A stretch of DNA of 64,000 nt. Origin: Gemmatimonadota bacterium. GTDB taxonomy: Bacteria > Gemmatimonadota > Gemmatimonadetes > Longimicrobiales > Gaopeijiaceae. The stretch is taken from assembly GCA_030428885.1 (NCBI GenBank), contig JAUIEJ010000003.1:372001-436000 (forward strand). Reading direction: 5' to 3'. How positions within the stretch are numbered: the first letter of the stretch is position 1; every line of letters begins with the position of its first letter. The notes beneath the pieces were generated by a model. The model had not been told where the DNA came from, did not search any database, and was given only the letters and a program-made list of their open reading frames with translations. Both the position numbers and the translations under genes were made by a program. This document shows, piece by piece, positions 1 to 64,000 of this stretch.

Positions 1-26
1 AACAGGCCTCCCAGGATTTCCCACAT
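1..26 (-). CDS. 5' end of an unidentified gene, truncated by left edge
   Basis: On the minus strand an ATG at 26-24 opens a frame reading MWEILGGL before the window ends. It is preceded by a purine-rich ribosome-binding tract (repeated GGAGG at about 38-51), spaced slightly long at about 11 nt. Two overlapping inverted repeats lie 40-62 nt upstream (66-88). Eight residues are too few to name a family. The start is inferred from the Shine-Dalgarno tract and the absence of any other gene between 26 and 111. Confidence 0.45.
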
Positions 27-65
27 GCCGGCCGTTTCCTCCTCCTCCTCGACCCGAGTGCTCTC

Positions 66-88
66 ACCGTACCATACTGTACGGTATG
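66..88 (-). promoter_or_regulatory. Overlapping inverted repeats, candidate repressor operator
   Basis: ACCGTAC (66-72) and GTACGGT (79-85) form a perfect 7-bp inverted repeat with a 6-nt spacer. A second pair, CATAC (73-77) and GTATG (84-88), overlaps it with the same spacing. The region lies upstream of the gene leaving the left edge and is AT-richer than its surroundings. Overlapping dyads of this size are typical of TetR-type operators. The assignment to a repressor family is inference, and no regulator gene is visible next to it. Confidence 0.4.
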
Positions 89-110
89 TTTTGCCACAAG
101 GTTCCTGCAA

Positions 111-1289
111 TCAGTACCAGCGGGAGAGATAGACGTCCAGCGCCTCGGCCAGGGCCTGGGCGAAGGCCGCCCGGTTCTCCGCCGAATCCCGGATGCCCGG
201 GTAGGGGGCTTCGATCTGCACTCCGCTCACGGGACCTCCGTCCACCGAGCCGTGTCGCCGGGTGTTGTATCCCCCGCTGAAGAAGGGGTCGTCGCCCGGA
301 TCCGGTTGTCCATCGCTGGGCACGGCGGGGTAGCCTCGCGCTTCCAGCAGGCTGCCCAGGGCGTCGGGCCCCCGGAGCAGGTGGGAGAACGGGACGCCCG
401 CCGCGTCCACCAACGTCCGGACGCTGCTGTCCACGCTCCAGTTTCCCTGGTCCAGGGCGTCGTCGGTCCGGGCGAGGTCGGCGGCGGTGAGGAGGTAGCC
501 GAGTTCCAGCCGAGGGATGGGGTGCCCGTGGCCGTGGAGATCGATGTAGAATCCCGTGCCGTGATCGGCCACGACCCGAGCCGAGGCGTGCTCGATGAAC
601 GCCTGGAACTCCCGCCAGGCGTGCTCGGCCAGGGGGTCGTCCTGGGCGGCCTCCCCCAGTTCCCGGTTGGGGTCGAGCTTGCGCCGGTGCAGGTGGCTCA
701 CCACCACGTGGGGTCGGCCCCCCAGACGGGCCTCCAGGGCGTCGGCCAGGGCGAAGGCCAGGAACTCGGTGTTGCGATCCGACACCACGGTTCCCCATGT
801 GCGGTCGGGGACCTCGGAGGGCTCCTCCGTTCCGCCGTGGGGCGCCGACACGACGAGGGGGAGGGTGCCGGGCCGGTACTCCACGTATCGGTTGCGCCCC
901 CACCGGACGGACCCGGGAGCCGCCGGATCTCCCCGGCCCCGGAAGACCACCCGGGCCGTGTCCACCGCCGCCTCCACCGAATCGGCTCCCGAGCCCGGCG
1001 CCCAGAGGGCCATGGCCCGGCCGTCGGCGTCGGTTCGGGTGACGGCGGGGTGGACTTCGCCTCCGCCCAGGGCCGTCCAGCGCACGGCGGCGTCGGCCAC
1101 GGGTCTCCCGTCATCGGTGACCCGAACCACCAGGGAATCGGCGAAAGGCACCCCGGCGAGTCCGGCCCCGTCCTGGCCCGCCACCGCCGTCAGCCGCACC
1201 GGGCCGGCGGGGGCGGGCAGGAGGGCGTCGTCGCATCCCGCCGCCGCCACGGCCAGGCTCAGGAGGACACCGGCTCGGCGGGAGCTCAC
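111..1289 (-). CDS. Lipoprotein with Ig-like domain and N-formylglutamate-amidohydrolase-like domain
   Basis: 392 aa. The GTG start overlaps the stop of the upstream TlpA-like gene (GTGA at 1289-1286), indicating coupled translation. The N-terminus has a lipobox ending AAGC (Cys19), so the mature protein should be membrane-anchored outside the cytoplasm. Residues about 30-120 resemble a bacterial Ig-like domain. From about 143 the protein matches the N-formylglutamate amidohydrolase (FGase) family: APHGG with His151, RKLDPNRE near 203-210, and DLHGHGH at 250-256, which supply likely metal ligands. FGases of histidine degradation are cytoplasmic, and no hut gene is nearby, so the substrate is unknown. 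Another amidase or zinc-peptidase role is possible. Confidence 0.78.
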   Translation of the reverse strand: MSSRRAGVLLSLAVAAAGCDDALLPAPAGPVRLTAVAGQDGAGLAGVPFADSLVVRVTDDGRPVADAAVRWTALGGGEVHPAVTRTDADGRAMALWAPGSGADSVEAAVDTARVVFRGRGDPAAPGSVRWGRNRYVEYRPGTLPLVVSAPHGGTEEPSEVPDRTWGTVVSDRNTEFLAFALADALEARLGGRPHVVVSHLHRRKLDPNRELGEAAQDDPLAEHAWREFQAFIEHASARVVADHGTGFYIDLHGHGHPIPRLELGYLLTAADLARTDDALDQGNWSVDSSVRTLVDAAGVPFSHLLRGPDALGSLLEARGYPAVPSDGQPDPGDDPFFSGGYNTRRHGSVDGGPVSGVQIEAPYPGIRDSAENRAAFAQALAEALDVYLSRWY

Positions 1290-1831
1290 GGGGCCATGCC
1301 CTCGGCGTCGGCCTCGCCGCGCAGGCGCTCCACGGCGGCCCGCATGGCCGGCGGGGCGAAGAAACCCAGCACCTTGTGGCGCACCACGCCGTCGGCGCCG
1401 ATGACGAAGGTGGTGGGCGTGTGGGTGATGCCCCCCAGGGCGCGACGGGTGTCCCGATCCAGGAGTCCGTTGGCGTAGGTCACCCCCCGCTCCGCCAGGA
1501 ACGGCTCCACCACCCGTGCGCCCGGGACGTCGGTGGACAGCCCCAGGACCACCACGTCGCCGTCGCCTTCCGTCCGTTCGTGGAGGGCCTGCAGCGCCGG
1601 GATCTCCACCCGGCACGGCGGGCACCAGGTGGCCCAGACGTTCATGACCACCACCTTGCCCCGGAGGTCGGCGGAGGTGAGCCGCGTGCCGTCGAAGAGG
1701 GTGACGGCGTACTCGGGGGTGGAGCCCTCGGCGGGGCCGATGCCCGTCCACGCCGACAACTGGGGCCCCAGGCGATGAATCACGAAGAGCACCAGCACCA
1801 CGAACACGATGCGCTCCGCCCACCGGAACAC
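1286..1831 (-). CDS. Membrane-anchored TlpA/ResA-type thioredoxin-like protein
   Basis: 181 aa from the GTG at 1831. A single membrane segment (residues about 8-19) is followed by an extracytoplasmic thioredoxin fold with WATWCPPC (Cys70, Cys73) and the cis-Pro motif THTPTTF. Such proteins are thiol-disulfide reductants, often serving cytochrome c maturation. A diheme cytochrome c is encoded 3.4 kb away, but in another transcription unit. The start is uncertain: the frame stays open upstream, and a CTG at 1885 overlapping the stop of the CDGSH gene would add 18 residues. The end overlaps the next gene by 4 bp. Confidence 0.85.
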   Translation of the reverse strand: MFRWAERIVFVVLVLFVIHRLGPQLSAWTGIGPAEGSTPEYAVTLFDGTRLTSADLRGKVVVMNVWATWCPPCRVEIPALQALHERTEGDGDVVVLGLSTDVPGARVVEPFLAERGVTYANGLLDRDTRRALGGITHTPTTFVIGADGVVRHKVLGFFAPPAMRAAVERLRGEADAEGMAP

Positions 1832-1881
1832 ACCGGCGAAGCGGGACGGAGCCCGGGGGGCGTCGGTGTCGGGGTTCGGGC

Positions 1882-2118
1882 TCAGTCGGCCCCCTCGGAC
1901 CGGTCCGCGGCTTCCACGGCCGCTTCGGCCCCCAGGAAGCCGATCTTCGAGTGGGTGCCGTCGCAGAACGGCTTGTTGGTGGATCCCCCGCAACGGCACA
2001 GGTAGTAGGGGCGCCCCTCCCGGGTCTCCACGGCGTTGCCCTCGTGGTCGTAGAGGGGCACGTCGCCCTCCACCTTCAGGGAGCCGTTCTTCGATACGGT
2101 GATGCGGACGTCGGTCAT
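1882..2118 (-). CDS. CDGSH-type iron-sulfur protein
   Basis: 78 aa, starting at the ATG at 2118 behind a good GGAGAG ribosome-binding site. It carries the CDGSH (MitoNEET-type) cluster-binding signature with Cys41, Cys43, Cys52 and His56 (reading CDGTH), expected to hold a 2Fe-2S cluster with 3-Cys/1-His ligation. The N-terminal half is a short beta-rich segment, as in other stand-alone bacterial members. It is the first gene of a minus-strand run with the TlpA-like protein. The family is redox-linked, and the specific partner is unknown. Confidence 0.88.
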   Translation of the reverse strand: MTDVRITVSKNGSLKVEGDVPLYDHEGNAVETREGRPYYLCRCGGSTNKPFCDGTHSKIGFLGAEAAVEAADRSEGAD

Positions 2119-2264
2119 GGTCTCTCCGAACCGGGTGCGATGGGGTGGGTCGTGGGTCAAACCCGGCCTCGGGGGGGGGCGTTCCCTTCCCTGGTGGACG
2201 GGACCCCGCCGAGGGCCCACCTTCCGGCCATCCCGTCCACCGATTCACAACGGAGTCCCCCGGA

Positions 2265-2879
2265 ATGAACGCGGGCGTGCGTCTGGTCCAGTCATACCTC
2301 TACCTGAACGGCTACTTCACCGTCTCCGAACTCCCCGTCATCCGGGAGGGTCGAGGGGGCGAGTTCCGGGAGGTCACCGACCTGGACGTGCTGGCCGTCC
2401 GGTTTCCCCGGGCCGAGTACGTGGTGCCCCGGGGGCGGCCCGGCATCGCCGACGATCTGCGCATGAAATGCGACCCCGTGCTGGTGGAGGACCGCACGGT
2501 GGTGGACGTCATGATCTGCGAGGTGAAGGAGGGGAAGGCCCGGGTCAACGACTCGCTGCGGTCGCCCGAGGCCCTCCACACCGCGCTCCGCCGCGTGGGC
2601 TGCTGCCCCGAGGCCCTCATGGACGACACCGTGGGCGCCCTGCGCAGCCAGGGCGAGGCCCGGCTGTCGGCGGCGGACGCGGGCATCCCCACCCGCATTC
2701 GCCTGGTGGCGTTCGGAAGCGGGGCCACCGGCGAAAGAAACGGTTACGAGGTGATCTCGCTGAAGCACGTGGCCCGGTTCATCGAGGAGCATCTGGACCG
2801 GTACCACCACGTCCTCAACCCCGCCGACCTGGGCGACACCGCCCTGGGGATCCTCCACCTGCTCCGGAAGCTGCGGTAG
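2265..2879 (+). CDS. Hypothetical protein with PD-(D/E)XK nuclease-like motif
   Basis: 204 aa from the ATG at 2265, divergent from the CDGSH gene across a 146-bp gap in which I see no clear promoter. I do not recognise a named family. Residues 38-44 (TDLDVLA) and 85-90 (CEVKEG) have the spacing and form of a PD-(D/E)XK catalytic core: Asp41, then Glu86-x-Lys88. No signal peptide or membrane segment is visible, so it should be cytoplasmic. It precedes ispG in the same direction by 85 bp. The nuclease-fold idea is inference from motifs; many such domains act in DNA repair or restriction. Confidence 0.7.
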   Translation: MNAGVRLVQSYLYLNGYFTVSELPVIREGRGGEFREVTDLDVLAVRFPRAEYVVPRGRPGIADDLRMKCDPVLVEDRTVVDVMICEVKEGKARVNDSLRSPEALHTALRRVGCCPEALMDDTVGALRSQGEARLSAADAGIPTRIRLVAFGSGATGERNGYEVISLKHVARFIEEHLDRYHHVLNPADLGDTALGILHLLRKLR

Positions 2880-2964
2880 ATTGCTCGCGACGACGGATCC
2901 CCGGTGAGCCGACGGGGTTGGAGCATCCCCTGACGGGCACGATCACGGCCATGGAGCACCATCG

Positions 2965-4197
2965 GTGAGCATCTGGGAGCGAAGGACCACCGTGGAGACG
3001 CGGGTGGGAGAGGTGGGCGTGGGCGGGACCAATCCCGTCCGGGTCCAGTCCATGACCAACACCGATACGGCCGACGCCCCGGGCACCGCGCAGCAGATCG
3101 TGGATCTGGCCCTGGCCGGGAGCGAGCTGGTCCGCATCACCGTCAACAACGACCCCTCGGCCCGGGCGGTGCCCGAGATCGTGGAGCGGGTGCGGGACGC
3201 CGGGCTCGACGTGCCCATCATCGGGGACTTCCACTACAACGGGCACCTGATTCTCACCAAGTACCCCGACACCGCCGCCGCCCTGGCCAAATACCGCATC
3301 AATCCGGGCAACGTGGGCACGAGTCGCCGCGACGAGAACTTCACCAAGATCGTCGAGGTGGCCATGGACCACGGCAAGCCCGTGCGCATCGGCGTGAACT
3401 GGGGCTCCCTGGACCAGCGGCTCCTCACCGAGATGATGGACGCCAACGCCCGGCTCGCCGCCCCCAAGGGCGCCAAGGCCGTGCTTCTGGACGCCATCGT
3501 GGAGAGCGCCATGCGCTCGGCGGCCCTGGCCGAAGAGGTGGGACTCCCCCACGACGCCATCATCCTGTCGGCGAAGGTGTCCGTGGTGCCCGACCTGATC
3601 CGGGTGTATGAACTGCTGGCCCCCCTCTCCGACTATCCGCTTCATCTGGGTCTCACCGAAGCGGGCATGGGGGCCAAGGGCATCGTGGCCACCACGGCGG
3701 GGCTGGCGCCTCTGCTCATGCAGGGCATCGGGGACACCATCCGGGTGTCCCTCACTCCCCGGCCCGGGGGCGACCGGGCCGAAGAGGTGCGGGTGGCCCA
3801 GCAGATCCTCCAGTCGCTGGCTATCCGGAGCTTCGAGCCCCAGGTGACCTCGTGTCCGGGGTGCGGGCGCACGACCTCGACGTTTTTCCAGGAAATGGCC
3901 GAGGACATCACCGGCTACATCCGGGACCGCATGCCCGAGTGGCGCAGCCTCTACCCGGGCGTGGAGGAGATGGACGTGGCGGTGATGGGCTGCGTGGTCA
4001 ACGGTCCCGGGGAGTCGAAGCACGCCAACCTGGGCATCTCCCTTCCGGGCACCTTCGAGGAACCCAAGGCCCCGGTCTACGTCGACGGCGAACACTACAC
4101 GACGCTGAAGGGCGAGGGCCTGGTGGACGAGTTCAAGGGCATCCTGGACGAGTACGTCCGGACCCGGTACGGACAGCCGGAAGCGGCGGAGGCGTGA
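2965..4197 (+). CDS. ispG: 4-hydroxy-3-methylbut-2-enyl diphosphate synthase (IspG/GcpE)
   Basis: 410 aa from the GTG at 2965, with GGAG 8-9 nt upstream. It catalyses the reductive conversion of MEcPP to HMBPP in the MEP isoprenoid pathway, using a 4Fe-4S cluster. The N-terminal TIM-barrel part contains [10 protein letters not shown] and NPGNVG. The C-terminal cluster domain has the three expected cysteines: Cys297 and Cys300 in SCPGCG, and Cys343 in [10 protein letters not shown]. Length suits the bacterial two-domain form without the large plant-type insert. The lipoprotein gene that follows overlaps by 4 bp. No other MEP-pathway gene is in the window. Confidence 0.97.
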
Positions 4198-5213
4198 ACG
4201 TCCGGACCTTCCCGACGGCGTCTCGGCGAGCCGTTCGAGGGGTGGCCCGGATCCTGGCCGTGGGGGTGGCGGCGGCGTGTGGGGGCGACTCGGTGGGACC
4301 CGTGGAGGAGACGCCCCAACCGGCCCTGGCCTTCACGGCCCACGTCACCGATCCCGACCGGATCGTCCTGGTGGTGCCTCCGGGGTCGGTGAGCGGCGAC
4401 GAGACCAAGGGACACGCGTTCCTCCGCCTCGACGGATCGTCGGCCCCGATCTACGCCCCCATGGCCATGACCCTCACCTCCGGGACGTGGGTGGGGTTTT
4501 CCGACGACTACGCCCTCGAGTTCTCCGTGGGGGACCGCTACCGGGTGCGCTTCTCCCACATCGACGAGCCCCGGGCCGACCTGGTGGCCGACATCTCCCG
4601 GAGCGATGCGTCCTCGCGGTTCGTGGAGGTGGATCCGGTGGAGGTGGAGGCCGGCGCCCTCCTCGGGCACACCCGGGGCACCGCCGAGGTGTTCTCGTTC
4701 GATCTCGGCGTCTACGACCTGCAGTCCGAGACCACCGACGGGCCCAACGCCCCCCGCTACCGGGCCGAGGGACCCCGGACCAAGCTGGGCAGCCTGTGCC
4801 CCTTCGACGCCTTCGGGGCGTCGCTGCAGGCCGTCTACGCCTCCCGCTTCGGATCCATCGGGGGACGGTCCGTGCCGGGCGGGCCGTGCCGCACCTTCCA
4901 CGACGCCGCCGGGGGTGGGGTGGCGGGGGAGTGGTTTCTGGCGTCCGGGTCGCCCGACGGCGTGTGGCCCGGGCGGTTCGCCGTGGGCCTGGAACTGGGG
5001 GGCGGCGTGGTCCGGGTGGCCGGCATCGCCGGCACCACGCTCATGGCGTCGGGCGCGGCCGATCCCGGCGGGGTCACGGGGAGCGTGTGCTACGCCGACG
5101 CCACCCGGTTCGTCTTCATCGCCCTCGATGGGGCCGGGGCCGACGTGGCCACGGGCAGCGGGCCCTGTCCCGAGACGGCCCCCGCCGAAGGGACCCGGCG
5201 CTACGTGCGCTGA
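4194..5213 (+). CDS. Hypothetical lipoprotein
   Basis: 339 aa. The GTG at 4194 overlaps the ispG stop (GTGA), so translation is probably coupled. A basic N-terminus and hydrophobic stretch lead to a lipobox with Cys29 (AAACGGD), predicting an outer-surface or periplasmic lipoprotein. The rest is beta-rich and Gly-rich, with two Cys-containing segments (LCPFDAFG and GGPCRTFHD) and a late pair (VCYAD, GPCPE) that could form disulfides. The early region ([17 protein letters not shown]) resembles a cell-surface beta-sandwich. I recognise no named domain, and the link to ispG looks positional rather than functional. Confidence 0.75.
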
Positions 5214-5228
5214 GCCCTCTCCGTCGCC

Positions 5229-6536
5229 TCAACCGCCGTCCACCCGGCCGAAGCGCTCCTCGCGGATCTCCTGATACCAGGCGGCGACCACCGCGCCGGT
5301 GGCGTCGCGTTCGAAGCGGATGGGCGAGGGCAGGCCCCGGCCGCGGAAGAGCTCCTCGTCCACCCGGGCCAGGGCGATGGGAGGGCCGCCCTCCGAGGCG
5401 GCCAGTCCGCCGTCGTCGCGCCGCGTGACCTCCAGGTCCAGGTCCCACCCCGGGTGGTGATAGGTGCCCACGTAGTCGCCGGCCCGGGCCGTATCGAAGG
5501 GGAGTCCCACCAGGGGCTCGGGTTCGGGGTTGGCGTCGCCCAGTCCGTGCATCTGGCCGCAGACGGGGCAGGGGGTGGGGGCCATGCCGTTGCCCACCAC
5601 GTGGGCCACGGGCGCCAGGCGATGCAGCGCCGCGAAGATGGCGTCGAGCTCGTCGTCGGTGAGGGTGGCGAAGGCTTGCCACCGCATGATGGGGTGAAGG
5701 GTGCCGCCTCGACCCGTGCGCATGACCCAGCGGAAGTCCTCGGCGCTCAGCGATCCGATGCCCGAGGGGTCCGGGGTGATGTTCCTGGAGACCACCGGGA
5801 GGGAGTCCTCGTCCCAGACGTGGTTGCCCCCGGCGAACACCCCCGGCAGCATCGGCGCCTCCCACCCGGTGTGGCACCCGACGCAGTCGGCCACGTCCAC
5901 GAGGTAGCTTCCCAGTTCAACGGGGGTGGAGAGGTCGCGCTCCGGGACCGGCTCCTCCAGGGGGTAGGGGAACTCGGCCAGCTCCGCCTCCCGTTCCGCC
6001 GTGCGCCGTCGGGCGGGGAGGGGGTTGGACACCGGGGGGAGGGAGCGGAGATAGACCACGACCGAGGCCAGGTCCTCGTCGGAGAGGTTGCGGAAGCTCT
6101 CCCAGTACATGGGGAGGGCCAGGGCCCGGCCGTCGTGGCCCACGCCCTCCCGGATGGCCCGGGCCAGGGCGTCGTCGGGCCACGTCCCGGCTCCGGTGGC
6201 CGAGTCCGGCGTGAGGTTGGGGGCCACGACCCGGTCGCCCCCGGCGTCGTCCCACATCACGGTGCCGCTGAACTCCCGGCCGGCCACCGGGGGGTACCCC
6301 ACCGCCGAGGAGTCGGCGGGCGAGTGGCAGATGACGCACTGGAGGATCCCGTTGGCCAGATGCCGGCCCCGCTCCACCCGCGCCGGGGTGACCTCGAAGG
6401 TGCGATCGGTGAGGGGGCGCTGGCGCACCGCCTGGGCCGGCGGGACGGCGTCCCCTTCGTCCACGGCCGGCGCGTCTCCGCAGGCGGCGAGGACCAGGGC
6501 GGCGACGGCCAGGATTCCCGGACCCCGGCGACTCAT
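5229..6536 (-). CDS. Diheme cytochrome c lipoprotein with C-terminal lipocalin-like extension
   Basis: 435 aa. A lipobox (LAAC, Cys19) anchors an extracytoplasmic protein with two heme c sites, CVICH (67-71) and CVGCH (218-222). Each lies in a cytochrome c fold with NLTPDSATG or NITPDPSGIG, a context seen in alcohol/aldehyde dehydrogenase cytochrome subunits. A third Cys pair (CPVCGQMH) near residue 330 lacks the adjacent His of a heme site. The last 85 residues (from about YVGTYHHPGW) look like a separate beta-barrel domain. The ATG overlaps the stop of the ATP-grasp/SET gene (ATGA), making this the last gene of a coupled cassette. No dehydrogenase catalytic subunit is next to it. Confidence 0.88.
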   Translation of the reverse strand: MSRRGPGILAVAALVLAACGDAPAVDEGDAVPPAQAVRQRPLTDRTFEVTPARVERGRHLANGILQCVICHSPADSSAVGYPPVAGREFSGTVMWDDAGGDRVVAPNLTPDSATGAGTWPDDALARAIREGVGHDGRALALPMYWESFRNLSDEDLASVVVYLRSLPPVSNPLPARRRTAEREAELAEFPYPLEEPVPERDLSTPVELGSYLVDVADCVGCHTGWEAPMLPGVFAGGNHVWDEDSLPVVSRNITPDPSGIGSLSAEDFRWVMRTGRGGTLHPIMRWQAFATLTDDELDAIFAALHRLAPVAHVVGNGMAPTPCPVCGQMHGLGDANPEPEPLVGLPFDTARAGDYVGTYHHPGWDLDLEVTRRDDGGLAASEGGPPIALARVDEELFRGRGLPSPIRFERDATGAVVAAWYQEIREERFGRVDGG

Positions 6537-8017
6537 GCGCCCTCCGCCTGCCGGCGCGCCCGGATGTAGTCCGACACCTGGGCCCCGTAGCGGGTCACCA
6601 CGTCGCTGCGCCAGTCGCTGCCCCGGACCGTGCCGCGGCAGCCCCGAGTCCCACAGGTGCAGTGGAAATCGGGGAGGATCTCGTCATAGAGGGTCGCATA
6701 GTCCACGGTGATCTCGTCGCCCGGGTCCAGGTCCCGGCGGGCCCGCACCTCCAGCCCCGAAATCCAGGCGCTGGGGTCGCAGGCGTGATTCAGGGGTCGC
6801 CATCCCATGGGATCCCGGGGCCAGGCCACCCAGATGTCCCGGGTGAGGGGCCAGGCGCCCCGGAGCAGGCGCCGACGGGCCCGGGGGTCGGCCACGGCCT
6901 CGATGCGCTCTCGGCGCACGAGTTCGTGGGACGTGCCCTCGAGCCCCAGGATCGTCTCGCCCTCGGCCACCGATCGGGCGGCCACCAGGCCGTAGCCGCG
7001 ACCGTCGTGGCGGCGCACCTCCCACGCGGGCCGCCGGCGGGCGTGCCGGGCCAGGGCCGACTCCACCACCGAGCGCACGAACCCCTCGTGGCCCGCCGGG
7101 TCCCACTGGAGAATGAGGTCGGCGCTGGACGGGTCCGTGGGCGGGTAGAAGAGACCGCAGTTGGGATTGAGCTCCAGCATGAACGCCCGTCCGTCCGGGT
7201 CCACCCGGACGTCGCAGCGGGCGTAGCCCGATCCGTCCATGCCGGCGAAGAAACGCGCCGCGTCGTCCCGCAGCACGGCGTCGAGTCGCGCATCGGTGAC
7301 GGGGCCCGCGTCCAGGCCGTGGTAGTGGACCCACTTCAGGTCTTCGTGTTTGAACGTCTCACCCTCGGGAAAGCGGTACCGGAGCGGCTGGTAGGCGATG
7401 GGAGCGCCCTCGGGGTCCGGGTTCTCCGAGACCAGGACGGTGAACTCGTCGCCGTCCACGAATTCCTCCACCAGCGCGCCGTGGTACAGGCGCAGCATGC
7501 GCTCGACCTGGGTGCGGAGCTCGTCGGCCGTGGTGACCCGGGAGGCGGGAATCAGCCCGGCGCTGGCGTAGCTGGAGGGGTGCTTCACGATGAGGGGGAA
7601 GCGCAGGGTGTCGGCGGCCCGGTCCACGTCCCGGTCGCCGACGATCTCCACCGCCTCGGGGGCCGGGATGCCCAGGGCGTCGCACACCCGTTTCATGGCC
7701 TCCCGGGAGGGCTCGAAGAAGCCCGAATGGGCGCCGGTGAAGGGCACTCCCAGCCGCTCCAGGGTCTGGACCACCTCGATGCCCGGTCGGGCCTCGTCCC
7801 ACGCCCCGTCGCAGAGGTTGAAGTAGACGTCGAACCCCTGGCGAGCCACCTCCAGCAACGTCGGGACCCCGTCTTCCTTCTCCAGGGGCTGGACCAGCCA
7901 CGACGCCTCGGGAAGGTAGGGGCGGGGATCGCAGGGCCAGTCGTCGGCGGGGAGCGGCAGGCCCGAGTCCAGGTCCTGGTCGGTGAGGAGGCAGATGTGG
8001 AGTCCCTCGAACTCCAT
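6533..8017 (-). CDS. ATP-grasp (D-Ala-D-Ala ligase-like) / SET domain fusion protein
   Basis: 494 aa. Residues 1-325 resemble D-Ala-D-Ala ligases: LIVKHPSS with Lys145, VEEFVDGDEFTV with Glu184/Glu185, and ARCDVRVD...MLELNPN with Asp269, Glu282 and Asn284 for Mg-ATP. Residues about 331-442 form a SET methyltransferase domain with GRGYGL (SAM site), LNHACDPS (Asn410-His411), DEITVDY (Tyr440) and a post-SET Cys cluster (Cys453, Cys455, Cys460). The two activities are amide or peptide bond formation and protein-lysine methylation. The start overlaps the stop of the S9 peptidase gene by one base (TGATG), and the end overlaps the cytochrome gene by 4 bp. No signal peptide is seen, so it should be cytoplasmic. 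Substrate and whether the SET part is active are unknown. Confidence 0.85.
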   Translation of the reverse strand: MEFEGLHICLLTDQDLDSGLPLPADDWPCDPRPYLPEASWLVQPLEKEDGVPTLLEVARQGFDVYFNLCDGAWDEARPGIEVVQTLERLGVPFTGAHSGFFEPSREAMKRVCDALGIPAPEAVEIVGDRDVDRAADTLRFPLIVKHPSSYASAGLIPASRVTTADELRTQVERMLRLYHGALVEEFVDGDEFTVLVSENPDPEGAPIAYQPLRYRFPEGETFKHEDLKWVHYHGLDAGPVTDARLDAVLRDDAARFFAGMDGSGYARCDVRVDPDGRAFMLELNPNCGLFYPPTDPSSADLILQWDPAGHEGFVRSVVESALARHARRRPAWEVRRHDGRGYGLVAARSVAEGETILGLEGTSHELVRRERIEAVADPRARRRLLRGAWPLTRDIWVAWPRDPMGWRPLNHACDPSAWISGLEVRARRDLDPGDEITVDYATLYDEILPDFHCTCGTRGCRGTVRGSDWRSDVVTRYGAQVSDYIRARRQAEGA

Positions 8018-9981
8018 CAGCGCTCCTCGCTCACGGGCCGGCGCCGGACCTCGAGACGACGTTCCAGGAAGTCGGCGATCCGCCGGTAGGCCACGAGCCG
8101 GTTGTCGAGCTGTCGGATCCCGTGTCCCTCGTCGGGAAACCGGAGGTACTCCACCTCGCCGCCGCGCTCCCGGATGGCCCGGACGAACTGATCCGACTCC
8201 TCCACCGGGTCCCGGGGGTCGTTGGCTCCGTGGAGCACCATGACGGGAGCCTCGTCGCCGTCCACGAACGACAGGGGCGAGATGCGGGTGAAGAACGCCC
8301 GGTCGTCGGGGTCGTCGATGTCGCCATACTCGATGCGGTCGCTGGCCTTGAGCGCCGGGGACGCGCCTTCCAGCGCCGTCACCCAGTTCGACACCCCCAC
8401 GAAGGCCACGCCTGCCCGGAAGCGGTCGGGCAATCGGGTCACCGCGGCCATGGTCAGGTACCCGCCGTAGCTGCCGCCCATGACCGCCGCCCGGTCGGCG
8501 TCGACCCGTCCGTCGGTGGCGAGCCAATCCACGGCGTCGGCCATGTCCAGGTACTCCACCTCCCGCCGCCGCCCGTCGTTGGCCCGGGCGAAGTCCTTTC
8601 CGAAGCCGGTAGAGCCCCGGTAGTTCAGGTCCAGGACGGCGATGCCCCGGGTCAGGAGGTACTGGTGGGCTGGGTTGAAGCCGGGGCGGGCCTGGGCCGT
8701 GGGGCCCCCGTGCACGCCCAGAAGCACCGGCGGCCGCTCGCCGTCGGGGACGTTCGTGGGCAGGTAGAGCAGCCCGTGCAGGGTCAGGCCGTCCCGGGCC
8801 GGGAACGACACGGGCTCGGGCACCACCATGCGGGCCGGGTCGAGCCCCGCCATGGACGACGACGTGCTGCGATGCACCGACCCGCCCGCCACGTCCCAGC
8901 TCCAGATGTCGCCGGGCAGGCCCGGGCCCGAGACCCGCAGGGCCAGGACCGGCGCCTCGTCGGCCCAGCGGCCGCCCACGACCCCCCGGGGCAGCGCGTC
9001 GGGGGCCCCCACGTCGGCCCCGGTCTCCAGGTCCCGGACGTGGACTTCCGACCACCCGCCGTCGTTGACGGTCCAGAAGAGGTAGCGCCCGTCGCCCGAG
9101 AGGCCCGCCACGTCCACGTCCCGGGGGTCGTCCACCACCCACTCCAGGGTCCGGGAGGCCACGTCGTAGAGGGCCAGGCCCGCGTGGTCGCGCCCGTGGT
9201 CGGTGACGACGTAGAAGCCCGAACCGTCGGGAAGCCAGGCGGTGGATCCGTAGGCGTTGCGGGCCTCGGGTTCGGCCGCGGCGAAGAGCGTGTCGAGGCG
9301 CTCGGCGGCGACGTCGTACAGGTAGAGATCGTTGGCGTCTTCTCCACGGGACTCGGTGAGGACGATGGCCCCGCCGTCGGGGCGGAAGCTCTCGGGATAC
9401 AGTCCCATGCGACCCTGGAAGACCTCCCGGGCCTCGCCCCGGGCCACGTCGAGCATGTGGATGTCGAAGTCCACGCCGTTCCGCTCGGTGGTGGCGTAGA
9501 CGATGGCGCCGCCGTCGGCCGTGAAGGCGCCGAAGCTCCGGAAGGCGTCGGAAGGCGCCAGGAGTTCCCGCTCCCGGGTGCCGTCGGGGGAAATCAACCA
9601 GTAGCCCTCCCGCTCGTCGCCCCCCCGGTCGGCGGCGTACAGGATCCAATCGCCCGCGGGAGACCACCGGTGGTAGGTGACGCTCTCGCCGAAGGTGAGT
9701 TGGCGAGGCCAGCCTCCGGCGGCGTCCACGACCCAGAGCTGGGGACGCCCGGTGATGCTCGTGGAGAAGGCGAGGCGCCGCCCGTCGGGGGAGAGGGACG
9801 GGCTGCCTGCGCTGCGCACGTTCAGGAACCGGGCGATGTCGGGGCGGTCGGAGCCGGCCAGGGTCATCTCCACGGGTACCGGACGGGGCACGTCGTCGTC
9901 GTTCGGCGTGGGGGGCACGGTCTGGGACACGGCGGCGGACGGCAGGAGGCAGAGGGCGAGGGCCACCAGGGAGCGGGGCAT
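8017..9981 (-). CDS. S9-family prolyl oligopeptidase-like serine peptidase, secreted
   Basis: 654 aa from the ATG at 9981. A signal peptide ([20 protein letters not shown]) predicts export. Residues about 50-400 carry TolB/WD-like beta-propeller repeats ([29 protein letters not shown]). The C-terminal alpha/beta-hydrolase domain has GGSYGGY with nucleophile Ser504, an Asp in HGANDPRDP and His in DEGHGI, the triad of acylaminoacyl-peptidase/DPP-IV-type S9 enzymes. Length and order match the family. It is the first gene of the cassette, and its stop overlaps the ATP-grasp/SET start by one base. It probably cleaves short peptides outside the cytoplasm; the peptide substrate is not apparent. Confidence 0.92.
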
Positions 9982-10049
9982 GCGGACGACTCCGGAGCGG
10001 GGAACCGGCAAGGAGCGACGGGGCAGAGTGGACCCCGGAGCGGGAAGCC

Positions 10050-10931
10050 TCAAGGGGGCGGCGCGGTGCGGAGGGCCGCCGCCACGACCTCGGGCCGGTC
10101 CACGGGGAGCAGGTGGGGCGCGCCCTCCACCACCTGGAGTGCGGCGCCGGGCACCCCCTCGGCCAGGGCCTCGGCCAGTCGGCGGGTTGCGGCGAAATCC
10201 TCCGTCCCCACCAGAACCGTGGTGGGGGCCGCCACGTCGCCCAGGCGCTCCAGGGGCGGAGTGCTCGGCGGAAGGGCCCAGCTCGGGTCCACCTGGAAGA
10301 GCCGGAGATTGTGGCGCACCACGGCGTCCACCTCCGCCTGACGGGCGGGGTCGACCCGGAAGGTCGGCAGCGCCGTGAGGGCGTCGCCGATGGCCCCGGC
10401 GTCGCCGGTGGGGAGGGCCTCCATGAGGGGCCCGAACACGTCGGGCACGTCGCCGGGGGCGGGGCGGAAGCCCCGGACCGAGGGCGACACCAGGACGAGG
10501 CCCGCCACCCGGGCCGGTTCCTCCAGGGCGAACTCCAGGGCCATGCCGGCCCCGGCGGAGAGACCCACCAGGCGGGCGCGGGTCAGGCCCGCCGCGTCCA
10601 TGACTTCGGCCAGGTCTGCGAGATCGGACCAGGGGCCCGCGGCGTCGACGGAGCCGCCGTGGGAGCGCAGGTCGTAGGTCACGACCCGGTGGTCGGCGGC
10701 CAGGGCCTCCACCGCGGCCCTCCAGATGCGGCGGTCCAGATTCGTGCCGTGGATCAGGACGACGCCGGGCCCCTCGCCGGTGGCCGACCACACCAGACCA
10801 CCGGCGGTGGTGTCGACCCGGGTCTCGGGCGGACGGGCGGAGGCATCGGGCCCGGCGTCGCCTGCGCAGGCGGCCGCCAGGAGAAGGAGGGCGCCGGGCA
10901 GGCGACGGAACCGGCGGAGGGGAGGAGTCAT
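10050..10931 (-). CDS. Alpha/beta hydrolase lipoprotein
   Basis: 293 aa. The N-terminus ([14 protein letters not shown]) is a lipoprotein signal with the lipobox Cys at about residue 22. The mature part is a compact alpha/beta hydrolase: oxyanion strand [14 protein letters not shown], nucleophile elbow GLSAGAG, an acid in [10 protein letters not shown] and a C-terminal His in EGAPHLLP. That set fits the haloperoxidase/esterase group. It lies 68 bp upstream of the S9 peptidase gene on the same strand and may share its transcript. The substrate cannot be told from sequence. Confidence 0.88.
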
Positions 10932-11025
10932 GGCGCCAGGGTACGCCGGGAACGGCGGCCTGTCACGCTCTTCGGGATCGGATCGACCCGCGGCTGTACG
11001 ACGAGACGGGGGTCCCCGTATGTTT

Positions 11026-11035
11026 TACGCGCGTA
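11026..11035. repeat. Perfect palindrome flanked by T- and A-runs
   Basis: TACGCGCGTA at 11026-11035 is a 10-bp perfect palindrome with TTT to its left and GAAAA to its right, extending the near-symmetry to about 18 bp. It sits in the 297-bp gap between the divergent alpha/beta-hydrolase gene and the efflux operon, just upstream of the candidate promoter at 11058. It is a plausible operator for either gene, but no regulator is encoded next to it. Confidence 0.35.
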
Positions 11036-11057
11036 GAAAAACGGGCCGATCCGTCCA

Positions 11058-11087
11058 TTGCCTCGCCCCCGTCCCGTCGCATAGAAT
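11058..11087 (+). promoter_or_regulatory. Candidate sigma-70-type promoter of the RND efflux operon
   Basis: TTGCCT (11058-11063) and TAGAAT (11082-11087) are separated by 18 bp, a good match to the -35/-10 consensus in otherwise GC-rich DNA. The expected start would leave a leader of about 135 nt before the adaptor gene at 11229. In the rest of the 10932-11228 gap I see only the palindrome at 11026. Confidence 0.4.
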
Positions 11088-11228
11088 GCGCGGGTGCGGT
11101 CGGTCGTAGAGGGGACGGAAGGATCGGGTCCGGGTGGGGGGCAACGCTCCATCGGGGCCACACGTCTCAACTGCGGACGGTCCGCGTGGGTCGTCCATCC
11201 GCCTTTCCCTCGACTCCCGAGCGCCTCC

Positions 11229-12434
11229 ATGGCCTTCTCGCGAAAGAGCCTCTCCGTCTTCACCGTCCTCGTCATCGTCGGGGTCCTCGCCGCCGCCACC
11301 TGGTGGCGTCTCCGACCCGAGGGCGAAGACGGCGAAACCCAGGGTCTCGCCGCCGCCACCGCCGATTCCCTCGGCGTGGATCTGGGCACGGCCGGCGACG
11401 CCTTCTCCACCGATCTGCCGTCGCCGGTGTCGGGCATGGCGGTGGTGCGGGACACCCTGTGGGAAACGGTCACCGCCGCCGGGCAGGCCGCGGCCTTCCG
11501 CCAGGCCACCGTGGCCAGTCAGGTGGAGGGGGTGATCCAGTCCGTGCCCGTGCGGGAGAACAGCCGACTGGGTCAGGGGCAGACGGTGCTCCAGATCGAC
11601 ACGCTGGAACTCGCCCTCGAGGTGGCCCGAGCCCGGGCCGAACTGGCCAGCGCCCAGGACCAGTACGAGACGACGCTCCTCTTCAACGACGAGGAGACCG
11701 ATCCCGAGGTCCGGGCCCGGCGGGAGCGGGCGGCCCGGGCGTCGAGCGGGTTGGCCCAGGCCGAGGTGTCGCTGCGCCAGGCCGAACTGCGGCTGGAGCG
11801 CGCCACGGTCCAGGCGCCCTTCGAGGGGCGGGTGGCCGACCTCCAGGTGGTGGAGGGGCAGCACGTGGGGGCGGGCACCGAGCTCATGACCATCGTGGAC
11901 CTCGATCCCATCAAGGTGGAGGTCAACGTCCTGGAGGCCGAGCTGGGGTACCTCTCCGAGGGGCGGGAAGCCCGGGTGACCTTCGCTGCGTTCCCCGGCG
12001 AGGAGTTCTCGGGGCGGATCCAGACCATCAATCCGGTGGTGTCGGAGGAGCGCACGGGGCGGGTGACGATCCACCTTCCCAACCCTTCGGGCCGCATCAA
12101 GCCCGGGATGTACGCCGACGTCACCATCAATGCCCGGAGTTATCCGGACCGGATCCTTGTTCCGCGTTCGGCGGTGCTGGAGCGGGGCACGCCCCGGGAC
12201 CGCACCATGGTCTTCGTCTACGAGGGCGACGACGAACAGGGCCTGGCCAAGTGGCACTACGTGATCACGGGCCGGGAGAACGAGGACTTCGTGGAGATCG
12301 TGCCCAGCGAGGAGACCGACCCCATCGAACCCGGCGAGATCGTTCTCACCGAGGGCCACCACTACCTGGCCCACGACACCCGGGTGCGCCTGGTGGACAA
12401 CGTGGTGGTGGCGGGCGGGAGGCCCGGCGCATGA
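11229..12434 (+). CDS. RND efflux periplasmic adaptor subunit (HlyD/MFP family)
   Basis: 401 aa from the ATG at 11229. An N-terminal anchor (about residues 8-23) is followed by lipoyl-like half-motifs (ATVASQVEGVIQSVPV and ATVQAPFEGRVADLQV), a helical hairpin between them rich in Ala/Glu/Arg, and beta-barrel segments (LDPIKVEVNVLEAEL; GRIKPGMYADVTI). This is the usual order for adaptors that join an inner-membrane RND pump to a TolC channel. It opens a four-gene operon whose stops and starts touch: its stop overlaps the channel gene by 4 bp. The hairpin is short. The transported compound is unknown. Confidence 0.94.
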   Translation: MAFSRKSLSVFTVLVIVGVLAAATWWRLRPEGEDGETQGLAAATADSLGVDLGTAGDAFSTDLPSPVSGMAVVRDTLWETVTAAGQAAAFRQATVASQVEGVIQSVPVRENSRLGQGQTVLQIDTLELALEVARARAELASAQDQYETTLLFNDEETDPEVRARRERAARASSGLAQAEVSLRQAELRLERATVQAPFEGRVADLQVVEGQHVGAGTELMTIVDLDPIKVEVNVLEAELGYLSEGREARVTFAAFPGEEFSGRIQTINPVVSEERTGRVTIHLPNPSGRIKPGMYADVTINARSYPDRILVPRSAVLERGTPRDRTMVFVYEGDDEQGLAKWHYVITGRENEDFVEIVPSEETDPIEPGEIVLTEGHHYLAHDTRVRLVDNVVVAGGRPGA

Positions 12435-13804
12435 GCCGGGTGGTCGCCGGCCTGGGGCTCGCCCTGGCCCTGGCCGTTCCGGCGGGGGCCCAGGAGACGG
12501 GTGACACCCTCGTGCTGTCCCTCGACGACGCCCTGGCCATCGCCCAGGGGGCCAATCCGGCGGTGCTCCGGGCGGAGAATGATCTGGGGCTGAACGGGCC
12601 CGAGACGCGGTCGACCTGGTTCGGCCAGGTGTTGCCCAACGTGAACCTCAACCTGCTGAGCACCGGGTATCGCGGGAATCTCCAGCGTCAGGCGTTCGAC
12701 AACCTGCAGCGGCCCATCGAGAATCCCGACGCCACCTGGATCTACACGTCCAACACCCAGCAGGGGCTCGGCCTCAACTGGAACATCCAGGGTCTCAGCT
12801 TCTTCAACGCCCGGAATCGCCAGGCGCAGGCCAACGCCCAGCGGGAACTGGCGCTCCTCGGCGCCCAGGCCGCGCTCGGCACCGACGTGCATCGTCAGTA
12901 CTGGGACGCCCTGGAGCAGCAGGAGCTGCTGGAGGTGGAACTGGCCCTGGCCGACGCCCGTCAGCGGGACCTGGAGGCGGCCGACCGCCTCTACTCCCTG
13001 GCCCGGGCCACCCGGGTCGACGTGCTCCAGGCCGAGCTCGCCCTGGAGCAACAGCGGTCGACGATCCAGCAGCAGCGGAGTGCCTACGAGCAGGCGCTCC
13101 TCACCCTGCGCACGACGCTGGGCGACACGGAACTTCCGCCGATCCGTCCCCAGTCCGAGTCCATCCCCGTCTTCGACCCCACGGGTCTCGACGAGGCCGC
13201 ACTGGTGTCCAGGGCCCTGGGAGACAATCCCCAGGTGCGCACGCAGGAGGCCGGCGTGGAAGGGGCCCGCATCGGCGTCGCCGAAGCCACCGATTGGAAG
13301 TGGCCGTCGATCAGCGTGAACTACAACTGGTACCAGTATCGCCAGACCCAGGAGGCCGAGGCCCTCTTCGATCTCGGCTATGACCCCGACCGGGTCCAGA
13401 GCTCGTTCAGCGTCCAGGTGGGGCTGCCCTTCTTCAACAACTACTTCCAGAACAAGAGCCAGGAAGCCCAGGCCCGGGTTGCTCTGGACAACCAGCAGGA
13501 GTCCCTCAAGGAGACCCGGCTCCAGACCGAGCAGGAGGTGCGCTCCCAGCTCATCACCCTGCGCAACCAGCGGGAGACGCTGCGCCTTGCGGAGCGGTCG
13601 TTCGACATTGCCGAGGAGGCGTTGCGCCTGGCCCGGGAGGAGTACCGCATCGGCTCGCGCACCTTCGAACAGCTCCAGGACGCGGTGGAGCAGGAGACCA
13701 CGGCCCGGCGCCAGGTCATCACGTCGCGTTACGGCTTCGTCGACGCCCTCATCGCCCTGGAGTCGGCGGTGGGCGGCCCGGTGCGCCCCGGGGCGGGGGG
13801 CTGA
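12431..13804 (+). CDS. TolC-like outer-membrane efflux protein
   Basis: 457 aa. The ATG overlaps the adaptor stop (ATGA). A signal peptide ends near AGAQ. The family's two structural repeats are visible: LSLDDALAIAQGANPAVLRAEN at the start of the mature protein, and a second near residues 245-275. They are followed by long Ala/Glu/Gln-rich coiled coils that form the periplasmic tunnel, and Gly/Tyr-rich strands (SISVNYNWYQY) for the barrel. Length is normal. It gives the operon its own outer-membrane channel. Confidence 0.94.
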   Translation: MSRVVAGLGLALALAVPAGAQETGDTLVLSLDDALAIAQGANPAVLRAENDLGLNGPETRSTWFGQVLPNVNLNLLSTGYRGNLQRQAFDNLQRPIENPDATWIYTSNTQQGLGLNWNIQGLSFFNARNRQAQANAQRELALLGAQAALGTDVHRQYWDALEQQELLEVELALADARQRDLEAADRLYSLARATRVDVLQAELALEQQRSTIQQQRSAYEQALLTLRTTLGDTELPPIRPQSESIPVFDPTGLDEAALVSRALGDNPQVRTQEAGVEGARIGVAEATDWKWPSISVNYNWYQYRQTQEAEALFDLGYDPDRVQSSFSVQVGLPFFNNYFQNKSQEAQARVALDNQQESLKETRLQTEQEVRSQLITLRNQRETLRLAERSFDIAEEALRLAREEYRIGSRTFEQLQDAVEQETTARRQVITSRYGFVDALIALESAVGGPVRPGAGG

Positions 13805-13807
13805 CCG

Positions 13808-16800
13808 GTGTCGATCCCCCGCACCTCGACGCGGCGGCCCGTGGCCGTCGCCATGTTGTTCCTGGCGGTGATCCTCCTGGGGGCCATCAGCTACATCCGG
13901 CTCCCCATCGACCTCCTTCCCGACGTGAGCTACCCGCGCCTCGTCGTCTACACATCGTATCCCGACGTGGCGCCGGCCGAGGTGGAGCGTCTCATCACGG
14001 AGCGGGTGGAGGCCGAGGCCGCCGCCGTGGCGGGGGTGGAGCGGGTCACCTCGGTGTCCCGGGAGGGCGTGAGCCTGGTGACCCTGCGCTTCGCGTGGGG
14101 CACCGACATGGACTACGCCATGCTGAACGTCCGGGAGCGCATGGACAATCTCCGGGAAGGGCTGCCGGAGACGGCGACCCGCCCCCGGATCCTCCGGGTG
14201 GACCCCGAGTCCGAGCCCATCATGACGCTGAGCGTGGCCGGGGGCGACGACCTCTGGACCACCAAGGAGCTCGCCGAGACCGTGTTCCGGCGGCGCCTCG
14301 AGCAGCTCGACGGGGTGGCCCAGGCCGCCGTGTCCGGGGGCCTCGATCGGGAGATCCAGGTGGAGGTGGATCCCCGGCTCATGGACGCCTACGGCCTCAC
14401 CATCGCTCAGGTGAGCCAGGCCCTGTCGCGCTCCAACGTCAGCGGGGGGAGCGGGACGATCCTCCAGGGGCGCTACCGGTATCCGCTGCGCACCATGGGC
14501 GAGTTCCAGAGCGTCGACGAGATCGCCGACGTGGTGGTGGCCCAACAGGCCACCGGCGGGACCAACGAGCAGGGAGAGCCCAACTACCGCCTGGTGCGGG
14601 TGCGGGACATCGGCTCCGTCACCGACGGGTTCGCCGAGCGGGAATCCATGGCGTACTTCGACGGCGTGGAGTCGGTGGGGCTCCTGGTCTTCAAGGAGTC
14701 GGGGGCCAACACGGTGACCGTCGCCCGGGGCGTGGACGGGGTGCTGGACCAGCTCCGCCAGGAGTTCCCCGACGTGCGCCTCGACGTGGCCTACAGCCAG
14801 GCGGGCTTCATCGCCGAATCCATCAGCAACGTGGTGCAGGCCCTGGTGTTCGGAGGCATGCTGGCGTTCCTGGTGCTGTTCCTCTTCCTCCGGGACTCCC
14901 GGTATCCCTTCGCCATCGCCGCGGCCATTCCCATCTCGGTGGTGGGGACCTTCGCCCTCATGGAGGCGGCGGGGGTGTCCCTCAACATCATGAGCCTGGG
15001 GGGACTCGCCCTGGGCGTGGGCATGCTGGTGGACAACTCCATCGTGGTGCTTGAAAACATCTTCCGGCACCGGGAAGAGGGGAAGTCGGGGCTGGAGGCG
15101 GCGGCGCTGGGGGCCGAGGAGGTCCAGGGAGCCATCACCGCGTCGACCCTCACCACCATCTCGGTCTTCGGACCCATCATCTACGTGGAGGGCGTGGCCG
15201 GGGAGCTCTTCGGAGATCTCTCCCTGGCGGTGGCCTTCTCGCTGGTGGCGTCGCTCCTGGTGGCCCTCACCCTCCTGCCGGCGGTGGCGGCGCGGTTCTC
15301 CGGCGGAGACGCCGCGGTGCCTCCGCTGCCGTCCGAGCCCCGGGCGCGCCCCACGGGGTTCTTCGGCTGGATCCAGTGGGCCTGGTTCGCCATCGTCTTC
15401 GGCCCCTTCAAGGTCCTGGCCTTCCTGGTGCGGTTGTTCCGGTCCCTCACCGTCTTCTGGTGGGAGAGCGTGGGAAGCGTGCTGGGGCGGACCACCCGAC
15501 CGTTCCTCGACGCCTTCGACCGGGGCTTCGACCGGTTCGCCCGGCGCTACCACAGCACGCTGGAGTGGTCCCTGGACCACCAGGGACGGGTGCTCGGATT
15601 CTCGGCCCTGGCCCTGGTGGGCACCCTCCTCCTCGGCGCCGCCCTGCAGCGGGACCTCCTCCCGGCCGTGGACCAGGGGGCCTTCGATCTGCGCCTGGAG
15701 CTCGAGCCCGGCGTGGGCATCGAGACTACGGCGGCCGCCGCCGAGCGCATCGAGGAGGCCCTCCTGGCCGACCCTGCCGTGGAGGCGGTCTTCGGTCGGG
15801 TGGGCCGGGACGTGCGGGCCTACGCCGAGGGACAGGAGGAGACGGGCCTCAACACGGCCCGGTTCCAGGTCCGCCTCCGGGACGGCGTGCGCACCGACGA
15901 GGTCATGGATCGCCTGCGGCCGCTCCAGGCCGAGTTCCCCACGGGGGCGCTGGCCTTCCAGGCGGGCCAGGCCACGGCCCTGGGCACGATCCTGGGCGGA
16001 TCCGACGCCGATGTGTCGGTCCGGGTCCGGGGCGAGAGCCTCGAGCTGCTCCTGGAGCGGGCCGAGGAGGTGCGCACGCGCCTCGCCGGACTCGAGATGC
16101 TGGGCAACGTGCGGGTCGGTTCGGAAGAGGGCACCCCCCAGATCGACGTGGAGATCCTCACGGAACGGGCCGCCCAGTACGGCATCGAACCCGGTGAGGT
16201 CTCGGCCACGGTGGACCGGGCCCTCCGGGGCGACCGGGCCACGGAATTCGTGGACTTCGACCGCAAGATCCCCGTGGTGGTGAGCTATCCGCGGGAACTG
16301 CGTTACGCCCGGGAGACCCTGGAGGGGCTCCGGGTGCAGGGCGTGCCGATCCGACAGCTCGTGCGGATCCGGGACGCCGTGGGGCCCGCCGAGGTGCGCC
16401 GGGAGGAGCAGGGGCGGGTGATCCCGGTCTACGCCGACGTGATCCGCGGGGGCCTGGCCGAGGCCATCACGGCCATCGACGCCGTCCTGGACGACATCCC
16501 CATCTCCCGGGAGGTGCGCATGGAGGTGGGAGGCGAAAACGAGGAGATGCGGCGGTCGTTCCGGGACCTGAGTTTCGCCTTCGCTCTGGCCCTGATCCTG
16601 GTCTACATGATCCTGGCGGCCCAGTTCGAGTCGTTCGTCCATCCCTTCACGATTCTCATGGCCGTGCCCCTGGCGCTGGTGGGGGCCGTGCTGGCCCTCT
16701 TCGTCACGGGCCAGGGCTTCAACACCATGAGCCTCATCGGGGTGGTGATCCTGGTGGGGATCGTGGTGAACGACGCCATCGTGAAGGTCGATTTCATCAA

Positions 16801-17116
16801 CCAGGCCCGCACCGGAGGCATGGCGCTCCGGGAGGCGATCCTGGAGGCGGGGCGGGTGCGGCTCCGGCCGATCCTCATGACCACGGTGACCACGGTGCTG
16901 GGGCTGTTGCCCATGGCGCTGGGCATCGGGCGGGGGGCCGACCTGCGGGCGCCCCTGGCCATCGCCGTGATCGGAGGACTCGTGGTGGCCACCCTCCTCA
17001 CCCTCATCGTGGTGCCCGTGGTCTACGCCGTGGTGGAGTCGGTACGGCAGCGCATGGCGGGGAACGCCCCCGTGGACCCGGCAGGTGAATCCCTCGCGGT
17101 ATCGGGAGCGGACTGA
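13808..17116 (+). CDS. RND efflux transporter, first of two pump subunits
   Basis: 1102 aa from the GTG at 13808. This is an AcrB-type inner-membrane pump with 12 expected membrane helices and two large periplasmic loops. TM1 (PVAVAMLFLAVILLGAISYI) and the TM4 motif GVGMLVDNSIVVLEN are clear. In TM4 the second acidic residue of AcrB's Asp-Asp pair is Asn, as in many relatives. In TM10, GIVVNDAIVKVDF has Asn-Asp where AcrB has Lys-Asn. A stretch at about residues 515-565, between the halves, is Trp/Phe-rich and probably lies along the membrane. Its stop overlaps the second pump gene by one base. The substrate is unknown; the HAE group is likely. Confidence 0.95.
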   Translation: MSIPRTSTRRPVAVAMLFLAVILLGAISYIRLPIDLLPDVSYPRLVVYTSYPDVAPAEVERLITERVEAEAAAVAGVERVTSVSREGVSLVTLRFAWGTDMDYAMLNVRERMDNLREGLPETATRPRILRVDPESEPIMTLSVAGGDDLWTTKELAETVFRRRLEQLDGVAQAAVSGGLDREIQVEVDPRLMDAYGLTIAQVSQALSRSNVSGGSGTILQGRYRYPLRTMGEFQSVDEIADVVVAQQATGGTNEQGEPNYRLVRVRDIGSVTDGFAERESMAYFDGVESVGLLVFKESGANTVTVARGVDGVLDQLRQEFPDVRLDVAYSQAGFIAESISNVVQALVFGGMLAFLVLFLFLRDSRYPFAIAAAIPISVVGTFALMEAAGVSLNIMSLGGLALGVGMLVDNSIVVLENIFRHREEGKSGLEAAALGAEEVQGAITASTLTTISVFGPIIYVEGVAGELFGDLSLAVAFSLVASLLVALTLLPAVAARFSGGDAAVPPLPSEPRARPTGFFGWIQWAWFAIVFGPFKVLAFLVRLFRSLTVFWWESVGSVLGRTTRPFLDAFDRGFDRFARRYHSTLEWSLDHQGRVLGFSALALVGTLLLGAALQRDLLPAVDQGAFDLRLELEPGVGIETTAAAAERIEEALLADPAVEAVFGRVGRDVRAYAEGQEETGLNTARFQVRLRDGVRTDEVMDRLRPLQAEFPTGALAFQAGQATALGTILGGSDADVSVRVRGESLELLLERAEEVRTRLAGLEMLGNVRVGSEEGTPQIDVEILTERAAQYGIEPGEVSATVDRALRGDRATEFVDFDRKIPVVVSYPRELRYARETLEGLRVQGVPIRQLVRIRDAVGPAEVRREEQGRVIPVYADVIRGGLAEAITAIDAVLDDIPISREVRMEVGGENEEMRRSFRDLSFAFALALILVYMILAAQFESFVHPFTILMAVPLALVGAVLALFVTGQGFNTMSLIGVVILVGIVVNDAIVKVDFINQARTGGMALREAILEAGRVRLRPILMTTVTTVLGLLPMALGIGRGADLRAPLAIAVIGGLVVATLLTLIVVPVVYAVVESVRQRMAGNAPVDPAGESLAVSGAD

Positions 17117-20100
17117 TGATCCGGACCAGTATCCGGCGGCCGGTGGCGGTGGCCATGGCCTACACGGCCGTGGCCCTCCTGGGCCTCTTCTCGTGGCAGA
17201 ACATCCCCATCGAGTTCCTGCCGGACACCGAACTGCCCAAGCTCACCGTGTCGGGCTCGTGGCAGGGCTCGAGCCCCGAGACGGTGGAGGCGTTCCTCAC
17301 CTCCCCCCTGGAGGCGGCCATCCAGCAGATCCAGGGGGTGGACAGCATCAAGTCCGATTCCCAGGAGGGGCGCACCGCCATCCAGGTGGTGTTCGATCGG
17401 GACGCCGACATGGACTTCGTGCGCCTCGAGCTGTCGGAGCGCATCTCCTCCCTGGAGGAGGATCTCCCGCCGGGGGTGCGCAACGTCACGGTGGAGCCCT
17501 ACGTGCCCCGGGAGTTCCAGGACCAGCGCCGTCCGTTCCTCTCCTACTCCTTCACGGGCCCCTACATCCTGGAGGCCCTCCACAAACATCTGGAAGACGT
17601 GGTGGCGCCGGAGCTCAACCAGCTCGACGGCGTGGCCGTCACCCGGGTCTTCGGCGGGCGGGATCGCCGCATCGAGATCCGGGTGGACGAGGAGAAGGTG
17701 CGGTCGCTGGGGCTGAACCCCTTCGTGGTCTATCAGCGCATCGGCGAACTCGATCTGGTGCAGGAGGCGGGCATCATCCGGGAGGACGCCGGAGAGCGCA
17801 CGGTGACCATCGTCAACCGGCCCCAGAGCGCCCAGGACATCCGGAGCGCCCCCATCCGGGCCGTGGACGGCACCGTGGTGCGGGTGGGCGACGTGGCCTC
17901 GGTCCACGACACGTTCGAGGAGCCCCAGCGCCTGGAGCGCATCAACGGGCGGCCGTCGGTGACCATGGCCCTCACCAAGGAGCGGGGGGCCAACACCGTG
18001 CGCACGGCCGACGCCGTCAAGGCCCGGCTGGCCGAACTGGAGTCCCTGAGCCCCTACGGCAGCACGTTCATCCTGGAGTACGACGAAAGCGACGACGTGC
18101 GGCGTCAGCTCACCGACCTGCGATCCCGGGCGGCGGTGGCGGCGGTGGTGATCTTCCTGGTGCTCCTGGTGTTCCTGCGCTCCTTCCGTTCGGCGGGACT
18201 GGTGTTCGCCACCATCGCCTTCTCGGTGCTCATCTCCCTGAACCTGATCTACTTCGGGGGACTCACCCTCAATCTCCTCACCCTCATGGGGCTGGCCATG
18301 GGCTTCGGCCTCATCGTGGACAACTCCATCGTGGTGCTGGAGAACGTCTATCGACGATGGCAGCGGGGGGAGGAGGCCACCCACGCCGCGGAGCACGGCG
18401 CCCGGGAAGTGGTGCTGCCCATCCTGGCGTCCACGGCCACGACCCTCATCGTGTTCGTGCCCTTCGTCTATCTCCAGGGCGAACTCCGGGTCTTCTACGT
18501 GCCCCTGGCCATCGTGGTGGGGCTGACCCTGCTGGCGTCCCTCTTCGTGGCGTTCACCTTCATTCCGTCCATCTCGGGGCGGATCCTCCGGGGGCGTCGT
18601 CCGGCGTTCGCCCTGGCCACGCCGGCGGGAGGGTCCATGGCCCTGGGGCCCGAGGTCCAGGCCTTCTCGGCGGCGGGGGGCGGAACGTCGGGGGGAGGGG
18701 GCGGTTCGGGACCCGCCTCGATGCCCGGTGGAGCCGGCCCTCGGCCTCCCCTCTACCAGCGCTTCTATTCGGCGCTGGTGGGCTTCACCCTCCGGCATCC
18801 GTGGGTGGCCATCTTCGTGACCCTGGGGGCCTTCGCCGTGTCGGGCTACACCTTCGACAAGTACGTCACCCGGGGGGTGGTGTGGGGTGGGGGAGGGGGG
18901 CAGCGCACCTACATCTCCATCTACATCAGTCTGCCCCGGGGCTCGAACCTGGAGCGCACCAACCAGCTCGTGGAGTTCTTCGAGGAGAAGCTCTCCGTGA
19001 TTCCCGAGGTGGAGCAGTACACCGCCTCGATCCAGCAGACGTCGGCGAGCATGGAGGTGACGTTCCCCGACTCCCTGGAACTCACCTCGGTGCCCCCGGC
19101 CATCAAGGAACAGATGGTGGCCTACAGCCACACCTTCACCGGGGCCGAGGTCCGGGTGACGGGCTACGGACCGTCGTTCTACGGCGGCGGCGGGAGTCCG
19201 CCCACGTACCGGATCCAGGTCCTGGGGTACAACTTCGAGCGGGTGCGTGACATCGCCGAAGATCTGGGGCGCCGCCTGGAGCGGCTGGCCCGGGTGCAGG
19301 AGGTCGACACCAACGCGTCGGGGCGTTTCACCCGCGACAAGGCCGCCGAGTACACCGTGCGCATCGACCGCACGAAGCTGGCCCGGTTCGACATGGGGGT
19401 GGCCGATCTGGTCAACCAGTTGGCCCGGGTCGTGGCCGGCACCGGAGGCGTCCAGTCCATCAAGGTCGGGGGCGAGGAGCTGTACTACGAGGTGAAGGTG
19501 AAGGACGTGGACTACATCGACGTCCTGGCCCTCCGGGAGAGCAGCATCCAGACCCCCGACGGCCGCTCGGTGCGCCTGGGCGACGTGGTCACCATCGACC
19601 GGCGGGACGTCCTGGCCACCATCCACCGGGAGAACCAGCAGTACGAGCGGAGCGTGGCCTACGAGTTCCGGGGACCCCGGAAGCTGGGCGATCTCTATCG
19701 CGACGCCCTCATCGAGAACACCGTCCTGCCGGCGGGCTACACGATCCAGGTGTCGGAGGGCTACCGGTGGGGCGTGGACCAGCGGAACCAGATCTACGCG
19801 CTGCTGGCCATCTCGATTCTGCTGGTCTACATGGTCACGGCGGCCCTCTTCGAGTCCCTCCGCCAGCCCCTGGCGGTGCTCCTCACCGTGCCCATGGCCC
19901 TCATCGGCGTCTTCCTCATGTTCTTCTACGCCCGGGCCACCTTCACCCGGGAGGCGTACATCGGCGTCATCATGATGGGGGGCATCGTGGTGAACAACGC
20001 CATCCTCCTGGTGGACCACATCAACAACGTCCGAAGATCCACCGATCTGTCGCTCTACGACGCCATTCTCCGCGGGACCCTGGAGCGGGTGCGGCCGATC

Positions 20101-20394
20101 CTCATGACCACGGCCACCACGGTGCTGGGGCTGTTGCCTCTGGTGCTCTTCAGCGAAACCGCCGACGCCAACATCTGGAACGCCCTGGGCTACGCCCTCA
20201 TCGGCGGACTGTTGTCGTCGACCCTCTTCGTCCTCACCACGACGCCGGCCCTCTACTACCTCTTCGAGAAGGGCCCCGCCCACCGGGCAGCGTGGTCCGA
20301 CGAACACCGGCGTCGTCCTCCGAGTCCGTCGGCACCGGCGCCGGGGGACGGGTTCTCGGCCGGCGAGGGAGGACCCGAACCCCAGCCGGCGTAG
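17116..20394 (+). CDS. RND efflux transporter, second of two pump subunits
   Basis: 1092 aa. The ATG at 17116 shares one base with the previous stop (TGATG). The RND fold is complete: TM1 PVAVAMAYTAVALLGLF, TM4 GFGLIVDNSIVVLEN, and TM10 GGIVVNNAILLVDH, with Asn in place of AcrB's TM10 Lys. Between the halves (about residues 515-550) lies a Gly/Ser/Pro-rich low-complexity linker, absent from the first pump. The two proteins are clearly diverged from each other, so this is not a recent duplication. Two different RND genes behind one adaptor and one channel is the layout of MdtABC-type heteromeric pumps; whether these two assemble together is inference. Confidence 0.95.
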   Translation: MIRTSIRRPVAVAMAYTAVALLGLFSWQNIPIEFLPDTELPKLTVSGSWQGSSPETVEAFLTSPLEAAIQQIQGVDSIKSDSQEGRTAIQVVFDRDADMDFVRLELSERISSLEEDLPPGVRNVTVEPYVPREFQDQRRPFLSYSFTGPYILEALHKHLEDVVAPELNQLDGVAVTRVFGGRDRRIEIRVDEEKVRSLGLNPFVVYQRIGELDLVQEAGIIREDAGERTVTIVNRPQSAQDIRSAPIRAVDGTVVRVGDVASVHDTFEEPQRLERINGRPSVTMALTKERGANTVRTADAVKARLAELESLSPYGSTFILEYDESDDVRRQLTDLRSRAAVAAVVIFLVLLVFLRSFRSAGLVFATIAFSVLISLNLIYFGGLTLNLLTLMGLAMGFGLIVDNSIVVLENVYRRWQRGEEATHAAEHGAREVVLPILASTATTLIVFVPFVYLQGELRVFYVPLAIVVGLTLLASLFVAFTFIPSISGRILRGRRPAFALATPAGGSMALGPEVQAFSAAGGGTSGGGGGSGPASMPGGAGPRPPLYQRFYSALVGFTLRHPWVAIFVTLGAFAVSGYTFDKYVTRGVVWGGGGGQRTYISIYISLPRGSNLERTNQLVEFFEEKLSVIPEVEQYTASIQQTSASMEVTFPDSLELTSVPPAIKEQMVAYSHTFTGAEVRVTGYGPSFYGGGGSPPTYRIQVLGYNFERVRDIAEDLGRRLERLARVQEVDTNASGRFTRDKAAEYTVRIDRTKLARFDMGVADLVNQLARVVAGTGGVQSIKVGGEELYYEVKVKDVDYIDVLALRESSIQTPDGRSVRLGDVVTIDRRDVLATIHRENQQYERSVAYEFRGPRKLGDLYRDALIENTVLPAGYTIQVSEGYRWGVDQRNQIYALLAISILLVYMVTAALFESLRQPLAVLLTVPMALIGVFLMFFYARATFTREAYIGVIMMGGIVVNNAILLVDHINNVRRSTDLSLYDAILRGTLERVRPILMTTATTVLGLLPLVLFSETADANIWNALGYALIGGLLSSTLFVLTTTPALYYLFEKGPAHRAAWSDEHRRRPPSPSAPAPGDGFSAGEGGPEPQPA

Positions 20395-20421
20395 GGCGAA
20401 CCGTCGGGGAGGGACAGTGGG

Positions 20422-20452
20422 TCGATTGACATAGTGTCGATCGACATATAGC
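20422..20452 (+). promoter_or_regulatory. padR promoter with overlapping palindromic operator
   Basis: TTGACA (20426-20431) is a consensus -35, and TATAGC (20447-20452) a -10-like hexamer 15 bp downstream. Between them lies TGTCGATCGACA (20435-20446), a perfect 12-bp palindrome. The same sequence also forms a direct repeat: TCGATTGACATA (20422-20433) and TCGATCGACATA (20437-20448), 15 bp apart. A dimer bound here would block RNA polymerase. It lies 57 bp upstream of the PadR gene, and PadR-family proteins typically bind TGT/ACA dyads, so autoregulation is likely but unproven. Confidence 0.6.
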
Positions 20453-20508
20453 GTGGGGGACGGTCGACGCAGGGTCGGCCGTCCCCCTCCGCGCAGGCAG
20501 GCCCTTCC

Positions 20509-20874
20509 GTGGCGTCCGATCCCTCTCCCGCCGATCTGATTCCCCTCTCTCCCCGCGACCTCGTGGTGCTCACGGTCATGGCCGAGGGGCCGATCCACGG
20601 ATACGGCATCGTCACCGCGGCCCAGGGGCGATTCGGGTCCACCGTGCCCCTGGATCCGGCCAACCTCTACCGATCCCTCAAGCGCCTCATGCGGGACGGC
20701 GTGGTGCTGGAAGCCGAGGGGGAGGCCGCCGACGGACGGCGCACCTACGCCCTCACGCCCCTGGGGCGGCGGGTGCTGGATCTCGAGGTGGCCCGGCTCC
20801 GGGTCCTCACCGAGGCCGCACTCCGGGCCCGGGGCGGGGAGGGGGTGGGCGACGACGCGCCGGAGCCCGCGTGA
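20509..20874 (+). CDS. PadR-family transcriptional regulator
   Basis: 121 aa from the GTG at 20509. The winged helix-turn-helix is characteristic: LSPRDLVVLTVMAEGPIHGYGI, then LDPANLYRSLKRLMRDGVV and GRRTYALTPLGRRVL (the wing), with a C-terminal helix for dimerisation. Its stop overlaps the start of the orphan permease (GTGA), so the two are co-translated. PadR regulators next to this type of permease are a recurring pair in Acidobacteria and Gemmatimonadota. The palindrome in its promoter is the obvious target. The inducing signal is unknown. Confidence 0.94.
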   Translation: MASDPSPADLIPLSPRDLVVLTVMAEGPIHGYGIVTAAQGRFGSTVPLDPANLYRSLKRLMRDGVVLEAEGEAADGRRTYALTPLGRRVLDLEVARLRVLTEAALRARGGEGVGDDAPEPA

Positions 20875-23486
20875 CGCCGCCGAGGGTGCCCGGGGAGCGG
20901 TTCTGGGTGGCCCTCTATGGCCGGCGTCTGCGTGCCCGGGCTCCCGACGTCTGGCGGACCCACGGCGCCGACGCCGTGGCGGTGTTCGAAGCGCTGCTCC
21001 GGGACGGGTGGCGCCGGCGCGGGTGGTGGGGGCTGGGGCAGGTGATGTGGACGAGCTGGAATGGCCTGGGACGAGGAGGAGACGTGGACGGGACGGGACG
21101 GTGGGTGGGAACGGCGGTGCGACAGGGCGGGCGGGCGCTGAGGCGCCGGCCCGGATTCGTGGCCACGGTGGTGGCGCTCCTGGGGGTGGGCATCGGAGCG
21201 GTGACCACGCTCTTCTCGCTGGTGGACGGCATTCTGCTCCGGCCCCCGGCCTACGACGACGCCGATCGGCTCGTGCGCTTCACCCAGGGATCCCACACCC
21301 TCCCGGACATGGAGGACTGGCGGGAGATGGCGTCGTCGTTCGACCTCATCGCCGGCATGTACACCGAGGTGCAGGCCCTGGGGGCCGTGGAGCCGGTGCG
21401 GATCCGCATGGCGCGTCTCACCGACGGATTCCTGGAGGGCCTCGGGGCCACCACGGCCCTGGGGCGCCTCCCCACCGCGGACGAGCTGCGGACCGACGCC
21501 GCGGTGGCCCTGGCCGATCACGGCTTCTGGCAGCGGTTCTGGGGCGGCGACCCGGACATCGTGGGCCGGACCGTGACCCTGGACGGCGCGCCCGTGACCA
21601 TCGTGGGGGTGTTGTCTCCGTCGTTTCCCCACCCCGAGGGGCTGTCGGGAATCCGCCCCGAACTGTGGCGGCCCGTGCCCGGCGATCCCGAGGTGCTGGA
21701 CCGGCATTCCCGTCGGCTTTCGGTCTACGGGCGGCTGCGGCCCGGGGTCGCCCTGGAGGCGGCCCGGGAGGAGATGGACGGCATCGAGGTCGAGCTGGCC
21801 GACCGCTTTCCCGATCTCCACGCCGACGACGCGGGACGGCCCCTCCGGGACTTCGGGCCCGAGCCCCTGGGCGAGGCCACCGTGGGGGAGGCCCGGCGCC
21901 CCCTCCTGGTGCTCCTGGCCGGGACGATCCTCCTCCTGGTCGTGGCCTGTGCCAATGCGGCGGGACTGGTGCTGGCCCACGGCGCGGGACGCCGGGCCGA
22001 GCTTGCGGTCCGGGGCGCACTGGGGGCCGATCGACGCCATCTCTTCGCCCAGCTCCTGGGGGAGAGCCTGGTCATCGCCGCCCTGGGCGCCGCCGTGGGC
22101 ACCGCCTTGGCTCACGGGGGGCTGTGGTGGGTCCGTCAGGCCGACCCCGGGTCCCTCCCCCTCCTGGCCCGGGTGGCCATCGACCTCCGGGTCCTGGGGG
22201 CCACGGCGGGGCTGGCGGTGGCCACCGGCGTCCTGTTCGGGCTGGTGCCGGCGCTCCAGGCCTCCCGGGTGCTCCCCGGGCGGGTACTCCGCTCGGCCGG
22301 CGCCCGGGGCGGAGGGGCCGCCCACCGGGTTCAGGCGGGCCTCATCGTGGGCGAGGTGGCCGTGTCCACCGTGCTCCTGGCCGGCGCCGGCTTCCTCCTG
22401 GGGTCGTTCCTCGACCTCACCCGGGTGGACCCGGGATTCGATCCCGAGCCCGTGATGACGGTCCAGGTCAACTTTCCGCCCCACCTGGATGCCGACGGCC
22501 GCACCACGGTGGCCGAGGCCATGGAAGCCCGCCTGGCCCGGATTCCCGGTGTGGACGCCGTGGGGGCCGGGCTCAACGTCCCCTTCGACCTCATCGGCGG
22601 CTCCCGGTGCTGCTGGTGGGGTGGCATGGAGGTGGACGGCCGCACCTCGGACGACCTCTGGGTCCGCCCCGTGACCCCGGGGTACTTCGCCGCCCTGGGA
22701 ATCCCCGTCCAGGGCCGGGGCCTCACCCGGGACGACGCCCAGGGGGATGACGTCCCGGTGGTGTTGAACGAGCCGGCGGTGCGCGCCGTCTTCGGCGAGG
22801 GGCCCGCGTTGGGCCGGACCGCCTTCTTCGATCCCAACACGGCCCGGGTGGTGGGCGTCGTGGAGGGCACCCGCTACTGGGGGTTCGACGAGGAGGTGGA
22901 GCCCGCCATGTACGTCTCGTGGGCCCAGCTCGGCACCTGGGGCGATCGTCTGCGCTTCGCGGTCCGGGTCGCCCCGGGCACCGAGGGCGAGGTGCTTCAG
23001 GCCCTGCGGCCGGCGCTCCTGGAGGTGGATCCGTCGTTGGCGGTGGACCCGCCCGAGCTCCTCACCGATCGCATCGCCCTGAGCCTGTCGCGGCGGGCCT
23101 TCTATCTCCAGCTCGCCGGGGCCTTCGCCGGGATCACTCTCCTGCTTGCGGCGGCGGGCCTCTACGGCACGCTCCTCCACTACGTGCGGCAGCGCCGGCG
23201 GGAGATGGGCATCCGGCTGGCGCTGGGGGCGGCGGCGGGGAGCGTCGCCGGCCTGGTCCTGCGCCGGGGCCTGGGCACGGTGGTGGCGGGGGTGGCGCTG
23301 GGGACGCTGGCGGTGGTCCCGGTGCATCGGGCCCTGGGCGACCTGCTCCACGACCCCGACGCCTCCATGGGCCTGACGGTGGTGGCCGTGGTGGCGAGCC
23401 TCCTGGTGGTGGGGGCCGCGGCGACCTGGCTGCCGGCGCGCCTGGCGGCCCGCTCCGACCCCCGGAACTGCCTCCAGTCCGACTGA
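20871..23486 (+). CDS. Orphan duplicated MacB/FtsX-type permease (ADOP family)
   Basis: 871 aa. A cytoplasmic N-terminal region (about 85 residues) precedes two copies of the MacB periplasmic core plus FtsX permease. TM1 is near residues 98-122 (ATVVALLGVGIGAVTTLFSLV), the central helices are near 345-470, and the last helices are near 745-860. The duplicated core and length of 800-900 aa are the hallmark of the acidobacterial duplicated orphan permease family. No ABC ATPase gene is adjacent, as the word orphan implies. Its job could be lipoprotein or peptide export, or envelope stress sensing; the family has no settled function. It is co-translated with padR. Confidence 0.9.
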   Translation: MTPPRVPGERFWVALYGRRLRARAPDVWRTHGADAVAVFEALLRDGWRRRGWWGLGQVMWTSWNGLGRGGDVDGTGRWVGTAVRQGGRALRRRPGFVATVVALLGVGIGAVTTLFSLVDGILLRPPAYDDADRLVRFTQGSHTLPDMEDWREMASSFDLIAGMYTEVQALGAVEPVRIRMARLTDGFLEGLGATTALGRLPTADELRTDAAVALADHGFWQRFWGGDPDIVGRTVTLDGAPVTIVGVLSPSFPHPEGLSGIRPELWRPVPGDPEVLDRHSRRLSVYGRLRPGVALEAAREEMDGIEVELADRFPDLHADDAGRPLRDFGPEPLGEATVGEARRPLLVLLAGTILLLVVACANAAGLVLAHGAGRRAELAVRGALGADRRHLFAQLLGESLVIAALGAAVGTALAHGGLWWVRQADPGSLPLLARVAIDLRVLGATAGLAVATGVLFGLVPALQASRVLPGRVLRSAGARGGGAAHRVQAGLIVGEVAVSTVLLAGAGFLLGSFLDLTRVDPGFDPEPVMTVQVNFPPHLDADGRTTVAEAMEARLARIPGVDAVGAGLNVPFDLIGGSRCCWWGGMEVDGRTSDDLWVRPVTPGYFAALGIPVQGRGLTRDDAQGDDVPVVLNEPAVRAVFGEGPALGRTAFFDPNTARVVGVVEGTRYWGFDEEVEPAMYVSWAQLGTWGDRLRFAVRVAPGTEGEVLQALRPALLEVDPSLAVDPPELLTDRIALSLSRRAFYLQLAGAFAGITLLLAAAGLYGTLLHYVRQRRREMGIRLALGAAAGSVAGLVLRRGLGTVVAGVALGTLAVVPVHRALGDLLHDPDASMGLTVVAVVASLLVVGAAATWLPARLAARSDPRNCLQSD

Positions 23487-23512
23487 ACCGGGCACGAAAC
23501 GGTGACGCCGGC

Positions 23513-23555
23513 GGGGGATCCCGATAGTTTGGCCTTTCGAGCCCCGGGATCCCCC
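23513..23555. repeat. 11-bp inverted repeat built of two GGGATCCC palindromes
   Basis: GGGGGATCCCG (23513-23523) and CGGGATCCCCC (23545-23555) are perfect inverted repeats 21 nt apart in the 86-bp gap between the permease and glnS. Each arm contains the palindrome GGGATCCC (23515-23522 and 23546-23553), with centres 31 bp apart, about three helical turns. No T-run follows, so an intrinsic terminator is unlikely. It could be a pair of operator half-sites or a leader hairpin for glnS. Confidence 0.45.
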
Positions 23556-23572
23556 TTCGCCTACGCTTCGCC

Positions 23573-25927
23573 GTGGACCACTCCCCCGACTCCGACCGGG
23601 CCCCCGGCCGGGACTTCGTGCGCCGCATCGTCGATGGTCACGTCGCCGAGGGGCGCTACGACGGCATCGTCACGCGGTTCCCGCCCGAGCCCAACGGCTA
23701 CCTCCACATCGGCCACGCCAAGTCCATCGTCCTGAACTTCGGCCTGGCCCGGGAGTTCGGGGGGCGGTGTCATCTGCGGTACGACGACACCAACCCCCTC
23801 ACGGAAGACGAGGAATACACCCGGTCCATGCAGGCCGACATCCGGTGGCTCGGGTTCGACTGGGGAGACCACCTCTACTACGCGTCCGATTACTTCGAGC
23901 GCATGTACGAGGTGGCTCGCGGGCTCATCCGGGACGGAAAGGCGTACGTGGACGGGGCGTCGGAAGACGAGATCCGGGAGGCCCGGGGCACGGTCACCGA
24001 GCCCGGGCGGCCCACGGCGGATCGGGACCGGTCGCCGGAGGAGAGCCTGGACCTCTTCGCCCGCATGCGGGCCGGGGAGTTCGACGATGGGGCGTACGTG
24101 CTCCGGGGACGCATCGATCTCGCCTCGCCCAACATGATCATGCGGGACCCCGTGTTCTACCGGATCCGCCACGCCCATCACTACCGCACCGGCGACGACT
24201 GGTGCATCTACCCCCTCTACGACTTCGCCCACTGCCTGGAGGACGCCTTCGAGGGCGTCACCCACTCGCTCTGCACCCTGGAGTTCGAAAACAACCGGGA
24301 GATCTACGACTGGATCCTGGACGCCGCGGGCTTCCAGGAGCCCCGGCCCCATCAGTACGAGTTCGCCCGGCTCAACCTCGACTTCACGGTGATGTCGAAG
24401 CGGAAGCTGATCCGGCTGGTGAAGGAAGGGCGGGTGTCGGGGTGGGACGACCCCCGGCTGCCCACCCTGGCCGGGCTGCGCCGCCGGGGCGTGCCCCCCG
24501 AGGCGATCCGGCGCCTGTGCGTCTCGTCGGGGGTGACCAAGGTCAACTCCAGTCTCGATCCCTCGGCGTTGGACTACCACGTGCGGGACGTGCTGAATCC
24601 CGTGGCCCCCCGGGTCATGGGGGTGGTGCGCCCCCTCCGGGTGGTGCTCACGGACTGGCCCGAGGGACACCGGGAGCTCCTGGAGGCGCCGTTCTTCCCG
24701 GATCGGGACGACTCGCCCACCCGGCGCCTGCCCATGTCCCAGGGACTCTGGATCGAGGCCGACGACTTCCGGGACGACCCCCCCGACGGGTGGAAGCGCC
24801 TCGCTCCGGGCCGGGAGGTGCGGCTCCGCCACGGGTACGTGATCCGCTGCCATTCGGTCATCGCCGGACCCGACGGGAGTCCCATGACCCTCCACTGCAC
24901 CCACGACCGGGACACCCTGGGCCGGAACCCGGATCGGCGCATCGGCGGCACGATCCACTGGGTGGCGGCCGACGGGGCCGTGCCCGCCGAGTTCCGGCTC
25001 TACGAGCCGCTCTTCTCGGTGGCCGAGCCCGACGCCGTGTCCGAGGACGGCGACTTCACCGACCACCTGAACCCCGGGTCGGTGGAGGTCACGCGCGGAT
25101 TCGTGGAGTCGGCCGTGGTGAAGACGGGACTCCCGGCGGAGGCGACGGACGGGCGGGTGCAGTTCGAGCGTCTCGGGTACTTCACCCCCGACCCCGACTC
25201 CACCCGGACGCGGCCGATCTTCAATCGGATCGTGCCCCTGAGGGACTCCTGGAAGGGCGGGGAGACGAAGCAGCTCGGAACGCCGACGAAGGCGACGCGG
25301 GCCGGACCGGCCCCCGAGCCCATCCATCAGACCGACGACGACCGCATCGCCCCGGAACGCCGGGCCGCCCGGGAGGCCGACCCGTGGCTCGCCGCCCGCT
25401 TCGAGGCGTACCGCGAGGAGCGGGGGTTGTCCACCAAACAGGCCGACCTCCTCACCGCCGACCGGGCCACGGCGACGTTCTTCGAGTCCGCGGCCGAGGC
25501 GGCGGGATCGGATGCCGACGCCGCGGCGTGGATCGCCAACGACCTCCAGGGGCTGCTTTCCGACGACGGCGTGGCGGGCCTCGCGGTGGACGGGGCCGCC
25601 GTGGGACGCCTGGTGGCCCGGGTGCGGGACGGGCAGGTGTCGCGTCGCGCGGCCAAGGACGTCCTGGCCGAACTGGTCCGGGACGGAGGCGATCCCGACG
25701 CCATCATCGCCCGGGACGGGCTGGCGCCGGTGGCCGATGCCGACGCCCTCGAGCCCGTGGTGCGGGAGGTGCTCGACGCCTGGCCCGACAAGGTGGCGGC
25801 CTATCGAGAGGGGAGCACCAACCTCATGGGGCTGTTCATGGGGCAGGTCATGAAGCGCACCGGGGGACGGGCCGATCCGGCCCTGACCCGGCGGCTCCTC
25901 GAGGCCGCTCTCGCGTCCGACCCCTGA
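23573..25927 (+). CDS. glnS: Glutaminyl-tRNA synthetase with C-terminal GatB/YqeY-like domain
   Basis: 784 aa from the GTG at 23573. The class I catalytic core has PPEPNGYLHIGHAKS (HIGH at 45-48) and VMSKRK near residue 273 as the KMSKS signature, followed by the two anticodon-binding barrels (to about residue 590). From about 600 to the end is an extra helical region (AWIANDLQGLLSD, VSRRAAKDVLAELV, LMGLFMGQVMKRTGGRADP) typical of the GatB C-terminal/YqeY domain, as known from Deinococcus GlnRS. This tail aids tRNA-Gln binding. E. coli GlnRS is about 550 aa, so the length difference is the tail. gltX follows 21 bp downstream. Confidence 0.96.
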   Translation: MDHSPDSDRAPGRDFVRRIVDGHVAEGRYDGIVTRFPPEPNGYLHIGHAKSIVLNFGLAREFGGRCHLRYDDTNPLTEDEEYTRSMQADIRWLGFDWGDHLYYASDYFERMYEVARGLIRDGKAYVDGASEDEIREARGTVTEPGRPTADRDRSPEESLDLFARMRAGEFDDGAYVLRGRIDLASPNMIMRDPVFYRIRHAHHYRTGDDWCIYPLYDFAHCLEDAFEGVTHSLCTLEFENNREIYDWILDAAGFQEPRPHQYEFARLNLDFTVMSKRKLIRLVKEGRVSGWDDPRLPTLAGLRRRGVPPEAIRRLCVSSGVTKVNSSLDPSALDYHVRDVLNPVAPRVMGVVRPLRVVLTDWPEGHRELLEAPFFPDRDDSPTRRLPMSQGLWIEADDFRDDPPDGWKRLAPGREVRLRHGYVIRCHSVIAGPDGSPMTLHCTHDRDTLGRNPDRRIGGTIHWVAADGAVPAEFRLYEPLFSVAEPDAVSEDGDFTDHLNPGSVEVTRGFVESAVVKTGLPAEATDGRVQFERLGYFTPDPDSTRTRPIFNRIVPLRDSWKGGETKQLGTPTKATRAGPAPEPIHQTDDDRIAPERRAAREADPWLAARFEAYREERGLSTKQADLLTADRATATFFESAAEAAGSDADAAAWIANDLQGLLSDDGVAGLAVDGAAVGRLVARVRDGQVSRRAAKDVLAELVRDGGDPDAIIARDGLAPVADADALEPVVREVLDAWPDKVAAYREGSTNLMGLFMGQVMKRTGGRADPALTRRLLEAALASDP

Positions 25928-25948
25928 TCGCTTTCGGAGACTACCGGC

Positions 25949-27409
25949 ATGCGCGTGCGTTTTCCTCCCTCGCCTACGGGATACCTCCACGTGGGTGGGG
26001 CCCGGACCGCCCTCTTCAACTGGCTCCTGGCCCGGGGCCGGGGCGGCACCTTCGTGCTCCGCATCGAGGACACGGACCGGGAGCGGTCCAGCGAAGCCCA
26101 CACCCGGGCGATCCTGGACGGGCTGACCTGGCTCGGCCTGGAGTGGGACGAAGGCCCCTACTTCCAGAGTGACGGGGTGGAGCGTCACCGGGCCGAGGCC
26201 CTTCGGCTCCTGGCCTCGGGCCGGGCGTATCGGGACTTCACCGACCCCGACGCCCTCCGGGCCGAGGCCCAGGCCCGGGGCATCGGGCACCCCAGCATCC
26301 TGGCCCGGGAGAAGGCCGACGCCCTGGGGGCCGACGAAGCCCGGCGCCGCGCCGAAGCGGGCGAACCCCACGCCCTCCGGCTCCGGGTGCCCGAGGGCCG
26401 CACCGAGTGGGACGATCTCGTCCACGGCGCCATGTCGTTTTCGAACGCCGATCTCGACGATCTGGTGATCTTGCGCAGCGACGGGTCGCCGGTGTACAAC
26501 CTGGCCGTGGTGTCGGACGACGCCGACCAGGGCATCACCCACGTGATCCGGGGCGACGACCACCTGTCCAACACGCCGAAGCAGATCCTGCTCTACCGGG
26601 CGCTGGAGGTCCCGGTGCCCGTCTTCGGCCACGTCCCCATGATCCTGGGCCCCGACGGCAAGCGTCTGTCGAAGCGCCACGGGGCCACGGCGGTGGGAGA
26701 CTACGCGGCCCAGGGCATCCTTCCCGAGGCCATGGTGAACTTCCTGGCGCTCCTGGGCTGGAATCCCGGCGACGAGCGGGAGGTCATGGGGCGGGACGAG
26801 CTCGTGGCGGCCTTTTCCATGGACCGGGTCCAGAAGAAGAGCGCCGTCTTCGACACCGACAAGCTGCTCTGGCTCAACGGGCGGGTGCTGGCCGAGGCCG
26901 ATCCCGCCGTGCTGGTGCCTCTGGTCCTGGACCGCCTGGAGGCCCACGGGTGGGCGCCGGCCCGGTGGGGGCCCGGCGCCCCCGCCCCCGACGGGCCCGG
27001 ATTCCGGCGGCTCGTGGGCCTCCTGGCCAGCCGGGCCCGGACCGTGGACGAGCTGGCGCTGGACGCCGTGCCCTACCTGGCCGACGACCCCGAGCGGGAC
27101 CCCGACGCCGTGGCGAAACACTGGGCGAAGGACCCCCAGGCCGCGGCCCGGCGCCTCGAGGCGGCGCTGGAGGCGGCCACCGCCGGGCCCTGGGACGAGG
27201 AGTCCCTGGAAACCCGCCTCCGGGCGTGCGCCGAGGAACTCGGGGTGGGGGCCGGAAAGCTCATCCACCCCCTCCGCCTGGCCGTCACGGGCCGGAGTCG
27301 GAGTCCCGGGATCTTCGAGGTCCTGGTTCTGTTGGGCCCGAACCGGGTACGGACGCGGGTGGAGCGAGCCCTCGCGTACCTCCGTGCGCCGGACGTTTCC
27401 CTTTCTTGA
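25949..27409 (+). CDS. gltX: Glutamyl-tRNA synthetase
   Basis: 486 aa from the ATG at 25949, starting directly with RVRFPPSPTGYLHVGGARTA (HIGH-like motif HVGG). The second signature KRLSKRHG is near residue 237. The C-terminal helical anticodon-binding domain includes LGVGAGKLIHPLRLAVTG, typical of bacterial GluRS. Because the neighbour upstream is GlnRS, this enzyme can be strictly glutamate-specific. The end overlaps the -35 box of the promoter for the next gene. Confidence 0.97.
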   Translation: MRVRFPPSPTGYLHVGGARTALFNWLLARGRGGTFVLRIEDTDRERSSEAHTRAILDGLTWLGLEWDEGPYFQSDGVERHRAEALRLLASGRAYRDFTDPDALRAEAQARGIGHPSILAREKADALGADEARRRAEAGEPHALRLRVPEGRTEWDDLVHGAMSFSNADLDDLVILRSDGSPVYNLAVVSDDADQGITHVIRGDDHLSNTPKQILLYRALEVPVPVFGHVPMILGPDGKRLSKRHGATAVGDYAAQGILPEAMVNFLALLGWNPGDEREVMGRDELVAAFSMDRVQKKSAVFDTDKLLWLNGRVLAEADPAVLVPLVLDRLEAHGWAPARWGPGAPAPDGPGFRRLVGLLASRARTVDELALDAVPYLADDPERDPDAVAKHWAKDPQAAARRLEAALEAATAGPWDEESLETRLRACAEELGVGAGKLIHPLRLAVTGRSRSPGIFEVLVLLGPNRVRTRVERALAYLRAPDVSLS

Positions 27410-27435
27410 CACGGGTTCCCGGGCAAGATTAGTCT
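27406..27435 (+). promoter_or_regulatory. Candidate promoter of the LexA-family gene
   Basis: TTGACA (27406-27411) overlaps the gltX stop codon, and TAGTCT (27430-27435) follows after 18 bp. The spacer contains the GC palindrome CCCGGG. The predicted leader is about 70 nt. I see no clear repeat that would mark a self-operator, though LexA-type proteins usually bind their own promoter. Confidence 0.45.
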
Positions 27436-27513
27436 AGCCCTCTCCACCGAACGCCCGACCTCTTTGGGCGGCTTGTGCCCGCCCGGTTCGACTTCCTCCG
27501 TCATGGAGTCCAG

Positions 27514-28167
27514 ATGCCCCAGGGGATGACCGACATCGAACGGAAGATCCTGGATTACATGGTGATGTATCTGAGGTCGAACACCTACCAGCCGTCGATC
27601 CGGGAGATCGGCGAGCGGTTCGGCATCAAGAGCACCAAGACGGTCTCGGAACATCTCCAGGCGCTGGCCGACAAGGGCTTCCTGGAGCGGGATCCGTCCC
27701 GATCGCGGGGTGTGCGCATCCTGGGGGTGGATCTCCAGCCCGACGCCGTCACCGTGCCCTGTTTCGACGGGCTTCCCGGCGACCGCGTCGCCTCGTCGGC
27801 GTCGGCCGAGGACCACCTCACCGTGGACCGTCGCCTCGCCGGCACCAAGGGTTCGTTTTTCGTGCGGTCCCGGGGCGACGAACTGGCGGTGCTGGGGCTG
27901 GTGGAGGGCGACTGGATCCTGCTGGAGCCCGCCGGCGTCCACGAGGTGCCCGACGGGGGCGTGGTGGCGGCCGAGATCGGCGGTGCGCCGGCCTCCTACC
28001 AGAAGGTGTCCCGCAACGGTCGCGGCGTGTACGTCCAGGGCCTGCGCCCCGGCGACGCGCCGGTCCACGTGGAGGATCCGTCCCGGATTCGGGTCCTTGG
28101 ACGGGTGGCGGGATTCGTCCGCCGCTTCGACGGACCCACCGCTCCGGTGAGCCTGACGGCCCACTGA
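27514..28167 (+). CDS. LexA-family repressor with degenerate S24 protease domain
   Basis: 217 aa from the ATG at 27514, chosen because GGAG lies 5 nt upstream; a GTG at 27475 would add 13 residues. The winged-helix N-terminus is a good LexA match (MTDIERKILDYMVMYL, QPSIREIGERFGI, TKTVSEHLQALADKGFLERD). The C-terminal half aligns with the LexA peptidase domain but lacks its active parts. The catalytic Ser is Glu123 (RSRGDELAV), the catalytic Lys aligns with Gln163 (SYQKV, Lys164 next to it), and the Ala-Gly cleavage bond is Pro88-Gly89. It should therefore dimerise and bind DNA but not self-cleave in the SOS response. It could be a non-SOS regulator as in some cyanobacteria. Confidence 0.85.
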   Translation: MPQGMTDIERKILDYMVMYLRSNTYQPSIREIGERFGIKSTKTVSEHLQALADKGFLERDPSRSRGVRILGVDLQPDAVTVPCFDGLPGDRVASSASAEDHLTVDRRLAGTKGSFFVRSRGDELAVLGLVEGDWILLEPAGVHEVPDGGVVAAEIGGAPASYQKVSRNGRGVYVQGLRPGDAPVHVEDPSRIRVLGRVAGFVRRFDGPTAPVSLTAH

Positions 28168-28178
28168 CGGGGCGGGGG

Positions 28179-28658
28179 TTGCTCCGGTCCGGCGACCGGG
28201 CCTTCATGGCCCGGGCTCTGGAGATGGCGCGAAGGGCCGCCCTCCACCACGAGGTTCCCGTGGGGGCGGTGCTCGTTCGGGAGGGCCGCATCGTGGCCGA
28301 GTCCCACAACCGCACCGTCACCGACGCCGATCCCACCGCCCACGCCGAAACCGTCGTGCTGCGGGCGGCGGCCCGTGCTCAGGGGGACTTCCGCCTCGAG
28401 GGCACGACCCTCTACGTCACCCTGGAGCCCTGCGCCATGTGCGCCGGAGCCATCGTCCTGGCCCGGGTGCCCCGGGTGGTCTACGGCGCTCCCGACCCCA
28501 AGGCGGGCATGGCGGGTTCACTGGGCGATCTGCTCCGGGATCCCCGACTGAATCACCGGGCCGAGGTGGTGGGAGGGGTGATGGCCGACGCGTCCGCCGC
28601 GCTGCTCCGCGGGTTCTTCCGGGCGCGGCGATCGCCGGCGACCCCTGGCCGCGGGTGA
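28179..28658 (+). CDS. tadA: tRNA-specific adenosine(34) deaminase
   Basis: 159 aa from the TTG at 28179, behind a G-rich ribosome-binding stretch. An ATG at 28206 is possible but would remove the conserved first helix (DRAFMARALEMARRA). Zinc ligands and catalytic Glu lie in TAHAETVVL, and PCAMCAGA supplies the two Cys ligands. The enzyme converts A34 to inosine in tRNA-Arg(ACG). PVGAVLV and TLYVTLEPCAMC are family signatures. It starts 11 nt after the LexA-family stop and is probably on the same transcript. Confidence 0.95.
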   Translation: MLRSGDRAFMARALEMARRAALHHEVPVGAVLVREGRIVAESHNRTVTDADPTAHAETVVLRAAARAQGDFRLEGTTLYVTLEPCAMCAGAIVLARVPRVVYGAPDPKAGMAGSLGDLLRDPRLNHRAEVVGGVMADASAALLRGFFRARRSPATPGRG

Positions 28659-28679
28659 CTTCGGCCCCTACCGTACCCC

Positions 28680-29492
28680 ATGCGACGATTCGGGTCATCC
28701 TCCCCCACCGCCGAGCGCCTGGCCGCCACCCGACCGGTGGTGGTCATGTCCCGGGGCCACTCCGGCACCCGGGTGCTGTCGTGGGCCCTCCGGGCCCTGG
28801 GCGTCACCATGGGGACGCTGGACCACGAGCCCGCCGGGGACTGCCAGGACCGGCGTTTCACCGGGACCATCAAACGGGTGGCCATGGCCCGGGTGACCGA
28901 TCCCGTGACCGACCCGCCCCGGGGGCGTGAGCTCCGTCGCTTCCGTCGCGCCGCCTCCCGGTATCTCGACTGGATCGGCCACCGCGGAGGGGCGTGGGGG
29001 TGGAAGTTCCCCGAGACCTACCTCATCGGCGGGGTGGTGGACGCCGTGTTTCCCCGGGCCCTCCACGTCCACATGGTCCGGGACGGTCGGGACGTGGCCT
29101 TCAAGGCCCATCTCACCGACGACGAAGACCGCCGCCTGGGCCGCCGGATCCTGGGGCATCTGGACATGCTGGGACGTCCGCGCCACCTCCAGGCCGCCCG
29201 GTCGTGGGCGTACCAGCTCCGGCGGTTCGGAGCGCTGCGTCCCCACCTGGGCGACCGGGTCCACCGCCTCACGTTCGAGGAACTCTGCCGGAGCCCCCAG
29301 GAGACCATGACCCGGGTGGCCGGCTTCCTGGGGCTCGCCATGACCGACGAGTGCCGGCGGTACCTCGACGCCCACGTGCGAGCCGACAAGGTGGCCCAGT
29401 ACCGCAACGAGGACCCGGCGGTGGTGGCCGAGGTGGAGGCCTGCATCGGGGACACCCTGGCCGACTGGGGATACGCTCCGGCGACCCCGTGA
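28680..29492 (+). CDS. Sulfotransferase-family protein
   Basis: 270 aa. The N-terminal [21 protein letters not shown] is a 5'-phosphosulfate-binding loop following a beta strand, and [16 protein letters not shown] carries the Arg/Ser-type 3'-phosphate-binding region of PAPS sulfotransferases. The C-terminal helices ([23 protein letters not shown]) are also typical of the superfamily. No signal peptide or membrane segment is seen. It overlaps the GT4 glycosyltransferase gene by 4 bp, so the pair probably builds or modifies a surface saccharide. The acceptor is unknown. Confidence 0.85.
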
Positions 29493-30511
29493 AGGTCGGG
29501 TTTCTCAACACCAACCCCGACTGGGGCGGGGGCGAGCGCTGGTTCCTCGACGCCTCGGCGTCGCTGTCGGCCCGGGGACACGCCGTGATCCGCTACGGGC
29601 GCCCCGGCACCCCCCTCTTCCGACGGTGGGGGGACGCCGCCCGATCCGTGTCGGCGTTGGGGGCGGCGGACGCGGCCGACCTGGACGTGCTGCTGTGCAA
29701 CAGCGGGAGGGAGCTGCGTCAGGCGCTCCGGGTGCTTCCCGGCGCGCCGGGACCCCGCCTCGTGCTCCGACGGGGACTGGATCGCCCCCTCCGGGACAAC
29801 TGGATTCGGCGGCGGTCGTGGCGGCGCCTCTCGGCGATCCTGGTGAACTCCGAGGCCACGGGGGCCACCGTGCGCGGGTCGCTGCCGTGGTTTCCCGGGG
29901 AACGGGTGCACCGCATCTACAATCCCGTCACCCTGGACGGGGTGGCGGACGAACCCCGATCCGGGCCCTATCGCCTGGGGATCGTGGGACGCCTGGTGGG
30001 TCAGAAGGGGCACGACGTGCTCCTGGAGGCGCTGCCCCTCCTGGGGGAGCTGGACTGGACCCTCACGGTGGCCGGCGACGGCGCCCTGGCCGACGAACTC
30101 CGGGAGCGAGCCCGGCGGCTGGGCGTGGACGGGCGGTGCCGGTTCCTGGGCGAGGTGCGGGCCGTGGCCGCCGTCTACGCCGCCCTGGACCTGGTGGTGA
30201 TCCCCTCCCGGTACGAGGGCTTCTGCTTCGTGGCGGCCGAGGCCGCCCTGGCGGGACGCCCCGTGGTGGCCAGTCGGGTGAGCAGTCTGCCCGAGGTGGT
30301 CGTGGACGGCGAGACCGGCGTGCTGGTGCCCCCCGAGGATCCCCCGGCCCTGGCAGCGGCCATCCTGGCACGGGCCCGGGACCCGGAGGGCAGCCGGGCC
30401 ATGGGAGAGGCGGGGCGGCGCCGGGCCCGGGAGCGTTTCGACCCCACGACGCTGGTAGGCGAACTCGAGGCCTTCCTGGCCCGGGCCGCCACCTGGCCCG
30501 CCGTGGGGTAG
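29489..30511 (+). CDS. Glycosyltransferase family 4 protein
   Basis: 340 aa. The GTG at 29489 overlaps the sulfotransferase stop (GTGA). It has a GT-B fold with N-terminal acceptor-binding [19 protein letters not shown] and a C-terminal GT1-type domain: [37 protein letters not shown], and the EX7E motif [20 protein letters not shown], which binds the sugar nucleotide. This group makes lipopolysaccharide or exopolysaccharide linkages from nucleotide sugars at the cytoplasmic membrane face. It converges with the minus-strand GT2 gene 4 bp downstream. Confidence 0.92.
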
Positions 30512-30515
30512 GCGG

Positions 30516-31325
30516 TCAGGTCGAGGGCGACCGGTCGGCGGCGGCGGCGGGGTCGGGAGGCACGTTCCGGCGCCGGAGGTCCCACGCCTTGGCGTACTTC
30601 AGGAACACCGACATGGCGGTGCTGGCGGCCACCACGAAGCCCGGGACGCCCTGGGTGAAGCCCCGCCGGATCACGTACTGCTTCACGAAGGCCAGGGGCG
30701 GCCGCAGGACGAAGTCCGACCACCCCACGGCCTTGCCCCGGGCGTGCAGGGTTTCGGCCGCCAGGGTCGTGTAGCGGTTCATCTTCTCCAGGTGGTGCCC
30801 CAGGGTGGCGTACGGGTCGTGGTGGAGATCGCCGACGAGGCGTCCCACCGGGCCGTCCACCTCCACCCGCTCGTGGACCCGGCCCCCCACCCAGCGCCCC
30901 CGCCGCCGGTCGTAGAGGCGAACGGCCCGGTCGGGATACCAGCCGGCGGTGCGGATCTCCCGACCCAGGTAGCGGGTGAGGCGGGGCATGGACCACCCGG
31001 CTTCCCCGGGTTCGCCGTGGGCGAAGAGGGCTTCGATCTCCCGGGCCAGGGCGGGTCCCACGGCCTCGTCGGCGTCGATGGAGAGGATCCAGTCGTGGCG
31101 GCAGAGAGCCGCCACCGCGTTCTTCTGGTCCCGGAATCCGGTCCAGTCCCGGTGCTCCACCCGGGCCCCGGCGGCCCGGGCCCGGGACGGAGTCCCATCG
31201 GAGGACCCCGAGTCCAGGACCACGATCTCGTCGCAGAACGCCACCGAGGCCAGGGCCGCGTCGAGGGTGCGGATCGCGTCCAGGGTGATGAGGGCCGCCG
31301 AAATGGGGGGGCGGCCGGCGCTCAC
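30516..31325 (-). CDS. Glycosyltransferase family 2 protein (WaaE/KdtX-like)
   Basis: 269 aa. The GTG overlaps the stop of the NhaC-type antiporter gene (GTGA). It has a GT-A fold: [33 protein letters not shown], and the metal-binding DXD-type SIDADEAVG. The next part ([45 protein letters not shown]) matches the group of LPS core transferases related to WaaE. A C-terminal hydrophobic or amphipathic stretch ([23 protein letters not shown]) suggests membrane association. A polysaccharide-core role fits the adjacent transferases on the other strand. Confidence 0.9.
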
Positions 31326-33283
31326 GCGGCCTCGACCGCCGGGTGGATCCGCTCCCCCCGGAACCGGAGGAAGGCCCAGAGCACCAGCACGCCGCCGCCC
31401 AGGGCCATCCAGTTGGGCAGCCCGAAGGCCGTCCCCAGATCCCCCAGGAGCATGGAGACCCCGGCCACCAGGAAGGCGTAGGGAAGCTGGGTGCGCACGT
31501 GGTCCACGTGATCGCACGCCGAGGCCGTGGACGACAGCACGGTGGTGTCGGAAATGGGCGAACAGTGGTCGCCGAAGATGGCGCCGGCCAACACCGAACT
31601 GATGGAGCCCAGCAGGATCGAGTAGTGGGCGCCGCCGCCGAACTCCGCCGCGCCGCCGAGAGACACCGTGAGGGGGATCACCAGGGGAATGAGGATCGCC
31701 ATGGTGCCCCACGACGTGCCCGTGGCGAACGCCATGGCCGCGGCCGTGAGGAAGACGAGCCAGGGCAGGAGCTGGAGGGCCACGTTGCCTTCCAGGAGTC
31801 CCGCCAGGAACGAGGCCGTGCCCACGGCCTCGGTGACGGCGCCCAGCGACCAGGCCAGGGTGAGGATGATCATGGCGATCATCATGGCCCGGATGCCTCC
31901 GATCCAGGCCTCGATGGCTTCGTTCATGGTGAGGATCTTCTGGCCCACCGAGAGGGCGAAGGCCACGAGACAGCCGGCCAGGGAGCCCCACAGGAGGGTG
32001 GCGAAGGGGTCGGCGGCGCCGAAGATGTCCATGAGCGACGCCTCCGGACCCGCCGAGGCCGCTCCGGTGGTGTAGAGCCCCGCCAGGACCACCCCCACCA
32101 CCGTGAGCACGGGGAGCGCCGCGTTCCACCAGCGGTGGCGCACCCCTTCCTTGGCCTCCATCTCGCCCCCCGACGTGTCCATGGCGAGCTGGGCCCCGGG
32201 GCGGTGGAGCCCGCCCCCCGACGCCGCCCGCCGCTCGGCCGCGGCCATGGGACCCCAGTCCCGGTCCATGACCGAGGTGAGGAAGACGAAGGCCAGGGCC
32301 AGGAGGGGATAGAAGAGGTAGGGGATCGTGTGGATGAAGATCAGGAACGGGCTGGTGGTGGTGAGCTCGGCGACCAGCGCCGTGTTGCCCGGATTCTGGG
32401 CCTCGGCGATGCCGATGCCGTCGGAGATGAGGCTGATCTCGTACCCCACCCAGGTGCTCACCGGGACCAGGGCGGCCACGGGGGCCGCCGTGGAGTCCAC
32501 GAGGTACGCCAGCTTCTCCCGGGAGATCTTCAGCCGGTCGGTGATGGGCCGCATCGTGTTGCCCACGATGAGGGTGTTGGCGTAGTCGTCGAAGAAGATC
32601 GCCAGCCCGGCGGCCCAGGTGGCCAGCTTGCCCCGGCGGGGCGACGAGGCCAGGGGCGCAAGGGCCTCCACGATGCCCATGGTGCCGCCGTTGCGGGACA
32701 CGATGCCCACCATGCCGCCCAGGAGCATGGAGAAGACGATGATGGAGGCGTGGCTGGCGTCGGCCACGGCGGGCACGATGAAGGCGTCCATGAGGCGCCA
32801 GGTGGCCTGGATGGGATTGAAGCCCGCCACGGCCAGACAGCCCAGCCACACCCCCGCCACCAGGGCGGTGATGACCTCCCGGAAGATCAGGGCCAGGAGG
32901 ATCGCCAGGAGCGGCGGCGCCAGGGAGAACCAGCCGTTGACCAGGGTGGGCGCCAGGGTGGTTTCGGCCTCGCCCACCCGGACGGTGAAGGGCAGGCGGG
33001 CCCCGTCGTCCACCACCAGTTCGTCGGTGACGCTGGAGCCGTGGGGCGGCACCCGTCCCGATGCCACCACCGTGCCCGTGGCGTCCACCACCTCGTAGGG
33101 CACGTCGGGCCCCCGTTCCTCCGGTCCCTCCACGGTCAGGGCGAAGGGCACGCCCTTCAGGATCACCGTGGGCGGCTCGGCCAGCCCCTGGGACCGGGCC
33201 CCGTGGGGGGTGGCCCCGACCAGGACCGCCGCGAGGGCGAGGAGCGGTGCGAGTGCCGGGATCGAACGGAGGGATCGGGGCAT
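31322..33283 (-). CDS. NhaC-family Na+/H+ antiporter with signal peptide and extracytoplasmic N-terminal domain
   Basis: 653 aa from the ATG at 33283. A signal peptide ([23 protein letters not shown]) precedes about 90 residues of beta-rich sequence (residues about 30-120), then a full set of membrane helices. Family motifs include [17 protein letters not shown] and [15 protein letters not shown], which carry the acidic and His residues expected for cation exchange. A hydrophilic loop of about 65 residues lies near the middle (from [14 protein letters not shown]). Usual NhaC proteins are about 450-500 aa, and the extra length is the exported N-terminal domain. Substrate specificity (Na+/H+ or malate-lactate type) cannot be decided. 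Confidence 0.88.
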
Positions 33284-33332
33284 TCGGGGGCTCGGTGGGG
33301 TGATCGGACGAGGGTCGGGCAACGAACGGGTG

Positions 33333-33361
33333 ACAATGGCCGTGAGGGGGGCGGAAGTAAA
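33333..33361 (-). promoter_or_regulatory. Candidate promoter of the NhaC-type gene
   Basis: On the minus strand TTTACT (33361-33356) and CATTGT (33338-33333) are separated by 17 bp. The start codon at 33283 is about 50 nt downstream. It lies back to back with the candidate pyr promoter at 33387. Match to consensus is moderate. Confidence 0.35.
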
Positions 33362-33386
33362 GCGTCCGCCCCGGCCCCACGACGCG

Positions 33387-33416
33387 TTGACACGCCGCGT
33401 CGCGCCGGGGCATGTT
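33387..33416 (+). promoter_or_regulatory. Candidate promoter of the pyrRBC operon
   Basis: TTGACA (33387-33392) is a consensus -35. The best -10 candidate, CATGTT (33411-33416), is 18 bp away and weak. The leader before pyrR would be about 50 nt. I see no clear attenuator hairpin or T-run in it, so any PyrR control would more likely act on the mRNA leader directly, as described for some high-GC bacteria. Confidence 0.4.
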
Positions 33417-33473
33417 CCGGCGCCCCGGCGGCCTCTCCGAGCCCCCGCCCACGTTCCCGCTGCCTGGTCCGCC

Positions 33474-34031
33474 ATGCGTGCGTCTCCCCGAATGCCCCTC
33501 ATGGACGACGCCGCCGTGCGTCGCGCCCTCGCCCGCATGGCCCGGGAGATCGTGGAGCGCAACGGCGGGATCGACGGCCTCGTCCTCATGGGGATCCGGC
33601 GCCGGGGCGACGTCCTTGCGGCCCTGCTGAGGGACGAGATCCAGCGCGCCGAGGGACGGCCGCCCCCCACGGGGGCCCTGGACATCACCCTCTACCGGGA
33701 CGACCTCGCCGAGGTGGGGCCGCGCCCCGTCATCGGCGAGACCCAACTGCCCCCCGACGGCATCGACGGCCACACCGTGGTGATCGTGGACGACGTGCTC
33801 TACACGGGGCGCACGGTGCGGGCGGCCCTCAACGAACTCATGGACTGGGGACGGCCCGCCCGGGTGCTGCTCTGCGTCCTGGCCGAGCGGGACGGTCGGG
33901 AGCTTCCCATCCAGGCCGACATCGTGGGACGCCGGGTCGACGTGCCCGGCGACGAACGGGTGGAGGTGCTGGTGCCCGCCGAAGACGACCGCCTCGGGGT
34001 GGACCTGGTGGACCCGGGAGAGGCGAGATGA
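33474..34031 (+). CDS. pyrR: Bifunctional pyr operon regulator / uracil phosphoribosyltransferase PyrR
   Basis: 185 aa from the ATG at 33474, which gives an N-terminus of the same length as B. subtilis PyrR; later ATGs at 33492 and 33501 are possible. Signatures are DITLYRDDL, the PRPP loop [18 protein letters not shown], and [11 protein letters not shown]. PyrR binds pyr mRNA in response to UMP and has weak UPRTase activity. The gene is first in a pyrR-pyrB-pyrC run with 4-bp overlaps. A separate upp gene lies 9 kb downstream, which points to regulation as the main role here. Confidence 0.95.
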
Positions 34032-35002
34032 GCCGCGCCGTGTCGTCGCCCCTGGGCAAGGACCTGGTGGGGCTGGAGGGACTGTCGGCCGACCAGATTC
34101 GCACGATCCTCGACACCGCCGAGCCCTTCAAGGAGATCAGTCAGCGCCGGGTGAAGAAGGTGCCGGTGCTCCGGGGCAAGACCATCGTCAACCTGTTCTT
34201 CGAGCCGTCCACCCGCACCCGGGTGTCGTTCGAGTTCGCCGAGAAACGCCTGAGCGCCGACACGGTGAACATCTCGTCCAGCGGCTCCAGCGTGGTGAAG
34301 GGCGAGACCCTGGTGGACACGGCCCGGAATCTCGAGGCCATGCAGATCGACATGGTGGTCATGCGCCACGGCTCGTCGGGGGCGGCCCGGTTCCTGGCCG
34401 AACGGATCCCGTCCAACGTCATCAACGCCGGAGACGGGCGGCACGAGCACCCCACCCAGGGCCTCCTGGACCTCCTGACGATCCGCGACCACCGGGGCCC
34501 CATCGAGGGGCTCAAGGTCTGCATCGTGGGCGACGTCCTCCACTCCCGGGTGGCCCGGAGCAACATCTTCGGGCTCCTGGCCCTGGGGGCCGAGGTGGCG
34601 GTCTGTGGTCCCCGGACCCTCCTCCCGGTGGGGATCGAGGAGATGGGGGTGGGGGTCTTCGCCCGGGTCGAGGAGGCCATGGAATGGGCCGACGTCCTGA
34701 ACGTGCTTCGCCTGCAGCTCGAACGCATGCAGGGCGGATTCGTGCCGTCCCTCCGGGAATACAACCGCATCTACGGGGTGTCCCGAGCCCGACTGGACGC
34801 CACCGGGCGGGACCTCCTCGTGCTTCATCCGGGCCCCATGAACCGGGGCGTGGAGATCGACTCCGACGTGGCCGACGGGCCCCATTCGGTGATTCTCAAC
34901 CAGGTGACCAACGGGGTCGCCGTCCGCATGGCGGTGTTGTATCTGCTGGCGGGGGGCGCGCCCGACAAGGCCGAAGCGGCCAAGCAGGGAGGTGAAGCGT
35001 GA
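34028..35002 (+). CDS. pyrB: Aspartate carbamoyltransferase catalytic subunit
   Basis: 324 aa. The ATG overlaps the pyrR stop (ATGA). It condenses carbamoyl phosphate and aspartate in pyrimidine synthesis. The carbamoyl-phosphate site [13 protein letters not shown] is intact, as are [25 protein letters not shown] and [11 protein letters not shown]. No pyrI regulatory gene is seen. PyrB followed directly by an active type I dihydroorotase is known to form a joint complex in some bacteria; whether it does so here is inference. Confidence 0.96.
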
Positions 35003-36285
35003 GCGCAGGATCCATGCTCCTGAAGGGGGGGCGGGTCGTGGACCCGTCCCAGTCGCTGGACGCCGTCCGGGACGTGCTGATCGTGGACGGGGTGGTGGCC
35101 GCCTTGGGCACCGACCTGTCGGCCCCCGAGGGGGCGCGGGTGGTGGACGTGTCGGGCAAGGTGGTGACCCCGGGCCTCATCGACGTCCACGTGCACCTCC
35201 GGGAGCCGGGGCAGGAGCATAAGGAGACCATCGCCACCGGGGCCCGGGCGGCGGCGGCGGGCGGGTTCACCGCGGTGGTGGCCATGCCCAACACCGACCC
35301 GGTCATCGACTCGCCGGCACTGGTGGCGTACGTGGCCGCCGAAGGCGCCAAGGCCGGGGCGGCCCGGGTGTATCCCACGGGCGCCATCTCCCTGGGTCTG
35401 GCCGGTGAGCGGCTGGCCCCCATGGGCGAGATGATCGAGGCCGGCGCCGTGGCCATCACGGACGACGGACACCCGGTCATGGACTCGGGACTCATGCGCC
35501 TCGCCCTGGAGTACGCCCGGGGGTTCGGCGTGCCCATCGCCGATCACCCCGAGGATCTGGGACTGTCGGCCGGCGGCCAGATGAACGAGGGCGTCATGTC
35601 GAGCCGCATGGGGGTGCGGGGCAAACCCAACGCCAGCGAGGACGTCCACATCGTCCGCGATCTCCTGGTGGCCGAGTTCACCCGGGGGCACATCCACCTC
35701 CAGCACGTCTCCACCCGGTTCGGGGTCGAGGCGATCCGCCAGGCCAAGGCCCGGGGCGTCCACGTCACCGCCGAGGCCTCGCCCCACCATCTCCTCCTCA
35801 CCGACGAGGCGGTGGAGGGCTACCGCACCGAGGCGAAGATGAACCCGCCCCTCCGGACCGAGGCCGACCGGGCGGCGGTGATGGAGGGACTCCGGGACGG
35901 CACCCTGGACGTCATCGCCACGGATCACGCGCCCCACCACTACGACGAGAAGGAGCAGGCCTTCGACGACGCCCCCAACGGCATCGTGGGGCTGGAGACG
36001 GCGGTGGGCCTGATCCTCACCCACGTGGTGGGGAAGGGGGTGCTCGACCTCCCCACCATGGTGGAGCGCATGAGCACCCAGCCGGCCCGGGCCTTCGGGC
36101 TGCCCGGCGGGACCCTGGCCGACGGCGCTCCCGGCGACGTCACCGTGCTGGACCTGGACGCCTCCTGGACCGTGGATCCCGACGCCTTCGAGTCCCGGAG
36201 CCGCAACACGCCCTTCGGGGGTTGGGAGCTCACGGGCCGGGCCGTGATGACGGTGGTGGGCGGCCGGGTGGTCTACGAGGGGTAG
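34999..36285 (+). CDS. pyrC: Dihydroorotase (type I)
   Basis: 428 aa. The GTG overlaps the pyrB stop (GTGA). It closes the dihydroorotate ring. The metal-binding [13 protein letters not shown], the [11 protein letters not shown] stretch, [11 protein letters not shown] and ATDHAPH are present, so the catalytic site looks complete. This is the PyrC/class I form of about 430 aa. It ends the pyr operon, and a strong hairpin lies about 245 bp downstream, though that hairpin more likely serves rpsT. Confidence 0.96.
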
Positions 36286-36531
36286 GTGGGCGCGGCCCGG
36301 CGCCTTTCCGAACCGCGCGAAGTCGGCACCATCGGTGGGACGGCCGCAGCGGGGCCGATTCGGCCGCCCAGGCCGCATCAACTCGCCACGGGGGCCTTAT
36401 CCGCCGGAAGTCGCGGCGGATCGGGGGCGCTCTGACACCCTCGAGGCGGCCCGGGGGTGGCGGATGAGCTGTTGTGACGGGTTGACGCGTCTCCCGCGCC
36501 GACAAGCCCCACCCTCCCTACGGACGAACGA
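36286..36531. other. Non-coding gap between pyrC and the rpsT terminator
   Basis: About 245 bp with no frame that has a convincing ribosome-binding site or family match on either strand. A TTGACG at about 36481 resembles a -35 element without a good -10. I see no other feature. Confidence 0.4.
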
Positions 36532-36562
36532 AAGGGCCCCGGGGGCGAACCCCGGGGCCCTT
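36532..36562 (-). terminator. Strong hairpin terminator after rpsT
   Basis: A 13-bp perfect GC-rich stem (AAGGGCCCCGGGG at 36532-36544, paired with 36550-36562) closes a 5-nt loop. It lies about 35 nt past the rpsT stop on the minus strand and is followed there by TTTCGTT. On the plus strand it is followed by TTCTC, so it may also stop pyr transcripts. Confidence 0.75.
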
Positions 36563-36596
36563 CTCATCTCACGCTCCGCCCCGGAGGGCGGGGGAC

Positions 36597-36854
36597 CTAC
36601 GCCTCGAGGGAGGCGACGTGGCGGGCGAGCTGACCCTTCAGCCGGGCCGCCTTGTTCGGATGCATGAGGCGCTTGGTGGCCGCGCGGTCCAGGAGGGACA
36701 CGGCGCGCTGGAACGAGGCGCGGGCCTCCTCGGCGGTCTCGGCCTGACGGACCTTCTTCATGGCGGTCCGGAGGGTCGACCGCTTCTTGCGGTTCGCCTC
36801 GTTGGCCTGGCGGCCCAGGACCATGCGCTTCTTGGAGCTCTTGATGTTCGGCAT
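36597..36854 (-). CDS. rpsT: Small ribosomal subunit protein bS20
   Basis: 85 aa from the ATG at 36854. It has the typical start MPNIKSSKKRM and basic helical composition (NRKKRSTLRTAMKKV, DRAATKRLMHPNKAARLKGQLA). bS20 binds 16S rRNA in the 30S subunit. It stands alone between its own promoter (36917-36945) and the hairpin at 36532-36562. Confidence 0.97.
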   Translation of the reverse strand: MPNIKSSKKRMVLGRQANEANRKKRSTLRTAMKKVRQAETAEEARASFQRAVSLLDRAATKRLMHPNKAARLKGQLARHVASLEA

Positions 36855-36916
36855 ACGGCGTGTCCGTCGGTCTTCGCTGTCTGAACCACCCGCAGGCGGG
36901 TAGGCGTGAGCCCGAT

Positions 36917-36945
36917 AGTATATCGAGGGTGAGGGCCCAGATCAA
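36917..36945 (-). promoter_or_regulatory. rpsT promoter
   Basis: On the minus strand TTGATC (36945-36940) and TATACT (36922-36917) are separated by exactly 17 bp, the best sigma-70-type match in the window. The -35 box overlaps the stop codon of the upstream beta-propeller gene. The leader to the rpsT ATG is about 55 nt. Confidence 0.7.
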
Positions 36946-38171
36946 CCGCCGGGCAGGCGGTAGCGCACCAGGAAGGGTACGTCCAACTCGTCGGTCTCCA
37001 CCCCCCACACGGTGGCGGCGTCGGCGGCCCGCAGGTCGACCCGGGCGGGGGCCGTGACCTCCATCTCCAGGGTGCCCTCGGCCGAGTACACGTCCCACCG
37101 CCCTCCGATACGGCCCCCCGGGCGCTCCCGCCCGACCCACACCCGGCCGTCGCGCCCCACGAAGGCCGCCGACGCCGGGGCGAGGGTCGGGGGCAGGAAC
37201 ATGCGCTCCCGGAGGGCGTCCTCGCTGGCCCCGTTGTTGGACCAGGCGGCCAGGAGGCTGTCCCGATAGGCCAGATCCACGGGCACCGGCGTGAACGGGC
37301 GGGTCGTGGACCACGCGGTGTCGCCGGAGAGGCCGATCCGGGTCACGCGGTAGGCCGCCGGCTCGTCGGCGGTGGCCACGGGGCGATCGACCACCACCAA
37401 CGCGTCGCCCGCGGGCGACGTGGCGAGGAGCGACCCATCACTCCAGGGTTGCCGGAAGATCCCGATGCTCCGGATCTCGCCTCCCGCCGTCTGGGCGATG
37501 ATCACCCGGTTGCGCACGCCCCGCGTCGTGGCGATCACGTCGCCGGCTCCCCCTTCCCGGGTCGTGTGCAGGACCGGATCGATCCCGTCGACCGGGGCCG
37601 CGGGGTCCATGAGGGTCTGGGCGCCGGGCCCGGTGCTGAAGACGGCGCCTCCGGGGACCAGGGCGGTGAGTTCGCTCGATCGTTCGTCGGCCGGGTCGAG
37701 ATCGACCAGGCCCCTCTGGTCGGCGCCGACCGTCGCGGCGGGCAGCGGGGCGTTTCCTCGCTCGCTGCCGTCGGGCCCGTAGAACGTCGCACGGCGGTTG
37801 CGGTTGTCGGTGACCCAGAGCGAGTCCCCCACCCACCCCAGCAGGGACACCATGGCGAATTCCCCCGGCCCCTCTCCCAGACCACCGACCCGGTGGCGCA
37901 GAACTCCGTCGCTCCCGACGGCGATCACCTCTCCGTCCTGGGACTGAGCCGCCCACAGCGACCCGTCGTCGGCCAGGGCCACGGGGCCCACGGGCACCAG
38001 GGCATCGGGACCGTCGAGACTGCCGAAGCGCAGGTCGGGCGCCGACAGCTCCACGGTCTGCACCTCACCGTCCGGGTCGGACGAGCCGTCGCCCTCGCAT
38101 CCGGCGACCAGGAAGCCGACCAGCAGGGGTGCGCAGCGTCGAAGCAGGGGGGAGGGGAAGGGGGTCCGCAT
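36942..38171 (-). CDS. Beta-propeller lipoprotein of unknown function
   Basis: 409 aa from the ATG at 38171. A lipobox with Cys25 (LVAGC) anchors an extracytoplasmic protein. Repeats of about 45-50 residues with a VxxDGSLWAxxxxDGEVxxxGxDG pattern, plus GLGEGPGEFAM and GDSLWVTDNRNRRATFYGPDG, mark an NHL-like six-bladed propeller. Such lipoproteins are numerous in Gemmatimonadota and related phyla. No catalytic motif is visible; ligand or protein binding is likely. An inverted repeat lies just upstream (38198-38213). Confidence 0.8.
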   Translation of the reverse strand: MRTPFPSPLLRRCAPLLVGFLVAGCEGDGSSDPDGEVQTVELSAPDLRFGSLDGPDALVPVGPVALADDGSLWAAQSQDGEVIAVGSDGVLRHRVGGLGEGPGEFAMVSLLGWVGDSLWVTDNRNRRATFYGPDGSERGNAPLPAATVGADQRGLVDLDPADERSSELTALVPGGAVFSTGPGAQTLMDPAAPVDGIDPVLHTTREGGAGDVIATTRGVRNRVIIAQTAGGEIRSIGIFRQPWSDGSLLATSPAGDALVVVDRPVATADEPAAYRVTRIGLSGDTAWSTTRPFTPVPVDLAYRDSLLAAWSNNGASEDALRERMFLPPTLAPASAAFVGRDGRVWVGRERPGGRIGGRWDVYSAEGTLEMEVTAPARVDLRAADAATVWGVETDELDVPFLVRYRLPGG

Positions 38172-38197
38172 GCCGGGTCCGGGGTCGGGGAGCGTGA

Positions 38198-38213
38198 TAC
38201 GAAGACGTTCGTA
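38198..38213. repeat. Inverted repeat upstream of the propeller lipoprotein
   Basis: TACGAA (38198-38203) and TTCGTA (38208-38213) are perfect inverted repeats around a 4-nt centre, 27 bp upstream of the minus-strand start and about 90 bp upstream of the divergent M50 gene. It is a candidate operator; nothing else supports that reading. Confidence 0.35.
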
Positions 38214-38303
38214 AAAAGGGGCGCCCGACGCAAGGCCGAGGGGGGGCGTCGGGGCCGGAGAGGGGTGGCCCCGATCCCGGGGCTCCGGTAGCTTTCGAGA
38301 CTC

Positions 38304-38930
38304 ATGGTCTTCGCCCTCTTCGTCCCGATTCTGCTGGCCTCCGTGGTGCTCCACGAGGTGGCCCACGCCTGGCAGGCGCGCCGCGAGGGCGACCCCACGG
38401 CCGATCGCCTGGGGCGCATCACGTTGAATCCGCTGCCCCATCTCGACCTCATGGGATCGCTCATCGTCCCGGCGATCCTGTACTCCATGGGAGGGCTGAT
38501 CTTCGGGTGGGCGAAGCCGGTGCCCGTGGACCCCCGGAACTTCCGCTCCCACCCCTGGAGCGACATCCGGGTGTCGCTGGCGGGCATCGTGTCCAACCTC
38601 GGCCTGGCCGCCCTCCTGACCCTTCTGGCGGGTCCGCTCCTGGCCCTGGGGGCCACCGGCACGGTGCGCACGGCGCTGGGCTACGGGATCTACCTGAACC
38701 TGATCCTGGCCTTCTTCAACCTGATCCCCATTCCGCCCCTGGACGGGTCCCACGTGGTGGCCCACCTCCTGCCCCCCGGCGCCGCCCGCCGGTACCGGGA
38801 GGTGGGGCGGTACGGAATCGTGGTGCTCATGGCCCTGGTGTTCTTCTTTCCCGGCGCCCTCTCCGTGCTCCTGACCCCCGTGGACTGGACCATGGGACTC
38901 GTCGATCACTGGATTCGCCTGTGGCGCTGA
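38304..38930 (+). CDS. M50 site-2-protease family membrane metalloprotease
   Basis: 208 aa, mostly membrane helices. The zinc motif HEVAH (17-21) lies in the first helix, and the third ligand region LNLIPIPPLDGSHVV lies near residues 133-150. This small form without PDZ or CBS domains matches the YwhC/FtsH-independent rhomboid-like S2P subgroup found next to scpA in many bacteria. It could cleave membrane-spanning substrates such as anti-sigma factors or signal-peptide remnants. A TAGCTT 9 nt before the ATG is a weak -10 candidate. Confidence 0.92.
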   Translation: MVFALFVPILLASVVLHEVAHAWQARREGDPTADRLGRITLNPLPHLDLMGSLIVPAILYSMGGLIFGWAKPVPVDPRNFRSHPWSDIRVSLAGIVSNLGLAALLTLLAGPLLALGATGTVRTALGYGIYLNLILAFFNLIPIPPLDGSHVVAHLLPPGAARRYREVGRYGIVVLMALVFFFPGALSVLLTPVDWTMGLVDHWIRLWR

Positions 38931-38983
38931 ACGCCGCCCGGGTCGGATCGGGAAGCCTCTTCATTCCGAAGGAGGGCTTCCTG

Positions 38984-39811
38984 GTGGTGGATCTGGAGCG
39001 GTTCCAGGGTCCGCTGGATCTGCTGCTCCACCTGATCCGGACCCAGGACATCGACATCTTCGACATTCCCATTTCGAAGATCACCAGCCAGTTCCTGGAG
39101 GCGGTGAAGGGCATCGAAGCGGGGCAGCTCGATCACGCCGGCGAGTTCCTGGAGACGGCGGCGAGCCTGGTGCGCATCAAGGCCCAGATGCTCCTGCCGC
39201 GCCACGGCGAGGACGAGGACCAGGACCCCCGGGCCGAACTGGTGCGGCGGCTGCTGGAATACGAACAGATCCGGGAGATCTCGGAACGACTCTCGGTAGC
39301 CGAGACGGAGCGGAGCCGACGGTTCGGAAAGGGCTACGTCCCGCCCCGGCCCCGGCCCGACCTCACCGACGCCCCGCTGGAGACCACCTGGGACGAGGTG
39401 ATGAAGGCGGCGCTGGGGGTGGAGCTCCCCGAGGCCCACGACCGGGGCCACCGGGTGACCCTCCGGGCCGTGGCCATGGAAGACAAGGTCGAGTTGATCC
39501 TGGCCACCCTGAAAGAGGCGGCTCGGGTGGAGTTCAGCCGGCTGCTGAAGGGCATCGGCGGCATCGAGGCCCGCATGCACGGGGTCATGACGCTCCTGGC
39601 GTCGCTGGAGCTGACCCGCCGGCGCTGGCTCTTCATGCGCCAGGTCTCGCCCTTCACCGAGTTGTGGCTCTACAAGCGGGACGAGGAGGAGGACGACGAC
39701 GGCGCCGCCGCGGCCCGGGAGGCCCAGGGGCCCGAGGCGGTGCAGGAAGAGGCGTTCCGGCCCGACGACGAGGCCGCGCCCCACGACGAACCGGGAGAGG
39801 AGACGGCGTGA
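38984..39811 (+). CDS. scpA: Segregation and condensation protein A
   Basis: 275 aa from the GTG at 38984, preferred because AAGGAGG (38969-38975) sits 8 nt upstream and the protein then begins VVDLERFQGPLDLLLHLI, the family's usual N-terminus. A GTG at 38921 would add 21 residues and overlap the M50 gene. ScpA is the kleisin that, with ScpB, links SMC heads for chromosome organisation. The middle (EFLETAASLVRIKAQMLLP) and C-terminal winged-helix region are typical. An acidic tail of about 45 residues (DEEEDDDGAAAA) is longer than usual. Confidence 0.93.
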   Translation: MVDLERFQGPLDLLLHLIRTQDIDIFDIPISKITSQFLEAVKGIEAGQLDHAGEFLETAASLVRIKAQMLLPRHGEDEDQDPRAELVRRLLEYEQIREISERLSVAETERSRRFGKGYVPPRPRPDLTDAPLETTWDEVMKAALGVELPEAHDRGHRVTLRAVAMEDKVELILATLKEAARVEFSRLLKGIGGIEARMHGVMTLLASLELTRRRWLFMRQVSPFTELWLYKRDEEEDDDGAAAAREAQGPEAVQEEAFRPDDEAAPHDEPGEETA

Positions 39812-40518
39812 ACGCCAGTCAGATCGTCGAGGCGATCCTGTTCGCCAGCGACGCCCCCCTGAAGGCCGAGGAGATCGCTCGGGCCGACGAGGGCCTCGAC
39901 GAAGATCGGGTCGAGGAGGCCCTGGAGACGCTTCGCCGTCACTACGACGAGGCGGAGCGGGCCTTCCAGGTGGTGGAGGTGGCCGAGGGCTACCAGCTCC
40001 TGACCCGTCCGGACTTCGCGCCGTATCTGGAGCGCTTCGACACGGTGCCCCGGCCGTCGCGCCTGTCGGGACCCGCCCTGGAGACCCTGGCCATCGTGGC
40101 CTATCGCCAGCCCATCGGCCGGGTGGAGGTGGAGTACATCCGCGGCGTGAGTTCGTCGGGCGTGCTCCGGAGCCTGCAGGATCGGGCCCTCATCGAGGTG
40201 GTGGGCCGGGGCGAGGGCCTCGGGCGCCCCCTCCTGTATGGGACCACGGCGCGGTTCCTCGAACACTTCGGGTTCTCGACGCTCGAGGAACTGCCTCGAC
40301 CCGACGAGCTGCCCATCGTGCTTCGGGAACGGATCCCCCTGGGCGACGACGATCCCGACGACGAGGACCCGGGGCTCCAGCCCCAGCTCGATCTGGGGGG
40401 CGGCGAGCCGGCCGACGAAGGGGACGGCGCCGAGGCCGATGGGGCCGGCGACGTCGCCGTCCAGGACGAGGCCGCCGATCTCGACGAGGAGGTCCCGGCG
40501 GGAGAGAGCCGGGGGTGA
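39808..40518 (+). CDS. scpB: Segregation and condensation protein B
   Basis: 236 aa. The GTG overlaps the scpA stop (GTGA). Two winged-helix domains are recognisable: ASQIVEAILFASDAPLKAEEIA, and GPALETLAIVAYRQPIGRVEVEYIRGV...SGVLRSLQDRALIEVVGRGEG. ScpB dimers stabilise the kleisin ScpA on SMC. The last 60 residues are acidic and low-complexity, as in ScpA here, so the pair shares an unusual acidic C-terminal style. Confidence 0.95.
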   Translation: MNASQIVEAILFASDAPLKAEEIARADEGLDEDRVEEALETLRRHYDEAERAFQVVEVAEGYQLLTRPDFAPYLERFDTVPRPSRLSGPALETLAIVAYRQPIGRVEVEYIRGVSSSGVLRSLQDRALIEVVGRGEGLGRPLLYGTTARFLEHFGFSTLEELPRPDELPIVLRERIPLGDDDPDDEDPGLQPQLDLGGGEPADEGDGAEADGAGDVAVQDEAADLDEEVPAGESRG

Positions 40519-41258
40519 GCGAGGCCATGCGGGTCCAGAAGTTCCTCTCCCGCTCGGGGGTGGCGTCGCGCCGGGAGGCCGAGGCCCTCATGCTCCAGGG
40601 GCGGGTTCGGGTCAACGGGGCCGTCTGCACCGAACTGGGCACCCGGGTGGATCCCACCGTGGATCGGGTGGAGCTGGACGGCCGGGCCGTGGAGCCCGAG
40701 GCGTTTCGGGACATCGCCTTCCACAAACCCCTGGGGGTGATCACCACCCGGGCCGATCCTCGGGGTCGGCCCACCGTGTACGATCACCTCCCGCCCGAGA
40801 TGGAGTCCCTCAAGTACATCGGGCGACTGGACATGGATACCAGCGGCCTCCTGCTCCTCTCGAACCGGGGGGATCTGGTGCATCGCCTGACCCACCCCTC
40901 CTTCGAGGTGGAGCGGGAGTACGAGGCCCGGGTGCAGGGGGTGCCGTCGGCCGCCACGCGGGAGCGACTGACCCGGGGGGTGAGCCTGGACGACGGCCCC
41001 GCCCGGGCCCGGCGGGTGGAGGTGGTGCGCCGGAAGGGCGACGAGGCGGTGGTGCGGCTGGTCCTCACCGAGGGGCGCAATCGGGAGGTCCGCCGCCTCA
41101 TGGAGGCCGTGGGACACCCGGTGGTGGCGCTCCGGCGGGTCCGGTTCGGTCCCCTCGCCCTGGGGGGGCTCCCCGAGGGCCGCTGGCGGGCGTTGGACGC
41201 CCGGGAACTGCGGGCGCTCCAGGCGGCCGCCCCGGCGCCCCGCGACCGAGACCAATGA
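40515..41258 (+). CDS. RsuA/RluB-family rRNA pseudouridine synthase
   Basis: 247 aa. The GTG overlaps the scpB stop (GTGA). An N-terminal S4 RNA-binding domain (RVQKFLSRSGVASRREAEALMLQGRVRVNG) precedes the catalytic domain with GRLDMDTSGLLLL, where Asp106 is the expected nucleophile, and the C-terminal EGRNREVRRLMEAVGHPV. The scpA-scpB-rluB order is common in bacteria and suggests the RluB type acting on 23S rRNA, but RsuA or RluF specificity cannot be excluded. Confidence 0.93.
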   Translation: MSEAMRVQKFLSRSGVASRREAEALMLQGRVRVNGAVCTELGTRVDPTVDRVELDGRAVEPEAFRDIAFHKPLGVITTRADPRGRPTVYDHLPPEMESLKYIGRLDMDTSGLLLLSNRGDLVHRLTHPSFEVEREYEARVQGVPSAATRERLTRGVSLDDGPARARRVEVVRRKGDEAVVRLVLTEGRNREVRRLMEAVGHPVVALRRVRFGPLALGGLPEGRWRALDARELRALQAAAPAPRDRDQ

Positions 41259-41298
41259 CGATCGAGCCCCGGTACGTCCGGGTCATGGAGGTGGAGAG

Positions 41299-42957
41299 AT
41301 GGAGTTGAGGGATCGCAGCGTCCTGGTGTTGGGAGGGGCCGGCCTCGTGGGACTCGCCGTGGCCCGGCGCGTCCTGGATCACGAGCCGCGCCGGCTGATT
41401 CTCTCGTCGTTGCGCGACTGGGAAGCCGAGGGCGCACGGGACGAGCTGGTGCGGGAGTACCCCGGGGCCGCCGGCGTGGTGGAGGCCCGGGCCGGCGACC
41501 TCTTCGTGCCCGACGCCCTGAAGGACCGTCCCCGGGCCGAGGTTCTGGGCGATGCGGCGGCTCGCCGCCAACTCGTGGACGAGGTCTACGGGGAGCTCAC
41601 ACTCGAGGTGCTGGAACGTTCGGCGCTGGGACGGCTCCTCCTGGGGGAACGCCCCGACGTCATCGTGGACTGCATCAACACCGCGGGCGCCCTGGCCTAT
41701 CGCAACGCCTTCGCCTCGGCCCAGGAGCTGCGGGACCGGGCCGAGGCGGGAGAGGCCGATGCCGAGGCGGTGGAACGCCATCTGGCCACCCTCTACCTGC
41801 CCCAGTTGATCCGCCACGTCCAGGTGGCCCTGGAGGGCATGAAACGGGCGGGCACGGCCATCTACGTGAAGGTGGGCACCGCCGGCACCGGAGGGATGGG
41901 GCTGAACATTCCCTTCACCCACTCCGAGGAGCGGCCGAGTCGGGTGCTCCTGGCCAAGTCGTCCCTGGCCGGGGCCCACACCCTCCTTCTCTACCTCATG
42001 GCCCGCACCCCCGGCGCCCCGGCGGTGAAGGAGATCAAGCCCACCGCGGCCATCTCCTGGAAGTCCATCGGGGTGGGACCGGTGATGCGGGGCGGGCGCC
42101 CCATGGCCCGGAGCGACGCCCGGCGCCCTCTGGGGCTCGACGAGGCGTTCGGCGAGGGGGCCGCGGACGGCTGGTCGGAGGTGGAGGGCCCCCTGGAGGG
42201 GGTGTTCCTGGACGCCGGCGAGAACGGGCTCTTCAGTCCGCCCGAATTCGAGACCCTCACGGCCCTGGGCCTCATGGAGTTCGTCACCCCGGAGGAGATC
42301 GCCGAAAACGTGGTGCGGGAGATCCGGGCCCACCCCACGGGCAAGGACGTGGTGGCGGCGCTGGACGCGGCCACCCTGGGGCCCACCTACCGGGCCGGCG
42401 TGCTCCGGAGCCGGGTGCTGGACCACATGGACGCCCTCCAGCGCGAGCACGGCCACGCCTCGGTGGCGTACGAGATGCTCGGCCCGCCCCGCCTGTCGAA
42501 GCTTCTCTTCGAGGCCGACCTGGTGCGACGCCTCCATCCCACCCTGGACGAGGCGGCGGCCCTGGATCCCGAGACCACGGCCCGGGACGCCGCCGCCCTC
42601 GTGGACGCCGACGACGATCTCCGGCGCCGGATCCTCTCCATCGGCCTCCCCATCCTCCTGCCGTCGGGGGATCGGCTGCTCCGGGGCGCCCTGGTGAAGG
42701 TGCCCCCCGAGCCGGGCCTGCCGCCGGACCACCCCCGGGTGGTGGACGCCGGATGGGTGGATCTGCGTCCCGCCAACTTCACCCGCTGGCGGGACCGCTG
42801 CGCCACCCTCCGGGACGAAATCGCCGGCCGGCCCGGGCTGGACCAGGGTTCCCGGGCGGACCACGACCACGGCGACGAGACCGGGGCCGTGCGCCCGGGG
42901 CGCCTCGCCGCCTGGATCTTCCGTCACGAGGACCGCGGGGAGCGAATCAAACGATGA
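41299..42957 (+). CDS. Large Rossmann-fold protein of unknown function
   Basis: 552 aa from the ATG at 41299 with GGAGGTGGAGAG upstream. The N-terminus [19 protein letters not shown] is a dinucleotide-binding loop like that of extended short-chain dehydrogenases. After about 100 residues come [15 protein letters not shown], a long helical insertion, and [26 protein letters not shown], which looks like a substrate loop. No Tyr-x3-Lys pair in the normal place could be identified. The C-terminal 200 residues match nothing I recognise. It is translationally coupled to upp (ATGA), so nucleotide or sugar metabolism is a guess only. Confidence 0.7.
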
Positions 42958-43589
42958 ACCATCCCAACCTCCAGGTCGTGGATCACCCCCTGATCCTGCA
43001 CAAGCTCTCCTACCTCCGGGCCCGGACCACGCCCACCAAGGAGTTCAAGGAACTGGTCGACGAGATCGCCATGCTCATGGTGTTCGAGGCGACCCGGGAT
43101 CTGGTGACCGAGGAGGTGGAGATCCAGACCCCCCTGGAGAAGACCACGGCCCGGCGGATCCGGGGCAAGAAGCTGGTGCTGGTGCCCATCCTCCGGGCGG
43201 GGCTGGGCATGGTGGAGGGGGTGCTGTCCCTGATTCCCGGCGCCCGGGTGGGGCACGTGGGCCTCTACCGCGACGAGGAGTCGCTGGAGCCCGTGGAGTA
43301 CTACTTCAAGATCCCTCCCCAGCCCAAAGGGCGGGACTTCCTGGTCCTGGACCCCATGCTGGCCACCGGGGGATCGGCGTCGGCGGCGGTGGCGGGGCTG
43401 AAGCGCCGGGGGGCGACGTCCATCCGGTTCCTCTGCCTGGTGGCGGCGCCCGAGGGCGTGGACCGCATGTATCGCGACCACCCCGACGTCCCCGTCCTCA
43501 CCGCGGCCCTGGACCGGGAGCTCAACGACCACGGCTACATCATGCCCGGGCTGGGCGACGCCGGCGACCGGTTGTTCGGAACCCGGTAG
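42954..43589 (+). CDS. upp: Uracil phosphoribosyltransferase
   Basis: 211 aa. The ATG overlaps the previous stop (ATGA). It salvages uracil with PRPP to UMP. Signatures are [27 protein letters not shown], the PRPP loop [15 protein letters not shown] and the uracil-binding C-terminus [17 protein letters not shown]. Length is standard. It converges with the K+ uptake cluster 10 bp downstream. Confidence 0.97.
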
Positions 43590-43599
43590 GGGCGGGCGT

Positions 43600-44268
43600 T
43601 CAGCCCGAGCGCTTCACGCCGGCGGCCAGACGCTCCAGCACCGCCTGGGAGCCGGCGACGATGGCGATGTGGGACTCCGTGAGGGGTAGATCCGGATCGG
43701 GGACCACGTGCCAGGCGTCGTCCAGGACGTCGAAGAGGGCCACCACCTGGACGCCGTGGGCCGAGGGGAGCTGGAGTTCCCGGAGCGTGCGGCCCACCCA
43801 GGCGTCGGGGATGGCCATTTCCTGGATCGCGTGCTCGTCGCCCAGGGGCAGGTAGTCCAGGATCGTGGTCGAGGTGATGCGCCGGGCCAGGCGGGTCGCC
43901 GCCTCCCGCTCGGGGAAGATGGTCTCGTCGACCTCGAACCGTTCCATGGCCCGGGCCGCCCGGGGGCTGGCCACCTTGGCGAAGATCCGGCCGACGCCCA
44001 CCTCCTTGAGGGCCTGGACGGCCAGGATGCTGGCGGCCAGGTCCTCGCCCGTGCTGATGACCGCGGCGTCGGCGCCGCCGGCCCCCACCTTCCGGAGCAC
44101 CTCGGGTTCGGTGGCGTCGCCCACCACGGCCCGACTGACGTGGTCGGCGTAGCGGTCCACCAGGGCGTCGTCCAGGTCCAGGGCGATGACCTCCAGCCCC
44201 TGTTCGTACAGGGCCCGGGCGACCCAGGAACCGAACCGTCCGAGACCGATCACCACGAACCGTTTCAC
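43600..44268 (-). CDS. KtrA/TrkA-type RCK regulatory subunit of potassium uptake
   Basis: 222 aa from a GTG start. A single RCK_N Rossmann domain (VVIGLGRFGSWVARALYEQGLEVIALDLDD) is followed by an RCK_C ligand-binding domain (GRTLRELQLPSAHGVQVVALF). This single-unit form is KtrA-like; octamers gate KtrB-type channels in response to ATP/ADP. It lies 25 bp downstream of the TrkH/KtrB-like gene at 44294, its probable partner. Confidence 0.92.
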   Translation of the reverse strand: MKRFVVIGLGRFGSWVARALYEQGLEVIALDLDDALVDRYADHVSRAVVGDATEPEVLRKVGAGGADAAVISTGEDLAASILAVQALKEVGVGRIFAKVASPRAARAMERFEVDETIFPEREAATRLARRITSTTILDYLPLGDEHAIQEMAIPDAWVGRTLRELQLPSAHGVQVVALFDVLDDAWHVVPDPDLPLTESHIAIVAGSQAVLERLAAGVKRSG

Positions 44269-44293
44269 GACGCCTCCAGCGGGGAAGGGGGAA

Positions 44294-45640
44294 TCATCCG
44301 AGGGCCACGTCCTCGTGGGCGAAGCGCACCTCGGTGCGCACCGACGACCGGGCCGAGACCATGGAGGCCAACACGGCGGCGGGGCCCACGCGACCGAGGA
44401 ACATGAGGACCGGGAGCACGAGGCGCCCGGGCACGCTCAGCTCTCCCGTCACCCCCATGCTGAGTCCCACCGTGCCGAACGCCGAGACGGTCTCGAACAC
44501 CAGGCGCACGAGCCCCGCCCGGCCCTGGGCCTCGTGGGTCAGGGCCTCGGTGGTGAGGACCACGAAGCTCGCCAGCGCCAGGAGGGCGAGTCCCCCCACC
44601 ACCAGTCCCACGGCGCGGTGCACCGTCTCCCACGGCACCGTGCGATCGAAGGCCGCCACGTGGCGCCGCCCCCGGAGCCGGGACCCCAGGAGCAGAACCA
44701 GAAGCACCAACGGAAGGGTCTTGATGCCCCCGGCGGTGGATCCCGGCGATCCCCCCACCACCATGAGGAGCATGGTGAGGACCAGGGAGGGGTTGGTCAC
44801 GGCGTCGTAGTCCACGGCGTTGAAACCCGCCGTGCGGGGCGTCACGGAGAGGAAGAGGGCGTTGACCAGGCGGTCGCCCCACCCCAGGTCGCCCAGGGTG
44901 GCCCGGGATTCGAACCAGAGAAAGAGGCCGAACCCGCCCAGGAGGAGGGCCGCGGTGGCCGTCAGGACCAGGCGGGAATGGAGGGAGAGGCGGCGCACGT
45001 CCCGGTGCAGGTACCGGGCGCGGAGGTCTTCCACCACCACGAATCCCAGGCCGCCCACCACCACCAGCGCCATGACCGTGATCAGGGTCGGGCCCGACGT
45101 CCGGAAGCCCACCAGGGAATCGGAGAAGGTGGAGAACCCGGCGTTGCAGAAGGCCGAGATGGCGTGGAACACGGCGTGCCACGCCGCCGGGCCGGCGCCC
45201 AGGGACTCCCGCCAGGTGAGCCAGAGGGCCCCGGCGCCGATTCCCTCCACGGCGAAGGTCACGGCCACCACGGTGAAGAGCAGCGAACGAAACGACGGAT
45301 TCCGGAGGATCGCCACGTGCCCCCCCACGGCCTCTTCCATCTCCAGATGGCGTCCCCCCAGGAGGCTCAGGAGGAAGGTGGTGAAGGTGAGGATCCCCAG
45401 CCCCCCCGCCTGGATCAGCACCAGGATCCAGGCCTGGCCCAGGGGAGTGAAGTAGGTGGCCGTGTCCACCACGATGAGCCCCGTGACGCAGACGGCGCTG
45501 GTGGCGGTGAAGAAGGCGTCCACCACCCCCAGACCGTCGCCGACGTACAGGCCGGGAATCACGAGAAATCCCACGGTGCCCACGAGCACCAGCGCCACGA
45601 ACGAGGCGACGAAGAGCCGGGCGGCGGTCCAGCCCCTCAC
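44294..45640 (-). CDS. TrkH/KtrB-family potassium transporter subunit (second copy)
   Basis: 448 aa. The GTG overlaps the stop of the upstream trkH gene (GTGA). It has the four M1-P-M2 repeats: selectivity-loop segments TSAVCVTGLIVVD, ISAFCNAGFSTF, VTPRTAGFNAVDY and VSAFGTVGLSMG. The Gly residues in each filter support a functional cation pathway. The shorter length and the adjacent KtrA-like gene point to the Ktr type. It is clearly diverged from the neighbouring TrkH. Confidence 0.92.
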   Translation of the reverse strand: MRGWTAARLFVASFVALVLVGTVGFLVIPGLYVGDGLGVVDAFFTATSAVCVTGLIVVDTATYFTPLGQAWILVLIQAGGLGILTFTTFLLSLLGGRHLEMEEAVGGHVAILRNPSFRSLLFTVVAVTFAVEGIGAGALWLTWRESLGAGPAAWHAVFHAISAFCNAGFSTFSDSLVGFRTSGPTLITVMALVVVGGLGFVVVEDLRARYLHRDVRRLSLHSRLVLTATAALLLGGFGLFLWFESRATLGDLGWGDRLVNALFLSVTPRTAGFNAVDYDAVTNPSLVLTMLLMVVGGSPGSTAGGIKTLPLVLLVLLLGSRLRGRRHVAAFDRTVPWETVHRAVGLVVGGLALLALASFVVLTTEALTHEAQGRAGLVRLVFETVSAFGTVGLSMGVTGELSVPGRLVLPVLMFLGRVGPAAVLASMVSARSSVRTEVRFAHEDVALG

Positions 45641-47109
45641 CCGACCCGACGGCCTCCCCTACGCCGCTTCCACGTCTCGGGGAGGAAGAGCAGCAGTACC
45701 GTGTAGATCTCCAGCCGTCCCACCAGCATGAGGAAGCTCAGGATGGCCAGGGCCGGTCCGGACATCCATCCGTAGTTGTCGGTGGCGCCCACGGCCCCCA
45801 GTCCCGGCCCGATGTTGCCCACGGTGGCGGCGCTGGCCCCCACGGCGGTGAGGAGGTCCATGCCCAGGAAGCTCAGGGCCAGGGCGCCGGCCCCGAAGCA
45901 GAGCAGGTACAGGATCACGAACCCGATGACGTTGGCCAGCACGCTCTCGGGCACCACGTGCCGCCCCACCCGGGCCAGGAGCACGGCGCGGGGGTGGAGG
46001 TGTTTGCGGAGTTCCATGGCGCTCTGCTTCAGGAGCAGGAGCACCCGTACCGCCTTGATGCCTCCCCCCGTGGACCCGGCCATGCCCCCGACGAAGAGCA
46101 GGCCGAACAGCACCATCTGGGCTCCGGGCGCCCACACTTCGTAGTCGGCGGTGACGAAGCCCGTGGTGGTGGTGAGGGAGACGGCGGTGAAGAGGGAGTC
46201 CCGCACCGAGGCCTCCAGCGCCGCAGGGGCGTAGGTGCCGGCCAGGAGGTTCACGGCCACCAGGAGCACCGTGGCCACCGCCAGCACCCCGGAGAAGAAG
46301 CGCCACTCCACGTCCTTCCAGTACTCCAGGCGCCCCGAGGCCGCCCGGAAGTGGAGGGTGAAGTTGATCCCCGCCAGGTACATGAAGAGGATCGTCACGT
46401 ACTGGATGTAGGGGGACTCGAAGTGGCCCAGGGAGGCGTTCTTGGTGCTGAATCCGCCGGTGGCCAGGGTGGCGAAGGTGTGGGTGATGGCGTCGAACGC
46501 CCCCATTTCGCCGGCCATGTAGAGCAGCACCTGGGCGCCGGTGAGTCCCACGTATACGAGCCAGAGGAGCTTGGCGGTCTGGGTGATGCGGGGGCGGAGC
46601 CGCTCCGGCGTGGGGCCGGGGACCTCGGCCTTGAAGAGCTGCATGCCCCCGACGCCCAGGTACGGGAGGATGGCGATGGCCAGGACGATGATCCCCATGC
46701 CCCCGAGCCAGTGGGTCAGGGCCCGCCAGAAGAGAATCCCGTGGGGAAGGGACTCGATCTCGGCGAAGACGGTGGCGCCGGTGGTGGTGAAGCCCGACAT
46801 GGACTCGAACACCGCGGCCCAGAACGAGTCCAGGGCGCCGGTGAAGAGGTAGGGCAGGGCCCCGAACACCGCCGTGGCGCCCCAGGCGAAGGTGACGATG
46901 GCGAAGCCGTCCCGAGGGGAGATGTCGGCCTCCACCCCCGTGAGGCGGTACGCCGTGAACCCCGAGGCCATGGTGACCACCGCGGCCAGGAAGAGGGCCA
47001 GGGAGTCGCCGTCCCGGTAGAGGAGCGACACCGCGAAGGCGCTCAACATGGACAGCCCCACGAAGACCAGGAGCAGTCCCACGACACTCACGACGTTGCG
47101 GATCGACAT
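45637..47109 (-). CDS. trkH: TrkH-family potassium uptake protein
   Basis: 490 aa from the ATG at 47109. The four pore segments are SMSGFTTTGATVF, FATLATGGFSTKN, VSLTTTTGFVTADY and ASAATVGNIGPGL, the usual TrkH pattern. It is 31 bp downstream of the double-RCK TrkA gene, giving a complete TrkAH system. The C-terminal RRRGGRR tail is short and basic. Confidence 0.94.
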   Translation of the reverse strand: MSIRNVVSVVGLLLVFVGLSMLSAFAVSLLYRDGDSLALFLAAVVTMASGFTAYRLTGVEADISPRDGFAIVTFAWGATAVFGALPYLFTGALDSFWAAVFESMSGFTTTGATVFAEIESLPHGILFWRALTHWLGGMGIIVLAIAILPYLGVGGMQLFKAEVPGPTPERLRPRITQTAKLLWLVYVGLTGAQVLLYMAGEMGAFDAITHTFATLATGGFSTKNASLGHFESPYIQYVTILFMYLAGINFTLHFRAASGRLEYWKDVEWRFFSGVLAVATVLLVAVNLLAGTYAPAALEASVRDSLFTAVSLTTTTGFVTADYEVWAPGAQMVLFGLLFVGGMAGSTGGGIKAVRVLLLLKQSAMELRKHLHPRAVLLARVGRHVVPESVLANVIGFVILYLLCFGAGALALSFLGMDLLTAVGASAATVGNIGPGLGAVGATDNYGWMSGPALAILSFLMLVGRLEIYTVLLLFLPETWKRRRGGRRVG

Positions 47110-47140
47110 CAGCCGCGGCGGTCGGTGCGGGGCGAAGGGG

Positions 47141-48484
47141 TCATTCGAAGCGGCGCTCGATCTCCGAGATGGCCTCGGGCAGGGCGAAGACGATGACCTC
47201 GTCGCCCGGGAGGATCTCGTCGTCCCCTCGGGGAATGATGATCTCCTCGCCCCGGATGATGGTGCCGATGAGGGAGCCCTTGGGGAAATGGAGGTCCTTG
47301 AGGGCCTTGCCGGCCACCTCGCTCCCGGGCCCCACGTTGAATTCGATGGCCTCGGCCTCGATGCCCTTCAGCGCCGCCACCGTCATGACCCGCCCCCGTC
47401 GCACGTACCGGAGGATCGCGTTGACGGTGGCCATGCGGGGTGAGACGGCGGCGTCGATGCCCACCTTGGGCACGATGGGGAGGTAGTCGAACTTGTTGAC
47501 CAGACTCACCACCTTCCGGGCGCCCACGGTCTTGGCCAGGAGGGAGCTGAGCATGTTGGTCTCGTCGTGGCCCGTGGCCGCCACGAACCCGTCGATGCCC
47601 GACACGCCCTCCATCTCCAGGAGCTCCAGATCGGTGGCGTCGGCGTGGAGCACCAGGGACCGGGGCAGGTGCTCGGCGAGCTCGAGGCAGCGCCGGCGGT
47701 CGTGATCCAGGATCGTGCACTCGATCCCGTGGGCCTCCAGGAGCTCGGCCAGGTATTCGCCCTCGGCGCTGCCGCCGGCGATCATCACCCGGCGCAGGGT
47801 GTGGCGCTCGTACCCGGCCAGGGGCGGCACCTGCTGAACCTCGGTGGTGGGGGCCAGGAGGTAGATCTGATCGCCGGCGTCGATGCGGTCGGCGCCCCGG
47901 GGAATGACGGTTTCGCCGTTCTTCACCACCGCGGCGGTGACGAAGTGGAACTGGCGCAGCTCCTGCCCGATTTCGGCCAGGGTGCGCCCGGCCACCGGGG
48001 CGCCCTCCCGCACCACCACGCCCAGCAACTGCACCCGCCCGTCGGCGAACTGGGCCACGTCGGTGGCCGCGGCGCTCTGGAGGAGCTGGTACGTCTCCAG
48101 GGCGCACTCCCGCTCGGGATTGATGAGCAGGTCGATGCCCAGGGCTTCCCGGGACAGGACCGACCCCCGTTGGTAGTACTCGGGGTTGGAGATCCGGGCG
48201 ATGGTGTAGCGCACGCCCATGCGGGAGGCCGCCAGGCAGGCGATGAGGTTGACTTCGTCCTGGCTCGTCACCGCCAGGAGCATGCGACCGCCCCGGACGC
48301 CGGCCCGCTCCAGGACCGGGAGAGACGCCCCGTTTCCGGTGATGGTGAGGACGTCGAGTTGCTGCGAGGCGAAGTCGGCCCGTTCCGGGTCCGACTCGAT
48401 GAGGATCACGTCCTGGTTTTCTTCCGAGAGACGGCGAGCCAGGTGGAACCCCACCTCCCCGGCGCCGACGATGAGCACTTTCAT
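47141..48484 (-). CDS. trkA: Trk potassium uptake regulator TrkA (double RCK)
   Basis: 447 aa from the ATG at 48484; TTG and GTG codons just upstream could add up to three residues. It has two tandem RCK units: MKVLIVGAGEVGFHLARRLSEENQDVILIE at the start and RRVMIAGGSAEGEYLAELLEAHG at about 236, each followed by an RCK_C domain. This is the standard TrkA length. It binds NAD(H) and controls TrkH. It is the first gene of a four-gene minus-strand K+ uptake cluster. Confidence 0.95.
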   Translation of the reverse strand: MKVLIVGAGEVGFHLARRLSEENQDVILIESDPERADFASQQLDVLTITGNGASLPVLERAGVRGGRMLLAVTSQDEVNLIACLAASRMGVRYTIARISNPEYYQRGSVLSREALGIDLLINPERECALETYQLLQSAAATDVAQFADGRVQLLGVVVREGAPVAGRTLAEIGQELRQFHFVTAAVVKNGETVIPRGADRIDAGDQIYLLAPTTEVQQVPPLAGYERHTLRRVMIAGGSAEGEYLAELLEAHGIECTILDHDRRRCLELAEHLPRSLVLHADATDLELLEMEGVSGIDGFVAATGHDETNMLSSLLAKTVGARKVVSLVNKFDYLPIVPKVGIDAAVSPRMATVNAILRYVRRGRVMTVAALKGIEAEAIEFNVGPGSEVAGKALKDLHFPKGSLIGTIIRGEEIIIPRGDDEILPGDEVIVFALPEAISEIERRFE

Positions 48485-48609
48485 GGCCACCAAGCTAGCG
48501 GCGCTCCGGACGAGTGTCGAACCCCCCCGGGAGACCGGAACTCCGAGGGGGGGCTGGGTATCAAACGGGGAGACGATCCTCTTCGTCCCGACCCCATCAG
48601 GGAGGGTTC

Positions 48610-49719
48610 ATGCTCGACCGCGCCGACCTCGTCCGCCTCTATCGTGAGTACCGCGATCACCCCGTTCTGAGCGTCTATCTCGACGTGGATCAGCACGACC
48701 CGGCTCAGCGCCGGGCGTGGAAGACCCGACTGGAGCGGGAGGCCTCGCTGGAGGGTCGGCGGGTGGCCGAGGCCGGGGGCGACACCGAGGCGTTCGAGGC
48801 GGCCCTGGGCCACGTGGAGGCCGAGCTGCAGGACACCGGGTTCGTCCACGGCAAGGGGTGGGTGGGGTTCGCCACCGCCGACGCCCTGGTGCACCACGAG
48901 TCGCTTCCCGTGCCCATGCCCGACCTGGTGCGGTGGGAGAGCGGCATCCGGGCCGCCCCCTACGTCCGGGGCCTGAAGCGCCTGCGCCCCATCGCCGTCA
49001 TCATCGGGGACCGCCGGCGGGTGCGGCTCTTCGATCTGCAGGAGGGTGCGCTCCAGGAGGCCCCGTCCATGGTGGCCGACCAGGATGTGGGCGATCTCTC
49101 CGACGTGGGGGTGCGGAAGGGCGGGAGTCGCAGCTCGGGCGTGCGGGGCGAGACCGCCACCGACCACGCCCAGCGGTATCTGGAGCAGAGCGCCGAGCGG
49201 CTCTGGAAGGACGCCGTGGAGCGCCTCGTCTCCATGGCGGGCGACGAGGGGTTCGTGGTGGTGGGGGGCACCCCCGAGACCGTGGGTCGCCTGGAGGGAA
49301 TGCTGCCGGATCGCCTTCGGGCCCGGACCGAAACCGCCACGACCCTGCACATCGACATGTCGGCCCCCGAGGTGAAGGAGACGGTGGAGGGCATGGCCTC
49401 GGTGCTCAACAAGCGCCTCCAGGGCGACCTGGTGGACGGGGTCATCGACCAGGCCCGCTCGGGAGGGAAGGGCGTGCTGGGGCGGGACGCCACGGTGACG
49501 GCCCTGAAGGAGATGCGGGTCGACACCCTCCTGGTGACCCGGGCGTTCCTCCGGGACGACCCGGAACTGGCCGATCGCTGCGTGGGCACGGCCCTGGCCC
49601 AGGACGCCGAGGTCGAGGAGGTCTCGGGGCCCGGGGCCGACCGCCTCGACGCCGAGGCCGGGGGGATGGGCGCCCGCCTGCGCTACCGCATCGACGAAGC
49701 GGTGGCCGCCGGGGATTGA
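48610..49719 (+). CDS. baeRF-like protein (bacterial homologue of archaeo-eukaryotic release factor eRF1)
   Basis: 369 aa from the ATG at 48610 with GGGAGGGTTC upstream. The start VLSVYLDVDQHDPAQRRAWKTRLERE and the middle RPIAVIIGDRRRVRLFDLQEG followed by an arginine- and acid-rich stretch match the bacterial eRF1-like (baeRF) group. The C-terminal third (VDTLLVTRAFLRDDPELADRCV) resembles eRF1 domain 3. No GGQ motif is visible in the middle domain, so peptidyl-tRNA hydrolysis is doubtful. These proteins are thought to act on ribosomes; the family role is not settled. It is divergent from trkA. Confidence 0.7.
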   Translation: MLDRADLVRLYREYRDHPVLSVYLDVDQHDPAQRRAWKTRLEREASLEGRRVAEAGGDTEAFEAALGHVEAELQDTGFVHGKGWVGFATADALVHHESLPVPMPDLVRWESGIRAAPYVRGLKRLRPIAVIIGDRRRVRLFDLQEGALQEAPSMVADQDVGDLSDVGVRKGGSRSSGVRGETATDHAQRYLEQSAERLWKDAVERLVSMAGDEGFVVVGGTPETVGRLEGMLPDRLRARTETATTLHIDMSAPEVKETVEGMASVLNKRLQGDLVDGVIDQARSGGKGVLGRDATVTALKEMRVDTLLVTRAFLRDDPELADRCVGTALAQDAEVEEVSGPGADRLDAEAGGMGARLRYRIDEAVAAGD

Positions 49720-49778
49720 CCTCCGGCGGGGAGTGGGGGGACTTTCGGGACGCCCTGATTCCCGCCACGAGGTTCTCC

Positions 49779-51281
49779 ATGCGCCCCACCGTCCGCCCCT
49801 TCGTCGCCGCCCTCCTCGCCCTCACCGCGTCGGCCGCCGGGGGGGCGTCGCCGGTGTCGGGCCAGATGCCCGCCGATTTCCCGGCCGACACCGCCGTGGT
49901 CACCACCCACACGGTGACCATCCGGGGGGAGGCCGTGCCCTACTCGGCAGAGGTGGGCTACCAGCCGGTGCTGGACGCCGACGGCGAGACCGTGGCGGCC
50001 CTCTTCTACACGTGGTACGCCCGGACCGACGTGGACGACGCCACCTCCCGTCCCCTGGTGGTCTCCTTCAACGGAGGGCCCGGGTCGGGGTCGCTCTGGA
50101 TGCACATCGGCTACACGGGCCCCCGCATGCTGGAGATCGACGACGAGGGGTATCCCGTCATGCCCTACGGCATGCGGGACAATCCCAACTCCATCCTGGA
50201 CGTGGCCGACATCGTCTACGTCAATCCGGTCAACGTGGGGTATTCGCGCATCGTGGGAGACGCCGAGCGCTCCCGGTTCTTCGGCGTCAACGAGGACATC
50301 GCCTACCTCTCGGACTGGATCCGGACCTTCGTGACCCGGAAGGAGCGGTGGGCGTCGCCCAAGTACCTCATCGGCGAGAGTTACGGCACCACCCGGGCGT
50401 CGGGGTTGGCCCGGGAGCTCCAGGGCTCGGAGTGGATGTATCTCAACGGCGTCATCCTGGTCTCGCCCACCGGCCTGGGGGTGGATCGGGCCGGACCCGT
50501 GGGCGACGCCCTGGCCCTCCCCAACTTCACGGCCACGGCGTGGTACCACGGCCAGCTTCCGTCGGACCTCCAGAATCGGGACCTGGAGGAGATCCTCCCC
50601 GAGGTCGAGGCCTTCACCCTCGACACCTTCCTGCCGGCGCTGGCCCGGGGCGGCTCGTTGTCCTCGGCGGAGCGGGGCGAAATCGCCGGGGCCGTGGCCC
50701 GCTGGTCCGGGACGTCGGCCGACTGGGTGGCCGACCACAACCTCCGGCCCAACGTGGGGGAATTCCGGAAGGAGCTGCTTCGGGACGAGGGCTTCACCGT
50801 GGGACGCCTGGACGCCCGCTACAAGGGCCGGGACGGCCGGGACGCCGGGGAGAGCTACGACTACGACCCGGCCCTGTCGGCGTGGAATCACGCCTTTTCG
50901 CCGGCCATCAACATCTACATGCGGGAATTGGGGTGGGAGACCGATCTCCAGTACTACCTCTTCGGCCCGGTGAACCCCTGGAACCGCAACGGCGACGACA
51001 CGGGCGAGGATCTGCGCCGGGCCATGTCGGAGAACCCCTACCTCCACCTCCTGGTGCAGGGCGGGTACTACGACGGGGGCACGGACTATTTCTCGGCGAA
51101 GTACACCATGTGGAACCTCGACCCCGCCGGGCGCCTCCAGGACCGCATGCGGTTCACCGGGTACCGGAGCGGCCACATGATGTACCTTCGGGCCGAGGAC
51201 CTCACCACGTCCAACCAGGACATTCGTGACTTCATCACCTGGTCTCTCCAGGCCGCCGAGGGTTCGGCCGGGTATCGCTGA
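49779..51281 (+). CDS. Secreted S10-family serine carboxypeptidase-like protein
   Basis: 500 aa from the ATG at 49779. A signal peptide ends near SPVSGQ. The S10 pattern is complete: FNGGPGSGSLWMH (oxyanion), NPVNVGYS, IGESYGTTRASGLA with Ser201, the Asp in YYDGGTDYF and His in YRSGHMMYL. The gap of about 150 residues between the Ser and Asp segments carries helical lid sequence. Export suggests it trims the C-termini of peptides outside the cytoplasm. It sits 2 bp before an L,D-transpeptidase gene. Confidence 0.92.
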   Translation: MRPTVRPFVAALLALTASAAGGASPVSGQMPADFPADTAVVTTHTVTIRGEAVPYSAEVGYQPVLDADGETVAALFYTWYARTDVDDATSRPLVVSFNGGPGSGSLWMHIGYTGPRMLEIDDEGYPVMPYGMRDNPNSILDVADIVYVNPVNVGYSRIVGDAERSRFFGVNEDIAYLSDWIRTFVTRKERWASPKYLIGESYGTTRASGLARELQGSEWMYLNGVILVSPTGLGVDRAGPVGDALALPNFTATAWYHGQLPSDLQNRDLEEILPEVEAFTLDTFLPALARGGSLSSAERGEIAGAVARWSGTSADWVADHNLRPNVGEFRKELLRDEGFTVGRLDARYKGRDGRDAGESYDYDPALSAWNHAFSPAINIYMRELGWETDLQYYLFGPVNPWNRNGDDTGEDLRRAMSENPYLHLLVQGGYYDGGTDYFSAKYTMWNLDPAGRLQDRMRFTGYRSGHMMYLRAEDLTTSNQDIRDFITWSLQAAEGSAGYR

Positions 51282-51282
51282 G

Positions 51283-52923
51283 GTGAGCCCCGGCCCGGCC
51301 CGGGCGCGGCGGGGACTCGGCCTCGCCGGGGTCCTGGCCGTGCTGGGGGCCGGGGCGGCAGGCGCCCAGGTGCCTCCGGTAGCCCCCCGGGCCGAGGCCG
51401 CCGACGAAGTGCGCCTCCGCCTGGAACAGTTCCGGGAGGTGGGCTCCCTCCGGGTGGCGGGGATCGAACTCGTGGGAGCGGGGCTCTTCGCCCTGTACGA
51501 GCCCCGGGAGTTCCGGCCCCTCTGGTCGCCGGACACCGCCCGGGAGCTGCTGGACTTCGTCCGGGGCATGGAACTGGACGGTCTGGAGCCCGCTCGCTAC
51601 GGCGCCCCGGTCCTGGACAGCCTGGTGGGGGTATGGCCCCGGGAGCCCGGTGGCGTCGCCGCCGTGGACCTGGTCTTCAGCGACGCCCTGGTGCGGGTGG
51701 CCCACGATCTGCGCCGGGGGGTGGTGGACCCGTCGGCCCTGGGACCCGAGTGGGCCGACACCCCACGGGAGGCGCCCATGCCGCCCGACTCGGTGGCGGG
51801 CCTGGTCACCGGCGGGGATCTGCGCCGTCGCCTGGCCACTCTTCGGCCCGGCCACTTCATCTACCAGGGGCTGGCCGGGGCGCTGGCCCGGTATCGCACC
51901 CTGGAACGCCAGGGCGGATGGCCCATGGTGGGGGAGGGGCCGCTCCTGGCCCTGGACTCCATCTCGCCCCGGGTGGCGGCCCTCCGGATCCGACTGCTCC
52001 GCACGGGCGACCTGGGTGCGGGAGGCGACTCCACCTCCACCCGCTTCGACGCCGACCTCGACGCCGCCGTACGCCGCTTCCAGCACCGCCACGGCCTGAA
52101 CGACGACGGCATCGTGGGCCCCTCGACCCGAGCCGCCCTGGACGTGCCCGTGGACGAACGGATCCGGCAACTGCGCCTGAACCTCGAGCGGGCCCGCTGG
52201 GTGACGCCCGGGCTGGGCCGGGCCTACGTGGCGGTGAACATCGCCGGGCAGCGCACCTACGTCGTCCGGGACGACGCGGTGGTCTGGGAGTCCCGGGCGG
52301 TGGTGGGGGGGCCGTTCACCCGGACCCCCGTCTTCCGGGACACCCTGCGCTACCTGGTGGTGAATCCCACCTGGACCGTGCCCCGGAGCATCAACGCCGA
52401 GATCCTGGCGCGCCTGCGCCGGGAACCCGACTACCTGCGGTCCCAGGGATTCGACGTACTCGACGGATCGGGCACGCCGGTGGATCCCGCCGGCATCGAC
52501 TTCGGGGCGTGGACCGGAGCGTCGTTCCCCTTCGTGTTCCGGCAGCGCCCGGGCCCGGCCAATGCCCTGGGTCGGATCAAGTTCATGTTTCCCAACCCCC
52601 ACAACATCTACCTCCACGACTCCCCGGCCCGGCAGCTCTTCGCCCGGGAGGAGCGGCTCTTCAGCCACGGGTGCATCCGGGTGCAGGATCCCCTGGGCCT
52701 GGCCGAGCTGCTCCTGGAAGACCAGGGCGGCCCGGATCGGGCGGAACTGGCGTCGCTCATCGCCACCGGCGAGACCCGGACCCTCCCCCTGGAACGCCCG
52801 CTTCCGGTCCTGCTCCTGTACTGGACCGCCGCGACCGATCTTCATGGGGAGGTGCACTTCTATCCCGACGTGTACCAGAGAGACCCCACCCTGGCCCAGG
52901 CGCTGGCCCTGGCGGGAAACTGA
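51283..52923 (+). CDS. L,D-transpeptidase (YcbB/LdtD-like)
   Basis: 546 aa from the GTG at 51283, chosen because it directly follows the previous stop and starts a signal peptide (LGLAGVLAVLGAGAAGAQ). After an N-terminal alpha-helical scaffold, a peptidoglycan-binding domain (AAVRRFQHRHGLNDDGIVGPSTRAAL) precedes the YkuD catalytic domain with LFSHGCIRV: His462, Gly463 and nucleophile Cys464. The insert between the catalytic strands and the length are as in LdtD-type enzymes, which cross-link meso-diaminopimelates and resist beta-lactams. The next gene is a class A PBP. Confidence 0.94.
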   Translation: MSPGPARARRGLGLAGVLAVLGAGAAGAQVPPVAPRAEAADEVRLRLEQFREVGSLRVAGIELVGAGLFALYEPREFRPLWSPDTARELLDFVRGMELDGLEPARYGAPVLDSLVGVWPREPGGVAAVDLVFSDALVRVAHDLRRGVVDPSALGPEWADTPREAPMPPDSVAGLVTGGDLRRRLATLRPGHFIYQGLAGALARYRTLERQGGWPMVGEGPLLALDSISPRVAALRIRLLRTGDLGAGGDSTSTRFDADLDAAVRRFQHRHGLNDDGIVGPSTRAALDVPVDERIRQLRLNLERARWVTPGLGRAYVAVNIAGQRTYVVRDDAVVWESRAVVGGPFTRTPVFRDTLRYLVVNPTWTVPRSINAEILARLRREPDYLRSQGFDVLDGSGTPVDPAGIDFGAWTGASFPFVFRQRPGPANALGRIKFMFPNPHNIYLHDSPARQLFAREERLFSHGCIRVQDPLGLAELLLEDQGGPDRAELASLIATGETRTLPLERPLPVLLLYWTAATDLHGEVHFYPDVYQRDPTLAQALALAGN

Positions 52924-52965
52924 CCCCCCTGGCGCCCGGGCCCCGCGCGATCGCACCGTAGAGTC

Positions 52966-55900
52966 ATGCCCCGTCGCCGCCCCTCGTCGGATCCCTCTCC
53001 GGCTCCCCCTCCCGACTCGCCGCCGACTCCCGACGGCGACGCCCAGCGCCGGGCCCGCCGTCGCCGGTGGATCCGTCGCGCCCTTCTTCTCGGCGGTGGG
53101 GCGCTCCTGGTGGGCGGGCCCCTCGTGGCCTGGGAGGCCCACACGTCCAGTTTCCAGAGCCGGTGGTTTTCGGCCCGGGGGCAGGAGCTGGATTGGGGGG
53201 TGCGATCGGGATCCAGCGCCCGGATCCGGTTCCCCCGGGGCGGGCCCTGGGACGAACGACTGGGGTACGTGGCCATTCCGGCCATGGTGGAGCGGGCCCG
53301 GGACGCAGGGTTCGTCATCGCCGACCAGGCCGTGGTCACCGAGGCGTTTCAGCAGCGGGTGGACGGGGGGTGGTATCCGGTCTATCCCGAGAAGTCCCAG
53401 GGGGGGCTCACGGTCCGGGATCGGAACGGTCGGGTGCTGCATCGCTCCCCGAGCCCGGCCCGCATCTATGTCGATTTCGACTCCATTCCGCCCCTGGTGT
53501 GGACCAGCCTGCTCTACATCGAGAACCGGGACTTCCTGGAGCCCGGGGCGCCGCGGCGGAATCCCGCGGTGGACTGGCCTCGCCTGGCCCGGGCCGTGGG
53601 GGAACTGGGACTCCAGGTCCTGGGAAGCGACCGCAACGTGCCCGGCGGAAGCACCCTGGCCACCCAGTTGGAGAAATTCCGGCACTCCCCCGGCGGCCGC
53701 ACCGGATCGGTGCTGGACAAGGCCCGTCAGATGGAGGCGGCCGCCATGCGGGCGTACATCGACGGCCCCGAGACCCTCCGGGACCGGCGGGAGACGGTGC
53801 GGGACTATCTCAACTCCGTGCCCCTGGCGGCCCAGCGGGGCCACGGCGAGGTGGTGGGGGCGGCCGACGGGCTCCATGCCTGGTACGGCACCGACTTCGC
53901 CACGGCCAACCGGGTGCTCTGGTCCGGCGTCGACAGCGACGAGGACGCGGCGGAGCGCGCCCGGGTCTTCCGCCAGATGCTGAGCCTCCTGGTGGCCCCC
54001 AGGAGGCCGTCGTTCTACCTGGCCCAGGACGAGGGACGGGAGGAACTGGCTCGCCTCACCGATGCGTATCTGCGCCTCATGGCCCGGGACAGCGTTATCG
54101 CCCAGCCCCTGGCCCGGGAAGCGCTGGCCACCACGGTGGAGCTCCTGCCCCGGGCCCCCGAGCCCCCCGAGGTGCCCTTCGTGGAACGGAAGGCGGCCAA
54201 CGCCGTGCGGTCGGGCCTGCTCTCCCTCCTGGGCATCCAGAGCCTGTACGATCTGGACCGCCTGGACCTCTCGGTGCGCTCCACCCTGGACATGTCGTGG
54301 CAGGAAGGGGTGGCCGACCTCTTCACCCGGCTCCACGACCCGACCTTCGTGGCGTCGGGGCCCTTCGCCGCCGACCGCCTCCTGGGCCGGGGCGACCCGG
54401 AGGCCGTGCTCTACAGCTTCACCCTCCTGGAGCGGACGCCCCGGGGCCATGCGGTCCGGGTCCAGACCGACAACTTCGACGGTCCCTTCAACCTCACGTC
54501 GGCGGGGCGGCTGGAGCTCGGCTCCACCGCCAAACTCCGCACCCTGGTGACCTACCTCCAGGTCATGGGAGAACTCCACGACCGGTGGACGCGCCGGGAG
54601 CTGGACACCCTCACCGTGGCCCCCCAGGACCGCCTCACCGCCTGGGCCCGGGACCGGCTGCGAGGCGAGCCCACCCTGGACAAGGCCGGCCTCCTGGAAG
54701 CGGCGCTCCAGCGGCCGTATTCGGCCAACCCCGGCGAACGGTTCTTCACCGGGGGCGGGGTCCAGACCTTCTCCAACTTCGACGGCACCCACAACGGGCG
54801 GGTCATGACCGTGCGGGAGGCGTTCGAGCAGTCGGTGAACCTCCCCTTCGTGCGCATGATGCGCGACCTCGTCCACTACTACATGTACCTCCAGCCCGGC
54901 TCCACGGCCTTCGTGCTGGACGCGGTGGACGACCCGACCCGTCAGGCCTACCTCGAGCGGTTCGCCGAACGGGAGGGCCGGAGCTTCACCCGGGACTTCT
55001 ACCGCCGCTACGAAGGGGTCCCCACCGACTCGGTGCTCTACCGGCTGGTGGAGGATCGGGCCCTGGGGCCCACCCGCACGGCCTGGGCGTACCGGTCGGT
55101 GGTGGCCGATGCGGAGCCCGAGGGGTTCGAGGCGTTCCTCCGGGCCACCACGCCCCTGTCGGGGCTCACCCCCGGCGTGGTGGAAGACCTCTTCCGGCGC
55201 ACCGATCCCGAACCGTGGGACCTCAACGACCTGGGGTATCTGGCCCGGATCCACCCCCTGGAGCTCTGGGTCGTGCGGAGGCTACTGGAAAACCCGGAGG
55301 TCGACCTCCAGACCCTGCTGGACGAGGGGGGCGGGGTGCGGAGGGAGGTGTACGACTGGCTGTTTCGCACGTCCCGCCGCAACGCCCAGGACCAGCGGAT
55401 CCGGTCCATGCTCGAGCTCGAGTCGTTCCGCCTGATCCACGCCCAGTGGCGCCGGCTGGGGTACCCCTTCGCCGACCTGGTGCCGTCGCTGGGCACCTCC
55501 ATCGGCAGTTCGGGCGACCGCCCCATGGCCCTGGCCGAACTGCTGGGGATCCTCATCAACGGGGGCGTGCGGCTCCCCGTGGTCCGGGTGGAGGAGGTGG
55601 ATTTCGCCGGAGGCACGCCCTTCGAGACCCGCATGCGCCGGCGGGAGGCCCGGGGCGAGCCCGTGCTGGATCCGGCGGTGGCCGCCGCCGCCCTCTCGGC
55701 CATGCGGGGCGTGGTGGAGCGGGGGACGGCCCGGCGGGCCGGGGGGGTGGTCACCGACGACGACGGTGCGGCGGTGGTCATGGGCGCCAAGACGGGCACC
55801 GGCGACAACCGCTACCAGGTGTACGCCCCGGGGGGCGCCCTCATGGAGTCCCGGGCCGTGAATCGCACCGCCACCCTCGTCTTCACCCTGGCCGACCGCT

Positions 55901-56103
55901 ACGTGGGCGTGGTCACGGCCTACGTTCCCGGTCCCGCCGCCGACGCCTACCGCTTCACCAGCGCCCTGCCGTCGGAGATCTTCCGCACCCTGGGTCCGGT
56001 CTTCAGCCCGTTGCCCGGGGTTCGGGTCGCCCGGGCCGTTGACGGCCCGGAGGCGTCCGATTCGATTCCCGTCGGCCCGGATGCGCCCGACCCGGGTCGG
56101 TGA
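52966..56103 (+). CDS. Class A penicillin-binding protein with large insert in the transpeptidase domain
   Basis: 1045 aa. A basic cytoplasmic N-terminus is followed by a membrane anchor (LLLGGGALLVGGPLVAW). The GT51 glycosyltransferase has IENRDF, GGSTLATQLEKF, KARQMEAA and VRDYLNSVPLA. The transpeptidase has Ser520-x-x-Lys523 (GSTAKL), SVN at 623-625 and KTG at 942-944 (GAKTGTGD). The gap from SxN to KTG is about 320 residues, versus about 125 in E. coli PBP1b, and holds charged helical sequence (residues about 640-840). Motif I of GT51 reads EN rather than ED. It should polymerise and cross-link peptidoglycan. The insert function is unknown. Confidence 0.9.
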   Translation: MPRRRPSSDPSPAPPPDSPPTPDGDAQRRARRRRWIRRALLLGGGALLVGGPLVAWEAHTSSFQSRWFSARGQELDWGVRSGSSARIRFPRGGPWDERLGYVAIPAMVERARDAGFVIADQAVVTEAFQQRVDGGWYPVYPEKSQGGLTVRDRNGRVLHRSPSPARIYVDFDSIPPLVWTSLLYIENRDFLEPGAPRRNPAVDWPRLARAVGELGLQVLGSDRNVPGGSTLATQLEKFRHSPGGRTGSVLDKARQMEAAAMRAYIDGPETLRDRRETVRDYLNSVPLAAQRGHGEVVGAADGLHAWYGTDFATANRVLWSGVDSDEDAAERARVFRQMLSLLVAPRRPSFYLAQDEGREELARLTDAYLRLMARDSVIAQPLAREALATTVELLPRAPEPPEVPFVERKAANAVRSGLLSLLGIQSLYDLDRLDLSVRSTLDMSWQEGVADLFTRLHDPTFVASGPFAADRLLGRGDPEAVLYSFTLLERTPRGHAVRVQTDNFDGPFNLTSAGRLELGSTAKLRTLVTYLQVMGELHDRWTRRELDTLTVAPQDRLTAWARDRLRGEPTLDKAGLLEAALQRPYSANPGERFFTGGGVQTFSNFDGTHNGRVMTVREAFEQSVNLPFVRMMRDLVHYYMYLQPGSTAFVLDAVDDPTRQAYLERFAEREGRSFTRDFYRRYEGVPTDSVLYRLVEDRALGPTRTAWAYRSVVADAEPEGFEAFLRATTPLSGLTPGVVEDLFRRTDPEPWDLNDLGYLARIHPLELWVVRRLLENPEVDLQTLLDEGGGVRREVYDWLFRTSRRNAQDQRIRSMLELESFRLIHAQWRRLGYPFADLVPSLGTSIGSSGDRPMALAELLGILINGGVRLPVVRVEEVDFAGGTPFETRMRRREARGEPVLDPAVAAAALSAMRGVVERGTARRAGGVVTDDDGAAVVMGAKTGTGDNRYQVYAPGGALMESRAVNRTATLVFTLADRYVGVVTAYVPGPAADAYRFTSALPSEIFRTLGPVFSPLPGVRVARAVDGPEASDSIPVGPDAPDPGR

Positions 56104-56131
56104 ACGAACTCCATCCGGGAGGAACGGGACG

Positions 56132-58996
56132 ATGCGAGGTGGACTCCGAGGGACCCTGCTGGCGCTGTGCGCCCTTCCTCTGGCCTGCGGCCCCGCCGAC
56201 GGCCCGGCCTCCGGCGCCGGGGATCCGGGCGACGGGTCCACCGCCTCGGTTGAGGTGCCCTTCGAGCGCTACGAGCTGCCCAACGGGCTCGAGGTGATTC
56301 TCCACGTGGACCGCTCCGACCCCCTGGCGGCCGTGGCCATGACCTTCCACGTGGGCTCGGCCCGGGAGGTGGAGGGGCGCACCGGATTCGCCCACCTCTT
56401 CGAGCACCTCTTCTTCCTGGATTCGGAAAACCTGGGGCCCGGCGGTCTGGATCGCCTCATGACCCGGATCGGCAGTTCCACCAACGGCTCCACCAACCGC
56501 GACCGCACGAACTACTTCGAGGTGGTTCCGGTGGACGGGCTGGAGAAGGCGCTGTGGGCCGAGGCCGACAAGCTCGGCTGGTTCATCAACACGGTGACCG
56601 AAGACGTGGTGGCGAAGGAGAAGCAGGTCGTCAAGAACGAGAAGCGCCAGAGCGTGGACAACAATCCCTACGGCCACGCCAGCTACGTCATCGACCGGGC
56701 CCTGTATCCCGAAGGCCATCCCTACCGCTGGCAGGTCATCGGCTCCCTGGCCGATCTGGACGCCGCTTCGCTGGCCGACGTGAAGGAATTCCACACCCGG
56801 TGGTACGGGCCCAACAACGCCACCCTGGTGGTGGCGGGCGACCTGGACGTGGAGGCCACCAAGGCGTGGATCCAGCGCTATTTCGGCGAGATCCCGGCAC
56901 GGGAGACCCCCCAGCGGCCCACGCCGCCCGAGGTGGCCCTGGACGGCGACCGGCTGCTCTTCCACGAAGACAACTTCGCCCGGCTGCCCCAGCTCCAGTT
57001 GGCCTGGCCCACGGTGCCGGCCTACCACCCCGACGCCTACGCCCTGGACGTCCTGTCGGCCATCCTCACCGACGGCAAGACGTCGCCGTTCTACGAGGTG
57101 GTGGTGGAAGAGGAGGGGCTGGCGCCGGCGGTGAACGCCTTCCACTCCACCCAGGAGCTGGCCGGCCGCTTCACCCTCACCATCCGGGCCTACGCCGACA
57201 CCGACCTCGACGCCGTGCGGGGCGCCGTGGACGCGGCCTTCGCCCGCTTCGAGAGCGAGGGCGTGCCCGCCGACGAACTGCAGCGGGTGAAGGCCGGCAC
57301 CGAGACCGGGTTCTACGGGGGCCTGTCCAGCGCCCTGGGCAAGGCGTTCAGCCTGGCCCAGTACGCCATCTTCGCCGGCGATCCCGGCTTCCTGGCCGAA
57401 GACCTGGAGCGCACCCTGGCGGTGAGCGCCGACGACGTGATGCGGGTCTACCAGACCTACATCGCCGACCGTCCGCTGGTGGCGGCCAGCTTCGTGCCCC
57501 GGGGGCAGGCCGATCTCGCCCTGGAGGGTTCGCAGCGGGCCGAGGTGGTGGAGGAGCCCATCGTCCAGGGTGCCGAGGCCGAGGTGGTCATCGACGACCG
57601 GGTGGACATCGAGCGCACGCCGTCGGTCATCGACCGATCGGTGGAGCCCCCCTTCGGCGAGGCGCCCACCCTCTCGGCGCCTCCCGTCTGGGAGGACGCC
57701 CTTGCCAACGGCGTCCGGGTGCTGGGCATCCGGGACACCGAGCTCCCCCTGGTTCAGTTCGAACTGCGCTTCCACGGGGGACTGCTCCTGGAGGATCCGG
57801 CGCGGGTGGGGGTGGCCAACCTCCTGGCCGAGTCCATGACCGAGGGCACGGCCCGCCGCACCCCCGCCGAGCTGGAGGCGGCCATCGATCTCCTGGGCGC
57901 CAACGTCTCGGTGTCGTCGGGGCGGGAGGCGTTCACGATCCGGGGAAGCACCCTGGCCCGGAACTACGCCGAAACCATGGCCCTGGTGGAGGAGATCCTC
58001 CGGGAGCCCCGCTTCGACAGCGCCCAATTCGAGCTGGCCCGGCAGCGGGTGGCCAACACCCTCCGCCAGCAGTCCGCCAGCCCCGGGGCCATCGGGGGAC
58101 AGGTCTTCCAGGGCCTCCTGTACGGCGACCACGTCCTGGGGCGGAACCCCCTGGGCACGCCGGAGTCGGTGGCGGCCGTGACCCTGGGCGACCTCCGGGA
58201 CTTCCACGCCCGCACCCTGGTGCCCGAACTCGCCGCGTTCCACGTGGCCGGCGCGGTGGATCACGACGCCGTCATGGCGTCGCTTCAGGGGCTGGCCGAG
58301 GGATGGGAAGGCACGGCGCCGGCGTTTCCCGCCCCACCCACCTGGAGTCCCCAGCGCGCCGGGCTCTACTTCGTCGACGTGCCGGGCTCGAGCCAGTCGG
58401 TGCTCAACATCGGCTACCTGGCCCTCCCCGAGACCGACGACGGCTTCTGGCCCGCGACGGTCATGAACTTCCGCCTGGGCGGCGGCGGATTCGCCAGCGA
58501 CCTCACCCAGGAACTCCGGGAGGGCCGGGGCTACACCTACGGCATCCGCTCGGGATTCCAGGGGTCGGACCTGCCGGGGCCGTTTTCCATCTCGTCGTCG
58601 GTGCGCTCCAACGTGACGCTGGAGGCGCTGGATCTCATCAAGGAGATCGTGGACGGGTACGGGCCGGGCTTCGACGACACCGATCTCGACGCCACACGCA
58701 GCTTCCTGCTGCGCACCAACGCCCGGGCCTTCGAGACGCTGGGGGCCAAGGTGGGACTCCTCTCCGACATGAGCGCCTACGGCTTTCCCGCCGACTACGT
58801 GCTCCAGCGGGAAGCCGTGGTCCGGGACTTCACCGTGGACGACGCCCGCCGGCTCGCGGCCCGGCACCTGGACACGTCGGGCATGATCTGGCTGGTGGTG
58901 GGCGACGCCGCGACCCAGCGGCCCCGCCTCGACGCCCTGGGGCTCGGGCCGTCGACTCTCCTGGACCGGGACGGGCGTCCCGTCTCGGGCGGGTGA
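56132..58996 (+). CDS. M16-family zinc metallopeptidase lipoprotein
   Basis: 954 aa from the ATG at 56132 with GGAGGAAC upstream. A lipobox (ALPLAC) predicts a lipoprotein. It holds two M16 halves. The N-terminal half has the inverted zinc motif HLFEH (His88, Glu91, His92) and downstream Glu in NEKRQSVDNNPYG. The C-terminal half lacks the motif but has the typical EGRGYTYGIRS substrate-binding loop. This is the two-domain pitrilysin-like arrangement of active plus inactive halves. It should degrade peptides outside the cytoplasm. Its stop overlaps the start of a small secreted ORF (GTGA). Confidence 0.94.
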   Translation: MRGGLRGTLLALCALPLACGPADGPASGAGDPGDGSTASVEVPFERYELPNGLEVILHVDRSDPLAAVAMTFHVGSAREVEGRTGFAHLFEHLFFLDSENLGPGGLDRLMTRIGSSTNGSTNRDRTNYFEVVPVDGLEKALWAEADKLGWFINTVTEDVVAKEKQVVKNEKRQSVDNNPYGHASYVIDRALYPEGHPYRWQVIGSLADLDAASLADVKEFHTRWYGPNNATLVVAGDLDVEATKAWIQRYFGEIPARETPQRPTPPEVALDGDRLLFHEDNFARLPQLQLAWPTVPAYHPDAYALDVLSAILTDGKTSPFYEVVVEEEGLAPAVNAFHSTQELAGRFTLTIRAYADTDLDAVRGAVDAAFARFESEGVPADELQRVKAGTETGFYGGLSSALGKAFSLAQYAIFAGDPGFLAEDLERTLAVSADDVMRVYQTYIADRPLVAASFVPRGQADLALEGSQRAEVVEEPIVQGAEAEVVIDDRVDIERTPSVIDRSVEPPFGEAPTLSAPPVWEDALANGVRVLGIRDTELPLVQFELRFHGGLLLEDPARVGVANLLAESMTEGTARRTPAELEAAIDLLGANVSVSSGREAFTIRGSTLARNYAETMALVEEILREPRFDSAQFELARQRVANTLRQQSASPGAIGGQVFQGLLYGDHVLGRNPLGTPESVAAVTLGDLRDFHARTLVPELAAFHVAGAVDHDAVMASLQGLAEGWEGTAPAFPAPPTWSPQRAGLYFVDVPGSSQSVLNIGYLALPETDDGFWPATVMNFRLGGGGFASDLTQELREGRGYTYGIRSGFQGSDLPGPFSISSSVRSNVTLEALDLIKEIVDGYGPGFDDTDLDATRSFLLRTNARAFETLGAKVGLLSDMSAYGFPADYVLQREAVVRDFTVDDARRLAARHLDTSGMIWLVVGDAATQRPRLDALGLGPSTLLDRDGRPVSGG

Positions 58997-59397
58997 TCAT
59001 GGGGCGGGTGCGATTCCGGGGGCTCGGCGCCGTTCTCGGCGTCGTCGTCGTCGCGGCGGGACTGCTGCCGGGACCGCCGCCGGGGAACGCACCCGCCCAC
59101 CGGGACGACGGCCTGTCGGGACCGGCGGCGCCGGCCCACATCTCGCCGGCCGCCGGGGTCGGCTCCAGGGAAGCCGAGTCCCACGGCCCCGAACCCCGGG
59201 TTCGCCGGGTGGACTCGGGACCCCGACACGACGAGGGTCCGGCCACCGCCGCCGGGCTCCGCCCCGGGGCCGCCCGGGATCGGAGCGTCCTGGATCCGCC
59301 CCACCGGGTCGCCCACGCCCGACTCCGGTCCGGAGCGGCCATCCACGCCACCACCCTTCCTCCTCCCTCGCCTCCTCGATCCGGTCTCCGGAGCTGA
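58993..59397 (+). CDS. Small proline/glycine-rich putative secreted protein
   Basis: About 134 aa from the GTG at 58993, which overlaps the M16 stop; an ATG at 58999 is in frame. The N-terminus (RFRGLGAVLGVVVVAAGLL) looks like a signal peptide or anchor. The rest is low-complexity Pro/Arg/His-rich without any family I recognise. Third-position GC is high at first and falls toward the end, so the frame may be only partly real. Coupled translation is the main support. A non-coding trailer of the M16 mRNA is the alternative. Confidence 0.4.
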   Translation: MIMGRVRFRGLGAVLGVVVVAAGLLPGPPPGNAPAHRDDGLSGPAAPAHISPAAGVGSREAESHGPEPRVRRVDSGPRHDEGPATAAGLRPGAARDRSVLDPPHRVAHARLRSGAAIHATTLPPPSPPRSGLRS

Positions 59398-59499
59398 GCC
59401 CCCCGGGGCCGCTCCACCGAAGCCGGATCCCGACGTTCCCGCCGCCCGGCCCCTCGGCCGGGGGGCCTCCGTCGTATGCATCGTCCCGAGGAGGACGTC

Positions 59500-59628
59500 A
59501 TGGGAATCCCCCACGAACCCGCCACGCTGTTCGTCTATGCCCTGCTCGCCGTGGCCGCCTGGGCCATCTGGCGAGGGAGTCGAACCACCGCTCCGCCCCC
59601 GTCCGACGAGAACCACCTGGACGGGTAG
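59500..59628 (+). CDS. 42-aa single-pass membrane microprotein
   Basis: The ATG at 59500 follows GAGGAGGA with good spacing and opens a 42-codon frame ending TAG at 59628. Residues about 8-24 (ATLFVYALLAVAAWAIW) form one membrane helix, then a basic turn (RGSR) and an acidic C-terminus (PSDENHLDG), which predicts the C-terminus in the cytoplasm. An in-frame ATG at 59476 is possible. No family is recognised. The strong ribosome-binding site and amphipathic layout argue against chance. Confidence 0.55.
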   Translation: MGIPHEPATLFVYALLAVAAWAIWRGSRTTAPPPSDENHLDG

Positions 59629-59674
59629 ACGCCATCGGGGGGCGGGGCCGATCCGGCCTCCGCCCCCCGATCAG

Positions 59675-59747
59675 TGGGCCCGGCAGGGTTCGAACCTGCG
59701 ACCTACCGATTATGAGTCGGCTGCTCTAACCGCTGAGCTACGGGCCC
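59675..59747 (-). tRNA. tRNA with CAU anticodon, probably elongator tRNA-Met
   Basis: On the minus strand the 73-nt sequence folds into a complete cloverleaf: acceptor GGGCCCG/CGGGCCC, D-arm GCTCAGCGGTTAGAGC, anticodon arm GCCGA-CTCATAA-TCGGT, T-arm GCAGG-TTCGAAC-CCTGC, and discriminator A. CCA is not encoded. The anticodon CAU fits elongator Met or Ile2 (modified by TilS). The CGACTCATAATCG loop context is more usual in elongator Met, but Ile2 is not excluded. The first 10 nt overlap the 3' end of the response-regulator gene. Confidence 0.9.
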
Positions 59748-60862
59748 GGATGGGGCGAGAAGACCACGAGGGCCTCGGCGGGTTCTCCGTCCTCGTCGGC
59801 CACGGGAGCGCACACCACCGCCGCCCGACGGCCTTCCGGAAACACCGCCTCGAAGGCCAGGGGATCGGTGCGGCCGCCCCCGAAGGCCTCCAGGGCGGCC
59901 CGCCAACGGCCCGCCCCCTCGGCGCCCAGGAACTCGTCCAGGGGCCGGGTCACCAGGGCCGATGGATCCTGCCCGAGAAGCCCGGCCAGGGCGGGGGAGA
60001 CGTCCAGCACGCCGCCGGCCAGGTCGGTGACGGCCAGGGGGAGTCCCAGGGACTCGAAGGCGGCCCGGAACCGGGCGCCTCCCAGGTGGAGGCGATGGAC
60101 GCTCTCCACGGTCCGGACGTCCTCCACGGCACCCTCGACGTAGACCACCCGGCCCGAATGGTCCTTGTGGGCCCGGGCCGTGTTCCGCACCGGCACGTGG
60201 AAGCCGTCGCTCCGCTCCAGCCAGGACTCGAACCCCCGCACCACGCCGTCGGTCTCCAGCAGGTCCCGGAGGCGGGCCACGTCGGAGGGGTGGACGTAGA
60301 ACGACGAGGCGTACCGGTCCCGCAGGACGTCGGGTGCCGGGCGGCCCAGGAGCTGGACCAGGGCGGGGTTGGCGTCGACGAACCCTCCCTGGGGGGTACA
60401 GCGGTACAGGCCCAGGGGCAGGTGGTCGAAGAGGGCCCGGTAGCGGGATTCGCTCTCCTGCAGTTCGGCCAGGGTCCGGCTGCGGTCCAGGGTGTAGCGC
60501 AGGGCGCGCTCCAGCCCGTCCGGATCGATTCGGCCCTTCACCAGGTAGTCGGCCGCGCCGGCCTCCTGGGCCTCCAGGTCCACCTCCCGGGAGCCTTTTC
60601 CCGTGAGGAGGATCATGGGGGTGTCGAACTCCAGCGCGGTGGCCCGGCGAATCAGGTCGAGGCCGTTGTCCGGGCCCAGGAGGTAGTCCACCAGCGCCAC
60701 GTCGTGCTCACCGGAGCGGATTCGCTCCAGGCCGTCGGCCACCGTGGTCACCCAGCGCACCACCACCTGGGCGTGACGGATCTGGGCCAACATGGCCCGG
60801 GTGAATTCGGCGTCGGTGGGGTCGTCCTCCACCAGGAGGACGCGGATCGTGTCGGGAGCCAC
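59738..60862 (-). CDS. Response regulator with two PAS domains
   Basis: 374 aa from a GTG start. The receiver domain (IRVLLVEDDPTDAEFTRAML) has the phosphorylatable Asp in DVALVDYLLGPDNG and the Thr/Lys site ILLTGKGS. It is followed by a coiled region and two PAS domains: SRYRALFDHLPLGLYRC with a PAC-like stretch HSGRVVYVEGAVEDV, and ARFRAAFESLGLPLAVTDLAGGVLD. No kinase or output domain follows, so it is probably a phosphorelay or signalling adaptor. The stop codon TAG is positions 8-10 of the tRNA gene, which follows in the same direction. Confidence 0.88.
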   Translation of the reverse strand: MAPDTIRVLLVEDDPTDAEFTRAMLAQIRHAQVVVRWVTTVADGLERIRSGEHDVALVDYLLGPDNGLDLIRRATALEFDTPMILLTGKGSREVDLEAQEAGAADYLVKGRIDPDGLERALRYTLDRSRTLAELQESESRYRALFDHLPLGLYRCTPQGGFVDANPALVQLLGRPAPDVLRDRYASSFYVHPSDVARLRDLLETDGVVRGFESWLERSDGFHVPVRNTARAHKDHSGRVVYVEGAVEDVRTVESVHRLHLGGARFRAAFESLGLPLAVTDLAGGVLDVSPALAGLLGQDPSALVTRPLDEFLGAEGAGRWRAALEAFGGGRTDPLAFEAVFPEGRRAAVVCAPVADEDGEPAEALVVFSPHPGP

Positions 60863-60944
60863 GGCAGGGACCGCCGGTCGAGGGAGCGGAACGCTGCGGC
60901 AAGCTACGCCGCCGCCGGTCGCGACTCAAGCGCAGCCCCGGCCC

Positions 60945-61310
60945 TCACTCGGGTTCGGGGGGCGGACGGCGCCGGAGCTTCTTGGTCCGGGCCCGTCGCC
61001 GCTTCTCGTCCAGGCGCTTCCGTTTCTCCCGGGGCGGCACCCGGGTGGGCACGCGCTCCGGATCGGTGTGGGCCCGGGCCTCCAGGCGCGCCCGGAGGCG
61101 TTCCAGGGCCAGACGCCGATTGCGGTGCTGGCTCCGGTCCGAGCGGCTTTCCACCCGGATCCCCGTGGGTCGGTGCACCAGGCGCACCCCCGAGTCGGTG
61201 GTGTTCTGGTGCTGCCCGCCCTTGCCCCCCGCCCGAAACGTCTGGACGTCGCACTCGGCCAGGAGGGCGTCGTCGTCGTCGGGAATGATCACGGGATCGG
61301 GGCGCTCCAT
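60945..61310 (-). CDS. Release-factor-like GGQ protein (ArfB/PrfH-like)
   Basis: 121 aa from the ATG at 61310 with AGGAGG 8 nt upstream. It contains [22 protein letters not shown], the GGQ peptidyl-tRNA hydrolysis loop, followed by a highly basic tail ([20 protein letters not shown]). Size and tail are like ArfB/YaeJ, which rescues stalled ribosomes. The N-terminal codon-recognition domain of RF1/RF2 is absent. It may be ArfB or a related small peptidyl-tRNA hydrolase. It is upstream of the response regulator on the same strand, with an 82-bp gap. Confidence 0.87.
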
Positions 61311-61491
61311 GGCGCGGGCCTCCTGGGCGGGGGAAGGGGGCGCGGGATGGCCCCGGGGCCGAGGTTTTCGTACCCTTCGACGACCCCCGGTTCGTCGGGT
61401 CGGCCCGGGTCCGACACCGCGCCCCCCGGCGTCGTTCCCCCTCCGCCGTCCCGCCCCGGCCGGAACCGCCTCCACGCCCCTCCCGGTGGCC

Positions 61492-62592
61492 ATGATCTTC
61501 GACCGCAGCGAGCAGCACCCCGGAGCCCGGTTCCTCCTCATGCTGGCGTCCGGGGTCGTGGTCATCTGGGGGCTCCAGTTCGCCCAGGCCATCCTGCTGC
61601 CCTTCGCCCTGGCCCTCTTCCTGGCGATCCTGAGCCTGCCTCTGGTGCTGGGGCTGATCCGTCGCCGGGTGCCCGGGGCCGTGGCCATCCTCCTGGCGGT
61701 GACCCTGGTGGTGGGGGTGTTCGGGCTGCTGGGCCTCCTGGCCAGCCAGTCGCTGCCCGAGCTGGGCACCCGGGCCGAGCGGTATCAGGTGGCGCTGCAG
61801 GCCCTCTGGGACGGCGTGCTGGCCAACCTCTCGGAGCGCTTCAACCGCCCGCTGGACGAGATCCTGAGCAGCGCCGAGTTCTTCCAGACCAACCAACTGG
61901 TCTCTCTCGTCCAGAGCACCGTGACCCGGGCCACCATCGTCCTCTCCCAGGCGTTCCTGGTGCTCCTCATCATGGTCTTCGTGCTGGCCGAAGCCACGGT
62001 GTTTCCCGCCAAGCTCCGGGCCCTGAGCGACGGCTCGGACCGGGGCGAGGAGCGCATGGCCAAGGTGGTCACCGAGATCCAGAGCTACCTGGGGATCAAG
62101 ACCGTCATCAGTCTGGCCACGGGCCTCCTCCTGGGTGGATTCTGCTGGCTCATGGATCTGGACTTTCCCGTCCTCCTGGGGCTGGTGGCCTTCGCCCTGA
62201 ACTACATCCCCACGGTGGGCTCCATCATCGCGGCCGTCCCGGCGGTGCTGTTGAGCCTGATCCTCCACGGCACGGTGGGCCACGCCCTGGGGGTCATGAC
62301 GGGGTACGTGGTGGTGAACACGGTCTTCGGCAACATCATCGAGCCCAATCTCATGGGACGCCGTCTCGGCCTGTCGCCGCTGGTGGTGGTGCTGTCGCTG
62401 CTCTTCTGGAACTTCGTCTGGGGACCCCTGGGCGCCCTCCTCTCCGTGCCTCTGACCATGATCCTCAAGATCTGGTTGGAGAACACCCAGGACCTGCGCT
62501 GGGTCGCCGTGCTCCTGGACAAGCAGGCCCCGGCCACCACCGTTCTGGAAGTGGGTGGCCCGGCCAACGTCGACGGCGACCCCGGAGTCTGA
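61492..62592 (+). CDS. AI-2E/PerM-family membrane protein
   Basis: 366 aa from the ATG at 61492; an in-frame GTG at 61486 would add two residues. Seven to eight membrane helices are visible. The region [20 protein letters not shown] and the C-terminal [42 protein letters not shown] are the family signature. A cytoplasmic or periplasmic loop (about residues 90-135) separates the helical groups. Members export small molecules or ions; AI-2 transport cannot be assumed. It is divergent from the GGQ protein. Confidence 0.92.
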
Positions 62593-62597
62593 GAGCC

Positions 62598-63098
62598 ATG
62601 CCCCGTATCGAGTTCGACGCCCTTCCCGACGACGCCCGTCTCTGGATCTTCGCCGCCGACCGCCCCGTGACGGGGAGCGACGCCGAGACCCTTCTGGAGC
62701 GGGTCGACCACTTCCTGGACGGGTGGAACGCCCACGGCCACCCCCTGACCGGGGCCCGCCGGTGGGACGGCGACCGCTTCCTCTTCGTCGCCGTGGACGA
62801 GCGCACCGCCCCCCCGTCGGGGTGCTCCATCGACGCCCTCCACCGGGTCCTCAAGGATTTCGAGGCCGAGGGGGGCGTGGGGCTCACCGACCACATCGAC
62901 GTGCTGTGGCGGGACCCGGACGGCCGGGTGGTGCGCACCTCGCGCCCCGACTTCACCCGGCTGGCCCGGGAGGGGACGGTGAGCCTGGAGACCTCCGTCT
63001 TCGACACGACCCTCACCCGGAAGGCCGACCTGGTCGGCGGATTCGAAGTCCCCGCCGGCGACGCCTGGCACCGCCGGGCGTTCTGGCGCGGGAAGTAG
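62598..63098 (+). CDS. Hypothetical protein with SGCSID motif (sometimes mislabelled ABC transporter ATPase)
   Basis: 166 aa, starting 5 bp after the previous stop. The sequence (MPRIEFDALPDDARLWIFAADRPVT, LFVAVDERTAPPSGCSID, LHRVLKDFEAEGGVGL) matches a small family I know mainly from Bacteroidota, where it is carried as an ABC transporter ATPase although no Walker motif is present here. Conserved Cys in SGCSID could be functional. No signal peptide. The name should not be taken as function. Confidence 0.7.
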   Translation: MPRIEFDALPDDARLWIFAADRPVTGSDAETLLERVDHFLDGWNAHGHPLTGARRWDGDRFLFVAVDERTAPPSGCSIDALHRVLKDFEAEGGVGLTDHIDVLWRDPDGRVVRTSRPDFTRLAREGTVSLETSVFDTTLTRKADLVGGFEVPAGDAWHRRAFWRGK

Positions 63099-63527
63099 CG
63101 GGGCCGGGGTCGTCCGCCGCGGCCGGCCCGACGCGGCCCGACCGCTCGAATCCTCCCAAGGTCGGCGGATCTCGCGGCCCGTGAGGATTCGGGGCGCCAC
63201 GCCGCACCGATCCTCCCAGACCGTCCGGGCCGACCGGGGGTGTGGACGTTCGGGGGCGCTCCCGCGCCCCCAATCCGCCATTTCCTGGGGCGGGGCGCCG
63301 GAGCGGGAGGGTTGGTGGCGGGGGTTGACCCTACCTGCAGCGGTCGGGGAGGATTGGCGCCCCGGGTGGACCACTCCGGCGCCGGTCCGGGAGAGGGGGC
63401 GTCGCCCGGCCGGGCAGGGGCGTGGACCGCGCTGGAGCGGGGCAGGGTCGCCGGCCGCCGCCGGAACGGCACCGGGCCGCGCCCCGCGGGGGGACGCGAC
63501 CCGGGCGGCCGTCGGCGTGTCGGTTCG
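63099..63527. other. Non-coding gap of 429 bp
   Basis: No frame has both a plausible start and a family match. The segment is rich in GC strings, and the only structured element I see is the inverted repeat at 63147-63191. It separates the plus-strand unknown from the end of a minus-strand transporter, so terminators for both are expected; I find no convincing T-run. Confidence 0.5.
63147..63191. repeat. 9-bp inverted repeat with long spacer
   Basis: CGAATCCTC (63147-63155) and GAGGATTCG (63183-63191) are perfect inverted repeats separated by 27 nt. It lies about 50-90 nt past the stop of the SGCSID-family gene and may form a long-loop hairpin at the transcript end. No T-run follows. Confidence 0.4.
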
Positions 63528-64000
63528 TCAGACCTTCTTCGGGATGCCCCGCTTGACGATGGGGCTCAGGGCCAGGGCCACGATTCCGGCGCCGCCCACG
63601 ATGAGGGCCACCGTGCGGAAGAGCTGGAAGGGCGCCATGGTCTCGAGCTGTCCCGCCACCAGGCCGGCGATGAGGTTGCCCAGGGCGGCGCCCACGAACC
63701 AGATGCCCATCATCTGACCGACGCGGTTCGTCGGCGACAGCTTCGTGATGGCGCTCAGGCCCACGGGGGAGATGGTGAGTTCGCCCGCCGTGTGGAGGAA
63801 GTAGGTCACCACCAGCCAGGCCGGCGTCACCAGGGCGCCGTTGGTGGCGTTGGCCGCCCCCCACGAAATCACGAAGAAGCCCATGCCGAGACCCAGGAGT
63901 CCCAGACCCGCCTTCACCGGAATCGACGGATCGGCGTTGCGCTTCTCCAGGGCCACCCAGAGCGATCCGAACACCGGGGCCAGGAGGATGATGAAGATGG
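63528..64000 (-). CDS. POT-family peptide transporter, C-terminal part
   Basis: The frame is open to the right edge, so the N-terminal part is missing. The 157 residues visible end at the stop at 63528. They contain several membrane helices. HTAGELTISPVGLSAITKLSP, then GQMMGIWFVGAALGNLIAG, is the signature of the C-terminal half of proton-dependent oligopeptide transporters, with the Glu of GELTISPVGL characteristic of the family. Whether the substrate is di- or tripeptide cannot be judged from this end. Confidence 0.88.
   Translation of the reverse strand, partial: IFIILLAPVFGSLWVALEKRNADPSIPVKAGLGLLGLGMGFFVISWGAANATNGALVTPAWLVVTYFLHTAGELTISPVGLSAITKLSPTNRVGQMMGIWFVGAALGNLIAGLVAGQLETMAPFQLFRTVALIVGGAGIVALALSPIVKRGIPKKV

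What the first reader, a model, noticed from the sequence alone, without database searches (positions are those of the whole stretch)
5229..9981. Coupled cassette: S9 peptidase, ATP-grasp/SET fusion, diheme cytochrome c
Three genes share bases at both junctions (TGATG at 8019-8015, ATGA at 6536-6533). The middle protein joins a D-Ala-D-Ala-ligase-like ATP-grasp domain to a SET methyltransferase with post-SET cysteines. ATP-grasp enzymes form peptide or amide bonds, and SET enzymes methylate lysines, so one protein might ligate and methylate a peptide. The exported peptidase and cytochrome could act on the product or on respiration. Together this could be a peptide-modification or signalling system with no obvious precedent.
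Basis: partly seen in the sequence, partly recalled or inferred. Interest (0 to 1): 0.78.

Follow-up and report, generated by a model that had tools for sequence, protein, structure and literature searches.

The report
Fused amino-acid ligase and methyltransferase enzyme
The middle gene encodes one enzyme that joins an amino-acid-linking domain to a methyl-adding domain; it belongs to an apparently unstudied family found across about ten bacterial phyla and probably makes a small methylated peptide-like molecule, while the peptidase and cytochrome beside it are chance neighbours.

Summary
Three overlapping minus-strand genes exist at the stated places, and the middle protein (494 aa) is a real ATP-grasp–SET fusion. 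AlphaFold2 gives pLDDT 89.8; residues 1-325 match D-Ala-D-Ala ligases (Z 29.6) and the SET part matches BurB and ASH1L (Z 11.8). Both active sites are intact and conserved.

The cassette interpretation fails. In the nearest relative, the fusion (76% identical) and the cytochrome orthologue (70%) lie about 2.1 Mb apart, and no S9 orthologue is present. None of 38 fused loci from the GTDB scan has an S9-type neighbour. Stop/start overlaps are ordinary here: 10 of 35 same-strand junctions by the gene caller used.

The fusion is the real find. It occurs in about ten phyla and was inherited as one unit. Forty-two SET-less copies form one nested clade. Several lineages add extra SETs of the BurB (methionine S-methyltransferase) type, a second ATP-grasp and an ABC or MFS transporter. 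Best explanation: a cytosolic amino-acid ligase plus methyltransferase making a small methylated peptide-like metabolite. Substrates are unknown. I found no paper describing this architecture in bacteria; the only precedent found is the eukaryotic pseudo-enzyme TTLL12, with a different order and lost catalytic residues.

The parts
6533..8017 (-). ATP-grasp–SET fusion enzyme (494 aa), the feature of interest
   Evidence: Pfam PF07478 and PF00856 both over cut-off; 32 of 32 aligned homologues carry both; AF2 pLDDT 89.8, pTM 0.85
7043..8017 (-). ATP-grasp (D-Ala-D-Ala-ligase-like) domain, residues 1-325; K145, E184, E191, K223, K228, R267, D269, E282, N284 invariant
   Evidence: VIA-align Z 29.6, 289 aligned, to DdlB 8evy; conservation
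6533..7042 (-). SET + post-SET domain, residues 326-494; H411, C413, P415, Y440 and C453/C455/C460
   Evidence: AF2 pLDDT 91.8; Z 11.8 to BurB 9l4v and ASH1L 4ypu; best PDB sequence match BurB, E 3.7e-8
8017..9981 (-). S9 (prolyl-oligopeptidase family) peptidase with signal peptide; neighbour, not part of the system
   Evidence: Pfam; 19 matches of this family in the same genome; absent from all other fused loci tested
5229..6536 (-). Diheme cytochrome c lipoprotein with DUF3471-like tail; neighbour, not part of the system
   Evidence: Pfam; orthologue in G001 about 2.1 Mb from that genome's fusion
10050..10931 (-). alpha/beta hydrolase lipoprotein upstream; the only neighbour kept next to the fusion in a congeneric genome (G003)
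   Evidence: 56% identical to the hydrolase half of the gene directly upstream of the fusion in L034

Best explanation
The middle gene encodes a cytosolic bifunctional enzyme. Its N-terminal ATP-grasp domain activates a carboxylate as an acyl phosphate and couples it to an amine, making a dipeptide-like amide. Its C-terminal SET domain transfers a methyl group from SAM to one of the building blocks or to the product. The output is most likely a small methylated peptide-like metabolite that this one gene can make alone. In other lineages the same core gains a second ATP-grasp ligase, extra BurB-type SET methyltransferases and an exporter, consistent with a longer, exported product. Shown here: fusion, folds, intact active-site residues, common inheritance, distribution, recurring partners, and lack of linkage to S9 or cytochrome c. 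Inferred: catalytic activity, a small-molecule rather than protein substrate, and the order of steps. Unknown: the substrates.
For: ATP-grasp: full Ddl fold, catalytic residues invariant in 81 fused plus standalone sequences; the genome has its own stronger Ddl candidate (PF07478 151.5 against 52.2 bits), so this is not the housekeeping enzyme. SET: intact NHxC and DY motifs and four zinc cysteines; nearest solved relative by sequence is BurB, which methylates free methionine (PMC12542666). Companion SETs in four lineages group together, and the one tested is closer still to BurB (L072 gene E 7.9e-13, best histone methyltransferase 1e-4); they occur as separate genes or as a third domain in the same ORF. 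Transporters: ABC in Chlorobiaceae loci, Gemmatimonadota G048 and three f5-family loci (membrane part seen); MFS in L049, L078 and L083. Second ATP-grasp gene directly before the fusion in 13 of 13 f5-family loci read. Patchy distribution, 26 of 249 genomes of the phylum, fits accessory metabolism. ATP-grasp and SET halves co-vary (Mantel r 0.76, 0 of 1000 permutations as high) and fused SETs form one clade.
Against: No substrate or activity is shown. SET domains are mostly protein lysine methyltransferases, and in structure BurB is only tied with histone enzymes. In the window's own lineage there is no exporter, second ligase or extra SET beside the gene. One clade of 42 works without a SET, so methylation is not essential to the ligation step.
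Confidence: 0.6

Rival explanations
1. It is a protein-modifying enzyme: the ATP-grasp domain adds an amino acid to a protein (as RimK or tubulin ligases do) and the SET domain methylates a lysine of the same or another protein.
For: Most characterised SET domains methylate protein lysines; the fused SET fold is as close to ASH1L, NSD2 and MLL as to BurB. TTLL12 couples SET-like and tubulin-ligase-like domains in eukaryotes (PMC3520985).
Against: The ATP-grasp half is of the Ddl type, which acts on free amino acids; companion SETs are BurB-like and linked to exporters and a second ligase; distribution is patchy within genera, unlike a housekeeping protein modifier.
Confidence: 0.2
2. The three genes form a peptide-modification or signalling cassette.
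For: Overlapping stop/start codons at both junctions make co-translation likely in this genome.
Against: No S9 or cytochrome orthologue beside any other fusion tested; in G001 the cytochrome orthologue is about 2.1 Mb away and there is no S9 orthologue; overlaps are common in the window; export signals separate the proteins from the cytosolic fusion.
Confidence: 0.04
3. The ATP-grasp domain is the active part and the SET domain mainly serves regulation or SAM sensing.
For: A clade of 42 standalone ATP-grasps lacks the SET; the SET half is less conserved than the ATP-grasp half (window SET 34-53% identical to other fused SETs).
Against: SET catalytic and zinc residues are near-invariant across 56 fused sequences in the broad alignment and the SET co-varies with the ATP-grasp.
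Confidence: 0.12

Closest known systems
D-alanine–D-alanine ligase (Ddl) superfamily, including VanA/VanG and similar amino-acid ligases
   Same: Full-length fold match (Z 29.6, rmsd 2.7, 289 residues) and conserved ATP-grasp catalytic residues
   Different: Far below NCBIfam cut-offs (60 against 243 bits); pocket motifs differ (FKHxDLKW, NPNCGxxY); carries a SET domain; the genome has a separate, stronger Ddl candidate
BurB, SET-domain methionine S-methyltransferase (PDB 9l4t/9l4v; PMC12542666)
   Same: Best PDB sequence match to the SET half (E 3.7e-8), tied best in structure, same post-SET cysteine arrangement; a companion SET is closer still
   Different: BurB is a stand-alone 172-aa protein in the dimethylsulfoniopropionate/malleicyprol pathway; here the SET is fused to a ligase
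TTLL12 (eukaryotic SET-like + tubulin-tyrosine-ligase-like protein; PMC3520985)
   Same: Only published SET plus ATP-grasp-type fusion found in the library
   Different: Reverse domain order, TTL-type ligase, and key catalytic residues lost with no activity in vitro
Graspetide / RiPP ATP-grasp systems (PMC8939145)
   Same: ATP-grasp ligase with methyltransferases and ABC exporters as recurring neighbours
   Different: That survey mentions no SET domain or Ddl-type ligase; a precursor-peptide gene was not looked for here

Membership tests
D-Ala-D-Ala ligase | Ddl fold over the whole ligase domain | tested here: met
   Z 29.6, residues 1-325
D-Ala-D-Ala ligase | Score above curated Ddl models | tested here: not met
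   60 bits against a cut-off of 243 and 57 against 246
D-Ala-D-Ala ligase | Ligates D-alanine | not testable with these tools
   Needs an assay; a separate stronger Ddl candidate in the genome argues against the housekeeping role
ATP-grasp carboxylate-amine ligase superfamily | Conserved ATP/Mg and catalytic residues | tested here: met
   K145, E184, E191, R267, D269, E282, N284 invariant in all 111 family sequences aligned; K228 in all but the 13 partner-A proteins
SET-domain methyltransferase | SET fold with NHxC/DY motifs and post-SET zinc cysteines | tested here: met
SET-domain methyltransferase | SAM-dependent methyl transfer | not testable with these tools
   Needs an assay
BurB methionine S-methyltransferase | Closest solved relative by sequence | tested here: met
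BurB methionine S-methyltransferase | Stand-alone small SET protein | tested here: not met
   Fused to a ligase in all 32 aligned homologues
BurB methionine S-methyltransferase | DMSP pathway genes (BurI, BurD, BurE) nearby | not tested
   No direct search was made
TTLL12 | N-terminal SET-like domain, C-terminal TTL domain | tested here: not met
   Order reversed and the ligase is Ddl type
Graspetide RiPP cluster | Precursor peptide gene beside the ATP-grasp | not tested
   Small precursor ORFs were not sought

The most novel reading that the evidence does not exclude
A previously undescribed pathway class in which Ddl-type ATP-grasp ligases and BurB-family SET methyltransferases, fused or side by side and often with an ABC or MFS transporter, build and export small methylated peptides; the window holds its simplest one-gene form.
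Probability: 0.45. Interest if true: 0.72.

Novelty: new variant of a known kind. Interest (0 to 1): 0.52.

Why it matters
SET domains are usually seen as histone and protein lysine methyltransferases; BurB showed only recently that a bacterial SET can methylate a free amino acid. A fusion of a SET to an amino-acid ligase, kept intact across about ten phyla, would extend that to peptide-like metabolites and give a ready route to find the product: express one gene and look for the new molecule. Present annotation would probably call these proteins D-Ala-D-Ala ligases or lysine methyltransferases.

Tried and rejected
Cassette with S9 peptidase and cytochrome c: rejected. Chance overlap of frames or a gene-calling artefact: rejected. 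Housekeeping Ddl: unlikely. TTLL12 orthologue: rejected by order and type. A fully conserved neighbourhood for the window's own subfamily: looked for and not found in 38 fused and 42 standalone loci. Clustering raw ORFs mostly returned antisense shadow ORFs. Plasmid search: no match. Paper searches for ATP-grasp with SET domain, Ddl with SET domain, or ATP-grasp with methylmethionine gave only TTLL12 and unrelated papers. The library is open-access only, so absence there is weak evidence. Substrate prediction from pocket residues was not possible beyond noting differences from Ddl.

Full report
What is there. Three minus-strand genes share bases as described. The middle protein, 494 aa, scores over the Pfam cut-offs for Dala_Dala_lig_C and SET. 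Its neighbours are an exported S9 peptidase and a diheme cytochrome c lipoprotein. Stop/start overlap is normal in this genome region: 10 of 35 same-strand junctions by a simple gene caller.

Is it a cassette? No. The nearest fused relative (G001, same genus, 76% identity) has the fusion at 3.00 Mb and the cytochrome orthologue (70%) at 0.86 Mb, with no S9 orthologue. tblastn of the S9 and cytochrome proteins against 110 fetched loci found no orthologue beside another fusion: two weak S9-family hits in loci without a fusion, and none in the second batch of 17. Among 38 fused loci from the GTDB scan, none has an S9-type nucleophile motif in the two genes on either side, and only one (L046, the same locus as L034 of congeneric genome G003) has a same-strand heme protein directly adjacent. 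That gene is a cytochrome c fused to an alpha/beta hydrolase, and the hydrolase half is 56% identical to the window's hydrolase at 10050-10931. So within the genus the hydrolase is the kept neighbour, and the S9 and diheme cytochrome are local.

Is the fusion real and intact? Yes. AF2 on a 32-sequence alignment gives pLDDT 89.8 and pTM 0.85; the ligase half matches DdlB with Z 29.6. The SET half alone gives pLDDT 91.8 and matches BurB and ASH1L with Z 11.8. ATP-grasp residues K145, E184, E191, K223, K228, R267, D269, E282 and N284 are invariant in 81 fused and standalone sequences of the broad set. SET residues H411, C413 and P415, the active-site Y440 and zinc cysteines 453/455/460 are near-invariant in the fused forms (Y440 is F in 4 of 17 in the phylum set).

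How widespread? A GTDB scan found 189 relatives; of the best 80 loci, 38 are fused and 42 are ATP-grasp alone. By record title the fused ones span Gemmatimonadota, Planctomycetota, Acidobacteriota, Actinomycetota, Rhodothermota, Myxococcota, Chloroflexota, Methylomirabilota, Chlorobiota and Pseudomonadota. Most are MAGs and some labels may be wrong. Of 249 genomes drawn from the window's phylum, 26 have it. The standalone ligases form one nested clade, consistent with one loss of the SET, although several forks are weak. The two halves co-vary (Mantel r 0.76, 0 of 1000 permutations) and fused SETs form one clade apart from companion SETs, which points to one ancestral fusion.

What travels with it elsewhere? 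In the f5 family, 13 of 13 loci read have a second ATP-grasp gene directly upstream, overlapping the fusion by about 4 nt or lying close to it. Three (L163, L165, L166) also have an ABC-type membrane gene downstream, and L163 an extra SET as well (the domain of the L165 gene was judged by sequence likeness only). Chlorobiaceae loci have SET / ATP-grasp–SET / ABC transporter / SET, some cut by contig ends. Solirubrobacterales have SET / fusion / MFS. Myxococcota L067 and L073 and Pseudomonas L094 carry a further SET in the same ORF. G048 has three ATP-grasps, one SET and an ABC exporter together. The FFYPSTEW-type companion SET is clearly nearer to BurB than to any histone enzyme. In the window's own subfamily no neighbour is conserved across genera, so there the gene probably works alone.

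How it most likely works. Ddl-type ATP-grasps make acyl phosphates and couple them to amines (established knowledge of the family). BurB-type SETs methylate a free amino acid (PMC12542666). Joined in one cytosolic protein, with exporters and more ligases in some lineages, the simplest reading is synthesis of a small methylated peptide-like metabolite. The substrate pocket motifs (KHPxSY, FKHxDLKW, NPNCGxxY) are shared by fused and standalone members of this subfamily but differ in the f5 family, so the subfamily probably has one specific substrate pair. All activity claims are inference.

Novelty. The domains are known; I found no description of this bacterial architecture in the open-access library. 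TTLL12 is the only precedent found and differs in order, ligase type and catalytic state. No NCBIfam model fits the query above its cut-off, and the family matches only Ddl-like models in general. I rate it a new variant of a known kind, with the pathway reading as the upside.

Noticed in passing
L041-L044 (genomes G052, G023, G038, G044): Two tandem Ddl-like ATP-grasp genes beside a gene that looks, from its N-terminal sequence, like a KamA lysine 2,3-aminomutase (about 430 aa), in some with a GNAT-like gene, recur in several relatives; possibly a beta-amino-acid peptide or osmolyte operon (domains not confirmed by Pfam).
   Followed up: no
L072:7809-8315, L067, L073, L094, L163: A BurB-like SET family with the motif FFYPSTEW recurs with the ATP-grasp–SET fusion, sometimes as a third domain of the same protein.
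   Followed up: partly
L069 (CAMASI010000002.1): A contig titled Klebsiella pneumoniae MAG carries a fused copy among genes unlike Klebsiella (protein kinase, diverged sigma factor); probably a mislabelled bin.
   Followed up: no
window 10050-10931; L034 7159-8379: The alpha/beta hydrolase lipoprotein upstream is a free-standing protein in the window but fused to a cytochrome c in a congeneric genome.
   Followed up: yes
G000:C23:253412-253699 (L001, L045 8371-8760): The window's genome has one other SET-domain gene (129 aa by my call), stand-alone and distant from the fused SETs.
   Followed up: partly
G000:C13:88658-94174 (L040): Cluster of several ATP-grasp-like genes near an acyl-CoA-synthetase-like gene in the window's genome, not linked to the fusion.
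   Followed up: no

Follow-up and report, generated by a model that had tools for sequence, protein, structure and literature searches.

The window analysed here is a stretch of 64,000 nucleotides of a Gemmatimonadota bacterium, taken from a genome of 5.4 Mb that is 95% complete (G000). It contains a gene for a LexA-family protein that starts with the ATG at 27514, ends with the TGA at 28165-28167 and encodes a product of 217 amino acids. The protein was named LexA2, and its gene lies between gltX and a tadA-like gene. The features of the locus are collected in Table 1.

Table 1. Features of the lexA2 locus, in coordinates of the window.
Feature	Position	Strand	Basis
gltX (glutamyl-tRNA synthetase), conserved upstream neighbour	25949..27409	+	named from sequence, not from a family search; synteny
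Probable sigma-70 promoter of lexA2: TTGACA 27406-27411, 18-nt spacer, TAGTCT 27430-27435	27406..27435	+	sequence only
lexA2, LexA family without the autoproteolytic residues, 217 aa	27514..28167	+	ORF, profile models, alignment
Winged-helix DNA-binding domain, residues 4-66	27523..27711	+	Pfam LexA_DNA_bind, 1.5e-19; alignments; strongly conserved class-wide
Degenerate S24/dimerisation domain, residues 77-204	27742..28125	+	AlphaFold strands 78-202, Foldseek; no Pfam S24 hit
Cys83 codon, sole Cys of this LexA2, kept in 92/94 family members	27760..27762	+	family alignment
Pro88-Gly89 in the former cleavage loop (no Ala-Gly)	27775..27780	+	alignment
Glu123 codon, catalytic Ser column (E. coli Ser119)	27880..27882	+	alignment
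Gln163 codon, catalytic Lys column (E. coli Lys156)	28000..28002	+	alignment
C-terminal Thr-Ala-His; terminal His in 89/94 family members	28156..28164	+	family alignment
tadA-like tRNA adenosine deaminase, 11 nt after lexA2	28179..28658	+	named from sequence; synteny

The N-terminal half of LexA2 matched the Pfam LexA_DNA_bind model (PF01726) with an E-value of 1.5e-19 and 70 bits (cut-off 23.7), in agreement with the first-pass annotation of this DNA, where this half had been called canonical. The NCBIfam LexA equivalog TIGR00498 matched residues 4-205 with 113.2 bits, which is barely above its cut-off of 110.95, and the Pfam S24 search reported no match even at E 0.1. The retention of the S24 fold, which had also been claimed, is supported by the predicted structure. 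The AlphaFold model showed a mean pLDDT of 89 and a pTM of 0.65, and in Foldseek it matched full-length LexA, while the C-terminal domain alone matched LexA C-domains with a target-normalised TM of about 0.67-0.75. The best solved relatives of LexA2 were LexA proteins, including those of Pseudomonas, E. coli, Mycobacterium and Thermotoga.

The catalytic columns were placed by aligning LexA2 with E. coli LexA, the LexA1 of the same genome and many orthologues. In these alignments, Glu123 and Gln163 of LexA2 stand opposite Ser119 and Lys156 of E. coli LexA, as had been read from the sequence earlier. The accompanying claim of Pro88-Gly89 instead of Ala-Gly stood only in part. The loop reads GLPGDR in the window and has neither an Ala-Gly nor a Cys-Gly scissile bond, but it cannot be taken as a residue-for-residue swap, as the loop is unalignable in the window's family (f1), where its consensus is ‘LPxx’ and close relatives show PD, PT or PE. 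The Ser-Lys dyad was present in none of the 94 unique f1 proteins; in the Ser column Asp or Glu predominate (62/94), and in the Lys column His, Tyr or Phe (82/94). The proposed loss of self-cleavage is thus supported as far as sequence allows, and the alignment across the phylum, which had been suggested as a check, found the loss conserved throughout f1. LexA2 combines the loss of dyad and cleavage site with a fold that is predicted to be kept, as in the non-cleavable Synechocystis-type LexA, and judged by these alignments it is a LexA-family member by descent and not a self-cleaving LexA.

The two halves of the protein have evolved differently. In 22 genomes that carry both paralogues, the mean identity of the DNA-binding half was 84% for LexA1 and the same for LexA2, and that of the S24 half was 73% for LexA1 and 43% for LexA2. 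The conservation of the DNA-binding half while the S24 half of LexA2 drifted suggests that LexA2 functions through DNA binding. The S24 half is nevertheless still constrained by the measures of sequence evolution: the nearest-pair dN/dS of lexA2 was 0.13 for this half and 0.095 for the whole gene, values that rest on one close pair because wider pairs were saturated and left unused, and D105, P139, G196 and R203 are fixed in the window's family, with C83 and the terminal His near-invariant. The recognition helix reads KSTKTVSEHL in LexA2 as against SSLATVHEHL in LexA1, and this difference makes it likely that the operator of LexA2 is different from that of LexA1.

A search for another LexA with Ser and Lys in the genome, as the first-pass annotation had advised, found a canonical LexA1 at C8:590306-590914 of G000, in which VAAG, GNSM and VKK, and so the Ala-Gly bond, the Ser and the Lys, are all intact. 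LexA1 was detected in nearly all of the 200 Gemmatimonadota genomes sampled. Its promoter contains two direct repeats of TTCGG-N6-TTCGG (G000:C8:590241-590282; L221 and L222), and this pattern occurred at 29 sites in G000 compared with 6 for the reversed control. The box was clear upstream of lexA1, uvrA, imuB, dnaE2 (which reads as PHP + Pol III alpha), a radical-SAM gene and a DinB-family gene, at sites including L210, L217, L219 and L232, and recA (L278) has it with one mismatch. The LexA1 box of Gemmatimonadota thus appears to be the direct repeat TTCGG-N6-TTCGG with an 11-bp period, and through it LexA1 appears to control lexA1, recA, uvrA, imuB and dnaE2. Direct-repeat LexA boxes occur in Alphaproteobacteria, and our literature search found no published SOS box of Gemmatimonadota. 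The lexA2 promoter has no LexA1 box, the best candidate having 2 mismatches and lying inside gltX. Because the box stands at the SOS genes, the SOS response would be in hands other than those of LexA2, and the earlier suggestion of a non-SOS role for LexA2 thereby gains indirect support. In one f1 genome of genus g16 (G161; 2 contigs, 92% complete), two protein searches detected only the non-cleavable LexA2 and no LexA1, which reflects either an assembly gap or a genome in which a LexA unable to self-cleave is the only one; the fragmented genome G143 resembles it.

LexA2 was found in 46 of the 51 genomes of f1, in f2 and f3 of the same order and in f5 and f9 of the same class, and the sampled genomes of f4, f6, f7, f8 and f10 gave LexA1-like matches only, with at most isolated exceptions. 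The closest relatives among the genomes listed were MAGs labelled Longimicrobiales, Gemmatimonadales or Gemmatimonadetes. In the tree, the LexA2 proteins formed one clade separate from LexA1. The gene gltX was immediately upstream of lexA2 in 114 of 140 loci and in all five families, some genomes being counted twice, and tadA downstream is conserved in f1, f2, f3 and f9. By phylogeny and synteny, LexA2 is an old LexA paralogue across five Gemmatimonadota families. Several variants of the locus were also seen. In an f5 subclade with dead LexA2 (L060, L065-L071), lexA2 starts at -17 to +22 from the gltX stop codon, and with its start within a few bases of that stop it seems to be promoterless and coupled to gltX. 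Two f2 genomes (L037, L038) have a tRNA-like stretch between gltX and lexA2, read by eye as GGCAACACGCCTGAyTCTGGATCAGGAGAGTCCTGGTTCGATCCCAGGAGGGGCA. A clear Gemmatimonadota-type lexA2 locus also occurs in a MAG labelled Gammaproteobacteria (Ww582; L165, JAHEKL010000093.1), which is probably a mislabelled bin or a contaminant contig.

Of the 161 unique LexA2 proteins, 24 retain the Ser-Lys dyad, distributed as 5/5 in f3, 19/54 in f5, 0/5 in f2, 0/3 in f9 and 0/94 in f1, and all but one of these 24 proteins also keep the Ala-Gly. The shared locus beside gltX indicates that the intact and dead proteins are orthologues and not separate acquisitions. On a LexA2 tree built without the catalytic columns and without cyanobacterial sequences, the distribution of the dyad requires six or more changes of state, a count that is approximate since this was a quick tree with many weakly supported branches. 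Because LexA1, E. coli LexA and scattered LexA2 lineages are intact, these changes are best read as losses, so that the dyad would have been lost repeatedly within Gemmatimonadota LexA2. The intact orthologues at the same locus in other families place this repeated loss within one gene lineage, which was beyond the view of the first-pass annotation.

The -35 element of the probable lexA2 promoter overlaps the gltX stop codon in the window, and this layout is conserved in much of f1. The conserved f1 pattern TTGACA-18-TAGNNT was unique in the genome, and a stricter scan that needed 9 of 12 matches reported no promoter at lexA2. In f1, tadA starts within about 15-160 nt after lexA2, and this short gap suggests that both genes are probably co-transcribed. 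As a candidate operator the f1 promoter region was rejected: its conserved element is the promoter itself, and otherwise there was no enriched dyad. A palindrome shared upstream of the orthologues, which the first-pass annotation had proposed to look for, was accordingly not found for f1, and a candidate was seen only upstream of intact f5 orthologues. The de novo dyad search over 0.86 Mb of the genome gave no convincing palindrome, most hits being codon-periodic artefacts, and ranked the LexA1 box eighth among the direct repeats. Neither the promoter comparison nor this search found an operator, a target gene or a regulon for f1 LexA2.

The f5 candidate is the palindrome GTACG-N4-CGTAC at the lexA2 promoter of some dyad-intact members. 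The pattern was read off by eye from L044, L047, L055 and L057, and three loci outside the derivation (L254, L265 and L268) match it with 0-1 mismatch. The matches at this level come from three genera, which limits their independence; in Markov shuffles, every match had 2 or more mismatches. Of the 17 sampled f5 genomes with intact LexA2, 11 contained the exact GTACGNTTYCGTAC, at 17 sites in total, compared with 4 sites in the other 33 genomes and none in the eight f1 genomes among these. Genome-wide, GTACG-N{3,4}-CGTAC was not above its control, and the GTACGNTTYCGTAC sites had no shared target gene besides lexA2, some of them lying in near-identical orthologous regions. This distribution makes a self-operator at lexA2 likely for some of the intact f5 orthologues and for no others. 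Autorepression by the intact LexA2 ancestor, in f5 at least, is also likely, with the dead f1 lineage doing without that loop. In the genome of the window, a pair of GTACG-N3-CGTAC palindromes stands in tandem as GTACGTTTCGTAC-CT-GTACGATTCGTAC at L294:8877-8904 (G000:C8, about 308877), upstream of a divergent gene that reads, from its sequence, like a PadR-family regulator. It is probably that regulator's own operator, and it was set aside as a LexA2 target as it precedes the regulator gene.

We consider it reasonably probable that LexA2 is an ancient LexA paralogue which was retired from SOS and now acts as a stable, RecA-independent dimeric repressor of a separate gene set. It would bind DNA through the LexA-type winged helix as a dimer, dimerisation being expected from homology, with the S24 domain serving as a dimerisation scaffold that no longer self-cleaves. 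Without self-cleavage, RecA could not trigger the removal of LexA2 after DNA damage, and the cell's canonical LexA1 would run the SOS response. LexA2 would be made from a housekeeping-type promoter, probably along with tadA, and would act by repression, which like the identity of its separate target genes is presumed here. Its occupancy would be set by its concentration, a modifying signal or a partner protein rather than by autoproteolysis, the mode of release being likewise presumed.

Two readings would make the missing residues less meaningful. LexA2 could still self-cleave through shifted or different residues, as Ser119 and Lys164 of the window protein sit a few residues off the expected catalytic columns, Lys164 being next to Gln163. 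Among 83 family sequences, however, 86% have Ala at position 119 and 80% have Arg at position 164; no Lys column of the C-terminal half is conserved in more than 40%, and Ser is best conserved at position 80, where the window protein has Thr. Thus no conserved Ser/Lys pair exists in the family, shifted catalytic residues were rejected, and continued self-cleavage is extremely unlikely. It is also very unlikely that lexA2 is a decaying gene that lost catalysis since it no longer matters. The fast evolution of its S24 half, the repeated loss of the dyad and the five f1 genomes in which lexA2 was not detected (G035, G100, G110, G122 and G154) would fit with decay, but this reading is largely refuted by a DNA-binding half conserved as well as that of LexA1, the low whole-gene dN/dS, the fixed residues and tail, and a reading frame that is open in the 46 other genomes.

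The remaining alternatives concern how LexA2 is released, and here Cys83 and the C-terminal tail have to be weighed. Cys83 lies in the first S24 strand, about five residues ahead of the former cleavage loop. In the first f1 set it was present in 83/83 and the terminal His in 82/83 proteins; 15 further genomes, fetched regardless of Cys/His, raised the set to 94 unique proteins, among which two lack Cys83 and five genomes of one genus (g5) lack the terminal His. These residues have been kept while the remaining S24 domain drifts. Cys83 is the only Cys in 51 of the 83 proteins, and both Cys codons (TGC/TGT) and His codons (CAC/CAT) vary in f1, so the constraint acts on the protein. The tail mostly ends in T-x-His and is 21-22 residues long from G196 in 80 of 83 proteins; it is predicted by AlphaFold to be flexible, and in L166, where it has an Ala-rich insertion, the end is still TAH. 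In f3, two LexA2 members have the terminal His, one of them also Cys83, and the others have neither; in f5, a few members have either feature and the remainder none.

The first-pass annotation had offered a constitutive repressor or one that senses something else, and either may hold. These patterns make Cys83 and the terminal His candidate replacement inputs and favour some retained input or partner. They suggest that LexA2 is more than a passive scaffold, and this counts against the stable-repressor reading given above. A new switch may then have replaced autoproteolysis, with Cys83 working by thiol oxidation or as a metal or cofactor ligand and/or the T-x-His tail docking a protease, an adaptor or a partner. 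We regard this as possible but doubtful: the link of either residue to a ligand or protein is hypothetical, Cys83 lies in a core strand and may be structural, both features have exceptions within f1, and in f5 and f9 the dyad was lost with, for the most part, neither feature being acquired. The bolder proposal that the f1 lineage rebuilt LexA, the Cys by the dead loop and the T-x-His tail forming a new redox, metal or proteolysis input over a widely conserved non-SOS regulon, is a speculative one that we hold to be unlikely. Release by an antirepressor, itself possibly under LexA1, would follow the precedent of Tum of phage 186 and the Gifsy antirepressors, which are LexA-controlled and bind non-cleaved repressors (PMC3121763), and 186 CI was among the fold matches of LexA2. 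It is improbable here, as no candidate antirepressor gene is linked to lexA2, whose neighbours are gltX and tadA, and the locus is not phage-like. A phage origin of lexA2 was rejected, the viral contigs having given just two distant matches to the DNA-binding domain.

By analogy, the stable repressor proposed here is most like the LexA of Synechocystis sp. PCC 6803 (sll1626). That protein has neither the Ala-Gly site nor the catalytic Ser, is not an SOS switch and acts as a repressor of salt-stress genes and others outside SOS, perhaps with tuning by phosphorylation (PMC7567884). Both proteins join a LexA DNA-binding half to an S24 half without Ala-Gly and Ser. The Synechocystis protein is described as the cell's LexA, whereas LexA2 accompanies an intact LexA1 as a second LexA and has lost the Lys as well, Cys83 and the C-terminal His are nearly fixed, and intact orthologues exist at the same locus in related families. 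Canonical LexA, as in E. coli, Mycobacterium and the LexA1 of the same genome, has the same domain order, winged helix and S24 fold, and LexA2 differs from it in the absence of dyad and Ala-Gly, in its recognition helix and in a promoter without the LexA1 box. The LexA2 of Leptospira interrogans is also a second LexA, but its Ser and Lys are retained together with a Cys-Gly bond, its level falls after UV and it is encoded in a prophage-like region of one serovar only (PMC3789691), whereas the Gemmatimonadota gene has a conserved locus and the dyad is absent. Repressors of the phage 186 CI and Gifsy type resemble LexA2 in not being inactivated by self-cleavage, but have other DNA-binding domains and LexA-controlled antirepressors, of which none was found linked to LexA2. 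IrvR of Streptococcus mutans is a LexA-like regulator outside the RecA/SOS paradigm (PMC7101444) that still autocleaves at Ala-Gly, which LexA2 is not expected to do. The non-canonical LexA proteins of Bacteroidetes retain both S24 signatures (PMC8565304).

As lexA2 passes the LexA equivalog cut-off, it warns against annotating every LexA match as the ‘SOS repressor’. A few cyanobacteria are known to have a non-cleavable LexA. Across Gemmatimonadota, a single orthologous gene with a shared syntenic position occurs in intact as well as dead form, in addition to an intact LexA1. The surprise lies in this class-wide syntenic series, in the uneven conservation of the two halves and in the new near-invariant residues. 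The LexA2 series offers a natural route to ask how a repressor that is inactivated by stress becomes permanently stable, and what then becomes of its operator, self-regulation, regulon and signal.
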